In this document: positions 1-53,469 of the stretch, piece after piece
Position numbering within the stretch: the stretch's first letter is position 1
Layout: each line of letters starts with the position of its first letter
Assembly (NCBI GenBank): GCA_012524135.1
Contig: JAAYSE010000086.1
Coordinates: 1-53,469 of the forward strand
Direction of reading: 5' to 3'
DNA length: 53,469 nt
Source: Candidatus Epulonipiscium sp.
Lineage (GTDB): Bacteria > Bacillota > Clostridia > Lachnospirales > JAAYNZ01
Position numbers and translations under genes: made by a program
The notes under the pieces: generated by a model
Told to the model about the DNA's origin: nothing
The model's database searches: none
Seen by the model: the letters and a program-made list of their open reading frames with translations, nothing else

Positions 1-25
1 ATGGTATAAGAGAGGAGAAAGACCT

Positions 26-2224
26 GTGATAAATAAAATGGAGATGCAAGCCCTATTAAAAGGGGAACATAAAAATCCACATCATATTTTGGGAATGCAT
101 AAAATTGAGATAGAAGAAAATACATATATAATTGTGAATGCGTTTGTACCTAATGCAAAAGAGATTTTTGTTATTGATGAAAGAAATGCAGAAAAAAAAT
201 ATAAAATGAAAAAAATTAATCCAGAAGGTTTTTATTCTATAATTTTTTATAAGGATTCAAAATATTTTCTATATCAATTAGAAATTTATGATTATCATGG
301 AAATACATGGACTACCTATGATCCATACTCTTTTATGCCTGTTTTAACAGATTTGGATTTATATTTATTTGGAGAAGGAACTCATTATCGTATTTATGAA
401 AAATTAGGCGCACATATAATGGAGATGAATGGAGTATCGGGAGTTTTATTTGCTACGTGGGCTCCCAATGCAAAACGAGTCAGTGTAGTAGGGGATTTTA
501 ATGAGTGGGATGGTAGGAGACATCCTATGAGAATGTTGGATGGGTCTGGTATATGGGAACTTTTTATTCCAGGATTACAAACCTTGGATAAATATAAGTA
601 TGAAATAAAAACTCAATATAATCAAATTTTATTGAAAGCAGATCCGTATGGATTTTATCATGAACTTCGTCCAAAAACAGCTTCACTTATTTATCATTTA
701 TCATCCTATGATTGGCAAGATGAAGAATGGTTAATGCAACGGAAAATGAAATCTTTATTAAATCAACCGATATCGATTTATGAAATACATTTAGGATCGT
801 GGAAACGAAAATTAGAAGAAGGAAATCGTTGGTTAACATATAGGGAATTAGCACATGAATTAGTTCCTTATGTAAAAGAAATGGGTTATACTCATATCGA
901 GTTAATGCCTATTTTAGAACATCCTTTTGATGATTCTTGGGGTTATCAAGTAACAGGATATTATGCCCCAACAAGTCGTTTTGGAACCCCTAAAGAGTTT
1001 AAATATTTTATTGATTATCTTCATCAAAATAATATAGGAGTTCTTTTAGATTGGGTTCCAGCTCATTTTCCTAAGGATGCCCATGGATTAATTCAATATG
1101 ATGGTACCGCTTTATATGAACATCAAGATCCACGTCGATCAGAACATCCCCATTGGGGGACGTTGACTTTTAATTATGGTAGAAATGAAATAAAAAATTT
1201 TTTAATTGCCAATGCATTATTTTGGTTAGAAGAATATCACATGGATGGATTACGAGTAGATGCAGTAGCTTCTATGTTATATTTAGATTATGGACGTTCG
1301 GAAGGAGAATGGATTCCCAATCATTTTGGAGGGAATGAAAATTTAGAGGCTATAGAATTTTTTAAACATTTAAATTCCATTGTATATCAGAAGTTTCCGG
1401 ATATTTTGATGATTGCAGAAGAATCTACCGCGTGGCCAAATGTATCTAGACCTACCAATATAGGAGGTCTAGGATTTGGTTTTAAATGGAATATGGGATG
1501 GATGAATGATGTATTACGATATTTTAAAAAAGATCCTATTTATAGAAAGTATCATCATAATGATGTCACATTTGGTCTTACCTATAGTTTTACAGAAAAT
1601 TTTATCTTACCTCTTTCTCATGATGAAGTGGTTCATGAAAAAGGTTCTATTATTGGAAAAATGCCAGGGGATGATTGGAAAAAGTTTGCAAATGCAAGAG
1701 TGCTATATGGTTTTATGTTTGCTCATCCAGGAAAAAAATTATTGTTTATGGGAAATGAAATTGGTCAATGGAATGAATGGAATGTATCACAAAGTTTAGA
1801 TTGGCATTTATTGAAATATAATTTACATAAGCAGTTACAAAATTATGTAAAGGATTTAAATTATTTTTATTATAGAGAACCAGCTTTATGGAAAGATGAT
1901 TTTACATCTCAAGGATTTGAATGGATTAATTATACGGATTTTCAAGCTAGTATCCTTTCTTTTATACGTAAAGATCCACAAACAAAAGATTTTATTGTTA
2001 TTGTTTGTAATTTTACTCCGATGCCTCATGAACAGTATCGAATAGGGGTACCTGAAAAAGGAGTATATAAAGAAGTTTTTAACAGTGATGCTACGATATA
2101 TGGAGGTAGTGATGTCATAAATGAATACCGTATACCAGTAGAACAAAGAGAATGGGATGGCCGTAATTATTCTATTTCACTTCGAGTACCACCTTTAGGA
2201 ATTACTATGTTAAAAAAAGATTAA
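26..2224 (+). CDS. glgB: 1,4-alpha-glucan branching enzyme
   Basis: Full-length ORF with GH13 branching-enzyme motifs ([53 protein letters not shown]). Confidence 0.97.
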
Positions 2225-2253
2225 AAACCTTATAAGGTTTTTAATCTTTTTTT
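2212..2253. terminator. Bidirectional intrinsic terminator, 20-bp perfect arms, shared by glgB and argH
   Basis: aaaaaaagattaaaaacctt-at-aaggtttttaatcttttttt; both stop codons (glgB 2222-2224, argH 2230-2232) lie in the hairpin. Confidence 0.95.
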
Positions 2254-3606
2254 GTTTTCTTCAATAGTTTTTTGCATTATTTCTTTCGAGGGACCTCCGA
2301 TCATATTTCTGCGATTTACACATTCCTCTAATGAAATAGCTGTATAAATAGTTTCGTCAAAATGAGGAGAAATCATTTGGTATTCTTCTAATGATAATTG
2401 TTCTAATGTTTTATCTTGTTGAATGCAATAAAGTACTAGTTTTCCAATAACTTCATGAGCAGTACGAAAAGGAATTCCTTTTTTTACGAGATAATCAGCT
2501 GCATCTGTAGCATTAGTAAATCCTCCACTTGCTGCTTGATACATTTTTTCTTTGGAAAAGGTGCTTGTCTGTAGCATTTGAGTAAAAATGGGAAGACACA
2601 TTTTGACGGTATCAATAGAATCAAAGATCAATTCTTTATCTTCTTGCATATCTTTATTATAAGCTAGAGGTAGTCCTTTCATGACTGTTAAAAGTCCCAT
2701 TAAATTGCCATAAACCCTTCCTGTTTTACCACGAACTAATTCAGCAATATCTGGATTTTTTTTCTGAGGCATGATGCTGCTTCCAGTACTAAAAGCATCA
2801 TCTAACTCCATAAATCTAAATTCATGAGAAACCCAAAGAATAATTTCTTCAGAAAATCGACTTAAATGCATCATAAGAATAGATAAAGTACTAAGTAGTT
2901 CAATGCAAAAATCTCGATCTGAAACTCCGTCGATACTATTATAAGTAATATTTTCAAAGTTTAAATTTTGTGCTACAAATGTACGATCTAAAGGATAAGT
3001 AGTAGTAGCTAAAGCCCCTGAACCAAGAGGCATATGATTCGTACTTTTGAAAACATTTTTTAATCGTTGTCGATCTCGATGAAACATTTCAAAATAAGCC
3101 ATGAAATGATGTGCAAGTGTAATAGGTTGTGCTCTTTGTAAATGAGTATACCCTGGCATAATAGTATCCATATGTTTTTCAGCAATTTTAATAAGAGTTT
3201 TTTCCAATTTTTGAATCATAGAATCAATATGAACAATTTCATCTTTTACATACATTCTCATATCAAGGGCAACTTGATCGTTACGACTGCGACCTGTATG
3301 CAATTTTTTTCCTACATCTCCAATTCTTTCTATTAATAAAGTTTCAATATTCATATGAATATCTTCAGCAGTAATATCAAAGTCGATCGCTCCAGCATCA
3401 ATATCTTTTAAAATCGAAAGTAAACCATCCTTGATTATCTTTGCTTCTTGTTTGGAAATAATATTTTGTTGACCTAACATAGTAACATGAGCAATACTTC
3501 CCATGATATCTTGGCGATAGAGCCTTTGATCAAAAGTAATAGAAGAATTGAAATGATCAACTGCTTGATCGGTTGATTTTGAAAATCGTCCACTCCATAA
3601 TTTCAT
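2230..3606 (-). CDS. argH: Argininosuccinate lyase
   Basis: [23 protein letters not shown]..., [12 protein letters not shown] signature; SD AGAAGGTGG 8 nt before ATG 3606. Confidence 0.97.
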
Positions 3607-3621
3607 TTCAGTAACCACCTT

Positions 3622-4827
3622 CTAGTTTTGTTTTTTCATTAAAGCACGAACTTTTAAAGGAAGACCAAAGAGGTTAATAAAGCCTTCTGCATCTTTATGA
3701 TCGTATAAATCTCCTGTTGTAAAACTAGCAATATTTTCATTGTAAAGGGAATAGGGAGAAGTGGTTCCAGCAGAGATAATATTACCTTTATATAATTTTA
3801 ATTGGACGGTTCCAGATACTGTTTCTTGTGTAGAATCAACAAAGGCAGAAAGTGCTTCACGTAAAGGAGTAAACCATTCACCATTATAAACTAATTCGGC
3901 AAATTTAATACCGACTATTTGTTTATAAGCAAATGTTTGTTTATCTAAACACATTCGTTCTAATTCTTCGTGAGCATAATAAAGAATGGTTCCGCCAGGA
4001 GTTTCATAAATTCCTCTTGATTTCATACCGACTACTCGATTTTCTAAAATATCTGCAATACCAATACCATTTTTTCCACCTAATTCATTTAATGTTTCAA
4101 GGAGAGTTATGGCATCTAATTCCTTCCCGTTTAAGTGAGTAGGAATACCTTTATTAAAAGTAATTTCAATATAAGTAGGTTTATCCGGTGCTTTTTCAGG
4201 GGTAACAGATAATTTTAATAAAGAATCAAATAAAGGTTCTTTAGAAGGATCCTCTAATTCTAAGCCTTCATGACTGAGGTGCCATATATTTTTATCTCTA
4301 CTATAACTTTCTTCTTTCGTCATAGGACAAGGAATATTTCGTTCTAGACAATAATTGATTTCATCTTCTCTAGATTGTAGATCCCATATTCTCCAAGGAG
4401 CAATAATTTTTAGATGAGGAGCTAATGCTTTTACTGTTAATTCAAAACGTACTTGGTCATTTCCTTTTCCGGTACAACCATGACAAATGGCTTCTGCACC
4501 TTCTTTTAAAGCAATATCAATTAAACGTTTAGCTATAACAGGGCGAGCCATAGAAGTTCCTAATAAATATTTTCCTTCATAGATGGCTCCAGCTTTTAAA
4601 GTGGGCCATATATATTCAGTAATAAATTCTTCTGTTACATCTTCAATATATAATTTACTAGCACCACTAGCCATTGCTCTTTCTTGTAATCCTTCTAATT
4701 CATCTTTTTGACCTACATTGACACATACTGCAATTACTTCATAATCATAATTTTCTTTTAGCCATGGAATAATTACAGTTGTATCTAATCCACCAGAATA
4801 TGCCAATATAATTTTCTTTTTCATCAT
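3622..4827 (-). CDS. argG: Argininosuccinate synthase
   Basis: [44 protein letters not shown] before ATG 4827/4824; the track start at 4890 is too far upstream. Confidence 0.97.
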
Positions 4828-4861
4828 AAATCCCTCCATAAAAATATAATTGATTTTAATA

Positions 4862-4890
4862 ATTATACGATAAAAAATATAAATATGCAA
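4862..4890 (-). promoter_or_regulatory. sigmaA promoter for argGH
   Basis: Minus strand TTGCAT-17-TATAAT (-35 at 4885-4890, -10 at 4862-4867). Confidence 0.75.
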
Positions 4891-4908
4891 TATTATTTCA
4901 AAAAATAC

Positions 4909-4937
4909 TTGAATAAGTTATCTTTAAGATGTATAAT
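4909..4937 (+). promoter_or_regulatory. sigmaA promoter for argCJBD
   Basis: TTGAAT-17-TATAAT (-35 at 4909-4914, -10 at 4932-4937). Confidence 0.75.
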
Positions 4938-4982
4938 TATAAAAAATTAAATAAACAAAATATTTTAAAAGAAGGTGAAAAT

Positions 4983-6026
4983 ATGATTAAAGTTGGAATA
5001 GTTGGTGCTACAGGATATGTAGGTGAAGAATTGATTCGTATATTATTGCATCATCCTGAAGTGAAAATAAGTTTTGCAACATCTAAAAGTTATGCAGGAC
5101 AATCGATGGATTTAATTTATGGACATTTTAGAGAAAAATGTTCATTAATTTGTATGAAGGATGATTGGGAAAGTTTAAGTGAGGAGGCAGATGTGATTTT
5201 TTTAGCATTACCACATGGTATTGCATCGCATAAGATAACGGATTCTTTGTTACAAAAAACAAAAATGATTGATTTAGGAGCCGATTATCGTCTCAAAGAT
5301 CAAAAAACATATGAAGATTGGTATCAAACAGTACATGGTAGTCCTCATTTATTACAAAAAGGGGTATATGGCCTTTGTGAATGGTATCGTGAAGATATTC
5401 AACAATCTTCTCTTATTGCTAATCCAGGTTGTTATACAACTTGTAGCATTTTAAGCTTAGCACCTCTTGTAAAGGAAAATTTAATTAAACCAGAAACTAT
5501 TATTATTGATGCTAAATCAGGTGTTACCGGAGCAGGACGTTCTTTAAATTTAGCAAATCATTTTACGGAGTGTAATGAATCATTGAAAGCATATAAAGTG
5601 GCAGCTCATCGACATACTCCAGAAATTGAAGAACAGCTTAGTAAAATAGGTCATACATCTATTTGTCTTACTTTTACCCCTCATTTAGTACCGATGAATC
5701 GAGGAATTTTTGTTACGGCCTATGCTTCTATAAAAAATGGTGTAACAGAGAAACAAATCCGACAAGCATATAAAACATATTATGATAAAGAAACATTTAT
5801 TAGACTTTTACCGGAAGGAGTATATCCAGAGACAAGATGGGTGAAAGGTTCTAATTATTGTGATATTTCTCTTACTTTAGATAAAAGAACAGGACGAGTG
5901 ATTGTATTAGGTACGTTAGATAATCTTGTAAAAGGGGCAGCTGGTCAAGCGGTCCAAAATATGAACCTTTTGTTTGATTTTCCAGAAACAATGGGTTTAG
6001 AGGCAACTCCCATTTTCCCTATTTAA
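4983..6026 (+). CDS. argC: N-acetyl-gamma-glutamyl-phosphate reductase
   Basis: MIKVGIVGATGYVGEELIRIL, NPGCYTT active site; GAAGGTG SD. Confidence 0.97.
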   Translation: MIKVGIVGATGYVGEELIRILLHHPEVKISFATSKSYAGQSMDLIYGHFREKCSLICMKDDWESLSEEADVIFLALPHGIASHKITDSLLQKTKMIDLGADYRLKDQKTYEDWYQTVHGSPHLLQKGVYGLCEWYREDIQQSSLIANPGCYTTCSILSLAPLVKENLIKPETIIIDAKSGVTGAGRSLNLANHFTECNESLKAYKVAAHRHTPEIEEQLSKIGHTSICLTFTPHLVPMNRGIFVTAYASIKNGVTEKQIRQAYKTYYDKETFIRLLPEGVYPETRWVKGSNYCDISLTLDKRTGRVIVLGTLDNLVKGAAGQAVQNMNLLFDFPETMGLEATPIFPI

Positions 6027-6134
6027 AAAGTATGGGATCGTATGGGGATATAAGAGATAAATTTCTTTTAGAAATTATAAGAGTAAAGGTTATTTGTTAT
6101 AAAATATAATTTTAAATTATAAAAGGAGATAGAA

Positions 6135-7358
6135 GTGATGCAAATAGTACAAGGTGGTGTAACGGTTCCCTTAGGTTTTCAAGCGATAGGAGACCATATA
6201 GGTATTAAAAAGAAACGTAAAGATTTATCTTTATTATATAGCAAAACACCTGCCCAAGTAGCAGGTGTATTTACAACAAATGTAGTAAAAGCAGCACCGG
6301 TCATTTGGAATCAACAAATTGTAAAAAAATATGAAAAGGCACAGGCTGTTGTTATAAATAGTGGAAATGCTAATGCTTGTACAGGAAAACAAGGAGTTGT
6401 AGATACAGAAAAAATGGCAGAAACAACAGCATATAGTTTAGGTTTACAACCTAAAGATGTGTTAGTTGCATCAACCGGAGTAATTGGAACTTTTTTACCA
6501 ATTGAAAAAATCTGTACAGGAATTAAAAATATAGTACCAATGCTTTCTGATTCTTTGGACGGAGGATCTAAGGCAGCAGAAGGAATTATGACAACAGATA
6601 CTTTTATAAAAGAAATTGCGGTTGAATTTTCTATCGATAATCAAATTGTACATATAGGTGGAATGGCTAAAGGATCTGGAATGATTCATCCTAATATGGC
6701 TACGATGTTATCGTTTATTACAACGGATATTTCTATTTCGCAAACATTGCTGCAAAAGGCATTAAAGGAAACAGTAGAAGATTCTTATCATATGATTTCT
6801 GTAGACGGAGATACTAGTACGAATGATATGGTTTTGGTTTTAGCGAATGGGTTAGCTAACAATATAGGTATTCAGGAAGAGAATGAAGCTTATTTTAAAT
6901 TTAAACAGGCTCTTCAATATGTCAATATTTATTTAGCTAAACAAATTGTGAAAGATGGAGAGGGTGCTACCAAGCTTTTAGAAGTACAAATACAACAAGC
7001 TAAGACAAAACAACAGGCAAAGCAGTTAGCAATGTCAATTTTGACTTCAAATTTAGTGAAGACAGCTTTTTTTGGAGAAGATGCAAATTGGGGGAGAATT
7101 TTGGCTGCCATGGGATATTCAGGAGTTCCCTTTAATCCTAGTAAAATAAGTATTAATTTTACTAGCAAGGAAGGTTCTATTTGGTTAATGAAGCAAGGAA
7201 AAGTATTAAACTTTAATGAACAAAAGGCAAAAGAAATATTAAAAGAAGAAGAAATTCAGATTCACATATTTTTATATGAAGGGAAAGAAAAGGCTACAGC
7301 TTGGGGATGTGACTTAAGTTATGATTATGTTAAAATTAATGGAAGTTATCGAACATGA
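6135..7358 (+). CDS. argJ: Bifunctional glutamate N-acetyltransferase / acetyl-CoA transferase
   Basis: GGVTVPLGFQAIG, KGSGMIHPNMATMLSFITTD signature around the catalytic Thr. Confidence 0.96.
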   Translation: MMQIVQGGVTVPLGFQAIGDHIGIKKKRKDLSLLYSKTPAQVAGVFTTNVVKAAPVIWNQQIVKKYEKAQAVVINSGNANACTGKQGVVDTEKMAETTAYSLGLQPKDVLVASTGVIGTFLPIEKICTGIKNIVPMLSDSLDGGSKAAEGIMTTDTFIKEIAVEFSIDNQIVHIGGMAKGSGMIHPNMATMLSFITTDISISQTLLQKALKETVEDSYHMISVDGDTSTNDMVLVLANGLANNIGIQEENEAYFKFKQALQYVNIYLAKQIVKDGEGATKLLEVQIQQAKTKQQAKQLAMSILTSNLVKTAFFGEDANWGRILAAMGYSGVPFNPSKISINFTSKEGSIWLMKQGKVLNFNEQKAKEILKEEEIQIHIFLYEGKEKATAWGCDLSYDYVKINGSYRT

Positions 7359-7382
7359 AAGGATAAAAAAGGAGGGATTAGT

Positions 7383-8273
7383 TTGGAACATATAATTTTA
7401 AAAGCAAAAACAGTGGTAGAAATACTTCCTTATATTAAAAAATTTTCCAAAAGTATTATTGTAATTAAATATGGCGGAAGTGCCATGTTAGATGAAAAAA
7501 TACAAATGTCTATTATGCAGGATATTGCCTTAATGAAATTAGTAGGACTTCAACCTATAGTAGTTCATGGAGGAGGTCCTAAAATTAATGAAACCCTTCA
7601 GAAAGTAAATAAAAAATCAATGTTTATTGATGGGTTACGAGTTACAGATGCAGAGACAATGGAAATTGTTGAAATGGTTTTATCAGGGAAAATTAATAAA
7701 GATATTGTGCAAGGGTTAGAAAATAGTGGAGTTCATGCAGTAGGTATTTCAGGTAAGGATGGGAATACTATTCAGGCTCATAAAGCATATGCAAATGGAA
7801 AAGATATTGGTTTTGTGGGAGAAGTAGAAAAAATTAATATAGAACTTATTCATCATTTAATTAATAATAATTTTATTCCCGTCATTGCTCCTGTTGGAAC
7901 TGATCAAAATGGAAATACTTATAATATTAATGCAGATTATGCTGCATTAGCAATTGCGGGGAAATTAAAGGCAAAAAAATTAATTTTTTTAACAGATGTA
8001 GAGGGAGTTTTAGAAGATGTAGCAGATGGTAATTCATTAATTTCTAAATTGTATGTAGATGAAATAGAATCTTATATGGATAGAGGAATTATTTCTGGTG
8101 GAATGATCCCTAAGGTAAAGGCATCAGTAAAAGGAATAGAAAAAGGGGTAGAACAAGTTCATATTTTAGATGGAAGAGTAGAACATTGCTTATTATTAGA
8201 AGTATTTACTCAAAAAGGAATTGGAACTATGATTGAAAAAAGGGGAGAATTGTATGATGCAAAGTTGGGTTGA
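7383..8273 (+). CDS. argB: Acetylglutamate kinase
   Basis: IVIKYGGSAM, VVHGGGPKINE, GGMIPKVKA; TTG start after GGAGGG. Confidence 0.96.
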   Translation: MEHIILKAKTVVEILPYIKKFSKSIIVIKYGGSAMLDEKIQMSIMQDIALMKLVGLQPIVVHGGGPKINETLQKVNKKSMFIDGLRVTDAETMEIVEMVLSGKINKDIVQGLENSGVHAVGISGKDGNTIQAHKAYANGKDIGFVGEVEKINIELIHHLINNNFIPVIAPVGTDQNGNTYNINADYAALAIAGKLKAKKLIFLTDVEGVLEDVADGNSLISKLYVDEIESYMDRGIISGGMIPKVKASVKGIEKGVEQVHILDGRVEHCLLLEVFTQKGIGTMIEKRGELYDAKLG

Positions 8274-9459
8274 AAGAGGGGAAAAAGTACGAATGAATAC
8301 GTATTCTTCTTTTCCTATTGTAATGGAAAAAGGAAAAGGAGTTTATATTTGGGATGTGAAAGGGAACAAGTACTTGGATTTTGGAGCAGGTATTGCTGTC
8401 AATGCTTTAGGTTATGGAAATGACACGTATATAGAGACTGTATCGAATCAATTACGTCGTCTATGTCATTGTTCTAATTTATATTGGAATCAACCATCTA
8501 TCGAGGTCGCTGAATATTTAGTAAAAAATACTTGTTTCCAACGAGTATTTTTTTGTAATAGTGGTGCGGAGGCTGTAGAAGGAGCTTTAAAACTAGGTCG
8601 AAAGTATGGTAAAAAAATGAAAGGTAATCATAGTTGTCGAATTATTAGTATGCAGCAATCTTTTCATGGACGGACATTAGGTGCAATTACTGTAACAGGG
8701 CAAGAAAAATATCAAAAAGCTTTTACTCCTTTATTACCTGGAGTAGATTATGTTCCTTTTAATGATTTCGCTGCTTTAAAGAAAGCTATATCAGAAGAAA
8801 CTTGTGCTATTTTATTAGAACCGATTCAAGGTGAAGGGGGAATATGGCCGGCAAAAAAAGAATATTTACAAGCAGTAAGAAAGTTGTGTACAGAAAATCA
8901 TATTTTACTTATAGTTGATGAAGTACAAACCGGCATAGGTAGAACTGGAAATTTATTTGCTTATGAATGTTATGATATAGAACCGGATATTCTTGCTACA
9001 GCTAAAGGATTAGGTGGTGGAATTCCTATCGGTGCTATTTTAGCGAAAGAAGAGGTAGCTAGTTGTTTTATGCCAGGGGATCATGCATCTACTTTTGGAG
9101 GAAATCCTTTATCTTGTTCAGCAGCTAAAGTTGTTTTACAAAAATTATTAGAAGAAGGATTATTAGAAGAAGTGAAGAAAAATTCTAAGTATCTGCAACA
9201 AGGTTTGCTTTATTTACAAGAGAAATATAATTTTATTAAAGAAATACGTGGTATAGGATTGATGAAAGGGCTTGAATTTCATATTCCAATAGCAGAAATT
9301 ATTAAAGAATGCATAGATCAAGGTCTTTTACTCGTTGGAGCAGGATCTCATGTGATTCGTTTTGTACCACCTTTGGTGATTAGTAAAAAAGAAATTGAAG
9401 AAGGAATACAAATATTAGATCAAGTTCTTCAAAGAATTCATAAAAATACAATAAAATAA
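8254..9459 (+). CDS. argD: Acetylornithine aminotransferase
   Basis: Class III aminotransferase motifs (FCNSGAEAVEGALKLGRKYG, VDEVQTGIGRTG, ATAKGLGGGIPIGA); start overlaps argB by 20 bp with SD AGGGGAG. Confidence 0.95.
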   Translation: MMQSWVERGEKVRMNTYSSFPIVMEKGKGVYIWDVKGNKYLDFGAGIAVNALGYGNDTYIETVSNQLRRLCHCSNLYWNQPSIEVAEYLVKNTCFQRVFFCNSGAEAVEGALKLGRKYGKKMKGNHSCRIISMQQSFHGRTLGAITVTGQEKYQKAFTPLLPGVDYVPFNDFAALKKAISEETCAILLEPIQGEGGIWPAKKEYLQAVRKLCTENHILLIVDEVQTGIGRTGNLFAYECYDIEPDILATAKGLGGGIPIGAILAKEEVASCFMPGDHASTFGGNPLSCSAAKVVLQKLLEEGLLEEVKKNSKYLQQGLLYLQEKYNFIKEIRGIGLMKGLEFHIPIAEIIKECIDQGLLLVGAGSHVIRFVPPLVISKKEIEEGIQILDQVLQRIHKNTIK

Positions 9460-9533
9460 ATATTAAATAGGCTTAGTTAGAATGAAATTCATGCTTAGTG
9501 TAATTTCGAGTTTTCAAATATTCTGATTAGTTA

Positions 9534-9563
9534 TTGACGGAGATATGAATTTTGGTATATAAT
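9534..9563 (+). promoter_or_regulatory. sigmaA promoter for serC-serA
   Basis: TTGACG-18-TATAAT. Confidence 0.7.
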
Positions 9564-9645
9564 CAAATATAAAACTAGATTTTTAAATAAAGAATTTTAT
9601 GTATTATTGGATGCATAAAAGTGACGAAATAACAGGAGGAATATT

Positions 9646-10731
9646 ATGAAACGAGTTTATAATTTTTCGGCAGGACCTAGTGTATTACCAGAAAGTGTAT
9701 TAAAAGAAGCGCAAAAAGAAATGTTATGTTATCAAGATTCAGGAATGTCTGTTATGGAAATGAGTCATCGTTCTGAAGCATATGGAAAAATCATTCAAGA
9801 AGCAGAACAACTTTTAAGAGAATTAATGAATATACCATCAAACTATAAAGTGCTTTTTTTACAAGGTGGGGCTTCTAGTCAGTTTGCAATGGTTCCTTTG
9901 AATTTATTTAGAAAAAATAAAAAAGCAGATTATGTAAATACAGGGGTATGGTCTAAAAAAGCTATTAAAGAAGCTAAAAGATATGGAAATATTCGGATTG
10001 TTGCTTCTTCAGAAGAAGAAGGATTTAATCATATTCCAGAATTAGATTCTACAAAGTTTGATCCTGATGCTGATTATTTTTATATTGTTAGTAATAATAC
10101 GATTTATGGAACTAGATATACCGATCTACCTGATACAGGAGAGGTACCTTTAGTGGCAGATATGTCTTCTAATATTTTATCAGAGGTATGTGACGTATCT
10201 AAGTTTGGTATTATTTTTGCAGGAGCACAAAAGAACATGGGACCTGCAGGACTGACTGTGGTTATTATAAGAGAAGATTTAATAGGTCATGCGATGGATA
10301 TTACACCTACTATGTTTAATTATAAAACTCATGCAGATGCTAATTCTATGTTTAATACTCCACCTACATATAGTATTTATATTGCTAAATTAGTTTTTTC
10401 ATGGTTGAAAGAACAAGGTGGTATTTTGGCTATGGAAAAAAGAAACAAAGAAAAAGCAAAAATATTATATGATTATTTAGATCAGTCAACGTTATTTAAA
10501 GGAACTGCAGCAAAAAAAGATCGTTCTTTGATGAATATACCTTTTGTTCTTCCAACAGAAGAATTAAATAAGGCTTTTATTCAAGAAGCTATTCAACAAG
10601 GATTCGTTAATTTAAAAGGTCATCGTAGTGTAGGAGGAATGCGAGCTAGCATTTATAATGCAATGCCTACAGAAGGGGTTATAAAATTAGTTACTTTCAT
10701 GAAAGAATTTGAAGAAAAACATGCAAAATAA
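9646..10731 (+). CDS. serC: Phosphoserine aminotransferase
   Basis: RVYNFSAGPSVLPESVL, GAQKNMGPAGLTVVIIR. Confidence 0.97.
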   Translation: MKRVYNFSAGPSVLPESVLKEAQKEMLCYQDSGMSVMEMSHRSEAYGKIIQEAEQLLRELMNIPSNYKVLFLQGGASSQFAMVPLNLFRKNKKADYVNTGVWSKKAIKEAKRYGNIRIVASSEEEGFNHIPELDSTKFDPDADYFYIVSNNTIYGTRYTDLPDTGEVPLVADMSSNILSEVCDVSKFGIIFAGAQKNMGPAGLTVVIIREDLIGHAMDITPTMFNYKTHADANSMFNTPPTYSIYIAKLVFSWLKEQGGILAMEKRNKEKAKILYDYLDQSTLFKGTAAKKDRSLMNIPFVLPTEELNKAFIQEAIQQGFVNLKGHRSVGGMRASIYNAMPTEGVIKLVTFMKEFEEKHAK

Positions 10732-10744
10732 TAGGGGGATTAGA

Positions 10745-11911
10745 ATGTTTAATATTCAAGTATTGAATAAAATTTCACAACAAGGGCTTGATTTACTTGC
10801 AAAAGATCAATATTCTCTTGTGGAAAAAACAGAAGATGTAGATGGTATTTTAGTACGAAGTACAAAAATGCATGATATGGAGTTTCCTAATTCTCTAAAA
10901 GCGATTGCAAGAGCTGGAGCGGGAGTAAATAATATTCCTATTGATCAATGTTCAGAAAAAGGTATTGTTGTTTTTAATACACCAGGAGCTAATGCGAATG
11001 CAGTAAAAGAATTAGTAATTGCTGGACTATTACTTTCATCTCGAAAGATTATAGATGGTATAGAATGGGCTAAATCCTTAGTAGATAAAGAGAAAGAAGT
11101 ACCTAAGTTAGTTGAAAAAGGAAAAAGTGCATTTGCAGGACAAGAAATACAAGGAAAAACAGTAGGAATTATTGGCTTAGGAGCTATAGGTGTTTTAGTA
11201 GCTAATGCCGCTCATTCTTTAGGAATGGAAGTTTTAGGATACGATCCTTTTATTTCTGTACAAGCTGCATGGGGATTGTCTAGAGGAGTTAAACGTGCTA
11301 ATACCTTAGAGGAATTGTTAAAGTCCTCTGATTATATTACTTTACATTTACCTCTAATGGAAAATACAAAAAATTTATTGGATCAAGACGCATTTTCGTT
11401 GATGAAAAAAGGGGTACGGGTATTAAATTTTGCTAGGGGTGGACTTGTTGATCCTTTAGCTCTTAAAAAAGCGATTGAAGATGAAATTGTAGCTAGTTAT
11501 ATTACTGATTTTCCTGAAGAATCATTCTTGCAAATGGATAAGGTTATTTGTATACCTCATTTAGGAGCTTCTACCTCAGAGTCAGAAGAAAATTGTGCTA
11601 TTATGGCTGTTACGGAATTAAAAGAATACCTAGAAAATGGGAATATACGTAATTCTGTAAATTATCCCGAATGTGTTATGCCAAGAAGAGGTGTTCCCTA
11701 TCGTATAACAATTAATCATGGGAATGTACCTAATATGGTAGGTCAAATTACTACATTATTAGCACAATATCATATTAATATTGAAGATATGTTAAACAGA
11801 AGTAAAAATAATTATGCCTATACTATGCTAGATGTTGCTGATGCTCCTACAGAAGAATTAATTCAAAAGATTAAGGATATTAAAGGGGTTAGTAGGGTTC
11901 GTATTTTATAA
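10745..11911 (+). CDS. serA: D-3-phosphoglycerate dehydrogenase (short form, C-terminal ACT domain)
   Basis: ARAGAGVNNIP, GKTVGIIGLGAIGVLVANAAHSLGM, NFARGGLVD; AGGGGG SD; C-terminal ACT-like region. Confidence 0.93.
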   Translation: MFNIQVLNKISQQGLDLLAKDQYSLVEKTEDVDGILVRSTKMHDMEFPNSLKAIARAGAGVNNIPIDQCSEKGIVVFNTPGANANAVKELVIAGLLLSSRKIIDGIEWAKSLVDKEKEVPKLVEKGKSAFAGQEIQGKTVGIIGLGAIGVLVANAAHSLGMEVLGYDPFISVQAAWGLSRGVKRANTLEELLKSSDYITLHLPLMENTKNLLDQDAFSLMKKGVRVLNFARGGLVDPLALKKAIEDEIVASYITDFPEESFLQMDKVICIPHLGASTSESEENCAIMAVTELKEYLENGNIRNSVNYPECVMPRRGVPYRITINHGNVPNMVGQITTLLAQYHINIEDMLNRSKNNYAYTMLDVADAPTEELIQKIKDIKGVSRVRIL

Positions 11912-11992
11912 AAAAGATATTAAATTCTATTTTATAGATCTTTAAATTCAAAGATAAGTATCTATATAGCTCTCCTACTCAGATTGTTATAG

Positions 11993-12100
11993 GGTTGTTT
12001 ATATGAATCATTTAAGAAGGTTGCAGATCGAGCAAATATAGGTACTTACTACAAAGTATTTAAATTTATGAACTTGGATATTTATATTGAAAAAATATAG
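11993..12100 (+). pseudogene. Possible remnant of a TetR-type HTH regulator
   Basis: Open frame without start: GCLYESFKKVADRANIGTYYKVFKFMNLDIYIEKI*, resembling the TetR HTH core (IADRAxIGxGTYYxYFKxK). Confidence 0.3.
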
Positions 12101-12119
12101 TAATTAAGGAGGAAAATTA

Positions 12120-13367
12120 TTGGCTATAATAAAACCTTTTGCTGCCTTTCGCCCAGTTTCTACTATTGTTTCACAAGTGGCCGCATTACCTTATGATGTA
12201 ATGGATCGGCAAGAGGCAAAAGAAATGGCAAAAAATAATATCCATTCGTTTTTACATGTGGATAAGGCTGAAATTGATTTACCAGATGATGTTCATCCTT
12301 ATGATGAACAAGTTTACCAAAAGGCAAGAGAAAATTTATATAAAATGATGGAAGAAGGTGTTTATCAACAGGATCAAACTCCTTCTTTATACTTATATCG
12401 GTTAACGATGGCAGGACGTGCTCAAATAGGTATTGTGGGTTGTCTTCCTATTGATGCCTATCTTCAGAACGATATTAAAAAACATGAATTGACAAGAGCA
12501 GACAAAGAACAAGATCGAATACGTCATGTTGATACCTGTAATGCTCATACGGGTCCTATATTTTTAACTTATCCTCAACAACATTCTCTTGATCAATTGA
12601 TTGAAGAATACGTAGAGAAAAATGATCCAGTTTATGATTTTACTTCTTCAGATCAAGTGCAACATGAAGTATGGCATATTTTTGATCCAAAGGTTATACA
12701 ATTAATTCAAAAAAACTTTCAAAATATACCTACTTTATATATTGCAGATGGGCATCATCGAGCTGCTTCAGCAGTAAAAGTAGGGCAACAAAGAAGAAAA
12801 GAAAATCCTAATTATACAGGTGAAGAAGAATTTAATTTTTTCTTAGGAGTACTTTTCCCTCATAATCAACTTCAAATTTTAGATTATAATCGAGTAGTGA
12901 AAGATTTAAATGGATGGACAAAAGAAGAATTCTTATTAGCAATACAATCTTCTTTTATTGTATCACCTTGGACTGGATGCGAACCTTATCGACCTACGAA
13001 ACCTCATATTTTTGGAATGTATTTAGATAATCAATGGTATGTATTAGAAGCAAAAGATACAATAATTAATTTTTCTGATCCAGTAGCTCGATTAGATGTT
13101 TCTATTTTGCAAAAGTATTTATTACATCCTATTTTAGGAATTCAAGATCCAAGAACAGATGAACGTATTGATTTTATTGGTGGTATTCGAGGTTTAAAAG
13201 AGTTAGAAAAACGAGTAAATAATGATATGATTGTGGCTTTTTCAATGTATCCAACAACAATTGAAGAATTAATGGAAGTTGCTGATCAAGATAAACTTAT
13301 GCCTCCAAAATCAACTTGGTTTGAGCCTAAACTGCGAAGTGGTATTTTTATTCATACGTTAGATTAA
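12120..13367 (+). CDS. DUF1015 family protein (SerK/ParB-like fold suspected)
   Basis: MAIIKPFAAFRPV..., RHVDTCNAHTGPIF, LYIADGHHRAASA; TTG start after AAGGAGG; directly downstream of serC-serA. Confidence 0.9.
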   Translation: MAIIKPFAAFRPVSTIVSQVAALPYDVMDRQEAKEMAKNNIHSFLHVDKAEIDLPDDVHPYDEQVYQKARENLYKMMEEGVYQQDQTPSLYLYRLTMAGRAQIGIVGCLPIDAYLQNDIKKHELTRADKEQDRIRHVDTCNAHTGPIFLTYPQQHSLDQLIEEYVEKNDPVYDFTSSDQVQHEVWHIFDPKVIQLIQKNFQNIPTLYIADGHHRAASAVKVGQQRRKENPNYTGEEEFNFFLGVLFPHNQLQILDYNRVVKDLNGWTKEEFLLAIQSSFIVSPWTGCEPYRPTKPHIFGMYLDNQWYVLEAKDTIINFSDPVARLDVSILQKYLLHPILGIQDPRTDERIDFIGGIRGLKELEKRVNNDMIVAFSMYPTTIEELMEVADQDKLMPPKSTWFEPKLRSGIFIHTLD

Positions 13368-13408
13368 AAATGAAGGGTATATGATAGTTATATAATATAA
13401 TTTATTTC

Positions 13409-13438
13409 GTATAAATTTAGAGATTGCCTCTCATACTA
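13409..13438 (+). promoter_or_regulatory. Candidate sigmaG (forespore) promoter of the 57-aa sORF
   Basis: GTATA-N18-CATACTA, a full match to the Bacillus sigmaG consensus gHATR-N18-CATxHTA. Confidence 0.65.
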
Positions 13439-13472
13439 ATATTGTAAAATATTTTTTGAAAGGGGCAATCTT

Positions 13473-13646
13473 ATGAGTATGAATAGATTTACTACAGGAA
13501 TGATTGTAGGAAGTATTGTAGGTGCTGTTGGCGTTATGATGAAAGATACAGATAAAAAAAGCAGAAGAAAAATGCTAAAGAGTAGTAAAAAAGCAATGAG
13601 AAAAGCCAGTGCTATTATGGATGATATTTTAACTATATATAAATAA
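13473..13646 (+). CDS. 57-aa YtxH-like small membrane protein
   Basis: MSMNRFTTGMIVGSIVGAVGVMMKDTDKKSRRKMLKSSKKAMRKASAIMDDILTIYK*; SD AAAGGGG; glycine-rich TM segment plus basic helix; below the length cutoff of the supplied ORF track. Confidence 0.8.
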   Translation: MSMNRFTTGMIVGSIVGAVGVMMKDTDKKSRRKMLKSSKKAMRKASAIMDDILTIYK

Positions 13647-13687
13647 AAAGATGGGATATCCCATCTTTTTATTTATATATAGTTAAA
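13628..13687. terminator. 60-bp perfect palindrome acting as terminator
   Basis: Every pair from 13628/13687 to 13657/13658 is complementary; includes the stop codon 13644-13646. Confidence 0.9.
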
Positions 13688-13708
13688 GAGAATTTTTATT
13701 ACATAGCA

Positions 13709-13737
13709 TTGACAAAGTATGTTTCCTTTCCTATAAT
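13709..13737 (+). promoter_or_regulatory. Consensus sigmaA promoter upstream of alaS
   Basis: Exact TTGACA-17-TATAAT. Confidence 0.85.
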
Positions 13738-13764
13738 TTTAATAATATAGAATAATGAAATATT

Positions 13765-13795
13765 CCCCTATCCAATTAGGGTTGGGGTTTCTTTA
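13765..13795 (+). terminator. Hairpin with T-rich tail in the alaS leader (possible attenuator)
   Basis: cccctatcc-aattag-ggttgggg followed by tttcttt, about 25 nt after the predicted TSS. Confidence 0.45.
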
Positions 13796-13935
13796 TGTTT
13801 GATAATATATTATAATGTAAAAAGAAAATATATAGAAGTATTAATTTGTTTATACTTTTATTATAAACGGTGTAAACAAAAGGTTTTAGATAAATTCAGA
13901 AAGAAAATAGTCAATTGTAGTCGAGGAGGACAAAA

Positions 13936-16578
13936 ATGAAAAATATAGGTTTAAATGAGTTACGTGAAAAGTATTTAGCTTTTTTTGAAAGCAAAAATCA
14001 TTTAAGGATGAAAAGTTTTCCTTTAGTACCTCAACATGATAATAGCTTACTTTTAATTAATGCAGGGATGGCTCCTTTAAAACCCTATTTTACAGGACAA
14101 GAAACACCACCTAGAAAACGAGTAACTACTTGTCAAAAATGTATTCGTACTGGAGATATTGAAAATGTAGGGAAAACGGCAAGACATGCAACTTTTTTTG
14201 AAATGTTAGGTAATTTTTCCTTTGGAGATTACTTTAAAAAAGAAGCAATAGAATGGGCTTGGGAGTTTACTACTACGGTATTAGAATTACCTCAGGATCG
14301 AGTTTATATTTCGGTATATGAAGAAGATGATGAAGCTTATCAAATTTGGAATCAACATATAGGTGTTTCAGAAGATCATATTGTTCGTATGGGGAAGGAA
14401 GATAATTTTTGGGAGCTAGGAGTAGGACCTTGTGGGCCTTGTTCAGAATTATATTATGATCGAGGAGAAAAATATGGATGTGGCTCACCTGATTGTACTG
14501 TAGGTTGTGAATGTGATCGATTTATGGAGTTCTGGAATTTAGTTTTTACTCAATTTAATAAAGATGAAGATGGAAATTATCATCCTTTAGAGCATCCGAA
14601 TATAGATACGGGTATGGGATTAGAAAGATTAGCAGCAATGATGCAGGATGTTCCTTCTATTTTTGATATTGATACAATAAAAGCAATTCGAGATCGAATT
14701 TGTGATTTAGCTGGGGTTGTTTATCAAGAGGATCCTGAAATGGATGTTTCTATTCGAATTGTAACAGATCATATACGTTCTGTTACGTTTATGACTTCTG
14801 ATGGTATATTACCTTCTAACGAAGGTAGAGGTTATGTACTTCGAAGACTTTTACGTAGAGCAGCACGTCATGGAAAACGTCTAGGAATTAAAGGAATGTT
14901 TTTAGCTGATATATCTTCTACTGTTATTGAATTATCGAAGAATGCCTATCCAGAATTGGAAGAAAAACAAGAATATATATATAAAGTTTTATCGGTAGAA
15001 GAAGAAAGGTTTAATGAAACTATTGATCAAGGTTTAGCTATTTTAGAATCTTACATTAAAGAATTAAAAGAAAAGGGAACAAAAGTTTTATCAGGAAAAA
15101 AATGTTTTAAACTATATGATACATACGGCTTCCCATTTGATTTAACAAAAGAAATATTAGAAGAAGTGAATATGAAAGCTGATGAAATTGGTTTTCAAAA
15201 AGAGATGAGTAATCAAAAGGATCGTGCAAGAAATGCCAGAGAAGAAAGTAATTATATGGGGGCTAAAGATACTATATATCATCATATAGATCCATCATTA
15301 ACGACAGAGTTTATAGGATATAAACATTTAGAAACGGATAATAGTCATATTCTTACTATAGTTTCTAATGATAACATGACGAAGGCAGCTAAAGAAGGAG
15401 ATGAAGTTACTATTTTTGTAGATAGGACTCCTTTTTATGCAGCTAGTGGAGGACAAGTTGGAGATCAAGGAATAGCAAAAACAACATCCGGTAAAGTTAA
15501 AATTACAGACTGTATTTATACTCCAGGGAAAAAGATGGGTCATATAGGAAAAGTTATTCAAGGAACTATTCATGTAGGAGAACCTATATATTTAAAAGTA
15601 GATGAAGAACAAAGAATGGCTACAACACGTAATCATAGTGCTACTCATTTACTTCAAAAAGCATTACGAGATATCTTGGGAAATCATGTAGAACAAGCAG
15701 GATCTCATGTTTCTTCTAATCGACTTCGTTTTGATTTTACTCATTTTTCTCCTTTATCCGAAGAGGAGTTAAAGCAGGTAGAAAAACATGTGAATGAAAG
15801 TATTTTAAAGGCATTTCCTATATCTATTTTTGAAACAAATATGGAAGAAGCTAGAAAGCTAGGTGCTGTTGCGTTATTTGGTGAAAAATATGGTGATATT
15901 GTTCGAGTAGTCAATATGGGAGATCATAGTATTGAATTATGTGGCGGATGTCACTTGTCTAATACAGCTCAAGTAGGAGTATTTAAAATTTTATCTGAAG
16001 CAGGTATAGCAGCAGGTGTTCGAAGAATAGAAGCAGTGACTGGACAAGCTGCATTAGAGTATTATCAACAACAGGAAAATCAAATAAAAGAAATAGCACA
16101 ATTAGTAAAAACTACTCCAGATTATGTAGGGAAAAAAATTGAAAGTCTTTTATCAGATATGAAAGAAATGCAAAAAGAATTAGATCGTTTTAAAACAAAG
16201 ATGGCACAAGATGCAACGAAAAATATTTTAGATCAAAAACAAGAAGTAAAAGGGATAGCTGTTTTAGCAGTGCGTTTAGATAATATGGATATGAATTCCC
16301 TTAGAACAATGGGAGATCAATTAAAAGATAAATTAAAATCAGGTGTCATTATATTGGCTGGAGAACAGGAAGATAAAGTGGTTATGATAACAATGGCAAC
16401 GGATGATGTTATAAAACGAGGAATTCATGCGGGAAATATTGTAAAAGCCATTGCTCCTATTGTAGGAGGAGGAGGGGGAGGACGTCCTCAAATGGCACAA
16501 GCAGGCGGTAAAGATGCTTCAAAAATTAATGAGGCTTTACAAAAAGCAATCGATATTATTGCTGAACAAGTAAAATAA
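13936..16578 (+). CDS. alaS: Alanyl-tRNA synthetase
   Basis: Full-length class II AlaRS (FFESKNHLRMKSFPLVPQHDNSLLLINAGMAPLKPYFTG, HSATHLLQKALRDILG, C-terminal DHHA1 GGGGGGRPQMAQAGG). Confidence 0.99.
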   Translation: MKNIGLNELREKYLAFFESKNHLRMKSFPLVPQHDNSLLLINAGMAPLKPYFTGQETPPRKRVTTCQKCIRTGDIENVGKTARHATFFEMLGNFSFGDYFKKEAIEWAWEFTTTVLELPQDRVYISVYEEDDEAYQIWNQHIGVSEDHIVRMGKEDNFWELGVGPCGPCSELYYDRGEKYGCGSPDCTVGCECDRFMEFWNLVFTQFNKDEDGNYHPLEHPNIDTGMGLERLAAMMQDVPSIFDIDTIKAIRDRICDLAGVVYQEDPEMDVSIRIVTDHIRSVTFMTSDGILPSNEGRGYVLRRLLRRAARHGKRLGIKGMFLADISSTVIELSKNAYPELEEKQEYIYKVLSVEEERFNETIDQGLAILESYIKELKEKGTKVLSGKKCFKLYDTYGFPFDLTKEILEEVNMKADEIGFQKEMSNQKDRARNAREESNYMGAKDTIYHHIDPSLTTEFIGYKHLETDNSHILTIVSNDNMTKAAKEGDEVTIFVDRTPFYAASGGQVGDQGIAKTTSGKVKITDCIYTPGKKMGHIGKVIQGTIHVGEPIYLKVDEEQRMATTRNHSATHLLQKALRDILGNHVEQAGSHVSSNRLRFDFTHFSPLSEEELKQVEKHVNESILKAFPISIFETNMEEARKLGAVALFGEKYGDIVRVVNMGDHSIELCGGCHLSNTAQVGVFKILSEAGIAAGVRRIEAVTGQAALEYYQQQENQIKEIAQLVKTTPDYVGKKIESLLSDMKEMQKELDRFKTKMAQDATKNILDQKQEVKGIAVLAVRLDNMDMNSLRTMGDQLKDKLKSGVIILAGEQEDKVVMITMATDDVIKRGIHAGNIVKAIAPIVGGGGGGRPQMAQAGGKDASKINEALQKAIDIIAEQVK

Positions 16579-16669
16579 AAAAGTAAAAATATCTTCTTTG
16601 ATTCTATAGTTTATAGGGAATAGTAAAATTATTTATAATCAAAATTAAATAAGAAAATAGAGGATTTTT

Positions 16670-17977
16670 ATGAGATATAAAATATTGTGTATATGTGTGT
16701 TGCTTTTTATGCTTACAGGTTGTACTTTGGTGCGACCTGATTCTTCTACTACAGTAGTTTATTTAGATGATTCTAGCAAGGAAGAAAATAAAAAGAATCA
16801 AACAGAGAAAAGAATTCAAGATATTGAACCATTAGTAGAGTATCAAGAACCAGAACATCATCATGTTCAACTATTAGCGGTAGGTGATATAATGGTTCAT
16901 CGATGGCAATTAGAAGGGGCTTATAATGCAGAAAGCGGTTTATATGATTTTAGCCATTCTTTTGAATATATTGCTCCCTATATAAAAAAATCAGATTATG
17001 CGATCGCTAATTTAGAAACTACTTTAGCAGGAAAGAAACGGGGATATCAAGGTTATCCTAGATTTAATACACCAGAAATATTAGCGAAAAATTTAAAAGA
17101 CGCAGGTTTTGATATGGTAACAACAGCCAATAATCATTCTATGGATAGTAATGCAGAAGGAGTTCTTCATACTATTAATATATTGGAAGAAGTGGGATTA
17201 GATTATGTTGGAACGTATAAAAGTCAGGAAGATAGTGAACAAATTTTCATAAAAGAAATTAATAATATTTCTTTTGCTTTTTTATCTTATACTTATGGAA
17301 CAAATGGTATTCCCGTTCCAATGGATCAATCTTATTTGGTAAATACGTGGAATATGTATGAAGAAAACCGATTAGAAGAGATGTATCAAAAAGTAAGAGA
17401 AGCAAAAAAATTAAATCCTGATTTTGTTGTTATTGCTGTTCATTTTGGAAACGAGTATCATTCCTTTCCCAATGTTCATCAAGAAAATATTGTGGATCAA
17501 TTGTTTCAAGCCGGAGCAGATATTATTTTAGGAAATCATGCTCATGTTCTTCAACCTATTCAGGTGCGACAAATAACAAAAGAAGATGGTACGAAGAAAA
17601 AAGGAATTGTAATTTATTCGTTAGGAAATTTTATTTCGTCTCAAAAACCAACGAAAGAAGACCCCGCGCCAAAAGATGCAGGAGTTATTTTTGGCTTAGA
17701 TATTGAAAAAATAGAAGGTGATTCCGCTATAATTAATAATATTCTTTTAATACCTACGTGGGTACAATGGATACGCAAGAATAATAAGCCTTTTCATAGA
17801 GTAATCGCTGTAGAACAAGCATTAAGAGATGCCGAAGAAGGACAAACAAATTTTAGTAATGTGGAACTTCAAACGATGAAAAGGGTTAAAGATCAAACTT
17901 TAAAACACTTAATGTATTATTTAGAAGAAGATATAGAAGTAGAAGATGATATTTATTACATTCGTTTGCAAAATTAA
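16670..17977 (+). CDS. CapA-family lipoprotein (PGA synthesis CapA-like metallophosphatase)
   Basis: Lipobox LTGC; LLAVGDIMVHRWQ, NLETTLAG, TTANNHSMDSN, GNHAHVLQP. Confidence 0.9.
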   Translation: MRYKILCICVLLFMLTGCTLVRPDSSTTVVYLDDSSKEENKKNQTEKRIQDIEPLVEYQEPEHHHVQLLAVGDIMVHRWQLEGAYNAESGLYDFSHSFEYIAPYIKKSDYAIANLETTLAGKKRGYQGYPRFNTPEILAKNLKDAGFDMVTTANNHSMDSNAEGVLHTINILEEVGLDYVGTYKSQEDSEQIFIKEINNISFAFLSYTYGTNGIPVPMDQSYLVNTWNMYEENRLEEMYQKVREAKKLNPDFVVIAVHFGNEYHSFPNVHQENIVDQLFQAGADIILGNHAHVLQPIQVRQITKEDGTKKKGIVIYSLGNFISSQKPTKEDPAPKDAGVIFGLDIEKIEGDSAIINNILLIPTWVQWIRKNNKPFHRVIAVEQALRDAEEGQTNFSNVELQTMKRVKDQTLKHLMYYLEEDIEVEDDIYYIRLQN

Positions 17978-17979
17978 TA

Positions 17980-18008
17980 TTGACGTACATTTTATTTTTG
18001 TGTATAAT
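17980..18008 (+). promoter_or_regulatory. sigmaA promoter of rpsU
   Basis: TTGACG-17-TATAAT. Confidence 0.8.
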
Positions 18009-18016
18009 CATAGTTA

Positions 18017-18090
18017 GTGCTTTTAGAATAACCCAATAGTTGTAAGGCAAATGATTTGCCAGAAGCACAATCTATGCAACTGGAGGGAGG
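18017..18090 (+). ncRNA. Structured rpsU 5' leader (candidate autoregulatory element)
   Basis: Outer stem GTGCTT/AAGCAC, inner hairpin GGCAAA-tga-TTTGCC, and a crossing AGTTG/CAACT helix next to the SD. Confidence 0.4.
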
Positions 18091-18102
18091 GTGGAGAGAC
18101 TT

Positions 18103-18279
18103 ATGTCAAACGTGAGAGTAAAAGAAAATGAGTCTTTAGATAGCGCACTTCGTCGTTTTAAACGAAATTGTGCAAAGGCAGGTATTCTTCAAGAAGTTCG
18201 TAAGCGAGAACATTACGAAAAGCCCAGTGTTCGTCGTAAGAAAAAGTCAGAAGCTGCTAGAAAACGCAAGTTTAGATAA
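18103..18279 (+). CDS. rpsU: 30S ribosomal protein S21
   Basis: [58 protein letters not shown]. Confidence 0.98.
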
Positions 18280-18389
18280 GATATCTAAAGAATTCAGGTT
18301 TTGTAAAAACTTTATAGTATTATATAAGGTTAGAGTTTAATATGTTTTATTTATGAAATAAAAATTAAATAAATTTTTATAAGAAAATG

Positions 18390-18467
18390 AAAGTCTTAGT
18401 TTAATTTAAAATTAAGACTTTTTTTCTTTTTTGAAAAATCCCTGTATACGAGTATACGGGGATTTTT
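18390..18467 (+). terminator. Two tandem hairpins downstream of rpsU
   Basis: aaagtctta...taagacttttttt, then aaaaatccctgtatac-ga-gtatacggggattttttt (16 bp, one G.U). Confidence 0.8.
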
Positions 18468-18518
18468 TTGGATTAAAAAAATGTTTGTTGGCATATTTAT
18501 ATAAAAGAGGAGGAAAAG

Positions 18519-18803
18519 ATGATGAGAAAAAAAGAAGAGAAACAAGCAAAAAAGAAAATGACAGACTGGTTTGAATTTCCTAAAGAAGTTATTATGGATT
18601 TACCTGTTATTTCTTTGATAGGGCGAGAGGAATTATTTTTGGAAAATTATAAAGGCATGATTGAATATAATGATGAACAAATGAGAATAAGTACTACTTG
18701 TGGAATATTGAAAGTGGTAGGAAGAAATTTACATTTAAAAGTTATGACTACTGAAAATATCATTATTACAGGTACGATACTTAGTATTGAATATATAAAT
18801 TAG
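18519..18803 (+). CDS. yqfC: YqfC-family sporulation protein
   Basis: Small YabP/YqfC-like protein immediately before yqfD and phoH. Confidence 0.85.
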   Translation: MMRKKEEKQAKKKMTDWFEFPKEVIMDLPVISLIGREELFLENYKGMIEYNDEQMRISTTCGILKVVGRNLHLKVMTTENIIITGTILSIEYIN

Positions 18804-18827
18804 AAACAAAGAATAAGAGGTGACGAG

Positions 18828-20069
18828 ATGTTTTTAGCCATGTGGAATTATTGGAGGGGCTATGTTATTATAGAAGTATATGGATTTTCTGTAGAACGAT
18901 TTATGAATTTAGCTACTCATAAAGGAATTTATTTATGGGATATAAAAAGAAAAGGTCTAATTACAGAAATGAAAGTTAGTATTCCAGGGTTTAAACTTTT
19001 AAAACAATGTGCTCGAAAAACGAAGTGTAAAGTTTGTATTATTGAAAAAAAAGGATGGCCTTTTGTTGCTCATAGATATCGAAAGCGAAAAATTTTTACA
19101 TTGGGCATGATAATATGCATATGCCTTTTATATCTTCTTTCTTCTTTTATATGGGTTATAGATATTCAAGGAAATAATCAAATTTCTAAAGAAGAGATTT
19201 TAGAAACATTAGAACAATATGGAGTAAAATCAGGAGTTTGGAAAAGAAAAATAAATGCAGAAGAAATAGGACATTATTTAATACAGAATATAAAAGAAAT
19301 TTCATGGGTATCAGCATATATAAAAGGAACACGTTTGTTTATTGATCTTGTTGAAGTAGTTCCTAAGCCCGAATTTATTGATGTTCATACTCCTTGTCAC
19401 ATTGTAGCAGATAAAAAAGGGATTATTGTTAGTATTGCTACAAGTGCGGGTACTCCTAAAGTAAAAGCAAAGGATGTCGTAGAAGAAGGAGATTTATTAG
19501 TTAGTGGAGAATTATTGATTAAAGAAGAAGAAGAAATTAAAGATATCCAATATGTACATGCTTTAGCAGATATTAAAGGAAAGGTATGGTATGTTTTTGA
19601 AGTAGAACAAGATATTTATTATATAAATAAACAGTATACGAATCAAATTAAAAAACACTATGGAATGACTTATTTTGATACACAAAAAATGTTTTTAAGG
19701 CCTAGCATTTCTTTTGAGAATTATGATATTATAACTAATAAAAAGCTATTTTCTTTTGGCCAGAATTTTATTTTGCCATTTGGATGGATTAAAGAAGAAT
19801 ATCATGAATATATTCCACAAAAAAAGCAATATACAGAAGTACAAATTAAAGAAAAGTTACAAAAAAAATTACAAAAACAGATGGCAGAATCTTTTACTTC
19901 AGATGTTGAAATTATTGAACAAGAAGTGACTTTTGAAAAATATAATAATACCATTAAGGCAAAAGCTACGATTGCAGTTGTTGAATCGATAGGTAAAGAA
20001 GAAAGAATTACAATACCAGAACGGAGGACTATATTGGATGGAACAAATGGAGAAAATAATAGCTATTGA
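18828..20069 (+). CDS. yqfD: Sporulation protein YqfD
   Basis: N-terminal YqfD domain, one TM, conserved position between yqfC and phoH. Confidence 0.9.
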   Translation: MFLAMWNYWRGYVIIEVYGFSVERFMNLATHKGIYLWDIKRKGLITEMKVSIPGFKLLKQCARKTKCKVCIIEKKGWPFVAHRYRKRKIFTLGMIICICLLYLLSSFIWVIDIQGNNQISKEEILETLEQYGVKSGVWKRKINAEEIGHYLIQNIKEISWVSAYIKGTRLFIDLVEVVPKPEFIDVHTPCHIVADKKGIIVSIATSAGTPKVKAKDVVEEGDLLVSGELLIKEEEEIKDIQYVHALADIKGKVWYVFEVEQDIYYINKQYTNQIKKHYGMTYFDTQKMFLRPSISFENYDIITNKKLFSFGQNFILPFGWIKEEYHEYIPQKKQYTEVQIKEKLQKKLQKQMAESFTSDVEIIEQEVTFEKYNNTIKAKATIAVVESIGKEERITIPERRTILDGTNGENNSY

Positions 20070-21006
20070 TAATGCATATGTTGCAAATATTTTTGGACAA
20101 TTCGATATAAATATTAAACAAATTGAAAAAGCCTTACATGTTCGTATTACGAATAGAGGTGAAGATATTAAAATTCTTGGTTATTCTAATAATGTAGATA
20201 AAGCAGTAAGAGTGTTATCTCAACTACAGGAATTAGCAAAAAAAGGGGAAAATATTTCTGTTCAAAATGTAAATTATATTTTGTCCTTAGTAGAGGTAGA
20301 TCAAGAAACGCAATTAAGAGAGTTGTATGATGATTTTATTTGTATGACTGTTTATGGTAAACAAATTCGTGCAAAAACATTGGGCCAAAAAAAATATATT
20401 GATTTAATTAGAAAAAATATGATTGTTTTTGGAATTGGTCCAGCAGGTACTGGAAAAACTTATCTTGCAATGGCCATGGCTATTACAGCTTTTAAAAAGA
20501 ATGAAGTGAATCGAATTATTCTTACTAGGCCAGCTATTGAAGCAGGAGAAAAATTAGGATTTTTACCTGGGGACTTACAAAGCAAAGTAGATCCATATTT
20601 AAGACCACTATATGATGCACTTTATGAAATTATGGGGGCAGATGCATTTATAAAAAACATGGAAAGAGGAGCTATCGAAGTGGCACCTTTAGCTTATATG
20701 AGAGGTAGAACCTTGGAAAATTCATTTATCGTTTTAGATGAAGCTCAAAATACTACACCTGCTCAAATGAAGATGTTTTTAACACGTTTAGGTTTTGGTT
20801 CCCGGGCGGTTATTACAGGAGATATTACTCAGGTGGATCTTCCAACAGATAAACGTTCAGGTTTAATAGAAGCCAAAAAAGTATTAAAAAAGGTAGAAGG
20901 AATAGGGTTTGCTCATTTAACGAATAAAGATGTGGTTCGTCATCCATTAGTACAGAAAATAGTAGATGCCTATGAACAATATGAAACGAAAAAAAATAAA
21001 AAATAG
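20038..21006 (+). CDS. phoH: PhoH-family ATPase (PhoH-like, KH domain)
   Basis: GIGPAGTGKTYLAMAMA, FIVLDEAQNTTPAQMKMFLTRLGFGSRAVITGD. Confidence 0.95.
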   Translation: MEQMEKIIAIDNAYVANIFGQFDINIKQIEKALHVRITNRGEDIKILGYSNNVDKAVRVLSQLQELAKKGENISVQNVNYILSLVEVDQETQLRELYDDFICMTVYGKQIRAKTLGQKKYIDLIRKNMIVFGIGPAGTGKTYLAMAMAITAFKKNEVNRIILTRPAIEAGEKLGFLPGDLQSKVDPYLRPLYDALYEIMGADAFIKNMERGAIEVAPLAYMRGRTLENSFIVLDEAQNTTPAQMKMFLTRLGFGSRAVITGDITQVDLPTDKRSGLIEAKKVLKKVEGIGFAHLTNKDVVRHPLVQKIVDAYEQYETKKNKK

Positions 21007-21017
21007 GAGGCTTTACA

Positions 21018-23114
21018 TTGAAAAAGGGGGTAAAAAGAACAAATAGAGTAAAAAATTATTTTTATAAGTATGGATTTTTATGGGCCTTAATACTAGTTGC
21101 TTTTTTAAGTACTTTTTTAATTGTTATTTCAAGTGAATATATACAAGATGATTATATAATAGAAGTTGGAACAATTTCTTCAAAACAAATTTTGGCACCT
21201 AGAGAAGTAGAAAATGTAATTGCTACAGAAAGAAAAAGAGAACAAATTAAAAAAAATATAGAACCATTATTTAAACAAGATTCTCAAGTAGATGAGAGAG
21301 TATTATCAGATATTAATCTTTTTTTTGATGCTTTACAACAGAGTAAAACGCTGGAAGATGGAAATGAAGTATTAAATTTTCTTAGACGAAGATCTCCAGT
21401 ATTTTTAACAGAAGAACAATTTCGTTTTGCATTAGAATTGTCTTCTTATCAAAGAACAATACTAAAAAAGATTTGTATTGAAATAGGAAAAGGAGTATTA
21501 GAAGCTGGGATTAAAGAAGAAGCTATTACAAAAAATATTTTAGATGTTAAAGATGAATTTGCACAGTCCGAGTTATCTCTAGAACTGCAGATGCTAGGAT
21601 ATCATATTGTATCCTCTGTGCTTCGACCGAATATTGTACAAGATGAGCAAGCCACTAATGAAGAAATCAAGAAACAATTATCTACGGTGCAGCCTGTTAA
21701 GATTTTAAAAGGACAAAAGATTGTAGGAGAAGGAGAAATTATTACAGAAGAGATTTATGAAATTTTAAAATCTCTTCATTTGATCAAACAAGAGCAAAAA
21801 GATCAATATATTCCTATTATTGGAATTCTTATTTTAATAATATTAATACAAGGTAGCTATCTATATTATATTTATTACTTTCATTCAGAAATACTTCAAA
21901 ATAAGAAAGAAAGTTTGTTGTTGTTTTCTATTTATATTTCTGTGTTATTATTAATTCGATTAATGGGAACTCTTCCTTTCTTTTTGATACCTATTTCTAT
22001 AGCAGCTATGCTTATTTCTATTTTAATGAATGCACCTTTAGGTATAGCTACAAATATCATTATTACCATAATAGGGAGTATTATATATAAAGGGGATATT
22101 AGTTTTTTGATTTTCTTTTTAATAGGAGGATTTGTATCTGCTTTATTAGTGAAAGAAACAATGCGTAGAAATAAAATATTACGAATAGGAATTTTAATTA
22201 TTTTAATAAATACTTTAATTATTCTAGGATTGGACATGTTATTATTAAAAGAATATAATCAAGATATTTTATATCATATACTATATGGTGTTTTAAATGG
22301 AGTGTTGTCTATTATTATTACGATAGGAAGTTTACCCTTTTGGGAGGCTGTATTTGATGTTATTACACCTATTAAGTTATTGGATTTGACGAATCCAGAT
22401 CAGCCTTTATTAAGAAGATTATCAATGGAAGCTCCTGGAACATATCATCACAGTTTATTAGTTGCAAACTTATCAGAAAATGCGGCATTAAATATAGGGG
22501 CTAATTCATTATTAACAAAAGTAGGGGCATATTATCACGATATTGGCAAACTAAAATATCCTGCTTATTTTAAAGAAAATCAAATAGGTGAAAATCCTCA
22601 TGATTTTTTAGAACCAGATTTAAGTGCTCAAATTATTTTACAACATGTAGATAATGGTATTCAATTAGCAAAGGCTTATAAACTTCCAAAAGGCATTCAA
22701 GATATTATTCAACAACATCAAGGTGAAACATTAGTAAAATATTTTTATTATCAAGCGATGAAAAAAAACCCTAATAGTATGATCAATGAACAACAATATC
22801 GTTATAAAGGTCCTAAACCTCAAAGTCGTGAAGCAGCTATTGTAATGTTAGCAGATACAGTAGAGGCAGCTGTACGATCACAACCACTTGAAAAACAAAA
22901 TGAAAAATATATACGTCAATTTATTCAGATTTTAATCCAAGATAAACTCAAAGATGGTCAGTTAGAGGATAGTAATTTAAGAATAAAAGATTTGGAAATC
23001 ATTAAAGAATCATTTATGTCTGTGTTTAATGGGATGTATCATCAAAGAATTGAATATCCTAAAATCAATGTAACAGAAGAGGAGAATAGTCATGACAATA
23101 TGGATGGAGAATAA
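21018..23114 (+). CDS. HD-superfamily 7TM phosphodiesterase (YqfF/PgpH type)
   Basis: 7TM region then EAPGTYHHSLLVANLSE...YYHDIGK HD motif. Confidence 0.93.
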   Translation: MKKGVKRTNRVKNYFYKYGFLWALILVAFLSTFLIVISSEYIQDDYIIEVGTISSKQILAPREVENVIATERKREQIKKNIEPLFKQDSQVDERVLSDINLFFDALQQSKTLEDGNEVLNFLRRRSPVFLTEEQFRFALELSSYQRTILKKICIEIGKGVLEAGIKEEAITKNILDVKDEFAQSELSLELQMLGYHIVSSVLRPNIVQDEQATNEEIKKQLSTVQPVKILKGQKIVGEGEIITEEIYEILKSLHLIKQEQKDQYIPIIGILILIILIQGSYLYYIYYFHSEILQNKKESLLLFSIYISVLLLIRLMGTLPFFLIPISIAAMLISILMNAPLGIATNIIITIIGSIIYKGDISFLIFFLIGGFVSALLVKETMRRNKILRIGILIILINTLIILGLDMLLLKEYNQDILYHILYGVLNGVLSIIITIGSLPFWEAVFDVITPIKLLDLTNPDQPLLRRLSMEAPGTYHHSLLVANLSENAALNIGANSLLTKVGAYYHDIGKLKYPAYFKENQIGENPHDFLEPDLSAQIILQHVDNGIQLAKAYKLPKGIQDIIQQHQGETLVKYFYYQAMKKNPNSMINEQQYRYKGPKPQSREAAIVMLADTVEAAVRSQPLEKQNEKYIRQFIQILIQDKLKDGQLEDSNLRIKDLEIIKESFMSVFNGMYHQRIEYPKINVTEEENSHDNMDGE

Positions 23115-23589
23115 TACGACAATTCAACTTCCTAAGAATATAAAAAAACGTATTCAAGATGTTATTACAATTGCTATTATGGAAGAACAATATCCTTCTG
23201 CGGTAGAAATTAGTATTACTTTTGTAGACAATGCAGAAATTCATCGATTAAATAAGGAATATAGAGGAATAGATAAACCAACAGATGTACTTTCTTTTCC
23301 TATGTTAAATTTTGAAGAAGTAGTAGATAAAAGTATGTTTTTAGAATGTTTTTCAGAATATATAAATCAGGATACAGAAGAATTAATATTAGGAGATATT
23401 GTAATTTCTCTTGATAAAGCTAAAGAACAAAGTAACTTGTACGGGCATTCTTTAGAACGAGAAATAGGATTTTTAGTAGCTCATAGTATGTTACATTTAA
23501 TGGGTTATGACCATATGACAGAAAAAGAAGAAAAGACGATGAATCAAAAACAAGAAAAAATTTTAAAGGTTGCTAATTTAACAAGATAA
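23092..23589 (+). CDS. ybeY: Endoribonuclease YbeY
   Basis: NKEYRGIDKPTDVLSFP and HSMLHLMGYDH zinc motif. Confidence 0.97.
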   Translation: MTIWMENNTTIQLPKNIKKRIQDVITIAIMEEQYPSAVEISITFVDNAEIHRLNKEYRGIDKPTDVLSFPMLNFEEVVDKSMFLECFSEYINQDTEELILGDIVISLDKAKEQSNLYGHSLEREIGFLVAHSMLHLMGYDHMTEKEEKTMNQKQEKILKVANLTR

Positions 23590-23676
23590 AAATTTTGTTC
23601 TTTCAATAAGGGGAGCTAATTAGGGTATACTAAAGAGTATCCATGTTAAAATTTTATGCAATGAAGGAGCTCCTAT

Positions 23677-24363
23677 ATGAAAAAAAGAATTCATTTTACA
23701 ATACCTAAAGAAGGAATCCGTAAATCTTTTACAGCTATTCGATATATTTTTATTACTGGATTGATTACCATTCTTCCTTTAGTATTTACTGTATATGCTA
23801 TACAACTTCTTTTTGCTTTTATTGATCGTTGGCCTAGGGAGTTAATTACAGGTATTATTTTTACCGTTGTTCGTTTTTTTGGTTTTTCTGTATCTAAAGA
23901 ACAAATTAATATTCCAGGGATGGGATTATTGATCAGTGTTTTAATTATTTGTATTGTAGGATATATCATATCTAAAATGTTAGGAAGAAAAATATGGCAT
24001 CGAGTTGAATCTACTATACTCAAGATACCTATTGTTGGTAATCTATATACGGCTTTTGCAAAAATCTTTGACACATTATTTCAACAAAATCAAAAAGCAT
24101 TTCGTGAAGTAGCACTTGTTCCATATCCATATCCAGGATGTTATACTCTTGGTTTTATTACTGGAGAAGCTTTAGAAGAAATAACGAACTATACAAAAGA
24201 AAAAATGGTTAGTGTATTTATTCCAACGACACCGAATCCTACATCAGGTTTTATGCTCATTATAAAAGAGAAGGATATTAAGATTCTTACAATATCTGTA
24301 GAAATTGCTATGAAATTAATTGTATCTGGTGGAATATTAAAACCAGAGGATACAGAAAAATAA
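23677..24363 (+). CDS. DUF502 family membrane protein
   Basis: TM protein with GLITILPLVFTVYA, IPTTPNPTSGFMLII motifs. Confidence 0.9.
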   Translation: MKKRIHFTIPKEGIRKSFTAIRYIFITGLITILPLVFTVYAIQLLFAFIDRWPRELITGIIFTVVRFFGFSVSKEQINIPGMGLLISVLIICIVGYIISKMLGRKIWHRVESTILKIPIVGNLYTAFAKIFDTLFQQNQKAFREVALVPYPYPGCYTLGFITGEALEEITNYTKEKMVSVFIPTTPNPTSGFMLIIKEKDIKILTISVEIAMKLIVSGGILKPEDTEK

Positions 24364-24380
24364 AATAAGGGGGAGCATTG

Positions 24381-25505
24381 ATGCAATTAGTAAAAAGAGG
24401 AGTTCAACAAATCTTTTTAGTTATAGGTGTTCTGTTTTTTTTACTAATAGGATTTACAAGTTGTAAAAAGAAATCTGTATTAGAAGATGTTGAAAAAGTA
24501 ATGCAAGAGGAAACAAATTCTACTAAGAAACTAGATGATATACAAAAGTTAGGAGAAGAAAATTCAAAAGACCTTCATATAGGACAAAGTATAAGCCCTC
24601 TAACGGGGTTATGGATTGATGAAAAAGTAGCACAGAGACGTCCGGTAGCCGTTATGATAAATAATCATAAGAAAGCTTGGCCGCATCATGGTTTATCACA
24701 AGCGGAAGTTATTTATGAAACATTAGTTGAAGGAGAAATGACTCGTTTAATGGCTTTGTTTCAAAATTTTGATGTTGAAAAAATAGGACCTATACGTAGT
24801 GCTAGGCATTATTATTTAGATTTTGCTTTTGATCATGACGCTATTTATGTTCATTATGGACAAAGTGTATATGCTCATCGTGCGTTTCAGGATTTAAAGG
24901 TAGATCATCTAAACGGTCTTTCTTGGTTAGATGAAATTATGTGTTGGAGAGATAGGGAACGTTGGCAAACAAAAGGTCAAGAACACAGTGCTTTTACGAA
25001 TACAGAAAAAATTATGACGGCTTGGGATCAAATGGGATATCGGTATGAAAGAAAAGAAGATTTTCCTTTGTTATTTCAGTTTTTTGAAGAAGATACGAGT
25101 ATAGAGGGTAAGGAGGCAATGAAAATAAGTCTTCCTTTTTCTTATTATCTTATTTCGGAGTTTGAATATGATGAAAATAAAAAAACTTATAAACGATTTC
25201 AATCAGGAGAACCACATATTGATGGAAATACAGGAGAACAACTAAATTTTAAAAATATTATTATTCAGTTTGTAGATATTTGGATGATTGCTGAAGATCC
25301 TAATTTCTGTAGAGATATGAATTTGTTATCAAAAGGTGAAGGATTATACATTACAAATGGAAAAATGATGCCAATAAAATGGAGCAAAAGCAAACATAAA
25401 ATACCAACAAATTTTTTTGATTTTCAAGGGAATCCTCTTCAAATAAATAAAGGAAATACTTGGATTAGTATATACCCTAAAAACCAAAAGTATGAAATTC
25501 AATAA
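24381..25505 (+). CDS. DUF3048 domain lipoprotein (YerB-like)
   Basis: Lipobox FTSC; RRPVAVMINNHKKAWPHHGLSQAEVIYETLVEGEMTRLMALF, GPIRSARHYYLDFA. Confidence 0.9.
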   Translation: MQLVKRGVQQIFLVIGVLFFLLIGFTSCKKKSVLEDVEKVMQEETNSTKKLDDIQKLGEENSKDLHIGQSISPLTGLWIDEKVAQRRPVAVMINNHKKAWPHHGLSQAEVIYETLVEGEMTRLMALFQNFDVEKIGPIRSARHYYLDFAFDHDAIYVHYGQSVYAHRAFQDLKVDHLNGLSWLDEIMCWRDRERWQTKGQEHSAFTNTEKIMTAWDQMGYRYERKEDFPLLFQFFEEDTSIEGKEAMKISLPFSYYLISEFEYDENKKTYKRFQSGEPHIDGNTGEQLNFKNIIIQFVDIWMIAEDPNFCRDMNLLSKGEGLYITNGKMMPIKWSKSKHKIPTNFFDFQGNPLQINKGNTWISIYPKNQKYEIQ

Positions 25506-25529
25506 GTTTGTAGATAGGAGGAAATTAAA

Positions 25530-25919
25530 ATGAAAGTAGAAGAATTATTATCTTATGCTACATACGCTAAACAATATGCATATGCTCCTTATTCTAATTT
25601 TCAAGTAGGAGCAGCTGTATTAACATCTTCAGGTAAAGTATATACAGGTTGTAATATTGAAAATGCTTCCTATGGTGCGACAAATTGTGCTGAACGTACA
25701 GCTTTTTTTAAAGCCATTTCTGAAGGAGAAAGAGATTTTAAAGCTATTGCTATTGTAAGTAGTTCCCAAGATGAAACTTTTCCTTGTGGTATTTGTAGAC
25801 AAGTTATGATGGAGTTTATGCCAGATGGTATAGTAATTTTAGAAACAAAAGAAAAACAAATAAAACAATATAGAGTACAAGAATTATTACCTTATGCATT
25901 TACAAAAAAAGATTTTTAA
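25530..25919 (+). CDS. cdd: Cytidine deaminase
   Basis: YSNFQVGAAV, GCNIENASYGATNCAERTAFFKA, PCGICRQVMMEF. Confidence 0.97.
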   Translation: MKVEELLSYATYAKQYAYAPYSNFQVGAAVLTSSGKVYTGCNIENASYGATNCAERTAFFKAISEGERDFKAIAIVSSSQDETFPCGICRQVMMEFMPDGIVILETKEKQIKQYRVQELLPYAFTKKDF

Positions 25920-25938
25920 AAAATCTAGGGAAGGGCTA

Positions 25939-25968
25939 TTGAACAAAATATAAATTTCATGATACAAT
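25939..25968 (+). promoter_or_regulatory. sigmaA promoter of typA
   Basis: TTGAAC-18-TACAAT. Confidence 0.55.
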
Positions 25969-26016
25969 ATAAGTTATGTTTATAAATGAATATATACAAA
26001 GAAAGTAGGAAAAATT

Positions 26017-27846
26017 TTGATACAAGACAGAAAAGATATACGTAATGTAGCTATTATTGCTCATGTTGATCATGGTAAAACCACTTTAGTAGATCAATTA
26101 TTAAAACAAGGTGGTATTTTTAGGAAAAATCAGGTTATTGAAGACCGTGTAATGGATTCTAATGAATTAGAAAGAGAACGAGGTATTACAATCTTATCTA
26201 AAAATACATCCATTCATTATAAAGATATAAAAATTAATGTTATTGACACTCCTGGACATGCAGATTTTGGTGGTGAAGTAGAACGAGTTTTAAAAATGGT
26301 AAATGGAGTTATTTTAGTAGTGGATGCTTTTGAAGGAGTAATGCCTCAAACAAAATTTGTTTTGAAAAAAGCATTGGATATGGATTTACCTGTTATTGCC
26401 TGTGTAAATAAAATAGACAGACCTGATGCACGACCAGAAGAAGTAGAAGAAGAAGTTTTAGAGCTTTTATTAGAATTAGAAGCAAATGAAGAACAATTAA
26501 ATTGTCCTTTTGTATATGCTTCTGCAAAAGAAGGCACAGCTTCTCTAGAACCTTATAAACAAGAAAAGGATATGACTTGTTTATTGGAAACGATTGTTCA
26601 ATATATCCCAGCTCCAAAAGTAGACCGAGAAGGACCTACTCAATTATTGATTTCAACGATTGATTATAATGAATATGTAGGACGAATTGGTATAGGAAAG
26701 ATAGAAAGAGGAACTCTTGCTTTACATCAAGAAATTATTATTGTAAATGCTCTTGAACCTGAGAAACATAAAAAAATGAAAATTAATACATTGTATGAAT
26801 TTGAAGGTTTACAAAGAAAAGAAATAACGAAAGCAGAGGCAGGAGATATCGTAGCAGTTTCAGGCTTAGAAGATATTCAAATTGGTGATACAGTTTGTGA
26901 TACAAATGTAGTAGAATCTATTCCTTTTGTAACTATTTCAGAACCTACGATACAAATGATGTTTTCTGTTAATAATAGTCCTTTTGCAGGAAAAGAAGGA
27001 GAGTATGTAACTTCACGACATTTACGAGATCGTTTATTTAAAGCTCTTCATACAGATGTTAGTTTACGTGTAGAAGAAACAGATTCTCCAGATGAATTTA
27101 AAGTATCCGGTAGAGGAGAATTACATTTAGCTATTTTAATCGAAACAATGAGACGAGAAGGATATGAATTTCAAGTATCTAAACCGATTGTGTTATTTAA
27201 AGAAATAGAAGGGAAACGTCACGAACCAATGGAAAAAGTCGTTATTGATATTCCAGAGGATTGTATGGGTAGTATTATGGAAAAGCTGGGAACTAGAAAA
27301 GGTGAACTTTTAAATATGACATCTGGTAAAGGGGGTTATATTCGTTTAGAGTTTTCTATTCCTGCTAGAGGGCTTATTGGCTATGCTTCAGAGTTTATTA
27401 CGGATACAAAGGGACGTGGAATACTCAATACCATTTTTGATGGGTATGAACTATATAAGGGAGATATTCCTAGAAGAAAGCAAGGTTCATTGGTAGCATT
27501 TGAGACAGGTGAAGCGGTAACATATGGTTTATATAATGCTCAAGAGAGAGGAATATTATTTATATCACCGGGAACAAAAGTATATGAAGGTATGGTGGTA
27601 GGTCAAAGTCCAAGAATAGAAGATATAGAAGTAAATGTTTGTAAGAAAAAACATATTACGAATATGAGAGCGGCAGGTTCAGATGAAGCGTTACGTTTAT
27701 CTCCTGCTAAAGTTATGAGTCTAGAAGAAGCATTAGAGTTTATTGAGGATGATGAGCTTTTAGAAATTACTCCTCAAAATTTAAGGATACGTAAAAAAAT
27801 TTTAGATAGTGGATTAAGGAAGAAAGCTCAAAAGAAAAAAGAATAG
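26017..27846 (+). CDS. typA: GTP-binding protein TypA/BipA
   Basis: [49 protein letters not shown] start. Confidence 0.98.
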
Positions 27847-27865
27847 GTAAATAGGGGTGGAAAAG

Positions 27866-29479
27866 ATGGCAAGAAAGAATAAAGGAATTACATTGGCAAA
27901 GCATGGTGCTATCTTAGCCATAGCAGCATTAATTGTACGATTTATAGGATTTATATATCGTGTGCCTTTAACTCGTATGATTGGTGATGATGGGAATGGA
28001 CTTTATAGTACCGCATACCAAATTTATACTTTTTTCTTCATACTTTCTTCTGCTGGTATCCCTATTGCAGTTTCAAAATTAGTAGCAGAAAAAATAGCAT
28101 TAAAACAGTATGGAAATGCTCATAAGATTTTTCAGGTAGCAACTGTTTTTGGTATATGTACAGGTGGTTTTTTTAGTTTACTTTTATGGTTTGGGAGTGG
28201 ATGGATTTCCCAATGGATTAAAAGTCCAAGGTCTATGTATTCTTTAAAAATGTTAGCTCCTACTTTATTTATTGTAGCAATAATGGGAACTTTTCGAGGT
28301 TATTTTCAAGGAATGAATACCATGGTGCCTACAGCTGTATCTCAAGTCATTGAACAAATTTTTAATGCTGTATCAAGTATTGTATTGGCGACATGGTTAA
28401 TGCCTCGAGGAGTTGAATTTGGAGCTGCAGGTGGAACATTAGGTACTGGGATAGGAGCAGTAGGAGGACTTGCTTTTTTATTATTATTGTATATACCTCT
28501 TCGACCTAAATTGAAAAAGCGAATCAAAAAATATTCTCATAAAGAGAATCTTATTTCTTTTAGCACTATTTTGCATGATATGTTATATTTGGCTTTCCCT
28601 ATTATTATCGGAACAGCTATTTTAAGTGTAACAAATTTAATTGATCTTGCAATGGTACGTAGAGGATTAAATTCCTTAGGATATACAGAGCAGAGGATAG
28701 ATCAACTTTATGGAATTCTTACAGGAAAATATGTGGTATTAACTACACTTCCCATTTCTTTAGCAACAGCATTGGCTACTGCGACAGTACCTAGTATTTC
28801 TGCGTCTGTTGCCAGAAATGAAAAAGAAGTTTTAGAAAATAAGATGAATCTTGTATTACGTTTTACGATGCTTTTATCTGCTCCTGCTGCTACCGGCCTT
28901 ATGATATTAGCAAATCCTATTATTATTTTGCTTTTCCCTAATCAAACAGAAGGCGGTTTGTTATTACAAGTTGGATCCGTTGCAATTATATTTTTTGCTT
29001 TAGCACAGGTAGCTACAGCTGTATTACAAGGATTGGGAAAAGTGTATGTACCAGTACGTAATTCTTTATATAGTAGTATTGTTAAAATAGCTGGTAATTT
29101 TATTTTTATTTATTTATTTGATTTAAATATTGTAGGTGCTGTTATTAGTACAAGTTTATTTGCTTTTATGGTATGCTTTTTAGATTTAAAGAATGTTGTT
29201 AAAAATACGAAAGTTTCCTTTGATTATGGCTTTATTTTTGGAAAACCAATGATAGCTTCCAGTGTTATGGGAATTTTTTGTTTTCTTTTTTACAAAATTA
29301 TTTTTTGGGGTACACAACATAATGCAATTGCCACAATAGGATCCATTGGGTTATCTATGATTGTTTACTTTAGTATTTTATTTGTTATTCAAGGTATTAC
29401 AAGAGAAGAGATACAAATGTTTCCTATGGGAGACAAAATAATTGTATTAATGGAAAAAAGAGGCTTACTTAAGGTATAA
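27866..29479 (+). CDS. SpoVB-type MATE/MVF polysaccharide flippase
   Basis: 14-TM protein; GFIYRVPLTRMIGDDGNGLYSTAYQIY signature of the SpoVB family. Confidence 0.88.
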   Translation: MARKNKGITLAKHGAILAIAALIVRFIGFIYRVPLTRMIGDDGNGLYSTAYQIYTFFFILSSAGIPIAVSKLVAEKIALKQYGNAHKIFQVATVFGICTGGFFSLLLWFGSGWISQWIKSPRSMYSLKMLAPTLFIVAIMGTFRGYFQGMNTMVPTAVSQVIEQIFNAVSSIVLATWLMPRGVEFGAAGGTLGTGIGAVGGLAFLLLLYIPLRPKLKKRIKKYSHKENLISFSTILHDMLYLAFPIIIGTAILSVTNLIDLAMVRRGLNSLGYTEQRIDQLYGILTGKYVVLTTLPISLATALATATVPSISASVARNEKEVLENKMNLVLRFTMLLSAPAATGLMILANPIIILLFPNQTEGGLLLQVGSVAIIFFALAQVATAVLQGLGKVYVPVRNSLYSSIVKIAGNFIFIYLFDLNIVGAVISTSLFAFMVCFLDLKNVVKNTKVSFDYGFIFGKPMIASSVMGIFCFLFYKIIFWGTQHNAIATIGSIGLSMIVYFSILFVIQGITREEIQMFPMGDKIIVLMEKRGLLKV

Positions 29480-29503
29480 AAAAGGTTCTACTAGTAGATA
29501 ATA
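29474..29503 (+). promoter_or_regulatory. Candidate sigmaF (or sigmaG) promoter of the BofC-like gene
   Basis: GTATA-N15-GTAGATAATA matches sigmaF GYATA-N15-GGnrAnAhTR at 9/10 of the -10; also GTATA-N18-GATAATA (sigmaG, one mismatch). Confidence 0.5.
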
Positions 29504-29536
29504 TTACCAAAAGGCTTTTTTGGAGGTATTTTGGTA

Positions 29537-30175
29537 ATGTGGAAAAATAAAAAATGGTTCCTGATCAGTGGAGTTTTAGCAGGAATGATTGGTATTATTG
29601 GAGGATATCAATATATTTCTAGATATTACGATCAAGAAAAAACACCTATTGATCCAATAGAACAAGTAGAACAGTCAAATCCCAATACTTTATCCCATCC
29701 ATATAAAGAAAAAGAATTTTTAGAAGATGAGATAGAACAAGAAGAATCGCAAGAAGTAGTAACTCGTGATGTTGAAAAGATACTACCGTCTACGAAATTT
29801 ATTTATCAATATTATTATGCATTAGATCAAACATTAGAAGAAGAAGAAATGGATCCACCTTATTATTTATTAGATATTACAAGGGAAGAATTACAAGAGA
29901 AATTATCAGATTGGGAACTACAATCGTTTTCTGATAAAAAAGTAATATTAAGGAAGGTAATACAAGAAAAAAGTCCCCATCATTATTATTTAGTTGGAGT
30001 TTATGACGGATATCTTGCTGTATTTTATGATATTGATGGAGAATGGGTGTTACGAGAAATAACGTCTACTCCTCTTTCGGCTCTTTCTTTTCAAGAACAA
30101 AAAAAGTTACAGGAAGGAATTGGAGTACACGGAGAAGAAGAATTAATTCGTATATTAGAAGATTACACAAGTTAA
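29537..30175 (+). CDS. BofC C-terminal domain-like protein
   Basis: N-terminal TM; C-terminal YYLVGVYDGYLAVFYDIDGEWVLREITSTPLSALSFQEQKKLQEGIGVHGEEELIRILEDYTS resembles BofC_C. Confidence 0.65.
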   Translation: MWKNKKWFLISGVLAGMIGIIGGYQYISRYYDQEKTPIDPIEQVEQSNPNTLSHPYKEKEFLEDEIEQEESQEVVTRDVEKILPSTKFIYQYYYALDQTLEEEEMDPPYYLLDITREELQEKLSDWELQSFSDKKVILRKVIQEKSPHHYYLVGVYDGYLAVFYDIDGEWVLREITSTPLSALSFQEQKKLQEGIGVHGEEELIRILEDYTS

Positions 30176-30210
30176 AGGCATGGATTCCATGCCTTTAACT
30201 TGTGTAATCT
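30160..30210. terminator. Terminator with 25-bp perfect arms and 1-nt centre
   Basis: agattacacaagttaaaggcatgga-t-tccatgcctttaacttgtgtaatct; stop codon 30173-30175 in the left arm. Confidence 0.9.
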
Positions 30211-30299
30211 ATTATTTTATTATTTAATCTATTTGATATATAATCTATTATTATATAAAAAGAATGTATTTTAATAAAGGAAGGAAAGAGAATGAGGTT

Positions 30300-31544
30300 A
30301 TGGGAAAAAGAAAAAAAGATATATGTGTGATAGGTGGTGGAGCCAGTGGAATGATGGCTGCTATTAGTGCAGCACGTTTAGGTGCTTCTGTGACCATTTT
30401 AGAAAGAATGGACCGAGTGGGGAAAAAGATACTAGCTACTGGAAATGGACGTTGTAATTTAACAAATCAAAATATTAGGATAGAACGATATCATGGAAAA
30501 AATTCTAAATTTATTTATGGTGCTTTTGGTCAATTTACAGTGCAACAAACATTGAATTTTTTTGAGATGTTAGGTATTGCTTGTAAGGTGGAAGAAGAAA
30601 AAGTATATCCTTTTTCAGATCAAGCATCGAGTGTATTAGATGTTCTTCGTTATGAAATGAAAAGACTAGGAATTCAAGAAGTCTGTGGAATGGAAGTTAC
30701 TCAGATAATTCCCACTAAAAAAGGATTTGCTATATATACGAAAGAGAAAAATAAAATTATAGAAGCACAAAAGGTCATTATTACTACAGGAGGAAGAGCA
30801 AGTTCTCAATTAGGGTCTAACGGAAGTGGGTATAATATAGTGCAACAGTTGGGACATTCAATAATTCCTCCTTTTCCTGCTCTTGTTCAATTAAATTTAA
30901 AAGCAGATTTTTTAAAAAGGATAAAAGGAGTTAAATTTGTAGGAACAGTAAGTATATATAAAAAAAACAATATATTGCGTAAGGAAGAAGGAGAAATACT
31001 ATTCACAAACTATGGCATATCAGGTCCACCTATTTTACAAATTAGTCGAATTGCTTCACAAGCTTTACAGGAGAAAAAAAGTACATATCTTACTTTAGAT
31101 TTGTTTCCTAAGTTTACTTCTGAACAGTTAGATGTTCTTTTACAAACTCGATGGGGTTATAATAGTAATAAATCATTGGATTTTAGTTTCGTAGGGTTAA
31201 TTAATAAAAGATTAATTCCAGTTATTTTAATGGAGGCAGGTATTTTTGATATTCAAAAACCTTGTAAAAGTATTACAGTACAAGAAAGGAAGAATATTAT
31301 TAAAATTTTAAAATCATGGAAGTTTATCATAACTGGTACACAGTCTTGGCATCAAGCACAAGTAACAGCAGGAGGAATTAATACAAAAGAAATAGATCCA
31401 AAAACCATGGAATCAAAAAAGGTACCGAATATGTATTTGGCGGGTGAGGTTATCGATATTGATGGAGATTGTGGTGGATTTAATTTACAATGGGCTTGGT
31501 CAAGTGGATATGTTGCAGGTTATTGGGCTGCTACTTCTGATTAA
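30300..31544 (+). CDS. NAD(P)/FAD-dependent oxidoreductase (BaiN/HI0933/YhiN family)
   Basis: ICVIGGGASGMMAAISAARLGASVTILERMDRVGKKILATGNGRCNLTN; C-terminal GEVIDIDGDCGGFNLQWAWSSG. Confidence 0.93.
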   Translation: MGKRKKDICVIGGGASGMMAAISAARLGASVTILERMDRVGKKILATGNGRCNLTNQNIRIERYHGKNSKFIYGAFGQFTVQQTLNFFEMLGIACKVEEEKVYPFSDQASSVLDVLRYEMKRLGIQEVCGMEVTQIIPTKKGFAIYTKEKNKIIEAQKVIITTGGRASSQLGSNGSGYNIVQQLGHSIIPPFPALVQLNLKADFLKRIKGVKFVGTVSIYKKNNILRKEEGEILFTNYGISGPPILQISRIASQALQEKKSTYLTLDLFPKFTSEQLDVLLQTRWGYNSNKSLDFSFVGLINKRLIPVILMEAGIFDIQKPCKSITVQERKNIIKILKSWKFIITGTQSWHQAQVTAGGINTKEIDPKTMESKKVPNMYLAGEVIDIDGDCGGFNLQWAWSSGYVAGYWAATSD

Positions 31545-31633
31545 AGGGTAAAAATATAAAAATTTCTTTCCTAAAATTTTCTTTTATGTTAAGATAGTTT
31601 TTAAACAAACATATTGTACTTGGAGGAATTAAC

Positions 31634-32401
31634 ATGAAAGAAGTAGTTCAATCTGTAGATCGTGCTTTATCTATTTTAGAAGTACTATCAGATCAAGAGA
31701 CAGGTTTAGGATTATCGGAAATTAGTAATCAAATAGATTTGCATAAGAGTACTGTGCATCGTTTACTAGGAACATTAATGATTCGAGGATATGTAGAACA
31801 AGATCCTCATACCAATCGATATAGTTTAACAATGAAGTTATTTGAATTAGGTAATAAAAAAATAGAAAAATTAGATGTATTAACTCTTGCCAAACCGTAT
31901 TTAAGAGAATTAGCAGACAAAACAAATGAAGTAGTTCATTTGGTGATTCGTGAAGGTGCAGAAATTATTTATATTGATAAAGTAGAAGGAGATTATACTT
32001 TGCGAATGCATTCTAGAATTGGAAGACGTAGTCCTTTATACTGTACGGCGGTTGGAAAAGTCATGATGGCTTATTTAGAGGAAGAGGAACGTAAGAAATT
32101 ATGGGAAGAAAGTGCAAAAAAAGAATATACTTCTTTTACAATTATACAATATAGCCAAATGCAAGAAGAATTAAAAAAAGTAAAAAATCAGGGCTATGCG
32201 GTCGATGATCAAGAACATGAAATAGGAGTTCGTTGTATAGGTGCTCCTATCTTTGATTATCAAGGAAATGTACATGCTGCTATTAGTGTTTCTGGTCCAG
32301 CTATTCGAATGACTCCTGAGAAAATTAAAGTTTTTGCAGGTTTTCTTTTAAAATATGGAGAAAAAATATCTAGAGAATTAGGTTATATGGGTGAAATGTA
32401 A
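31634..32401 (+). CDS. IclR-family transcriptional regulator (likely KdgR-type)
   Basis: N-terminal wHTH SVDRALSILEVLSDQETGLGLSEISNQIDLHKSTVHRLL and C-terminal effector domain; adjacent to eda-kdgK. Confidence 0.93.
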   Translation: MKEVVQSVDRALSILEVLSDQETGLGLSEISNQIDLHKSTVHRLLGTLMIRGYVEQDPHTNRYSLTMKLFELGNKKIEKLDVLTLAKPYLRELADKTNEVVHLVIREGAEIIYIDKVEGDYTLRMHSRIGRRSPLYCTAVGKVMMAYLEEEERKKLWEESAKKEYTSFTIIQYSQMQEELKKVKNQGYAVDDQEHEIGVRCIGAPIFDYQGNVHAAISVSGPAIRMTPEKIKVFAGFLLKYGEKISRELGYMGEM

Positions 32402-32425
32402 AAGATATTTTTAGTATATTTTAAG

Positions 32426-32466
32426 ATAGAACGTCATGTTGATTCCACATGACGTTCTATTTTTCC
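32426..32466 (+). terminator. Intrinsic terminator after iclR
   Basis: atagaacgtcatgt-tgattcc-acatgacgttctat followed by tttttcc. Confidence 0.9.
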
Positions 32467-32537
32467 GAAAAACGAACAATAGAGGCTATAAAATGACAAC
32501 GAGTAGGATAAACTCAAATAATAGAGGATTTTATATT

Positions 32538-32571
32538 TTGTAATATCCTTTAAAATTTCATATAATGAAAT
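32538..32571 (+). promoter_or_regulatory. eda-kdgK promoter with a palindromic operator over the -10
   Basis: TTGTAA-17-TATAAT; ATTTCAT-ata-ATGAAAT (32555-32571) overlaps the -10. Confidence 0.6.
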
Positions 32572-32617
32572 AGAGGTTTGCTACGTGAAACAACAGGAAA
32601 AGAAAGGGAGGATTTGT

Positions 32618-33265
32618 ATGATACCCAAAATGAATACATTACAACGAATTATGGATGTTGGAGTAGTAGCAGTAGTTCGAGCAGAAAATGAAGAAAAGGC
32701 TGAAAAAATAGCAAAAGCTTGTATTGATGGTGGTGTACCAGCTATTGAAATTACTTTTACAGTACCTGGTGCTCATAAAGTTATTGAATCATTAAAACAA
32801 AAATTTAATCCAGAACAATTAATTGTTGGAGCTGGAACTGTATTAGATAGTGAAACAGCTAGAGTTGCTATTTTAGCAGGTGCTGAATATATTGTAAGTC
32901 CTGCTTTTGATGAAGATACTTGTAAATTATGTAATCGCTATCAAATTCCTTATATGCCTGGTTGCATGACATTAACTGAAATGATTAAGGCTATGGAAGC
33001 AGGAGCAGATATTATTAAAGTATTTCCTGGTAATGCTTTTGGACCTGGTTTTATTAAAGATATTAAAGGTCCAGTACCTCAAGCAGTTTTAATGCCTACT
33101 GGTGGCGTTAGCTTAGATAATGTAGACCAATGGATTAAAAATGGATGTGTAGCTGTAGGAGTAGGAAGTCAGCTTACAAAAGGAGCAAAAACAGGAAACT
33201 ACGAAGAAGTTACAGAGACTGCAAAAGCTTTTGTAGAAAAAGTAAAAAAAGCAAGACAAGCATAA
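32618..33265 (+). CDS. eda: 2-dehydro-3-deoxyphosphogluconate (KDPG) aldolase
   Basis: VVAVVRAENEEKA, AIEITFTVPGA, VGAGTVLD, PGCMTLTEM, IKVFPGNAFGPGFIKDIKGP. Confidence 0.95.
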   Translation: MIPKMNTLQRIMDVGVVAVVRAENEEKAEKIAKACIDGGVPAIEITFTVPGAHKVIESLKQKFNPEQLIVGAGTVLDSETARVAILAGAEYIVSPAFDEDTCKLCNRYQIPYMPGCMTLTEMIKAMEAGADIIKVFPGNAFGPGFIKDIKGPVPQAVLMPTGGVSLDNVDQWIKNGCVAVGVGSQLTKGAKTGNYEEVTETAKAFVEKVKKARQA

Positions 33266-33308
33266 AAAAGTATTATTAATATTTTCAATATACGAGGAGG
33301 ATATAAAA

Positions 33309-34334
33309 ATGGCTAAAAAAGTTGTAACCATGGGAGAAATTATGCTTCGTTTATCTACACCTGGATATCAAAGATTTGTGCAAGCAGAATCATTTGATGT
33401 TACATATGGTGGTGGTGAAGCAAACGTAGCAGTTTCTTTAGCAAATTACGGATTAGAATCACATTTTGTAACTAAACTTCCAGAAAACCCTATCGGACAA
33501 AGTGCTGTTAACCATTTGAGAAGATATGGAGTAAATACAGACTATATTGTACGTGGTGGAGATCGTGTTGGTATCTATTATTTAGAAACTGGTGCATCTA
33601 TGAGACCATCAAAAGTAGTTTATGATAGAGCTCATGCTGCTATTGCAGAAGCAAATGTAGAAGATTTTGATTTTGATACTATTTTTGAAGGTGCAGAATG
33701 GTTTCATTTTACAGGTATTACACCTGCACTTAGTAAACAAGCAGCTAAAATTACAGAAGCAGCTTTAAAAGCAGCTAAAAAACATGGAGTGACTGTAAGT
33801 GTAGATTTAAACTATCGTAAAAACTTATGGACTCCAGAAGAAGCTCAAGCTGTAATGACAAATTTAATGCAATATGTAGATGTATGTATTGGAAATGAAG
33901 AAGATGCAGAAAAATGTTTAGGATTTAAACCAGGAGATACTGATGTTACAACAGGTAACTTAGAACTTGATGGTTACAAAAGAATATTTAAGCAAATGAT
34001 GGATAAATTTAACTTTAAATATATTGCATCTAGTTTGCGAGAAAGCTATTCAGCTTCTGATAATGGTTGGTCTGCATTAATTTATGATGGAAATGAATTC
34101 TATCGTTCAAAAGTATATGATGTTCGCATCGTAGATCGTGTTGGAGGCGGAGACTCTTTTGCATCTGGTGTAATTTATGGTTTGATTACAGGAAAGAATT
34201 TTAAAGATGCATTAGAATTTGGAGTAGCAGCATCTGCATTAAAACATACCATCCCTGGAGATTTTAATATGATGACAGAAGATGAAGTAATGAATTTAGT
34301 ACAAGGTGATGCTTCTGGACGTGTTCAACGATAA
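33309..34334 (+). CDS. kdgK: 2-keto-3-deoxygluconate kinase (PfkB family)
   Basis: PfkB sugar kinase (MGEIMLRLSTPGYQRFVQAESFDVTYGGGEANVAVSLA, DRVGGGDSFASGVIYGL) downstream of eda. Confidence 0.9.
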   Translation: MAKKVVTMGEIMLRLSTPGYQRFVQAESFDVTYGGGEANVAVSLANYGLESHFVTKLPENPIGQSAVNHLRRYGVNTDYIVRGGDRVGIYYLETGASMRPSKVVYDRAHAAIAEANVEDFDFDTIFEGAEWFHFTGITPALSKQAAKITEAALKAAKKHGVTVSVDLNYRKNLWTPEEAQAVMTNLMQYVDVCIGNEEDAEKCLGFKPGDTDVTTGNLELDGYKRIFKQMMDKFNFKYIASSLRESYSASDNGWSALIYDGNEFYRSKVYDVRIVDRVGGGDSFASGVIYGLITGKNFKDALEFGVAASALKHTIPGDFNMMTEDEVMNLVQGDASGRVQR

Positions 34335-34402
34335 ACGTTTTATAATTTAAAGATTTTCATAACATTGCTCATTTGATTTTATTTATATATAGAGAAATAT
34401 AT

Positions 34403-34430
34403 AAGGCATGCTTTTAAGCATGCCATTTTT
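34403..34430 (+). terminator. Intrinsic terminator of kdgK
   Basis: ggcatgctt-tt-aagcatgcc followed by atttttt. Confidence 0.85.
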
Positions 34431-34450
34431 TATGCCAAAAAAGGACTAGC

Positions 34451-34477
34451 ACAAAGAATTCACTCTTGTCATACATT
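34451..34477 (+). promoter_or_regulatory. Candidate sigmaK promoter of spoVFAB
   Basis: AC-N17-CATACATT, resembling sigmaK AC-N16/17-CATAnnnT. Confidence 0.35.
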
Positions 34478-34505
34478 GTATTATAAGTAGACAGGAGGGA
34501 TGTCA

Positions 34506-35393
34506 ATGGAAGATAGGCAAAATAATATTAGCGTTATTGGCGGAGATACACGTTATATAACATTAATAAAATCGTTATCGACTACATTCCAACAAATATA
34601 TGTATATGGATTTTCTGATATAGAGTTTCCATTCCCGGTTACGGTATGTGACAAAATAGAAGAAGCAATTTCTAAATCAAATTTTATTATAGGACCTATT
34701 CCTTGTTCCCAAGATAATGAGACTTTTTTTGCTCCATATCATAAAGGAAAACCTATTAAGCTTAAAGATATTGCTTCATACCTATCGAAGGAAGATACTT
34801 TTATTGCTGGTCATATGACCCCTATAGTAAAAGAAATAATAGGGAAAAAATGCACTATAATTGATTTATTAGAGAGAGAAGAATTTGCTATTTATAATGC
34901 TATTCCAACAGCAGAAGGAGCTATTCAAATAGCAATGGAAGAACAACCTATTACTCTTCATTCTAGTCAAGTGTTAATCCTTGGTTTTGGACGATGTGGG
35001 AAAATATTAGCTAATCAATTGCAAGGGTTAGGAGCTAAAGTAACAATAGCCGCTAGAAATCAGAGAGATCTTGCCTATAGTACAGCTTATGGATATCAAT
35101 CTATACGATTAAAAGATATTAAAAAGAAAATTTCTATTTTTGATTTTATTTTTAATACTATTCCTAGTAGAATTTTGGATGAAGAACATTTATCTTATGT
35201 AAGAAAAGATAGTATTATTATTGATTTAGCTTCTAAACCTGGGGGAGTTGATTATACGTCAGCTAAAAAACAGGGAGTAAAAGCTATGCTTTGTTTGGGA
35301 CTCCCCGGAAAGATGGCACCTACAACAGCAGCTTTGATTATTAAAAAAACAATTCTTGCAATTGGTGAAGAGAGGGGGAATGGAATATGTTAA
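34506..35393 (+). CDS. spoVFA: Dipicolinate synthase subunit A
   Basis: ISVIGGDTRYITLIKSL, VLILGFGRCGKILANQLQGLGAKVTIAARN. Confidence 0.95.
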   Translation: MEDRQNNISVIGGDTRYITLIKSLSTTFQQIYVYGFSDIEFPFPVTVCDKIEEAISKSNFIIGPIPCSQDNETFFAPYHKGKPIKLKDIASYLSKEDTFIAGHMTPIVKEIIGKKCTIIDLLEREEFAIYNAIPTAEGAIQIAMEEQPITLHSSQVLILGFGRCGKILANQLQGLGAKVTIAARNQRDLAYSTAYGYQSIRLKDIKKKISIFDFIFNTIPSRILDEEHLSYVRKDSIIIDLASKPGGVDYTSAKKQGVKAMLCLGLPGKMAPTTAALIIKKTILAIGEERGNGIC

Positions 35394-35974
35394 AAATTGG
35401 ATTAGCATTATGTGGTTCTTACTGTACTTATGCAAAAGTATTACCAGAAATACAACGTTTAGTGGATGAAGGGATGCAGGTTACTCCTATTATGTCTTAT
35501 GAATCTGCTAGAACAGATACCCGTTTTGGTACGGTTGAAGAACACAAGAAGTTGATTGAGAATATAACCGGTTGTAAAATTGTTAAAACTATTGTAGATG
35601 CCGAACCTATTGGACCACAAAAAACGTTAGATGCATTAATTATAGCTCCTTGTACTGGTAATACTATGGCTAAACTAGCCAATGGAATTACAGATACACC
35701 TGTTTTAATGGCAGCTAAAGCAATGCTTCGTAATGAAAGACCTGTTATTTTAGCTTTAGCAACGAATGATGGATTAGGATTAAATTTGAAAAACATGGGT
35801 ATTTTATTAAATACAAAAAATATTTATTTTGTTCCCATGGGTCAAGATGAATGGGTTAAAAAACCTAACTCTATGGTAGCTCATATGGAATTACTTTTAC
35901 CTACTTTGAGAGCTGCCTTAGAAGGGAAACAAATACAACCAGTAATTCAATCGTATTCTTTATTCAAAAAGTAG
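35387..35974 (+). CDS. spoVFB: Dipicolinate synthase subunit B (flavoprotein)
   Basis: KIGLALCGSYCTYAKVLPEI, ALIIAPCTGNTMAKLANGITDTPVLMAAKAMLRN. Confidence 0.95.
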   Translation: MLKIGLALCGSYCTYAKVLPEIQRLVDEGMQVTPIMSYESARTDTRFGTVEEHKKLIENITGCKIVKTIVDAEPIGPQKTLDALIIAPCTGNTMAKLANGITDTPVLMAAKAMLRNERPVILALATNDGLGLNLKNMGILLNTKNIYFVPMGQDEWVKKPNSMVAHMELLLPTLRAALEGKQIQPVIQSYSLFKK

Positions 35975-36009
35975 TTTAATCCTAATATAAGTTGTGATAT
36001 TATATAATT

Positions 36010-36223
36010 GTTTTAAAGTAATAATGAACATGATATAAATGTAAAGTTTAAAATAGAGTACGTGCATAATTATCTCTACTAATAAATAATTATTAATACT
36101 AATATTCATATTCATTTATATAGGACGATACTATGCACTTGTATGTTTTAAAGCAATAAAGATCAGATTAAACTTACATTTGAAAAGAAGACAATACTAT
36201 GCACTTATATGTTTTAAAGAAAT
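36010..36223. repeat. Degenerate noncoding repeats of about 66 bp
   Basis: gac[g/a]atactatgcactt[g/a]tatgttttaaag[c/a]aat at 36124-36157 and 36190-36223 (offset 66, 3 mismatches/34); partial copy ttgttttaaagtaataatga near 36009. Confidence 0.75.
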
Positions 36224-36262
36224 GAAAAAGGGAGTTACATCAAGAATTTGGATTATAAATAG

Positions 36263-36292
36263 GTATGAATAAAGACCTCTTGAAGCATAATA
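36263..36292 (+). promoter_or_regulatory. Candidate sigmaG promoter of tepA
   Basis: GTATG-N18-CATAATA, full match to gHATR-N18-CATxHTA. Confidence 0.6.
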
Positions 36293-36313
36293 AGAAAAAA
36301 AGGAGAGGTCAAT

Positions 36314-37060
36314 ATGGGAAAAAAAGAGTCTCAAGGAATAGAAAGAGATATAAAACAACGAGAAAGTGCAGAAATAATTAAAGAGTATGGTCAAACAGAA
36401 CTACCTATAAAAGAAAAAGGAAATGTAAGCGGAACGATTCATTGTTTAACGATTATTGGGCAGATTGAAGGGCATATTGTACTGCCACCTCAAAATAAAA
36501 CAACAAAATATGAACATTTATTACCTCAATTGGTTGCTATTGAAGAAGATCCTAAGATCGACGGCGTTCTTATTCTTTTAAATACGGTAGGTGGAGATGT
36601 AGAAGCAGGATTAGCGATTTCAGAAATGATTGCTTCTTTGAATAAACCAACTGTTTCTTTGGTTTTGGGTGGAGGACACTCTATTGGAGTTCCTTTAGCA
36701 GTATCCTCTGATTATTCTTTTATTGCGCCGAGTGCTACGATGATGATTCATCCTGTTAGAATGAGTGGAACTGTTGTAGGAGTAGCTCAAACCTATGAAT
36801 ATTTTGATAAAATGCAAGAGCGTATTGTAGATTTTGTTGCTAAAAATTCCAAAATTACTAAAGAACGTTTTAAAGAGCTTATGTTAGATACGGGGAAATT
36901 AGCTAAGGATGTAGGTAGTATTTTAGTAGGGGAAGAAGCAGTAGCGGAACAACTTATTGATGAAATAGGAGGTTTATCAAAAGCAATGGAGAAATTATAC
37001 AATTTGATTGCACAACAAAAGGAAATTGCAAAAAATAATTTAAATAGTAATAAAGAATAA
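36314..37060 (+). CDS. tepA: ClpP-fold protease TepA (YmfB-like)
   Basis: [61 protein letters not shown]; before ylzJ and spoIIIE. Confidence 0.9.
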
Positions 37061-37133
37061 TAGAAGAATGATTCAGTTCTGAATAAAAAATAATATAAAT
37101 AGAAGCAAAATTTGATGAAAGAGAGGAATTTTT

Positions 37134-37358
37134 ATGTACTATACTATTATGCCCCCTATTACTTCTTCAGAAAATATGGAAGAAAAAGAGATTCCACAAG
37201 GAAAAATGTGTATTTATAAAGATCAAACGATAGAGGTTATCCCTGCAGGTGATAAGTTCAAGGTACAAAGAATTTTTTCTACAGATCCTAAAGCTTATTT
37301 AGAAGCAAATTTACAACCTGGAAGTTTAATAGATCCATCTTTAATAGAGGAAATATAA
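37134..37358 (+). CDS. YlzJ-like protein
   Basis: MYYTIMPPI... small protein at the conserved position after tepA. Confidence 0.8.
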   Translation: MYYTIMPPITSSENMEEKEIPQGKMCIYKDQTIEVIPAGDKFKVQRIFSTDPKAYLEANLQPGSLIDPSLIEEI

Positions 37359-37417
37359 GATAAAATAAGAAATAAAAAATTTTATTTTTTAAAAAAAGTT
37401 TAAAATAGGAAATCACC

Positions 37418-37446
37418 TTACAAAAACAAGACAAAAATGTTATAAT
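37418..37446 (+). promoter_or_regulatory. sigmaA promoter P1 upstream of uppP
   Basis: TTACAA-17-TATAAT. Confidence 0.6.
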
Positions 37447-37460
37447 GATAAGGCAGATTA

Positions 37461-37492
37461 GTGTTAGCGATAGAGGCTAGCACTTTTTCTTT
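37461..37492 (+). terminator. Short intrinsic terminator in the uppP leader
   Basis: gtgttagc-gatagag-gctagcac followed by tttttcttt. Confidence 0.75.
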
Positions 37493-37520
37493 GAAAGAGA
37501 TCATAAAAAAGTATTAGAAT
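37491..37520 (+). promoter_or_regulatory. Possible second promoter P2 of uppP
   Basis: TTGAAA-18-TAGAAT directly after the terminator. Confidence 0.4.
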
Positions 37521-37545
37521 GATTTAAAGAAAAGGGGAAAGAGAT

Positions 37546-38415
37546 ATGTCGATAATAAAAGCAATTATTATGGGGATTGTACAGGGGATGACTGAATTTT
37601 TACCCGTTAGTAGCTCGGGGCATTTGGTTATATTTGGAAAGATATTGAGGTTGGAATTAGATACAGGCATTGTTTTTGAGGTGATGTTGCATATAGGAAC
37701 CTTAATTGCTATTTTTTGTGCTTATACCAAAGATGTATGGTCATTAATTAAAGCTGGTTTTGGTATTTTATTTGATATTCCAGAAGCAATAAAAATCCGT
37801 ATTCAAGAAGGACATTGGCCAAAAGTAGAAGAGGGAAAACAAAAAGATCCTTATCGTCGATTGATTTGGTTAATTGTAGTAGCGAGTATCCCAACGGCTC
37901 TTATAGCATTTACTTTAAAATCCTATATCGAATATTTATTTTCTTCTTTGCTAGGAACGGGAATTGCTTTATTAATTACCGGATGTTTATTATACATAGC
38001 AGATAAAGTCGTGGAAGGGAAGACTCGTTTGGAAAATATGAAATATAAAAATGCTTTAGTGATTGGGGTGGTACAAGGTTTTGCTACTATTCCTGGAATT
38101 TCTCGTTCCGGTTCTACCATTGTTACTGGATTACTTACAGATTTAGATCGAGAATCAGCGATTCGTTTTTCTTTTTTAATGTCTATTCCAGCAGTATTAG
38201 GTGCAGGTCTTTTAGAATTAAAAGATATACCTTCTGATATGGTAGGAGAAGTTTTTTCTGCTCCTTATTTAATTGGTACAGCGGTAGCAGCTATTGTTGG
38301 ATTTATTTGTATTAAAGCTTTGATTGTAGTACTTAAAAATCAAAAACTTCATTGGTTTTCGTATTATTGTTGGATTGTAGGTTTACTTGCTATTATAACC
38401 TATTGGATTGTTTAA
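37546..38415 (+). CDS. uppP: Undecaprenyl-diphosphatase
   Basis: GIVQGMTEFLPVSSSGHLVI, GFATIPGISRSGSTIVTGLL. Confidence 0.97.
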   Translation: MSIIKAIIMGIVQGMTEFLPVSSSGHLVIFGKILRLELDTGIVFEVMLHIGTLIAIFCAYTKDVWSLIKAGFGILFDIPEAIKIRIQEGHWPKVEEGKQKDPYRRLIWLIVVASIPTALIAFTLKSYIEYLFSSLLGTGIALLITGCLLYIADKVVEGKTRLENMKYKNALVIGVVQGFATIPGISRSGSTIVTGLLTDLDRESAIRFSFLMSIPAVLGAGLLELKDIPSDMVGEVFSAPYLIGTAVAAIVGFICIKALIVVLKNQKLHWFSYYCWIVGLLAIITYWIV

Positions 38416-38447
38416 AATAGATAAGAATAGATAGGAGGGGAGGAACA

Positions 38448-40742
38448 TTGGCGAAGAAAAAAAAGGGACGTTCTTTAACTAAAGAAGATTTGCTACAAGA
38501 AATTATGATAGTCTGTATTTTGGCTTTAGGATTATTATTAGCTATTAGTATTTATACTCAGCAAGCTGGATATATTGGGAAAGCAATCTCTTATGTAATG
38601 ATTGGTTTATTTGGTTTTTCAGCTTATTTTTTACCACCGATGATTATTGTATATAGTCTTTTGATTCTGTATAAAAAATGGACCCCAAATTGGAAAATAT
38701 GGATTTTAGGCGTTTTCCTACTTTTATGTTCTATTCTTGTTCATGTACTTCATCCACCTATAGTAGATGGTACATTTCTTGAAAAAATAGTTGAATATTA
38801 TCAGATGGGAGATTGGAATACAGGAGGGGTTATAGGTGCCCTGCTGGGACAAGTTTTGTTACAAATTGTAGGTATTTATGGTACGTATATTGTTCTTTTT
38901 ACTGGTTTTATTGTGGTTCTTATTTTACTTACAGAGCGTTCTTTATTTCGATGGGGTATTGGTTTTGGACGAAAAATTTGGAGAAGTTTTAAAGAAAAAA
39001 CACAACAAGGACTTGATTTCGCTACAAGACTTTTTGAAGTAGAGGTACAAGAACAGGAAGAAGAGGAGAAGTTAGAAGAATGGTTGGAACAACCCATTCA
39101 AATTCATGATCATTTACAAATGGATTCTTTAAATGTAGAAGAAAAGGAAGACAAAGCTCTTTGTTTATTGGTCCAAGAAAAAATTGAACCGAATACTGAA
39201 CTCAATACGGAACTTAATACTTTAGTACAATCAAAAGAAAAGGCAGAAGAAGAAAAAGTTGAATCTATTGCTATTTCTTCTACATCCCAAAATTCTACTT
39301 ATACCTTTCCTTCTCTAGAGCTTTTACAAAAACCAGTAGCTATGGTACAAGGAAAAGGAATGAATAAAATTCGAAAGAATGCTAAAAAGTTAGAAGATAC
39401 TTTGCAAAGTTTTGGCGTACAAGCCAAAGTGATACAAGTAAATCGTGGCCCAACAGTAACAAGATATGAAGTACAACCCAGTCAAGGAGTAAAGGTTAGC
39501 CGCATTGTTAATTTAGCGGATGATATTGCATTAAATTTAGCTGCAGCTGGGATTCGAATGGAGGCTCCTATTCCAGGAAAAGCAGCTGTTGGTATTGAAG
39601 TGCCTAATGAAGAAACGCAAGCAGTTTTTTTACGAGAAGTATTAGAAAGTAAGGACTTTGAAAACTTTCCATCTAATTTGGCTTTTGCTTTAGGAAAAGA
39701 TATAGGTGGTAATACTGTTATTACCGATATTGCTAAAATGCCACATTTATTAATTGCTGGCGCCACTGGTTCTGGAAAAAGTGTTTGCATCAATACGTTA
39801 ATTACAAGTATTATATATAAAGCAGATCCCAAGGATGTTAAATTATTACTTATTGATCCTAAGGTAGTAGAATTAAGTGTTTATAATGGAATTCCTCATC
39901 TTTTAATTCCAGTAGTAACAGATCCTAAAAAAGCAGCTAGTGCTTTGAATTGGGCTGTACAAGAGATGATTAAAAGATATAAATGGTTTGCCGAATATAG
40001 TGTTAGAGATATCAAAGGATATAATCAAATGCAACAAGAGAAAAAAGATCCAGAAATAGAACCTATGCCACAAATGGTCATTGTAATTGATGAATTAGCA
40101 GACTTAATGATGGCTGCTTCTAAAGATGTAGAAGAAGCTATTTGCCGTTTGGCTCAAATGGCTCGAGCAGCGGGTATACATTTAATTATTGCAACCCAAA
40201 GGCCTTCAGTAGATGTGATTACTGGAGTAATTAAGGCAAATATTCCGTCTCGTTTAGCCTTTGCTGTTTCTTCTGGAACAGATTCTAGAACGATTTTGGA
40301 TATGAATGGAGCAGAAAAATTATTAGGAAAAGGAGATATGCTTTTTGCTCCTGTTGGTGCACCTAAACCAATTCGTATTCAAGGTGCATTTATTTCAGAT
40401 AAAGAAGTAGAAAAAATTGTTGATTTTGTTAAACAAGATCAACCAGAAGAGTATCATGAAAAAATGTTAGAGGAAATTACTGGTGGAATTAATTTAGAAA
40501 ATGAAGAAGAGGAAGTAGATGAACATTTATCCGATGCTATTACTTTAGTCATTCAACAAGAAAAAGCATCTATCTCTATGTTACAACGAACTTTTCGTAT
40601 TGGATTTAATCGTGCTTCTAGGTTAATGGATTCTTTGGAAGCTAGAGGAATTGTAGGCCCAGATGAAGGAAGTAAACCAAGAAGAGTACTAATTTCACCT
40701 GCCGAATGGGAAAATAGGAATAATGAAGGTCAGGTTTCTTAA
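38448..40742 (+). CDS. DNA translocase FtsK/SpoIIIE
   Basis: 4TM N-terminus; [42 protein letters not shown]-terminal gamma winged helix; TTG start. Confidence 0.96.
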
Positions 40743-40759
40743 AAAAAGGAGGATACTTT

Positions 40760-42430
40760 ATGAAAACAGATATTCAAATTGCACAAGAAGCTATATTAAA
40801 ACCTATTCAAGAAGTAGCAAAGACGATTGGAATAGCAGAGGAAGATTTAGAGTATTATGGAAGATACAAAGCAAAGTTAGGGGATGAAGTATGGAAGAAA
40901 GTAAAAGATAATCCGGATGGGAAATTAGTCTTGGTTACAGCTATTAATCCTACTCCTGCGGGAGAAGGAAAAACAACAGTGACTGTTGGTTTGGGACAAG
41001 CCATGGGACAATTAGGGAAAAAGGCAGTAGTAGCTTTACGAGAGCCTTCTTTAGGACCTTGTATGGGAATGAAAGGCGGAGCCACTGGAGGTGGATATGC
41101 TCAAGTTGCTCCTATGGAAGAAATTAATCTTCATTTTACTGGAGATATTCACGCTATAACAGCTGCTCATAATTTATTATCGGCTATGATCGATAATCAT
41201 CTACAACAAGGTAATTTATTAAATATTGATCCTAGACAAATTGTATGGCCAAGGGTTATGGATATGAATGATCGAGCTTTGCGTAATATTGTAGTTGGAT
41301 TAGGTGGAAAAGCTCATGGTGTACCTAGAGAAGATGGATTTATTATTTCTGTGGCGTCAGAAATCATGGCTATTTTATGTTTAGCACAAGACATACAAGA
41401 TTTAAAAGAACGTATTGGACGTATTATTATAGGATATACTTATGAAGGCCAACCTATAACAGCGAAAGATTTACAGGCTCATGGTGCTATGACTGCTTTA
41501 CTTAAAGATGCATTAAAACCAAATCTTATTCAAACTTTAGAAAATACACCTGTTATTATGCATGGAGGTCCTTTTGCTAATATTGCTCATGGGTGCAATA
41601 GCCTTCAAGGTACTCAAATGGCATTAAAATTAGGAGATATTGTGATTACAGAAGCTGGTTTTGGAGCTGATTTAGGAGCAGAGAAATTTTTTGATATTAA
41701 ATGTCGTATGGGAAATCTACAACCGGATGCGGTTGTTATTGTAGCTACAATTCGAGCATTAAAATACAATGGTGGTGTAGCTAAAGATCAACTTTCTACT
41801 GAAAATTTGAAAGCTTTAGCAGAAGGTTTTTGTAATTTAGAAAAACATATCCAAAATGTTCAAAAATTCAACTTGCCAGTTATTGTTACTTTGAATGCTT
41901 TTACTACAGATACTCAAGCGGAAATGGATTATGTACAAAAACGATGTGAACAATTAGGTTGTACTTTTGCTAAGGCAGAAGTTTGGGCTAAAGGAGGAGA
42001 AGGTGGCTTAGAATTAGCTAAAAAAGTATTACATGTTCTTGATACAAAGCCTCCACATTTTCAACCTTTATATGATATAGAAGATTCTATCTCTGATAAA
42101 CTTCATACAATTGCTACAGAAATTTATGGAGCCAAAAATGTAGTCTTAACTGCGAAGGCTCAAAAAGATTTACAACAGATACAAAAATTAGGGTTGGAAA
42201 ATGTACCTATTTGTGTAGCTAAGACTCAATATTCTTTATCTGATCAACCTCAATTATTGGGTTGTCCAAAAGATTTTACTATTACGGTTCGTGAACTTCG
42301 AATTTCAGCAGGTGCTGGATTTATTGTAGCTATTACGGGTAATATTATGATTATGCCTGGTTTACCTAAAAAACCAGCTGCGACCGAAATCGATATTAAT
42401 AAAGATGGTCAAATTATAGGATTATTTTAA
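40760..42430 (+). CDS. fhs: Formate--tetrahydrofolate ligase
   Basis: [45 protein letters not shown]. Confidence 0.98.
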
Positions 42431-42502
42431 CGCTGTGTAATGAAAGTTATAAAGAATAAGATCATTCGTGCAGATACTTAATATAGATGGGGGAAGAATT
42501 TT

Positions 42503-43354
42503 ATGAATCAAATAATGGATGGAAAAAAGATTTCCAATGAGATTAAAAATGAAATTAAACAAGAAGTGTCCGAATTAAAAGAAAAAGGAATAGAACCTAC
42601 TTTAGCTGTTGTATTAGTAGGAGAAGATCCGGCGTCTAAGATTTATGTATCGAATAAGAAAAAAGCTTGTGAATATGTAGGTATTCGTTCTTTATCCTAT
42701 CTATTACCAAAAGAAACGACAGAAGAAGAATTACTATCCTTAGTACAGACGTTAAATAATCGAGAGGATATTCATGGTATTTTAGTGCAACTTCCTTTAC
42801 CTAGCCACATACAAGAAGAAAAAGTTATTATGAGTATTGATCCTAAAAAAGATGTAGATGGTTTTCATCCAATCAATGTGGGAGCATTAAGTATTGGTAA
42901 AAAAGCTTTTCTACCTTGTACTCCTGCAGGAATTATTGAATTATTAAAGCGTTCAGATATTTCTATTGAAGGAAAACATTGCGTAGTCATTGGACGTAGT
43001 AATATTGTGGGAAAACCAATATCTATGCTTTTATTAAGAGAAAATGGTACGGTGACAGTGTGTCATTCAAAAACAGTTAATTTAAAGGAACTATGTCAAC
43101 AAGGGGATATTATTGTAGCAGCTATTGGAAAAGCTAATTTTATAACAGCTGATATGATTAAGCCAGGGGCAGTTTTGATTGATGTAGGGATTAATCGTTT
43201 GGAAAATGGAAAACTTTGTGGTGATATTGATTTTAATGATTGTAAAGACAAAGTCAGTGCTATAACTCCAGTACCAGGAGGAGTAGGTCCCATGACGATT
43301 GCTATGCTTTTATATAATTGTGTCCTTGGAGCTAGACAGCAAGGAGAGGAGTAA
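42503..43354 (+). CDS. folD: Methylenetetrahydrofolate dehydrogenase/cyclohydrolase
   Basis: LVGEDPASKIYVSNKKKACEYVGI, GILVQLPLPSHI, VVIGRSNIVGKPISMLLL, PVPGGVGPMTIAMLL. Confidence 0.98.
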   Translation: MNQIMDGKKISNEIKNEIKQEVSELKEKGIEPTLAVVLVGEDPASKIYVSNKKKACEYVGIRSLSYLLPKETTEEELLSLVQTLNNREDIHGILVQLPLPSHIQEEKVIMSIDPKKDVDGFHPINVGALSIGKKAFLPCTPAGIIELLKRSDISIEGKHCVVIGRSNIVGKPISMLLLRENGTVTVCHSKTVNLKELCQQGDIIVAAIGKANFITADMIKPGAVLIDVGINRLENGKLCGDIDFNDCKDKVSAITPVPGGVGPMTIAMLLYNCVLGARQQGEE

Positions 43355-43359
43355 ATCGT

Positions 43360-44700
43360 ATGAGTACATCTATTGCATTTGTATCTTTAGGTTGTGATAA
43401 AAATTTAATCGATAGTGAAAATATGTTGGGACTTTTAAAAGAAGCAGGGTTCAATCTTATTATTGATGAAGCTCAGGCTGAAGTAATTGTGATAAATACT
43501 TGTTGTTTTATTCAAGAAGCTCAAGAAGAAAGTATTGATACTATATTACAAATGGCTCTTTATAAAAAGGAAGGTAAATGCAAAGCTTTAATTGTAACAG
43601 GTTGTATGGCAGAACGTTATAAAAAAGAAATCATGCAAGAAATTCCAGAAATAGATGGTATTATTGGTACTACAGCATATGATCAGATAGTACCTGTTAT
43701 TCAAAAAGTATTACAGGGAGAAAAAGTAGAGGCTTTTTCAGATCTTCATCGTCATATAGAGATAGAAGGAAAACGGATTTTAAGTACACCAGGTTACTAT
43801 GCATATTTAAAAATTGCAGAAGGTTGCAATAATCATTGTAGCTATTGTATTATTCCTAAAATTCGAGGAAACTATCGTAGTCGTAGTATCGAAAGTTTAT
43901 TACAAGAAGCAAAAACTTTGGTACAAGAAGGAGTACGAGAGCTTATTATTGTAGCTCAAGATGTTACTCGATATGGGCAAGATTTATATAATGAAAAAAA
44001 GCTTCCTGAATTATTAACTCAGCTTTGTCAAATAGAAGATCTTCGATGGATACGTCTTTTATATTGTTATCCGGAAGAAATTACAGATGAATTAATTCAG
44101 GTAATGGTAAAGGAACCCAAAATTTGTAGATATATTGATATGCCTATTCAACATGCCAATGATGATATCTTAAGGCGAATGGGAAGGCGAAGTAATCAAA
44201 AACAATTACGAAAAGTGATGGAGAAGTTACGTCAAGCAATGCCAGATATTTGTTTGCGAACCACGTTAATTACTGGATTTCCGGGCGAAACTCAAGAACA
44301 GTTTGAGGATTTATATGCTTTTGTAAAAGAAATGAAGTTTGATCGTTTGGGTGTTTTTACTTATTCTAGAGAAGAAGGAACGAAGGCAGCTACGTTTTCT
44401 AATCAAATTCCAGAAGAAATAAAAGAAGAGAGACGAAATCAATTAATGGAATTACAACAGAAAATTAGTGCAGAGCTATCTAAACAAATGATAGGACAAA
44501 AGGTAGAAGTATTGATTGAAGGGCAACTTCCAGAACAAGGTGTATATTGTGGAAGAACTTATAAAGATGCGCCAGATGTAGATGGAATGGTGTTTGTGCC
44601 TGTGAAATCCACATTCAATGACTTATTATCTGGAGATTTTATTACTGTACGTATACAGGAAGCTTATGAATATGATGTGGTAGGAGAGATGATAAAATGA
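43360..44700 (+). CDS. rimO: Ribosomal protein S12 methylthiotransferase
   Basis: SLGCDKNLIDSENMLG, AEGCNNHCSYCIIPKIRGNYRSR radical-SAM motif, C-terminal TRAM. Confidence 0.95.
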   Translation: MSTSIAFVSLGCDKNLIDSENMLGLLKEAGFNLIIDEAQAEVIVINTCCFIQEAQEESIDTILQMALYKKEGKCKALIVTGCMAERYKKEIMQEIPEIDGIIGTTAYDQIVPVIQKVLQGEKVEAFSDLHRHIEIEGKRILSTPGYYAYLKIAEGCNNHCSYCIIPKIRGNYRSRSIESLLQEAKTLVQEGVRELIIVAQDVTRYGQDLYNEKKLPELLTQLCQIEDLRWIRLLYCYPEEITDELIQVMVKEPKICRYIDMPIQHANDDILRRMGRRSNQKQLRKVMEKLRQAMPDICLRTTLITGFPGETQEQFEDLYAFVKEMKFDRLGVFTYSREEGTKAATFSNQIPEEIKEERRNQLMELQQKISAELSKQMIGQKVEVLIEGQLPEQGVYCGRTYKDAPDVDGMVFVPVKSTFNDLLSGDFITVRIQEAYEYDVVGEMIK

Positions 44701-45236
44701 ATCTAGCCAATAAACTAACCTTTCTTCGTATATTTATGATTCCTATTTTTTTGATATTTTTATTAACCAATTGGGTACCAGAACCTATTGGTTCTTATGG
44801 AGCTTTGATTCTTTTTGTCTTAGCTTCTTGTACTGATTTTTTAGATGGATATATTGCTAGATCTAGAAATATGATTACCAATCTAGGAAAGTTTTTAGAT
44901 CCTTTGGCGGATAAATTATTAGTAATTTCTGCTATGATAGGATTAATTCAACTAGATCGTTTATCTGCTTGGGTTGTAATTATTATTGTAAGCCGCGAGT
45001 TTGCCGTTACCGGTTTTCGAATTTTAGCTGCTTCAGATGGAATTGTTATTGCAGCAAGTAAATGGGGAAAGATTAAAACAGTTAGTCAAATGATTATGGT
45101 AATTTTATTACTATGGAATGGACAAGGATTTTTATTTCAATGGTTAGAAACTATTTTTATTGGAGCTAGTGTTATTTTTACTATTATTTCAGGAATAGAT
45201 TATATCATGAAAAATAAGCAAGTATTAGCAGAATAA
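44697..45236 (+). CDS. pgsA: CDP-diacylglycerol--glycerol-3-phosphate 3-phosphatidyltransferase
   Basis: DFLDGYIARSRNMITNLGKFLDPLADKLLVISA. Confidence 0.97.
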   Translation: MNLANKLTFLRIFMIPIFLIFLLTNWVPEPIGSYGALILFVLASCTDFLDGYIARSRNMITNLGKFLDPLADKLLVISAMIGLIQLDRLSAWVVIIIVSREFAVTGFRILAASDGIVIAASKWGKIKTVSQMIMVILLLWNGQGFLFQWLETIFIGASVIFTIISGIDYIMKNKQVLAE

Positions 45237-45321
45237 TAAAATCAATAAGTATATACGTAATAATAAAATTTTAGAAAGCAATATAACTATACAATAAGTT
45301 ATAACTAAAGAAGGGGTCTAT

Positions 45322-46554
45322 ATGAAGGCAGAAATTATTGCAGTTGGAACAGAAATTTTGTTAGGAGAAATTACAAATACTAATGCTCAATACATCGCTA
45401 AAAAATTGGCTGACTTAGGAATTTTTGTTTATTATCAGACAGTAGTTGGTGATAACCCAAAACGCCTGAAAGAAATTTATAAACAAGGATTTCAAAGAGC
45501 AGATCTTTTAATTACAACTGGTGGCTTAGGACCTACTCAAGATGATTTAACAAAAGAAATAGCGGCTGATTATTTTCAAAAGAAAATGATATTCGATGAT
45601 TTCAGTTGGACAAAGATTCAGCATTATTTTATGAAACGCAATGTACCACTAGTAGAAGGAAATAAAAAACAAGCTTTTTTTCCTGAAGAAGCGTATATTA
45701 TACCAAATTCTAAGGGAACAGCACCTGGATGTATTATAGAAAAAGAAGGTAAGATACTGATTCTCCTTCCAGGGCCGCCTAGTGAAATGATTCCTATGTT
45801 TGAAGAATTCGTCATTCCTTATTTACAAAAATTTCAAGAAGAAATTTTAGTGTCCAAAGTTGTACATGTAGTAGGTATAGGAGAAAGTCAAGTAGAGGAA
45901 CAGTTGGAGGATATTATTAAAAAACAAACCAATCCAACTATTGCGCCTTACGCTACCAAAGGAGAAGTACGATTACGCTTAACAGCTCGTAGTAAAACAA
46001 AGGAAGAAGGCTTAGCTTTAATAGAACCGATAGAGAAAGAAATTCGAAAACGTTTAGGTGTCCATGTTTATGGTGTCAATTCAACTACTTTAGAAGAAGA
46101 GCTTGTACGCCTATTGCTAGAAAGAAAATATACGATTAGTTTGGCTGAATCTTGTACAGGAGGTATGATTTGTAGTCGTTTGGTAAATTGTTCTGGAGTT
46201 TCTCAGGTACTAATAGAAGGAGCTGTTACGTATTCTAATGATGCTAAAAAAAGACGGTTAGGAGTAAAAAGTGAAACATTAGAACAATATGGAGCAGTAA
46301 GCGAAGAAACAGCTAGAGAAATGGCTATAGGAATAGCAAAGGCGGCTCAAACAGATATCAGTCTTAGTGTGACAGGTATTGCAGGCCCTGAAGGTGGTAG
46401 TCAAGAAAAACCAGTAGGTTTAGTTTATATTTCTATATATTATCATGGAAAAGTAAAAGTACGAAAATGTAAATTTTCTGGAACACGTCAACAAATTAGA
46501 GAACGGGTAACAATAGAAGCGTTAGATTGGTTACGGCAAGAATTATTAAAATAA
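45322..46554 (+). CDS. cinA: CinA-family protein (competence/damage-inducible)
   Basis: AEIIAVGTEILLGEITNTNAQYIAKKL, TTGGLGPTQDDLTKE, C-terminal LAESCTGGMICSRLVNCSGVS. Confidence 0.97.
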   Translation: MKAEIIAVGTEILLGEITNTNAQYIAKKLADLGIFVYYQTVVGDNPKRLKEIYKQGFQRADLLITTGGLGPTQDDLTKEIAADYFQKKMIFDDFSWTKIQHYFMKRNVPLVEGNKKQAFFPEEAYIIPNSKGTAPGCIIEKEGKILILLPGPPSEMIPMFEEFVIPYLQKFQEEILVSKVVHVVGIGESQVEEQLEDIIKKQTNPTIAPYATKGEVRLRLTARSKTKEEGLALIEPIEKEIRKRLGVHVYGVNSTTLEEELVRLLLERKYTISLAESCTGGMICSRLVNCSGVSQVLIEGAVTYSNDAKKRRLGVKSETLEQYGAVSEETAREMAIGIAKAAQTDISLSVTGIAGPEGGSQEKPVGLVYISIYYHGKVKVRKCKFSGTRQQIRERVTIEALDWLRQELLK

Positions 46555-46557
46555 TAG

Positions 46558-46601
46558 TTGACGAACAAGAAAATATGGGCTATAATAAGAACATGAGTTC
46601 G
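46558..46601 (+). promoter_or_regulatory. recA promoter with LexA/SOS box
   Basis: TTGACG-17-TATAAT (46558-46586); AGAACATGAGTTCG (46588-46601) has the GAAC-N4-GTTC core. Confidence 0.85.
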
Positions 46602-46652
46602 ATATAGATCGGATGAATGAGAAAGGTGGTGACCTGGTTATACCAGGGAAAT

Positions 46653-47714
46653 ATGGATCAAGATAAATTAAAGGCATTGGATTCTGCAATTACACATATT
46701 CAAAAACAATTTGGTAAAGGTTCAATTATGAAACTGGGAGAATCTCAAGAAAATATGAATATTGAGACAGTTCCTACTGGTTCTTTAAGTTTAGATATTG
46801 CATTAGGAGTTGGTGGAATTCCTAGGGGTAGGATTATTGAAGTATATGGACCAGAATCTTCAGGAAAAACTACTGTGGCTTTGCATATGGTAGCAGAAGT
46901 ACAAAAATTAGGTGGCATTGCAGCTTTTATTGATGCTGAACATGCCTTAGATCCTAGTTATGCAAGCCGCTTAGGAGTTGATGTAGATAATCTTTATATT
47001 TCTCAACCAGATCATGGAGAACAAGCATTAGAGATTGCTGAAACGATGGTTCGTTCAGGTGCTATTGATATAGTTATTGTTGACTCGGTTGCCGCCTTAG
47101 TACCTAAAGCAGAAATCGAAGGAGAGATGGGCGATAGTCATATGGGACTTCAAGCGCGATTGATGTCTCAAGCTCTTCGTAAATTGACCGGAGTAGTTAA
47201 TAAATCCAAGTGTATTGTTGTATTTATTAATCAATTACGTGAAAAAGTTGGAATTGTTTTTGGCAGTCCTGAAACTACTACAGGAGGTCGTGCTTTAAAA
47301 TTTTATGCCTCTATCCGTTTAGATGTTCGACGTATTGATTCTGTTAAACAAAGTAATGATTTTGTAGGAAATAGAACTAGAGTAAAAGTAGTAAAAAACA
47401 AAGTAGCACCTCCTTTTAAACAAGCAGAATTTGATATTATGTATGGAGAAGGAATTTCAAGAGAAGGAGATGTTCTTGATTTAGGATCTGATTTAGATAT
47501 TGTTTCAAAAAGTGGATCTTGGTATTCTTATGGAGAAATCCGGTTAGGACAAGGACGAGAAAATGGAAAGATTTTTCTTAAAGAAAATCCAGATATTTGC
47601 TTTGAAATTGAAAATAAAATACGTGAACATTATCAATTACCTTTATTATCAGTAAAAGAAATGGAAGAGAAAGTAGAAGAATTACAAAAAGAAGATGTAA
47701 ATGAGGAAGAGTAA
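46653..47714 (+). CDS. recA: Recombinase RecA
   Basis: [43 protein letters not shown]; track start 46617 adds a non-homologous extension. Confidence 0.97.
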
Positions 47715-47743
47715 GACGTAGTAAAAAATACAATAAACGTATA

Positions 47744-47790
47744 TAAGCTCTATGCTTATCCAATGTGGACGAGCACAGAGCTTTTCTCTT
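47744..47790 (+). terminator. Intrinsic terminator of recA
   Basis: aagctctatgcttatcc-aatgt-ggacgagcacagagctt followed by ttctctttt, imperfect stem. Confidence 0.75.
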
Positions 47791-47931
47791 TTGGATTATT
47801 TTACATCATTTTGCAATCGTTTTATAGATATTTAAGTTCAAACTGTAATTTTTCTAAAGTCTTATTTAAAGTATAATAAGGTTGATAGTATTTTCTTATC
47901 GTTGATATGAGTAGAAGAGGTGATGTTATTC

Positions 47932-48576
47932 ATGATGAAAATTACAAAAATAGAACCACAAAAACGACGTAAAAATCGTTGGTCTATTTTTATTAATGGA
48001 GAATTTTCTTTTGGCATCAGTGCAGATGATCTATATCATTTAGGATTAAAAGAAGGACAAATAATTGAAAAAAAAGAATTAAAATATATTGAAGATACTA
48101 TTTTATATACAAAGGGTAAAGATAAAGCTCTTCATTTGCTCAGTTATCGAAGTAGAACAGAGAAAGAAATTAGGCAACGGTTATATCAAGAGTCTTATCC
48201 TAAGAGGGTAATTGATCGAATTGTTGACTTTTTATATAAATATTCTTTTTTAGATGATAAAGTGTTTGCAGAACAATTTGTAAAAAGTAAAATGCAAGGA
48301 AAACCGATGGGGAAAAAAATGTTAGTTTATCAATTGGAGCAAAAAGGTGTATCAAAAGACATTGCAGAGATAGTAATTGCGAAGCAAGATATTAATGAAG
48401 TAGAAGCCGCTTACCAATTAATTAAAAAAAGAGTTAATATAATGAATATAACAGAGTTTACATTAAAAGAAAAACAAAGAGTATATAATTATTTGCAACG
48501 ACGAGGATTTTCTTATGATAGTATTTATCAAGTATTGGATAAGTTAGAAAAGAACATACAAGAAAATTCAAATTAA
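47932..48576 (+). CDS. recX: Regulatory protein RecX
   Basis: ALHLLSYRSRTEKEIRQRLYQ, LDDKVFAEQFVKSK; follows recA. Confidence 0.9.
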   Translation: MMKITKIEPQKRRKNRWSIFINGEFSFGISADDLYHLGLKEGQIIEKKELKYIEDTILYTKGKDKALHLLSYRSRTEKEIRQRLYQESYPKRVIDRIVDFLYKYSFLDDKVFAEQFVKSKMQGKPMGKKMLVYQLEQKGVSKDIAEIVIAKQDINEVEAAYQLIKKRVNIMNITEFTLKEKQRVYNYLQRRGFSYDSIYQVLDKLEKNIQENSN

Positions 48577-48667
48577 AGAAATAGTAGGTAGTTTATGAGT
48601 GAATCGTTTATATGTTTATAAAAAACAATTTATTTATAGATCCTAGTAGAAGAGAAAGCTTCTATGC

Positions 48668-48696
48668 TTGACATTGGTTTTAAAAAGTAATACAAT
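48668..48696 (+). promoter_or_regulatory. sigmaA promoter of rny
   Basis: TTGACA-17-TACAAT. Confidence 0.8.
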
Positions 48697-48748
48697 TTAA
48701 ATGTTAGAGTGGACTCTTTTGAACAATGAAAACTGAATAAAGGAGGTG

Positions 48749-50302
48749 TTGGTTATCGGTGAAATTATTATTAGTGTTGTGATAACAGCCGTCATTGTTG
48801 GAATTATTGCTTTTATGACGGGTGTTGCTTATCGAAAAAAAATCGCAGAAGCTCAGATTGGCACAGCAGAAAGAAGAGCATTAGATATTATTAATGATGC
48901 AATTAAGACAGCAGAAGCTAAAAAGAGAGAAATTGCATTAGAAGCGAAAGAAGATGCTCTACAAGTCAAAAATGACTTAGATAAAGAAGTAAAAGAACGT
49001 CGAAATGAACTTCAGCGCCTTGAAAGAAGACTTCTTCAAAAAGAAGAAGCTTTAGATAGAAAAGCAGAATCTTTTGAGAAAAAAGAGTATCAATTTATAC
49101 AAAGAGAAGAAGAGATAGAACAATTAAAGGATGAAGCGATCAAATTACAACACAAACAATTACAAGAATTAGAAAATATTTCAGGATTAACTTCAGATCA
49201 AGCAAAACAATATTTATTAGAAACTATTGAAAGTGAAATAAAACATGAATCTGCTATGCTTATTAAAGAAATTGAAAATCAAACAAAACAAGAAGCAGAT
49301 AAAAAGGCAAGAGATATTATTACCAATGCCATCCAAAAGTGTGCAGCTGATCATGTAGCGGATACAACAGTATCTGTTGTTTCCTTACCCAATGATGAGA
49401 TGAAGGGGCGTATCATTGGACGAGAAGGAAGGAATATTCGAGCTTTGGAAACTTTGACAGGCATAGATCTTATTATTGATGATACTCCTGAGGCCGTTAT
49501 TTTATCTGGGTTTGACCCTATTCGTAGGGAAATTGCCCGCATTGCACTAGAAAAATTAATTGTAGATGGGCGAATTCATCCAGCACGTATTGAAGAAATG
49601 GTAGAAAAAGCAAAGAAGGAAGTAGAAACTATTATTCATGAAGAAGGAGAATCAGCTACTTTTGAAACAGGTGTTCATGGATTACATCCTGAATTAGTAC
49701 GTTTGCTAGGAAAGTTAAAGTATCGAACTAGTTATGGACAAAATGTTCTTAAACATTCTATTGAAGTATCTCATTTAAGTGGCTTAATTGCTGGAGAAAT
49801 AGGAGTCGATATTCGTTTAGCTAAAAGGGCAGGATTATTACATGATATTGGAAAAGCCGTTGATCATGAAATGGAAGGTTCTCATGTTAGTATTGGTGTA
49901 GAGCTTTGTAAGAAGTATCGTGAATCAAAAACAGTTATTAATGCAGTAGAGGCTCATCATGGTGATGTAGAGCCTGAAAGTATTATCGCTGTAATTGTAC
50001 AAGCTGCGGATACTATTTCTGCTGCAAGACCTGGTGCAAGAAGAGAAACGTTAGAAATTTACATTAAACGTTTGCAAAAGCTAGAAGAAATAGCTGATAA
50101 TTTTGAAGGGGTAGAAAAGTCATTTGCTATTCAAGCGGGTAGAGAACTCCGTATTATGGTAATTCCAGAGCAAGTAAATGATGCAGAAATGAATTTACTT
50201 GCTAGGGATATTGCAAAACGCATTGAATGTGAATTAGAATATCCAGGTCAAATAAAAGTGAATATAATTCGTGAAACTAGAGCTATTCAATATGCTAAAT
50301 AA
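48749..50302 (+). CDS. rny: Ribonuclease Y
   Basis: N-terminal TM, coiled coil, [48 protein letters not shown] motif; exact start uncertain. Confidence 0.97.
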
Positions 50303-50354
50303 AAATAAAAGCATGAAATTGATTATAACAAATTTCATGCTTTTATTTTTATTT
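50297..50354. terminator. rny terminator, 24-bp perfect arms, 10-nt loop
   Basis: aaataaaaataaaagcatgaaatt / aatttcatgcttttatttttattt; stop codon 50300-50302 in the left arm. Confidence 0.9.
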
Positions 50355-50359
50355 TTTAA

Positions 50360-50384
50360 AGGGTTTTCCAAGTTTTTATAGAAT
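50360..50384 (+). promoter_or_regulatory. Candidate sigmaH promoter of spoVS
   Basis: AGGGTTT-N11-ATAGAAT, resembling sigmaH AGGAwwT-N11/12-RnnGAAT; spoVS is sigmaH-dependent in B. subtilis. Confidence 0.5.
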
Positions 50385-50421
50385 ATATATAATATAGATA
50401 TCATAGAAGGGAGTTTTCTTA

Positions 50422-50682
50422 ATGGAAATATTAAAGGTTGCATCAAAATCAAATCCAAATTCTGTAGCAGGAGCTTTAGCTAATATTATTCGTGAACAAG
50501 GAAATGCTGAATTGCAAGCAATTGGCGCAGGAGCATTAAATCAAGCTGTAAAAGCAATTATTATTGCAAGAGGATACGTAGCTCCCTCAGGTATTGATCT
50601 TATTTGTATTCCTGCATTTGTAGATATTGAAATTGAGGGGGAAACGCGTACTGCTATTAAATTGATCGTACAGTCAAAATAA
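50422..50682 (+). CDS. spoVS: Stage V sporulation protein S
   Basis: MEILKVASKSNPNSVAGALANIIREQGNAELQAIGAGALNQAVKAIIIARGYVAPSGIDLICIPAF. Confidence 0.99.
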   Translation: MEILKVASKSNPNSVAGALANIIREQGNAELQAIGAGALNQAVKAIIIARGYVAPSGIDLICIPAFVDIEIEGETRTAIKLIVQSK

Positions 50683-50687
50683 ACTTT

Positions 50688-50722
50688 ATAAAATAAAAGG
50701 CACTTAGTGCCTTTTATTTTAT
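50688..50722. terminator. Bidirectional terminator between spoVS and the DUF1540 gene
   Basis: ataaaataaaaggcact-t-agtgccttttattttat, 17-bp perfect arms; DUF1540 stop (50719-50721) inside. Confidence 0.9.
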
Positions 50723-50886
50723 TGTGTTTCTACTTCAAAGCTAAGACAGTCGGTTTCTTCTTTAGATTTTGCATGAGATCCATTGGGACCTATTTGAATA
50801 CTATCTAAGGTACAATATTTGACTTGATCATTATATTGGCAAGACTTTACACTACAATGAATTTTTTGGTCTTCTGGTCGATTCAT
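50719..50886 (-). CDS. 55-aa DUF1540-type Cys-containing small protein
   Basis: MNRPEDQKIHCSVKSCQYNDQVKYCTLDSIQIGPNGSHAKSKEETDCLSFEVETQ*; SD AGGAGGT; missed by the ORF track because of length. Confidence 0.85.
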   Translation of the reverse strand: MNRPEDQKIHCSVKSCQYNDQVKYCTLDSIQIGPNGSHAKSKEETDCLSFEVETQ

Positions 50887-50921
50887 ATATATTACCTCCT
50901 AGGTTTTAATATATTCTTTAT

Positions 50922-50951
50922 CAGTATGTACAGATTTGATATTTTTATTCA
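50922..50951 (-). promoter_or_regulatory. Candidate sigmaG promoter of the DUF1540 gene
   Basis: Minus strand TGAATA-N17-CATACTG, one mismatch from TGAATA...CATACTA. Confidence 0.55.
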
Positions 50952-51046
50952 TAATGAAAAAGGTAGATAAAAACTTGCAAAATGTTCAAAAAATTTTCTT
51001 TTGGATCACAAAAAAAGCTTCAAAAAGAATTTTTAAAAAATAATAC

Positions 51047-51075
51047 TTGCAAATATCAGAAAAATATATTACAAT
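51047..51075 (+). promoter_or_regulatory. sigmaA promoter of the aminotransferase gene
   Basis: TTGCAA-17-TACAAT. Confidence 0.65.
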
Positions 51076-51118
51076 AAGAAACATTGAGAGATAGAGTTAT
51101 TATAGGTAGGTGGTTAAA

Positions 51119-52315
51119 ATGTATTTATCTAAAAAAGGAAGTAAAATTAAACCTTCATCTACATTAGTGATTACAGCTAAAGCAAAACAAATGAAGGCAG
51201 AAGGAATAGATGTTATCGGTTTTGGTGCAGGAGAACCTGATTTTGATACCCCTGTTCATATAAAAGAAGCAGCTATTAAAGCTATTCAAGAAGGTTTTAC
51301 AAAATATACACCTGTAGCAGGAATGATTGAACTCCGACAAGCTATTTGTGATCAATTACAAAAGGAATATGGTCTTTTTTATAAATCTAATCAAATAGTT
51401 ATTAGTAATGGGGCTAAGCATTCGTTAACGAATACATTTATGGCAATTTTAAATCCAGGCGACGAGGTTATTATCCCCGCACCTTTTTGGTTGAGTTATC
51501 CTGAGATGGTTTATTTAGCAGATGGTTGTCCTAAAGTAGTTCCTACAAAAAAAGAAAATCAATATAAATTGACACCACAAGAATTAAAGGAAAATATTAC
51601 AGAACGTACAAAGGCATTAATTATTAATAGTCCTAGTAATCCAACAGGTATGATTTATCGAAAGGAAGAATTAGAAGATTTAATAGAGATTGCTTTAGCG
51701 TATGATTTATATATTATTTCAGATGAAATTTATGAAAAATTAATTTATGATGGAGCAAAACATGTTAGTGTAGCTAGTTTAGGATCAAAGGTCTATGAAA
51801 AAACTATTCTGATTAACGGAGTTTCTAAAAGTTATGCCATGACAGGTTGGCGAATTGGATATGCAGCAGCTCATCCAGATATTGCAAAGGTTATATCTAA
51901 TATTCAAAGTCATGGGTCTTCTAATCCAAATTCTGTAGCTCAAAAAGCAGCTTTAGCAGCTATTAAAGGGCCACAAGATTGCGTAGAAGAAATGCGTCAA
52001 GCTTTTGAAAAACGTAGGAATTATATGATGGAACGTATTGAAAAAATGACAGAGTTGTCAGCTTTTAAGCCACAAGGAGCTTTTTATGTGTTAGTGGATA
52101 TCAATGCTTTAATAGGCGCTTCTTATAAAGGACAAATGATTCAAAAAGCTAGTGATTTGGCTTCATTATTATTAGAATATGCTCAAGTAGCTGTTATTCC
52201 ATGTCAAGATTTTGGTTGCCCTAATCATATACGGTTATCTTATGCTATTTCTATGGAAAATATTAAAGAAGGTTTGGATCGTATTGAAAACTTTATTCAA
52301 CAATTATTATTTTAA
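51119..52315 (+). CDS. Pyridoxal-phosphate class I aminotransferase (aspartate aminotransferase type)
   Basis: GFGAGEPDFDTPVHIKEAA, NSPSNPTGMIY, SDEIYEKLIYDG, VSKSYAMTGWRIGYAA. Confidence 0.93.
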   Translation: MYLSKKGSKIKPSSTLVITAKAKQMKAEGIDVIGFGAGEPDFDTPVHIKEAAIKAIQEGFTKYTPVAGMIELRQAICDQLQKEYGLFYKSNQIVISNGAKHSLTNTFMAILNPGDEVIIPAPFWLSYPEMVYLADGCPKVVPTKKENQYKLTPQELKENITERTKALIINSPSNPTGMIYRKEELEDLIEIALAYDLYIISDEIYEKLIYDGAKHVSVASLGSKVYEKTILINGVSKSYAMTGWRIGYAAAHPDIAKVISNIQSHGSSNPNSVAQKAALAAIKGPQDCVEEMRQAFEKRRNYMMERIEKMTELSAFKPQGAFYVLVDINALIGASYKGQMIQKASDLASLLLEYAQVAVIPCQDFGCPNHIRLSYAISMENIKEGLDRIENFIQQLLF

Positions 52316-52344
52316 ACATTTCTATAAAATATTTTAATGAATAT

Positions 52345-52390
52345 AAAATCATAAAAAGAGGAGTTATCCTTATTTTTATGATTTTTTTGT
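52345..52390 (+). terminator. Intrinsic terminator after the aminotransferase gene
   Basis: aaaatcataaaaa / tttttatgatttt followed by ttt. Confidence 0.75.
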
Positions 52391-52456
52391 ATTATAAGTA
52401 AAAATTGATATAATAAAAATAGAAGAATAAAAGTTATATATATAAGAGGAGAGAAT

Positions 52457-53260
52457 ATGATGAAGAAGGTTATTGGAGTTTTAGGTGCAGGCAATATGGG
52501 ATTTGCTATTATACAAGGACTTATTCAAAAAGGATGGCAAGATCAAATTTTATTTTTAGATCAATCCGAAAAACGATGTCAGTGGGTATTTGAAAAGACA
52601 GGTTTACATTCAGAAAAAGATATAAAAACATGGGTTCAAAAAGCAGATATTTTAGTTTTTGCTATAAAACCACAACAATATAAAGAAGCTTTACAAAAAA
52701 TACAATCTTATATAAGTCAAAATCAAATTTTAGTAAGTATTGCACCAGGTATTTCAACTACTACCATACAAGATTGGATGGGAATTTTTATAAGAGTTGT
52801 TCGTGCTATGCCTAATACACCAGCATTAATTGGTGAAGGTATGACTGCTCTTTGTTTTTCTAAAGGAGAATATACGGAGGAAGAAAAGTATACTATTGAT
52901 ACTTTGTTTCATTCCTTAGGACAAGTTGAATATTTAAATGAAACAGTTATGGATGCAGTTGTTCCAATTTCTGGTAGTTCACCGGCTTATGTATATATGA
53001 TGATTGAAGCCATGGCAGATGCAGGCGTATTACAAGGATTACCAAGAGAGAAAGCGTATCGTTTAGCAGCTCAAGCAGTACTAGGTTCAGCTAAGATGGT
53101 ACTAGAAACAAAAAAACATCCAGGAGTATTAAAAGATCAAGTATGTTCTCCAAGTGGAACTACGATAGAAGCGGTTCGGATTTTAGAGAAAAAAGGATTT
53201 CGTAGTGCTTTAATAGAGGCGATGGAAGAATGTTATAAAAAAACAAAAGGTTTTAAATAA
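52457..53260 (+). CDS. proC: Pyrroline-5-carboxylate reductase
   Basis: VIGVLGAGNMGFAIIQGL, VVRAMPNTPALIGEGMTAL, SGSSPAYVYMMIEAMADAGV. Confidence 0.97.
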   Translation: MMKKVIGVLGAGNMGFAIIQGLIQKGWQDQILFLDQSEKRCQWVFEKTGLHSEKDIKTWVQKADILVFAIKPQQYKEALQKIQSYISQNQILVSIAPGISTTTIQDWMGIFIRVVRAMPNTPALIGEGMTALCFSKGEYTEEEKYTIDTLFHSLGQVEYLNETVMDAVVPISGSSPAYVYMMIEAMADAGVLQGLPREKAYRLAAQAVLGSAKMVLETKKHPGVLKDQVCSPSGTTIEAVRILEKKGFRSALIEAMEECYKKTKGFK

Positions 53261-53330
53261 AAAATAGATAAGACAAGCATTCATATCTTTCTTTTTTCTC
53301 TCATATATTGGAGTAAAAGGGGGAATGTAG

Positions 53331-53469
53331 ATGAGAATAAAAAGAAAGGTACGAAGTTCAAGACGTCATATTTCAAAAAGGTATTTATTATATATAATAG
53401 GTAGTGGATGTATTATTATTGGTATTTTAATAGGAGCTATCATTGCTCATAATGTAAATGAAATTCAAC
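53331..53469 (+). CDS. Truncated ORF, N-terminus of a membrane protein
   Basis: MRIKRKVRSSRRHISKRYLLYIIGSGCIIIGILIGAIIAHNVNEIQ...; GGGGGA upstream; runs off the window. Confidence 0.6.
   Translation, partial: MRIKRKVRSSRRHISKRYLLYIIGSGCIIIGILIGAIIAHNVNEIQ

Follow-up and report, generated by a model that had tools for sequence, protein, structure and literature searches.

A sigmaG-type promoter whose spacer pairs with the Shine-Dalgarno sequence of its own small gene, a candidate case of read-through silencing of a forespore gene

In the window, the whole analysed stretch of 53,469 nucleotides, a 57-codon open reading frame (sORF) lies behind a sigmaG-type promoter whose -35/-10 spacer is complementary to the sORF's own Shine-Dalgarno (SD) sequence. 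A forespore gene that is silenced in read-through RNA is the best explanation of this arrangement, with a probability of about 0.8. The original prediction had proposed such silencing, and several results support it: the pairing covaries in a position-specific manner, it depends on the direction of the upstream gene, no terminator precedes the sORF, and the SD is predicted to be freer in the native RNA. The computations establish these two properties of the pairing together with the anatomy of the locus and its promoter class.

We infer the transcript ends, the read-through itself, the translational block and its benefit, as follows. The sORF would be a forespore (sigmaG) gene behind a co-directional housekeeping gene. 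RNA reading through from DUF1015 would hold both arms, place the SD in a 12-bp stem and hardly be translated. RNA made by sigmaG would start near 13445, as judged from the sequence; because the left arm lies in the -35/-10 spacer, this RNA would lack it and its SD would be free. The sORF would thus be locked to the forespore at translation, even if transcribed in growing cells. The most likely reason for such a lock is that making a small membrane-type protein in cells other than the forespore would do harm or waste resources.

Anatomy of the locus and the sORF family

Table 1. Features of the sORF locus and its flanks (window coordinates)
Feature	Position	Strand	Basis
DUF1015 gene, presumed read-through source	12120..13367	+	Pfam PF06245, E 5e-118
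-35 element GTATA, sigmaG-type promoter	13409..13413	+	sequence; conserved 5' of homologues
Left arm (anti-SD), entirely within the -35/-10 spacer	13420..13431	+	12-bp duplex with 13461-13472, two G.U
-10 element CATACTA, spacer 18	13432..13438	+	sequence; class shared with spoVT and SASP genes
SD of the sORF, AAAGGGG	13459..13465	+	sequence
Right arm, holds GGGG of the SD, extends to the start codon	13461..13472	+	fold, sequence
57-aa sORF, unnamed family	13473..13646	+	ATG 13473, 57 codons, stop 13644-13646
Intrinsic terminator directly 3' of the sORF	13643..13672	+	hairpin and T-run, -15.7 kcal/mol

The coordinates first proposed for GTATA-N18-CATACTA (13409-13438), both arms, the SD and the sORF start are all exact. 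The core arms, AGATTGCCTCT (13421-13431) and AGGGGCAATCT (13461-13471), form 11 pairs with one G.U; this is the predicted SD-burying stem, and a further G.U pair, G13420.U13472, lengthens it to twelve. The predicted location of the left arm inside the spacer is borne out by the sequence coordinates, which place 13420-13431 upstream of the -10 element and so 5' of the inferred native start. On the + strand of the window, RNATA-N17/19-CATNHTA is matched at the sORF promoter only.

The RNA spanning 13395-13500 has a folding energy of -26.5 kcal/mol, whereas dinucleotide shuffles average -14.5 +/- 2.8 (z -4.3). The promoter:SD duplex (-18.9 kcal/mol) is equalled by none of 7,621 other 30-nt stretches sampled in the 53-kb window, and 300 shuffles of the spacer likewise gave no equal. 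Genome-wide, seven GNATA-N18-CATNNTA sites are followed by an SD and an ORF, and strong pairing with the site's own SD occurs at the sORF site only. By prediction, the SD is freer in the native RNA lacking the left arm (0.67 unpaired) than in read-through RNA (0.23). A search of Rfam (E up to 1) for a known riboswitch, leader or thermometer RNA returned no match over the stem.

From the DUF1015 stop codon to the sORF start there are 105 nt, and no terminator-like hairpin was found between that stop and the -35 element; the sORF thus has a co-directional upstream gene with no terminator between them. The terminator at 13643-13672 is the probable common end of DUF1015 read-through and sORF transcripts. 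Further downstream (13709-13800), the window carries a perfect sigma-A type promoter, TTGACA-N17-TATAAT, followed by a hairpin-like element, CCCCTATCCAATTAGGGTTGGGGTTTCTTT, and then alaS. A very similar element lies 5' of alaS in the same-genus relative (L002); Rfam gave no T-box match for it in the window, and it is possibly an alaS attenuator.

The sORF protein has a hydrophobic, Gly-rich N-terminal half and a basic C-terminal half, and homologues are present in 158 of the 392 genomes of the order. Neither the sORF nor its relatives gave a Pfam or NCBIfam match reaching the cut-off, and the YtxH-like and other matches seen all fell below it; against the YtxH-like family (PF12732) the sORF scores 14.3 bits, compared with a curated cut-off of 37.5, and a literature search on YtxH in the forespore yielded nothing useful. 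At the cut used, a sigmaG-type promoter precedes roughly half of the homologues gathered (64 loci among 133 unique sORFs), mostly as G[ACT]ATA-N17/18-[CA]ATA[CA]TA. The same promoter class is found at the SASP genes of these genomes and at spoVT of the sORF's own genome, a 1.95 Mb draft that includes the window and encodes sigG. SASP genes and spoVT are classical sigmaG targets. The GHATR-N17/18-CATNHTA promoter, in a genome that encodes sigG, is that expected of a sigmaG-regulon member, and the sigmaG assignment of the original prediction is supported by the sigG gene, by the class shared with spoVT and SASP genes and by its retention at about half of the homologues.

Pairing across relatives and the direction of the upstream gene

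Covariation of the two arms in relatives had been suggested as a check; in the comparison, the pairing is position-specific and is kept while the arm sequences differ by lineage, as in AGATTGCCTCT/AGGGGCAATCT of the window, GACCTCCTTTTTT/AAAAAAGGAGGTC of L157 and AATATCCTTT/AAAGGGGTGTT of L064. A swap test compared each locus's own spacer:SD duplex with the duplexes formed with the SD regions of other loci, so that composition and SD motif stayed constant. The own duplexes are about 3 kcal/mol stronger on average, with z -4.9 and p 0.0005 (the lowest value that the test can give) at one locus per genus and p ~0.001 at one locus per family; at divergent loci the signal is gone (z +1.2). Scanning upstream, excess SD complementarity appears only in windows overlapping the -35/-10 spacer, peaking at z -7.6 from -26 to -3 relative to the -10 element, and windows entirely 5' of the -35 element range from z +1.5 to -2.2. 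In a two-dimensional map of 40 co-directional loci, likewise, spacer against SD scores z -5 to -7.4, and values elsewhere are at most ~3 in size. Taken over more than 100 relatives, these results point to a self-silencing stem that is real and kept by selection. In the same-genus relative, five changes leave all 10 core pairs intact, with one pair converted from A-U to G-C on both sides. By itself this pair of genomes is weak evidence, as it comprises two sequences only: the chance of retaining 10 pairs is 0.0006-0.04, or 0.02-0.12 with the SD fixed.

If the stem serves to silence read-through RNA, a strong stem is expected only behind a co-directional gene. Upstream gene orientation was called from the longest ORFs. 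With a strong stem defined as at most -12 kcal/mol, 20/40 co-directional and 1/18 divergent loci with a recognised promoter have one (Fisher p 8e-4; 7 families, 10 genera); the energy cut and the promoter-score cut were both set after inspection of the data. When all loci are included (77 co-directional, 34 divergent), the two groups differ in stem score at p 2e-6, and at the genus level at p 9e-4. DUF1015 lies upstream of many stem-type loci (tblastn), and other stem-type upstream genes, judged from sequence, are SerA, lytic transglycosylase, Lgt and TrpB; this diversity argues that direction matters rather than a particular neighbour. Against a strict rule, the other 20 of the 40 co-directional loci with a recognised promoter are without a strong stem. 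Strong pairing despite a divergent neighbour is seen at L235, the one divergent locus counted above, and at L246. Upstream terminators tend to go with weaker stems (p 0.06), and several loci have both; the idea that stems replace terminators was set aside, as it rests on this trend.

Some loci depart in detail. Family f24 (L004, L007, L095) probably uses CAAACTA as its -10 element (GAATA-N18-CAAACTA); the pairing at L007 and L095 spans the start codon besides the SD side. Leaders of genus g41 (L018, L119, L123, L124), whose spacer stems are weaker, hold a conserved hairpin-like element, CTGCCGCAGACAG, between the -10 element and the sORF SD.

SASP genes served as a control and show no spacer:SD pairing (z +1.0). 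Several lack it although they are co-directional (first 23 loci covered), so the pairing is not general to sigmaG promoters; a rule for all sigmaG genes was rejected, as spoVT and most SASP genes, over the same 23 loci, have no stem. One SASP gene, L191 of G044, whose co-directional neighbour lies 64 nt upstream, shows strong spacer:SD pairing (-15.4 kcal/mol).

As a positive control, sigG of the same genome and of 10 relatives was examined, with promoters assigned using AATSATT as the -10 element; their spacer:SD duplexes have energies of -11 to -22 kcal/mol. These genes (L210, L274-L290) resemble the sORF in carrying an SD-complementary stretch within the spacer of their promoter, which is of the GTATA-N17-AATSATT type, and differ from it in their sigmaF-like -10 element and in the upstream gene, which in this genome is sigE: sigG lies downstream of it. 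At L210, 5' of sigG in the sORF's own genome (G000:C215, near 25067), GTATA-aattaatatcctctggt-AATGATT pairs with GACTGGAGGG.

Alternative readings and known systems

The stem lies just 3' of the upstream stop codon, where a transcription terminator or a 3'-end stabiliser of the upstream mRNA might overlap the promoter and SD by chance, and in L116 and L120 a T-run does follow it. In the window and most relatives, however, the right arm is not followed by a T-run, the two-dimensional map shows the SD to be the conserved partner, and a separate terminator is also present at several loci, which makes this reading improbable. In the window itself termination was rejected, given the lack of a T-run after the right arm and the separate terminator after the sORF. 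Slightly less probable is a role for the pairing within the native 5' leader of a longer RNA that starts at a different promoter, where it would be a thermometer, a riboswitch or a target of an sRNA or protein. Such elements usually act by occluding the SD, but the arms vary in sequence between lineages, no Rfam family is matched, and the stem is lost behind divergent upstream genes although promoter and gene persist.

We give the lowest probability of all to a by-product of composition, in which pyrimidine-rich sigmaG spacers and purine-rich SDs pair without selection. Some g86 and g17 spacers do consist of long pyrimidine stretches, and their shuffled versions pair almost equally well (L098, L102, L107). 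Own pairs nevertheless beat swapped SDs with composition and SD motif held, and neither SASP genes nor divergent sORF loci show the signal; a composition artefact was rejected on the swap tests and the SASP control.

Silencing of read-through RNA has precedents. With 12 bp over the GGGG, the stem of the sORF includes the SD, as is characteristic of read-through sequestration of a ribosome-binding site. The original prediction drew an analogy with phage T4 gene e, which is accurate: in T4 genes e, soc, 49 and I-TevI, the SD is hidden in a long early RNA, and the late promoter of gene e is located in the stretch that specifies the 5' strand, which leaves the late RNA free; for gene e the effect was shown experimentally to be about 100-fold (PMC3014915). 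The T4 system differs in concerning phage genes and late promoters, with no cell differentiation driven by sigma factors.

Closer is sigG (spoIIIG) of B. subtilis, where a hairpin at the ribosome-binding site has been proposed to block translation of spoIIGA-sigE read-through RNA and cannot form in RNA from PsigG (PMC5942855). There too a forespore gene lies behind a co-directional operon and the hairpin would be absent from own-promoter RNA. Unlike the sORF, which encodes a small membrane-type protein, sigG encodes a regulator, and its stem has 20+ bp; moreover, that proposal concerns one locus, while the evidence for the sORF is comparative and spans many lineages. Misexpressed sigG has been described as toxic (PMC5942855), and T4 lysozyme made too early could cause cell lysis (PMC3014915); by analogy, the sORF product may likewise be harmful out of place.

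Implications for forespore gene control

On sequence comparison, the sORF appears to represent a new gene family whose control is of a type already known, and the comparison adds evidence of selection; this support is broader than that described for such control in the literature searched. More speculatively, and at somewhat less than even odds, the spacer anti-SD could be an evolvable insulation device that emerged or was recast repeatedly within the order, present behind co-directional and absent behind divergent neighbours, and the sORF family could mark a protein confined to the forespore and damaging to growing cells.

Transcription that runs in from a neighbouring gene should cause leaky expression of developmental genes during growth, and a lock undone only by use of the correct promoter has so far been known from single examples. 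The unnamed, widely conserved sORF family offers more than 100 natural variants and, in neighbour orientation, a built-in control; it is therefore directly testable whether read-through selects for promoter-embedded anti-SD arms. The sORF itself is a candidate for a protein that has to be kept out of vegetative cells.
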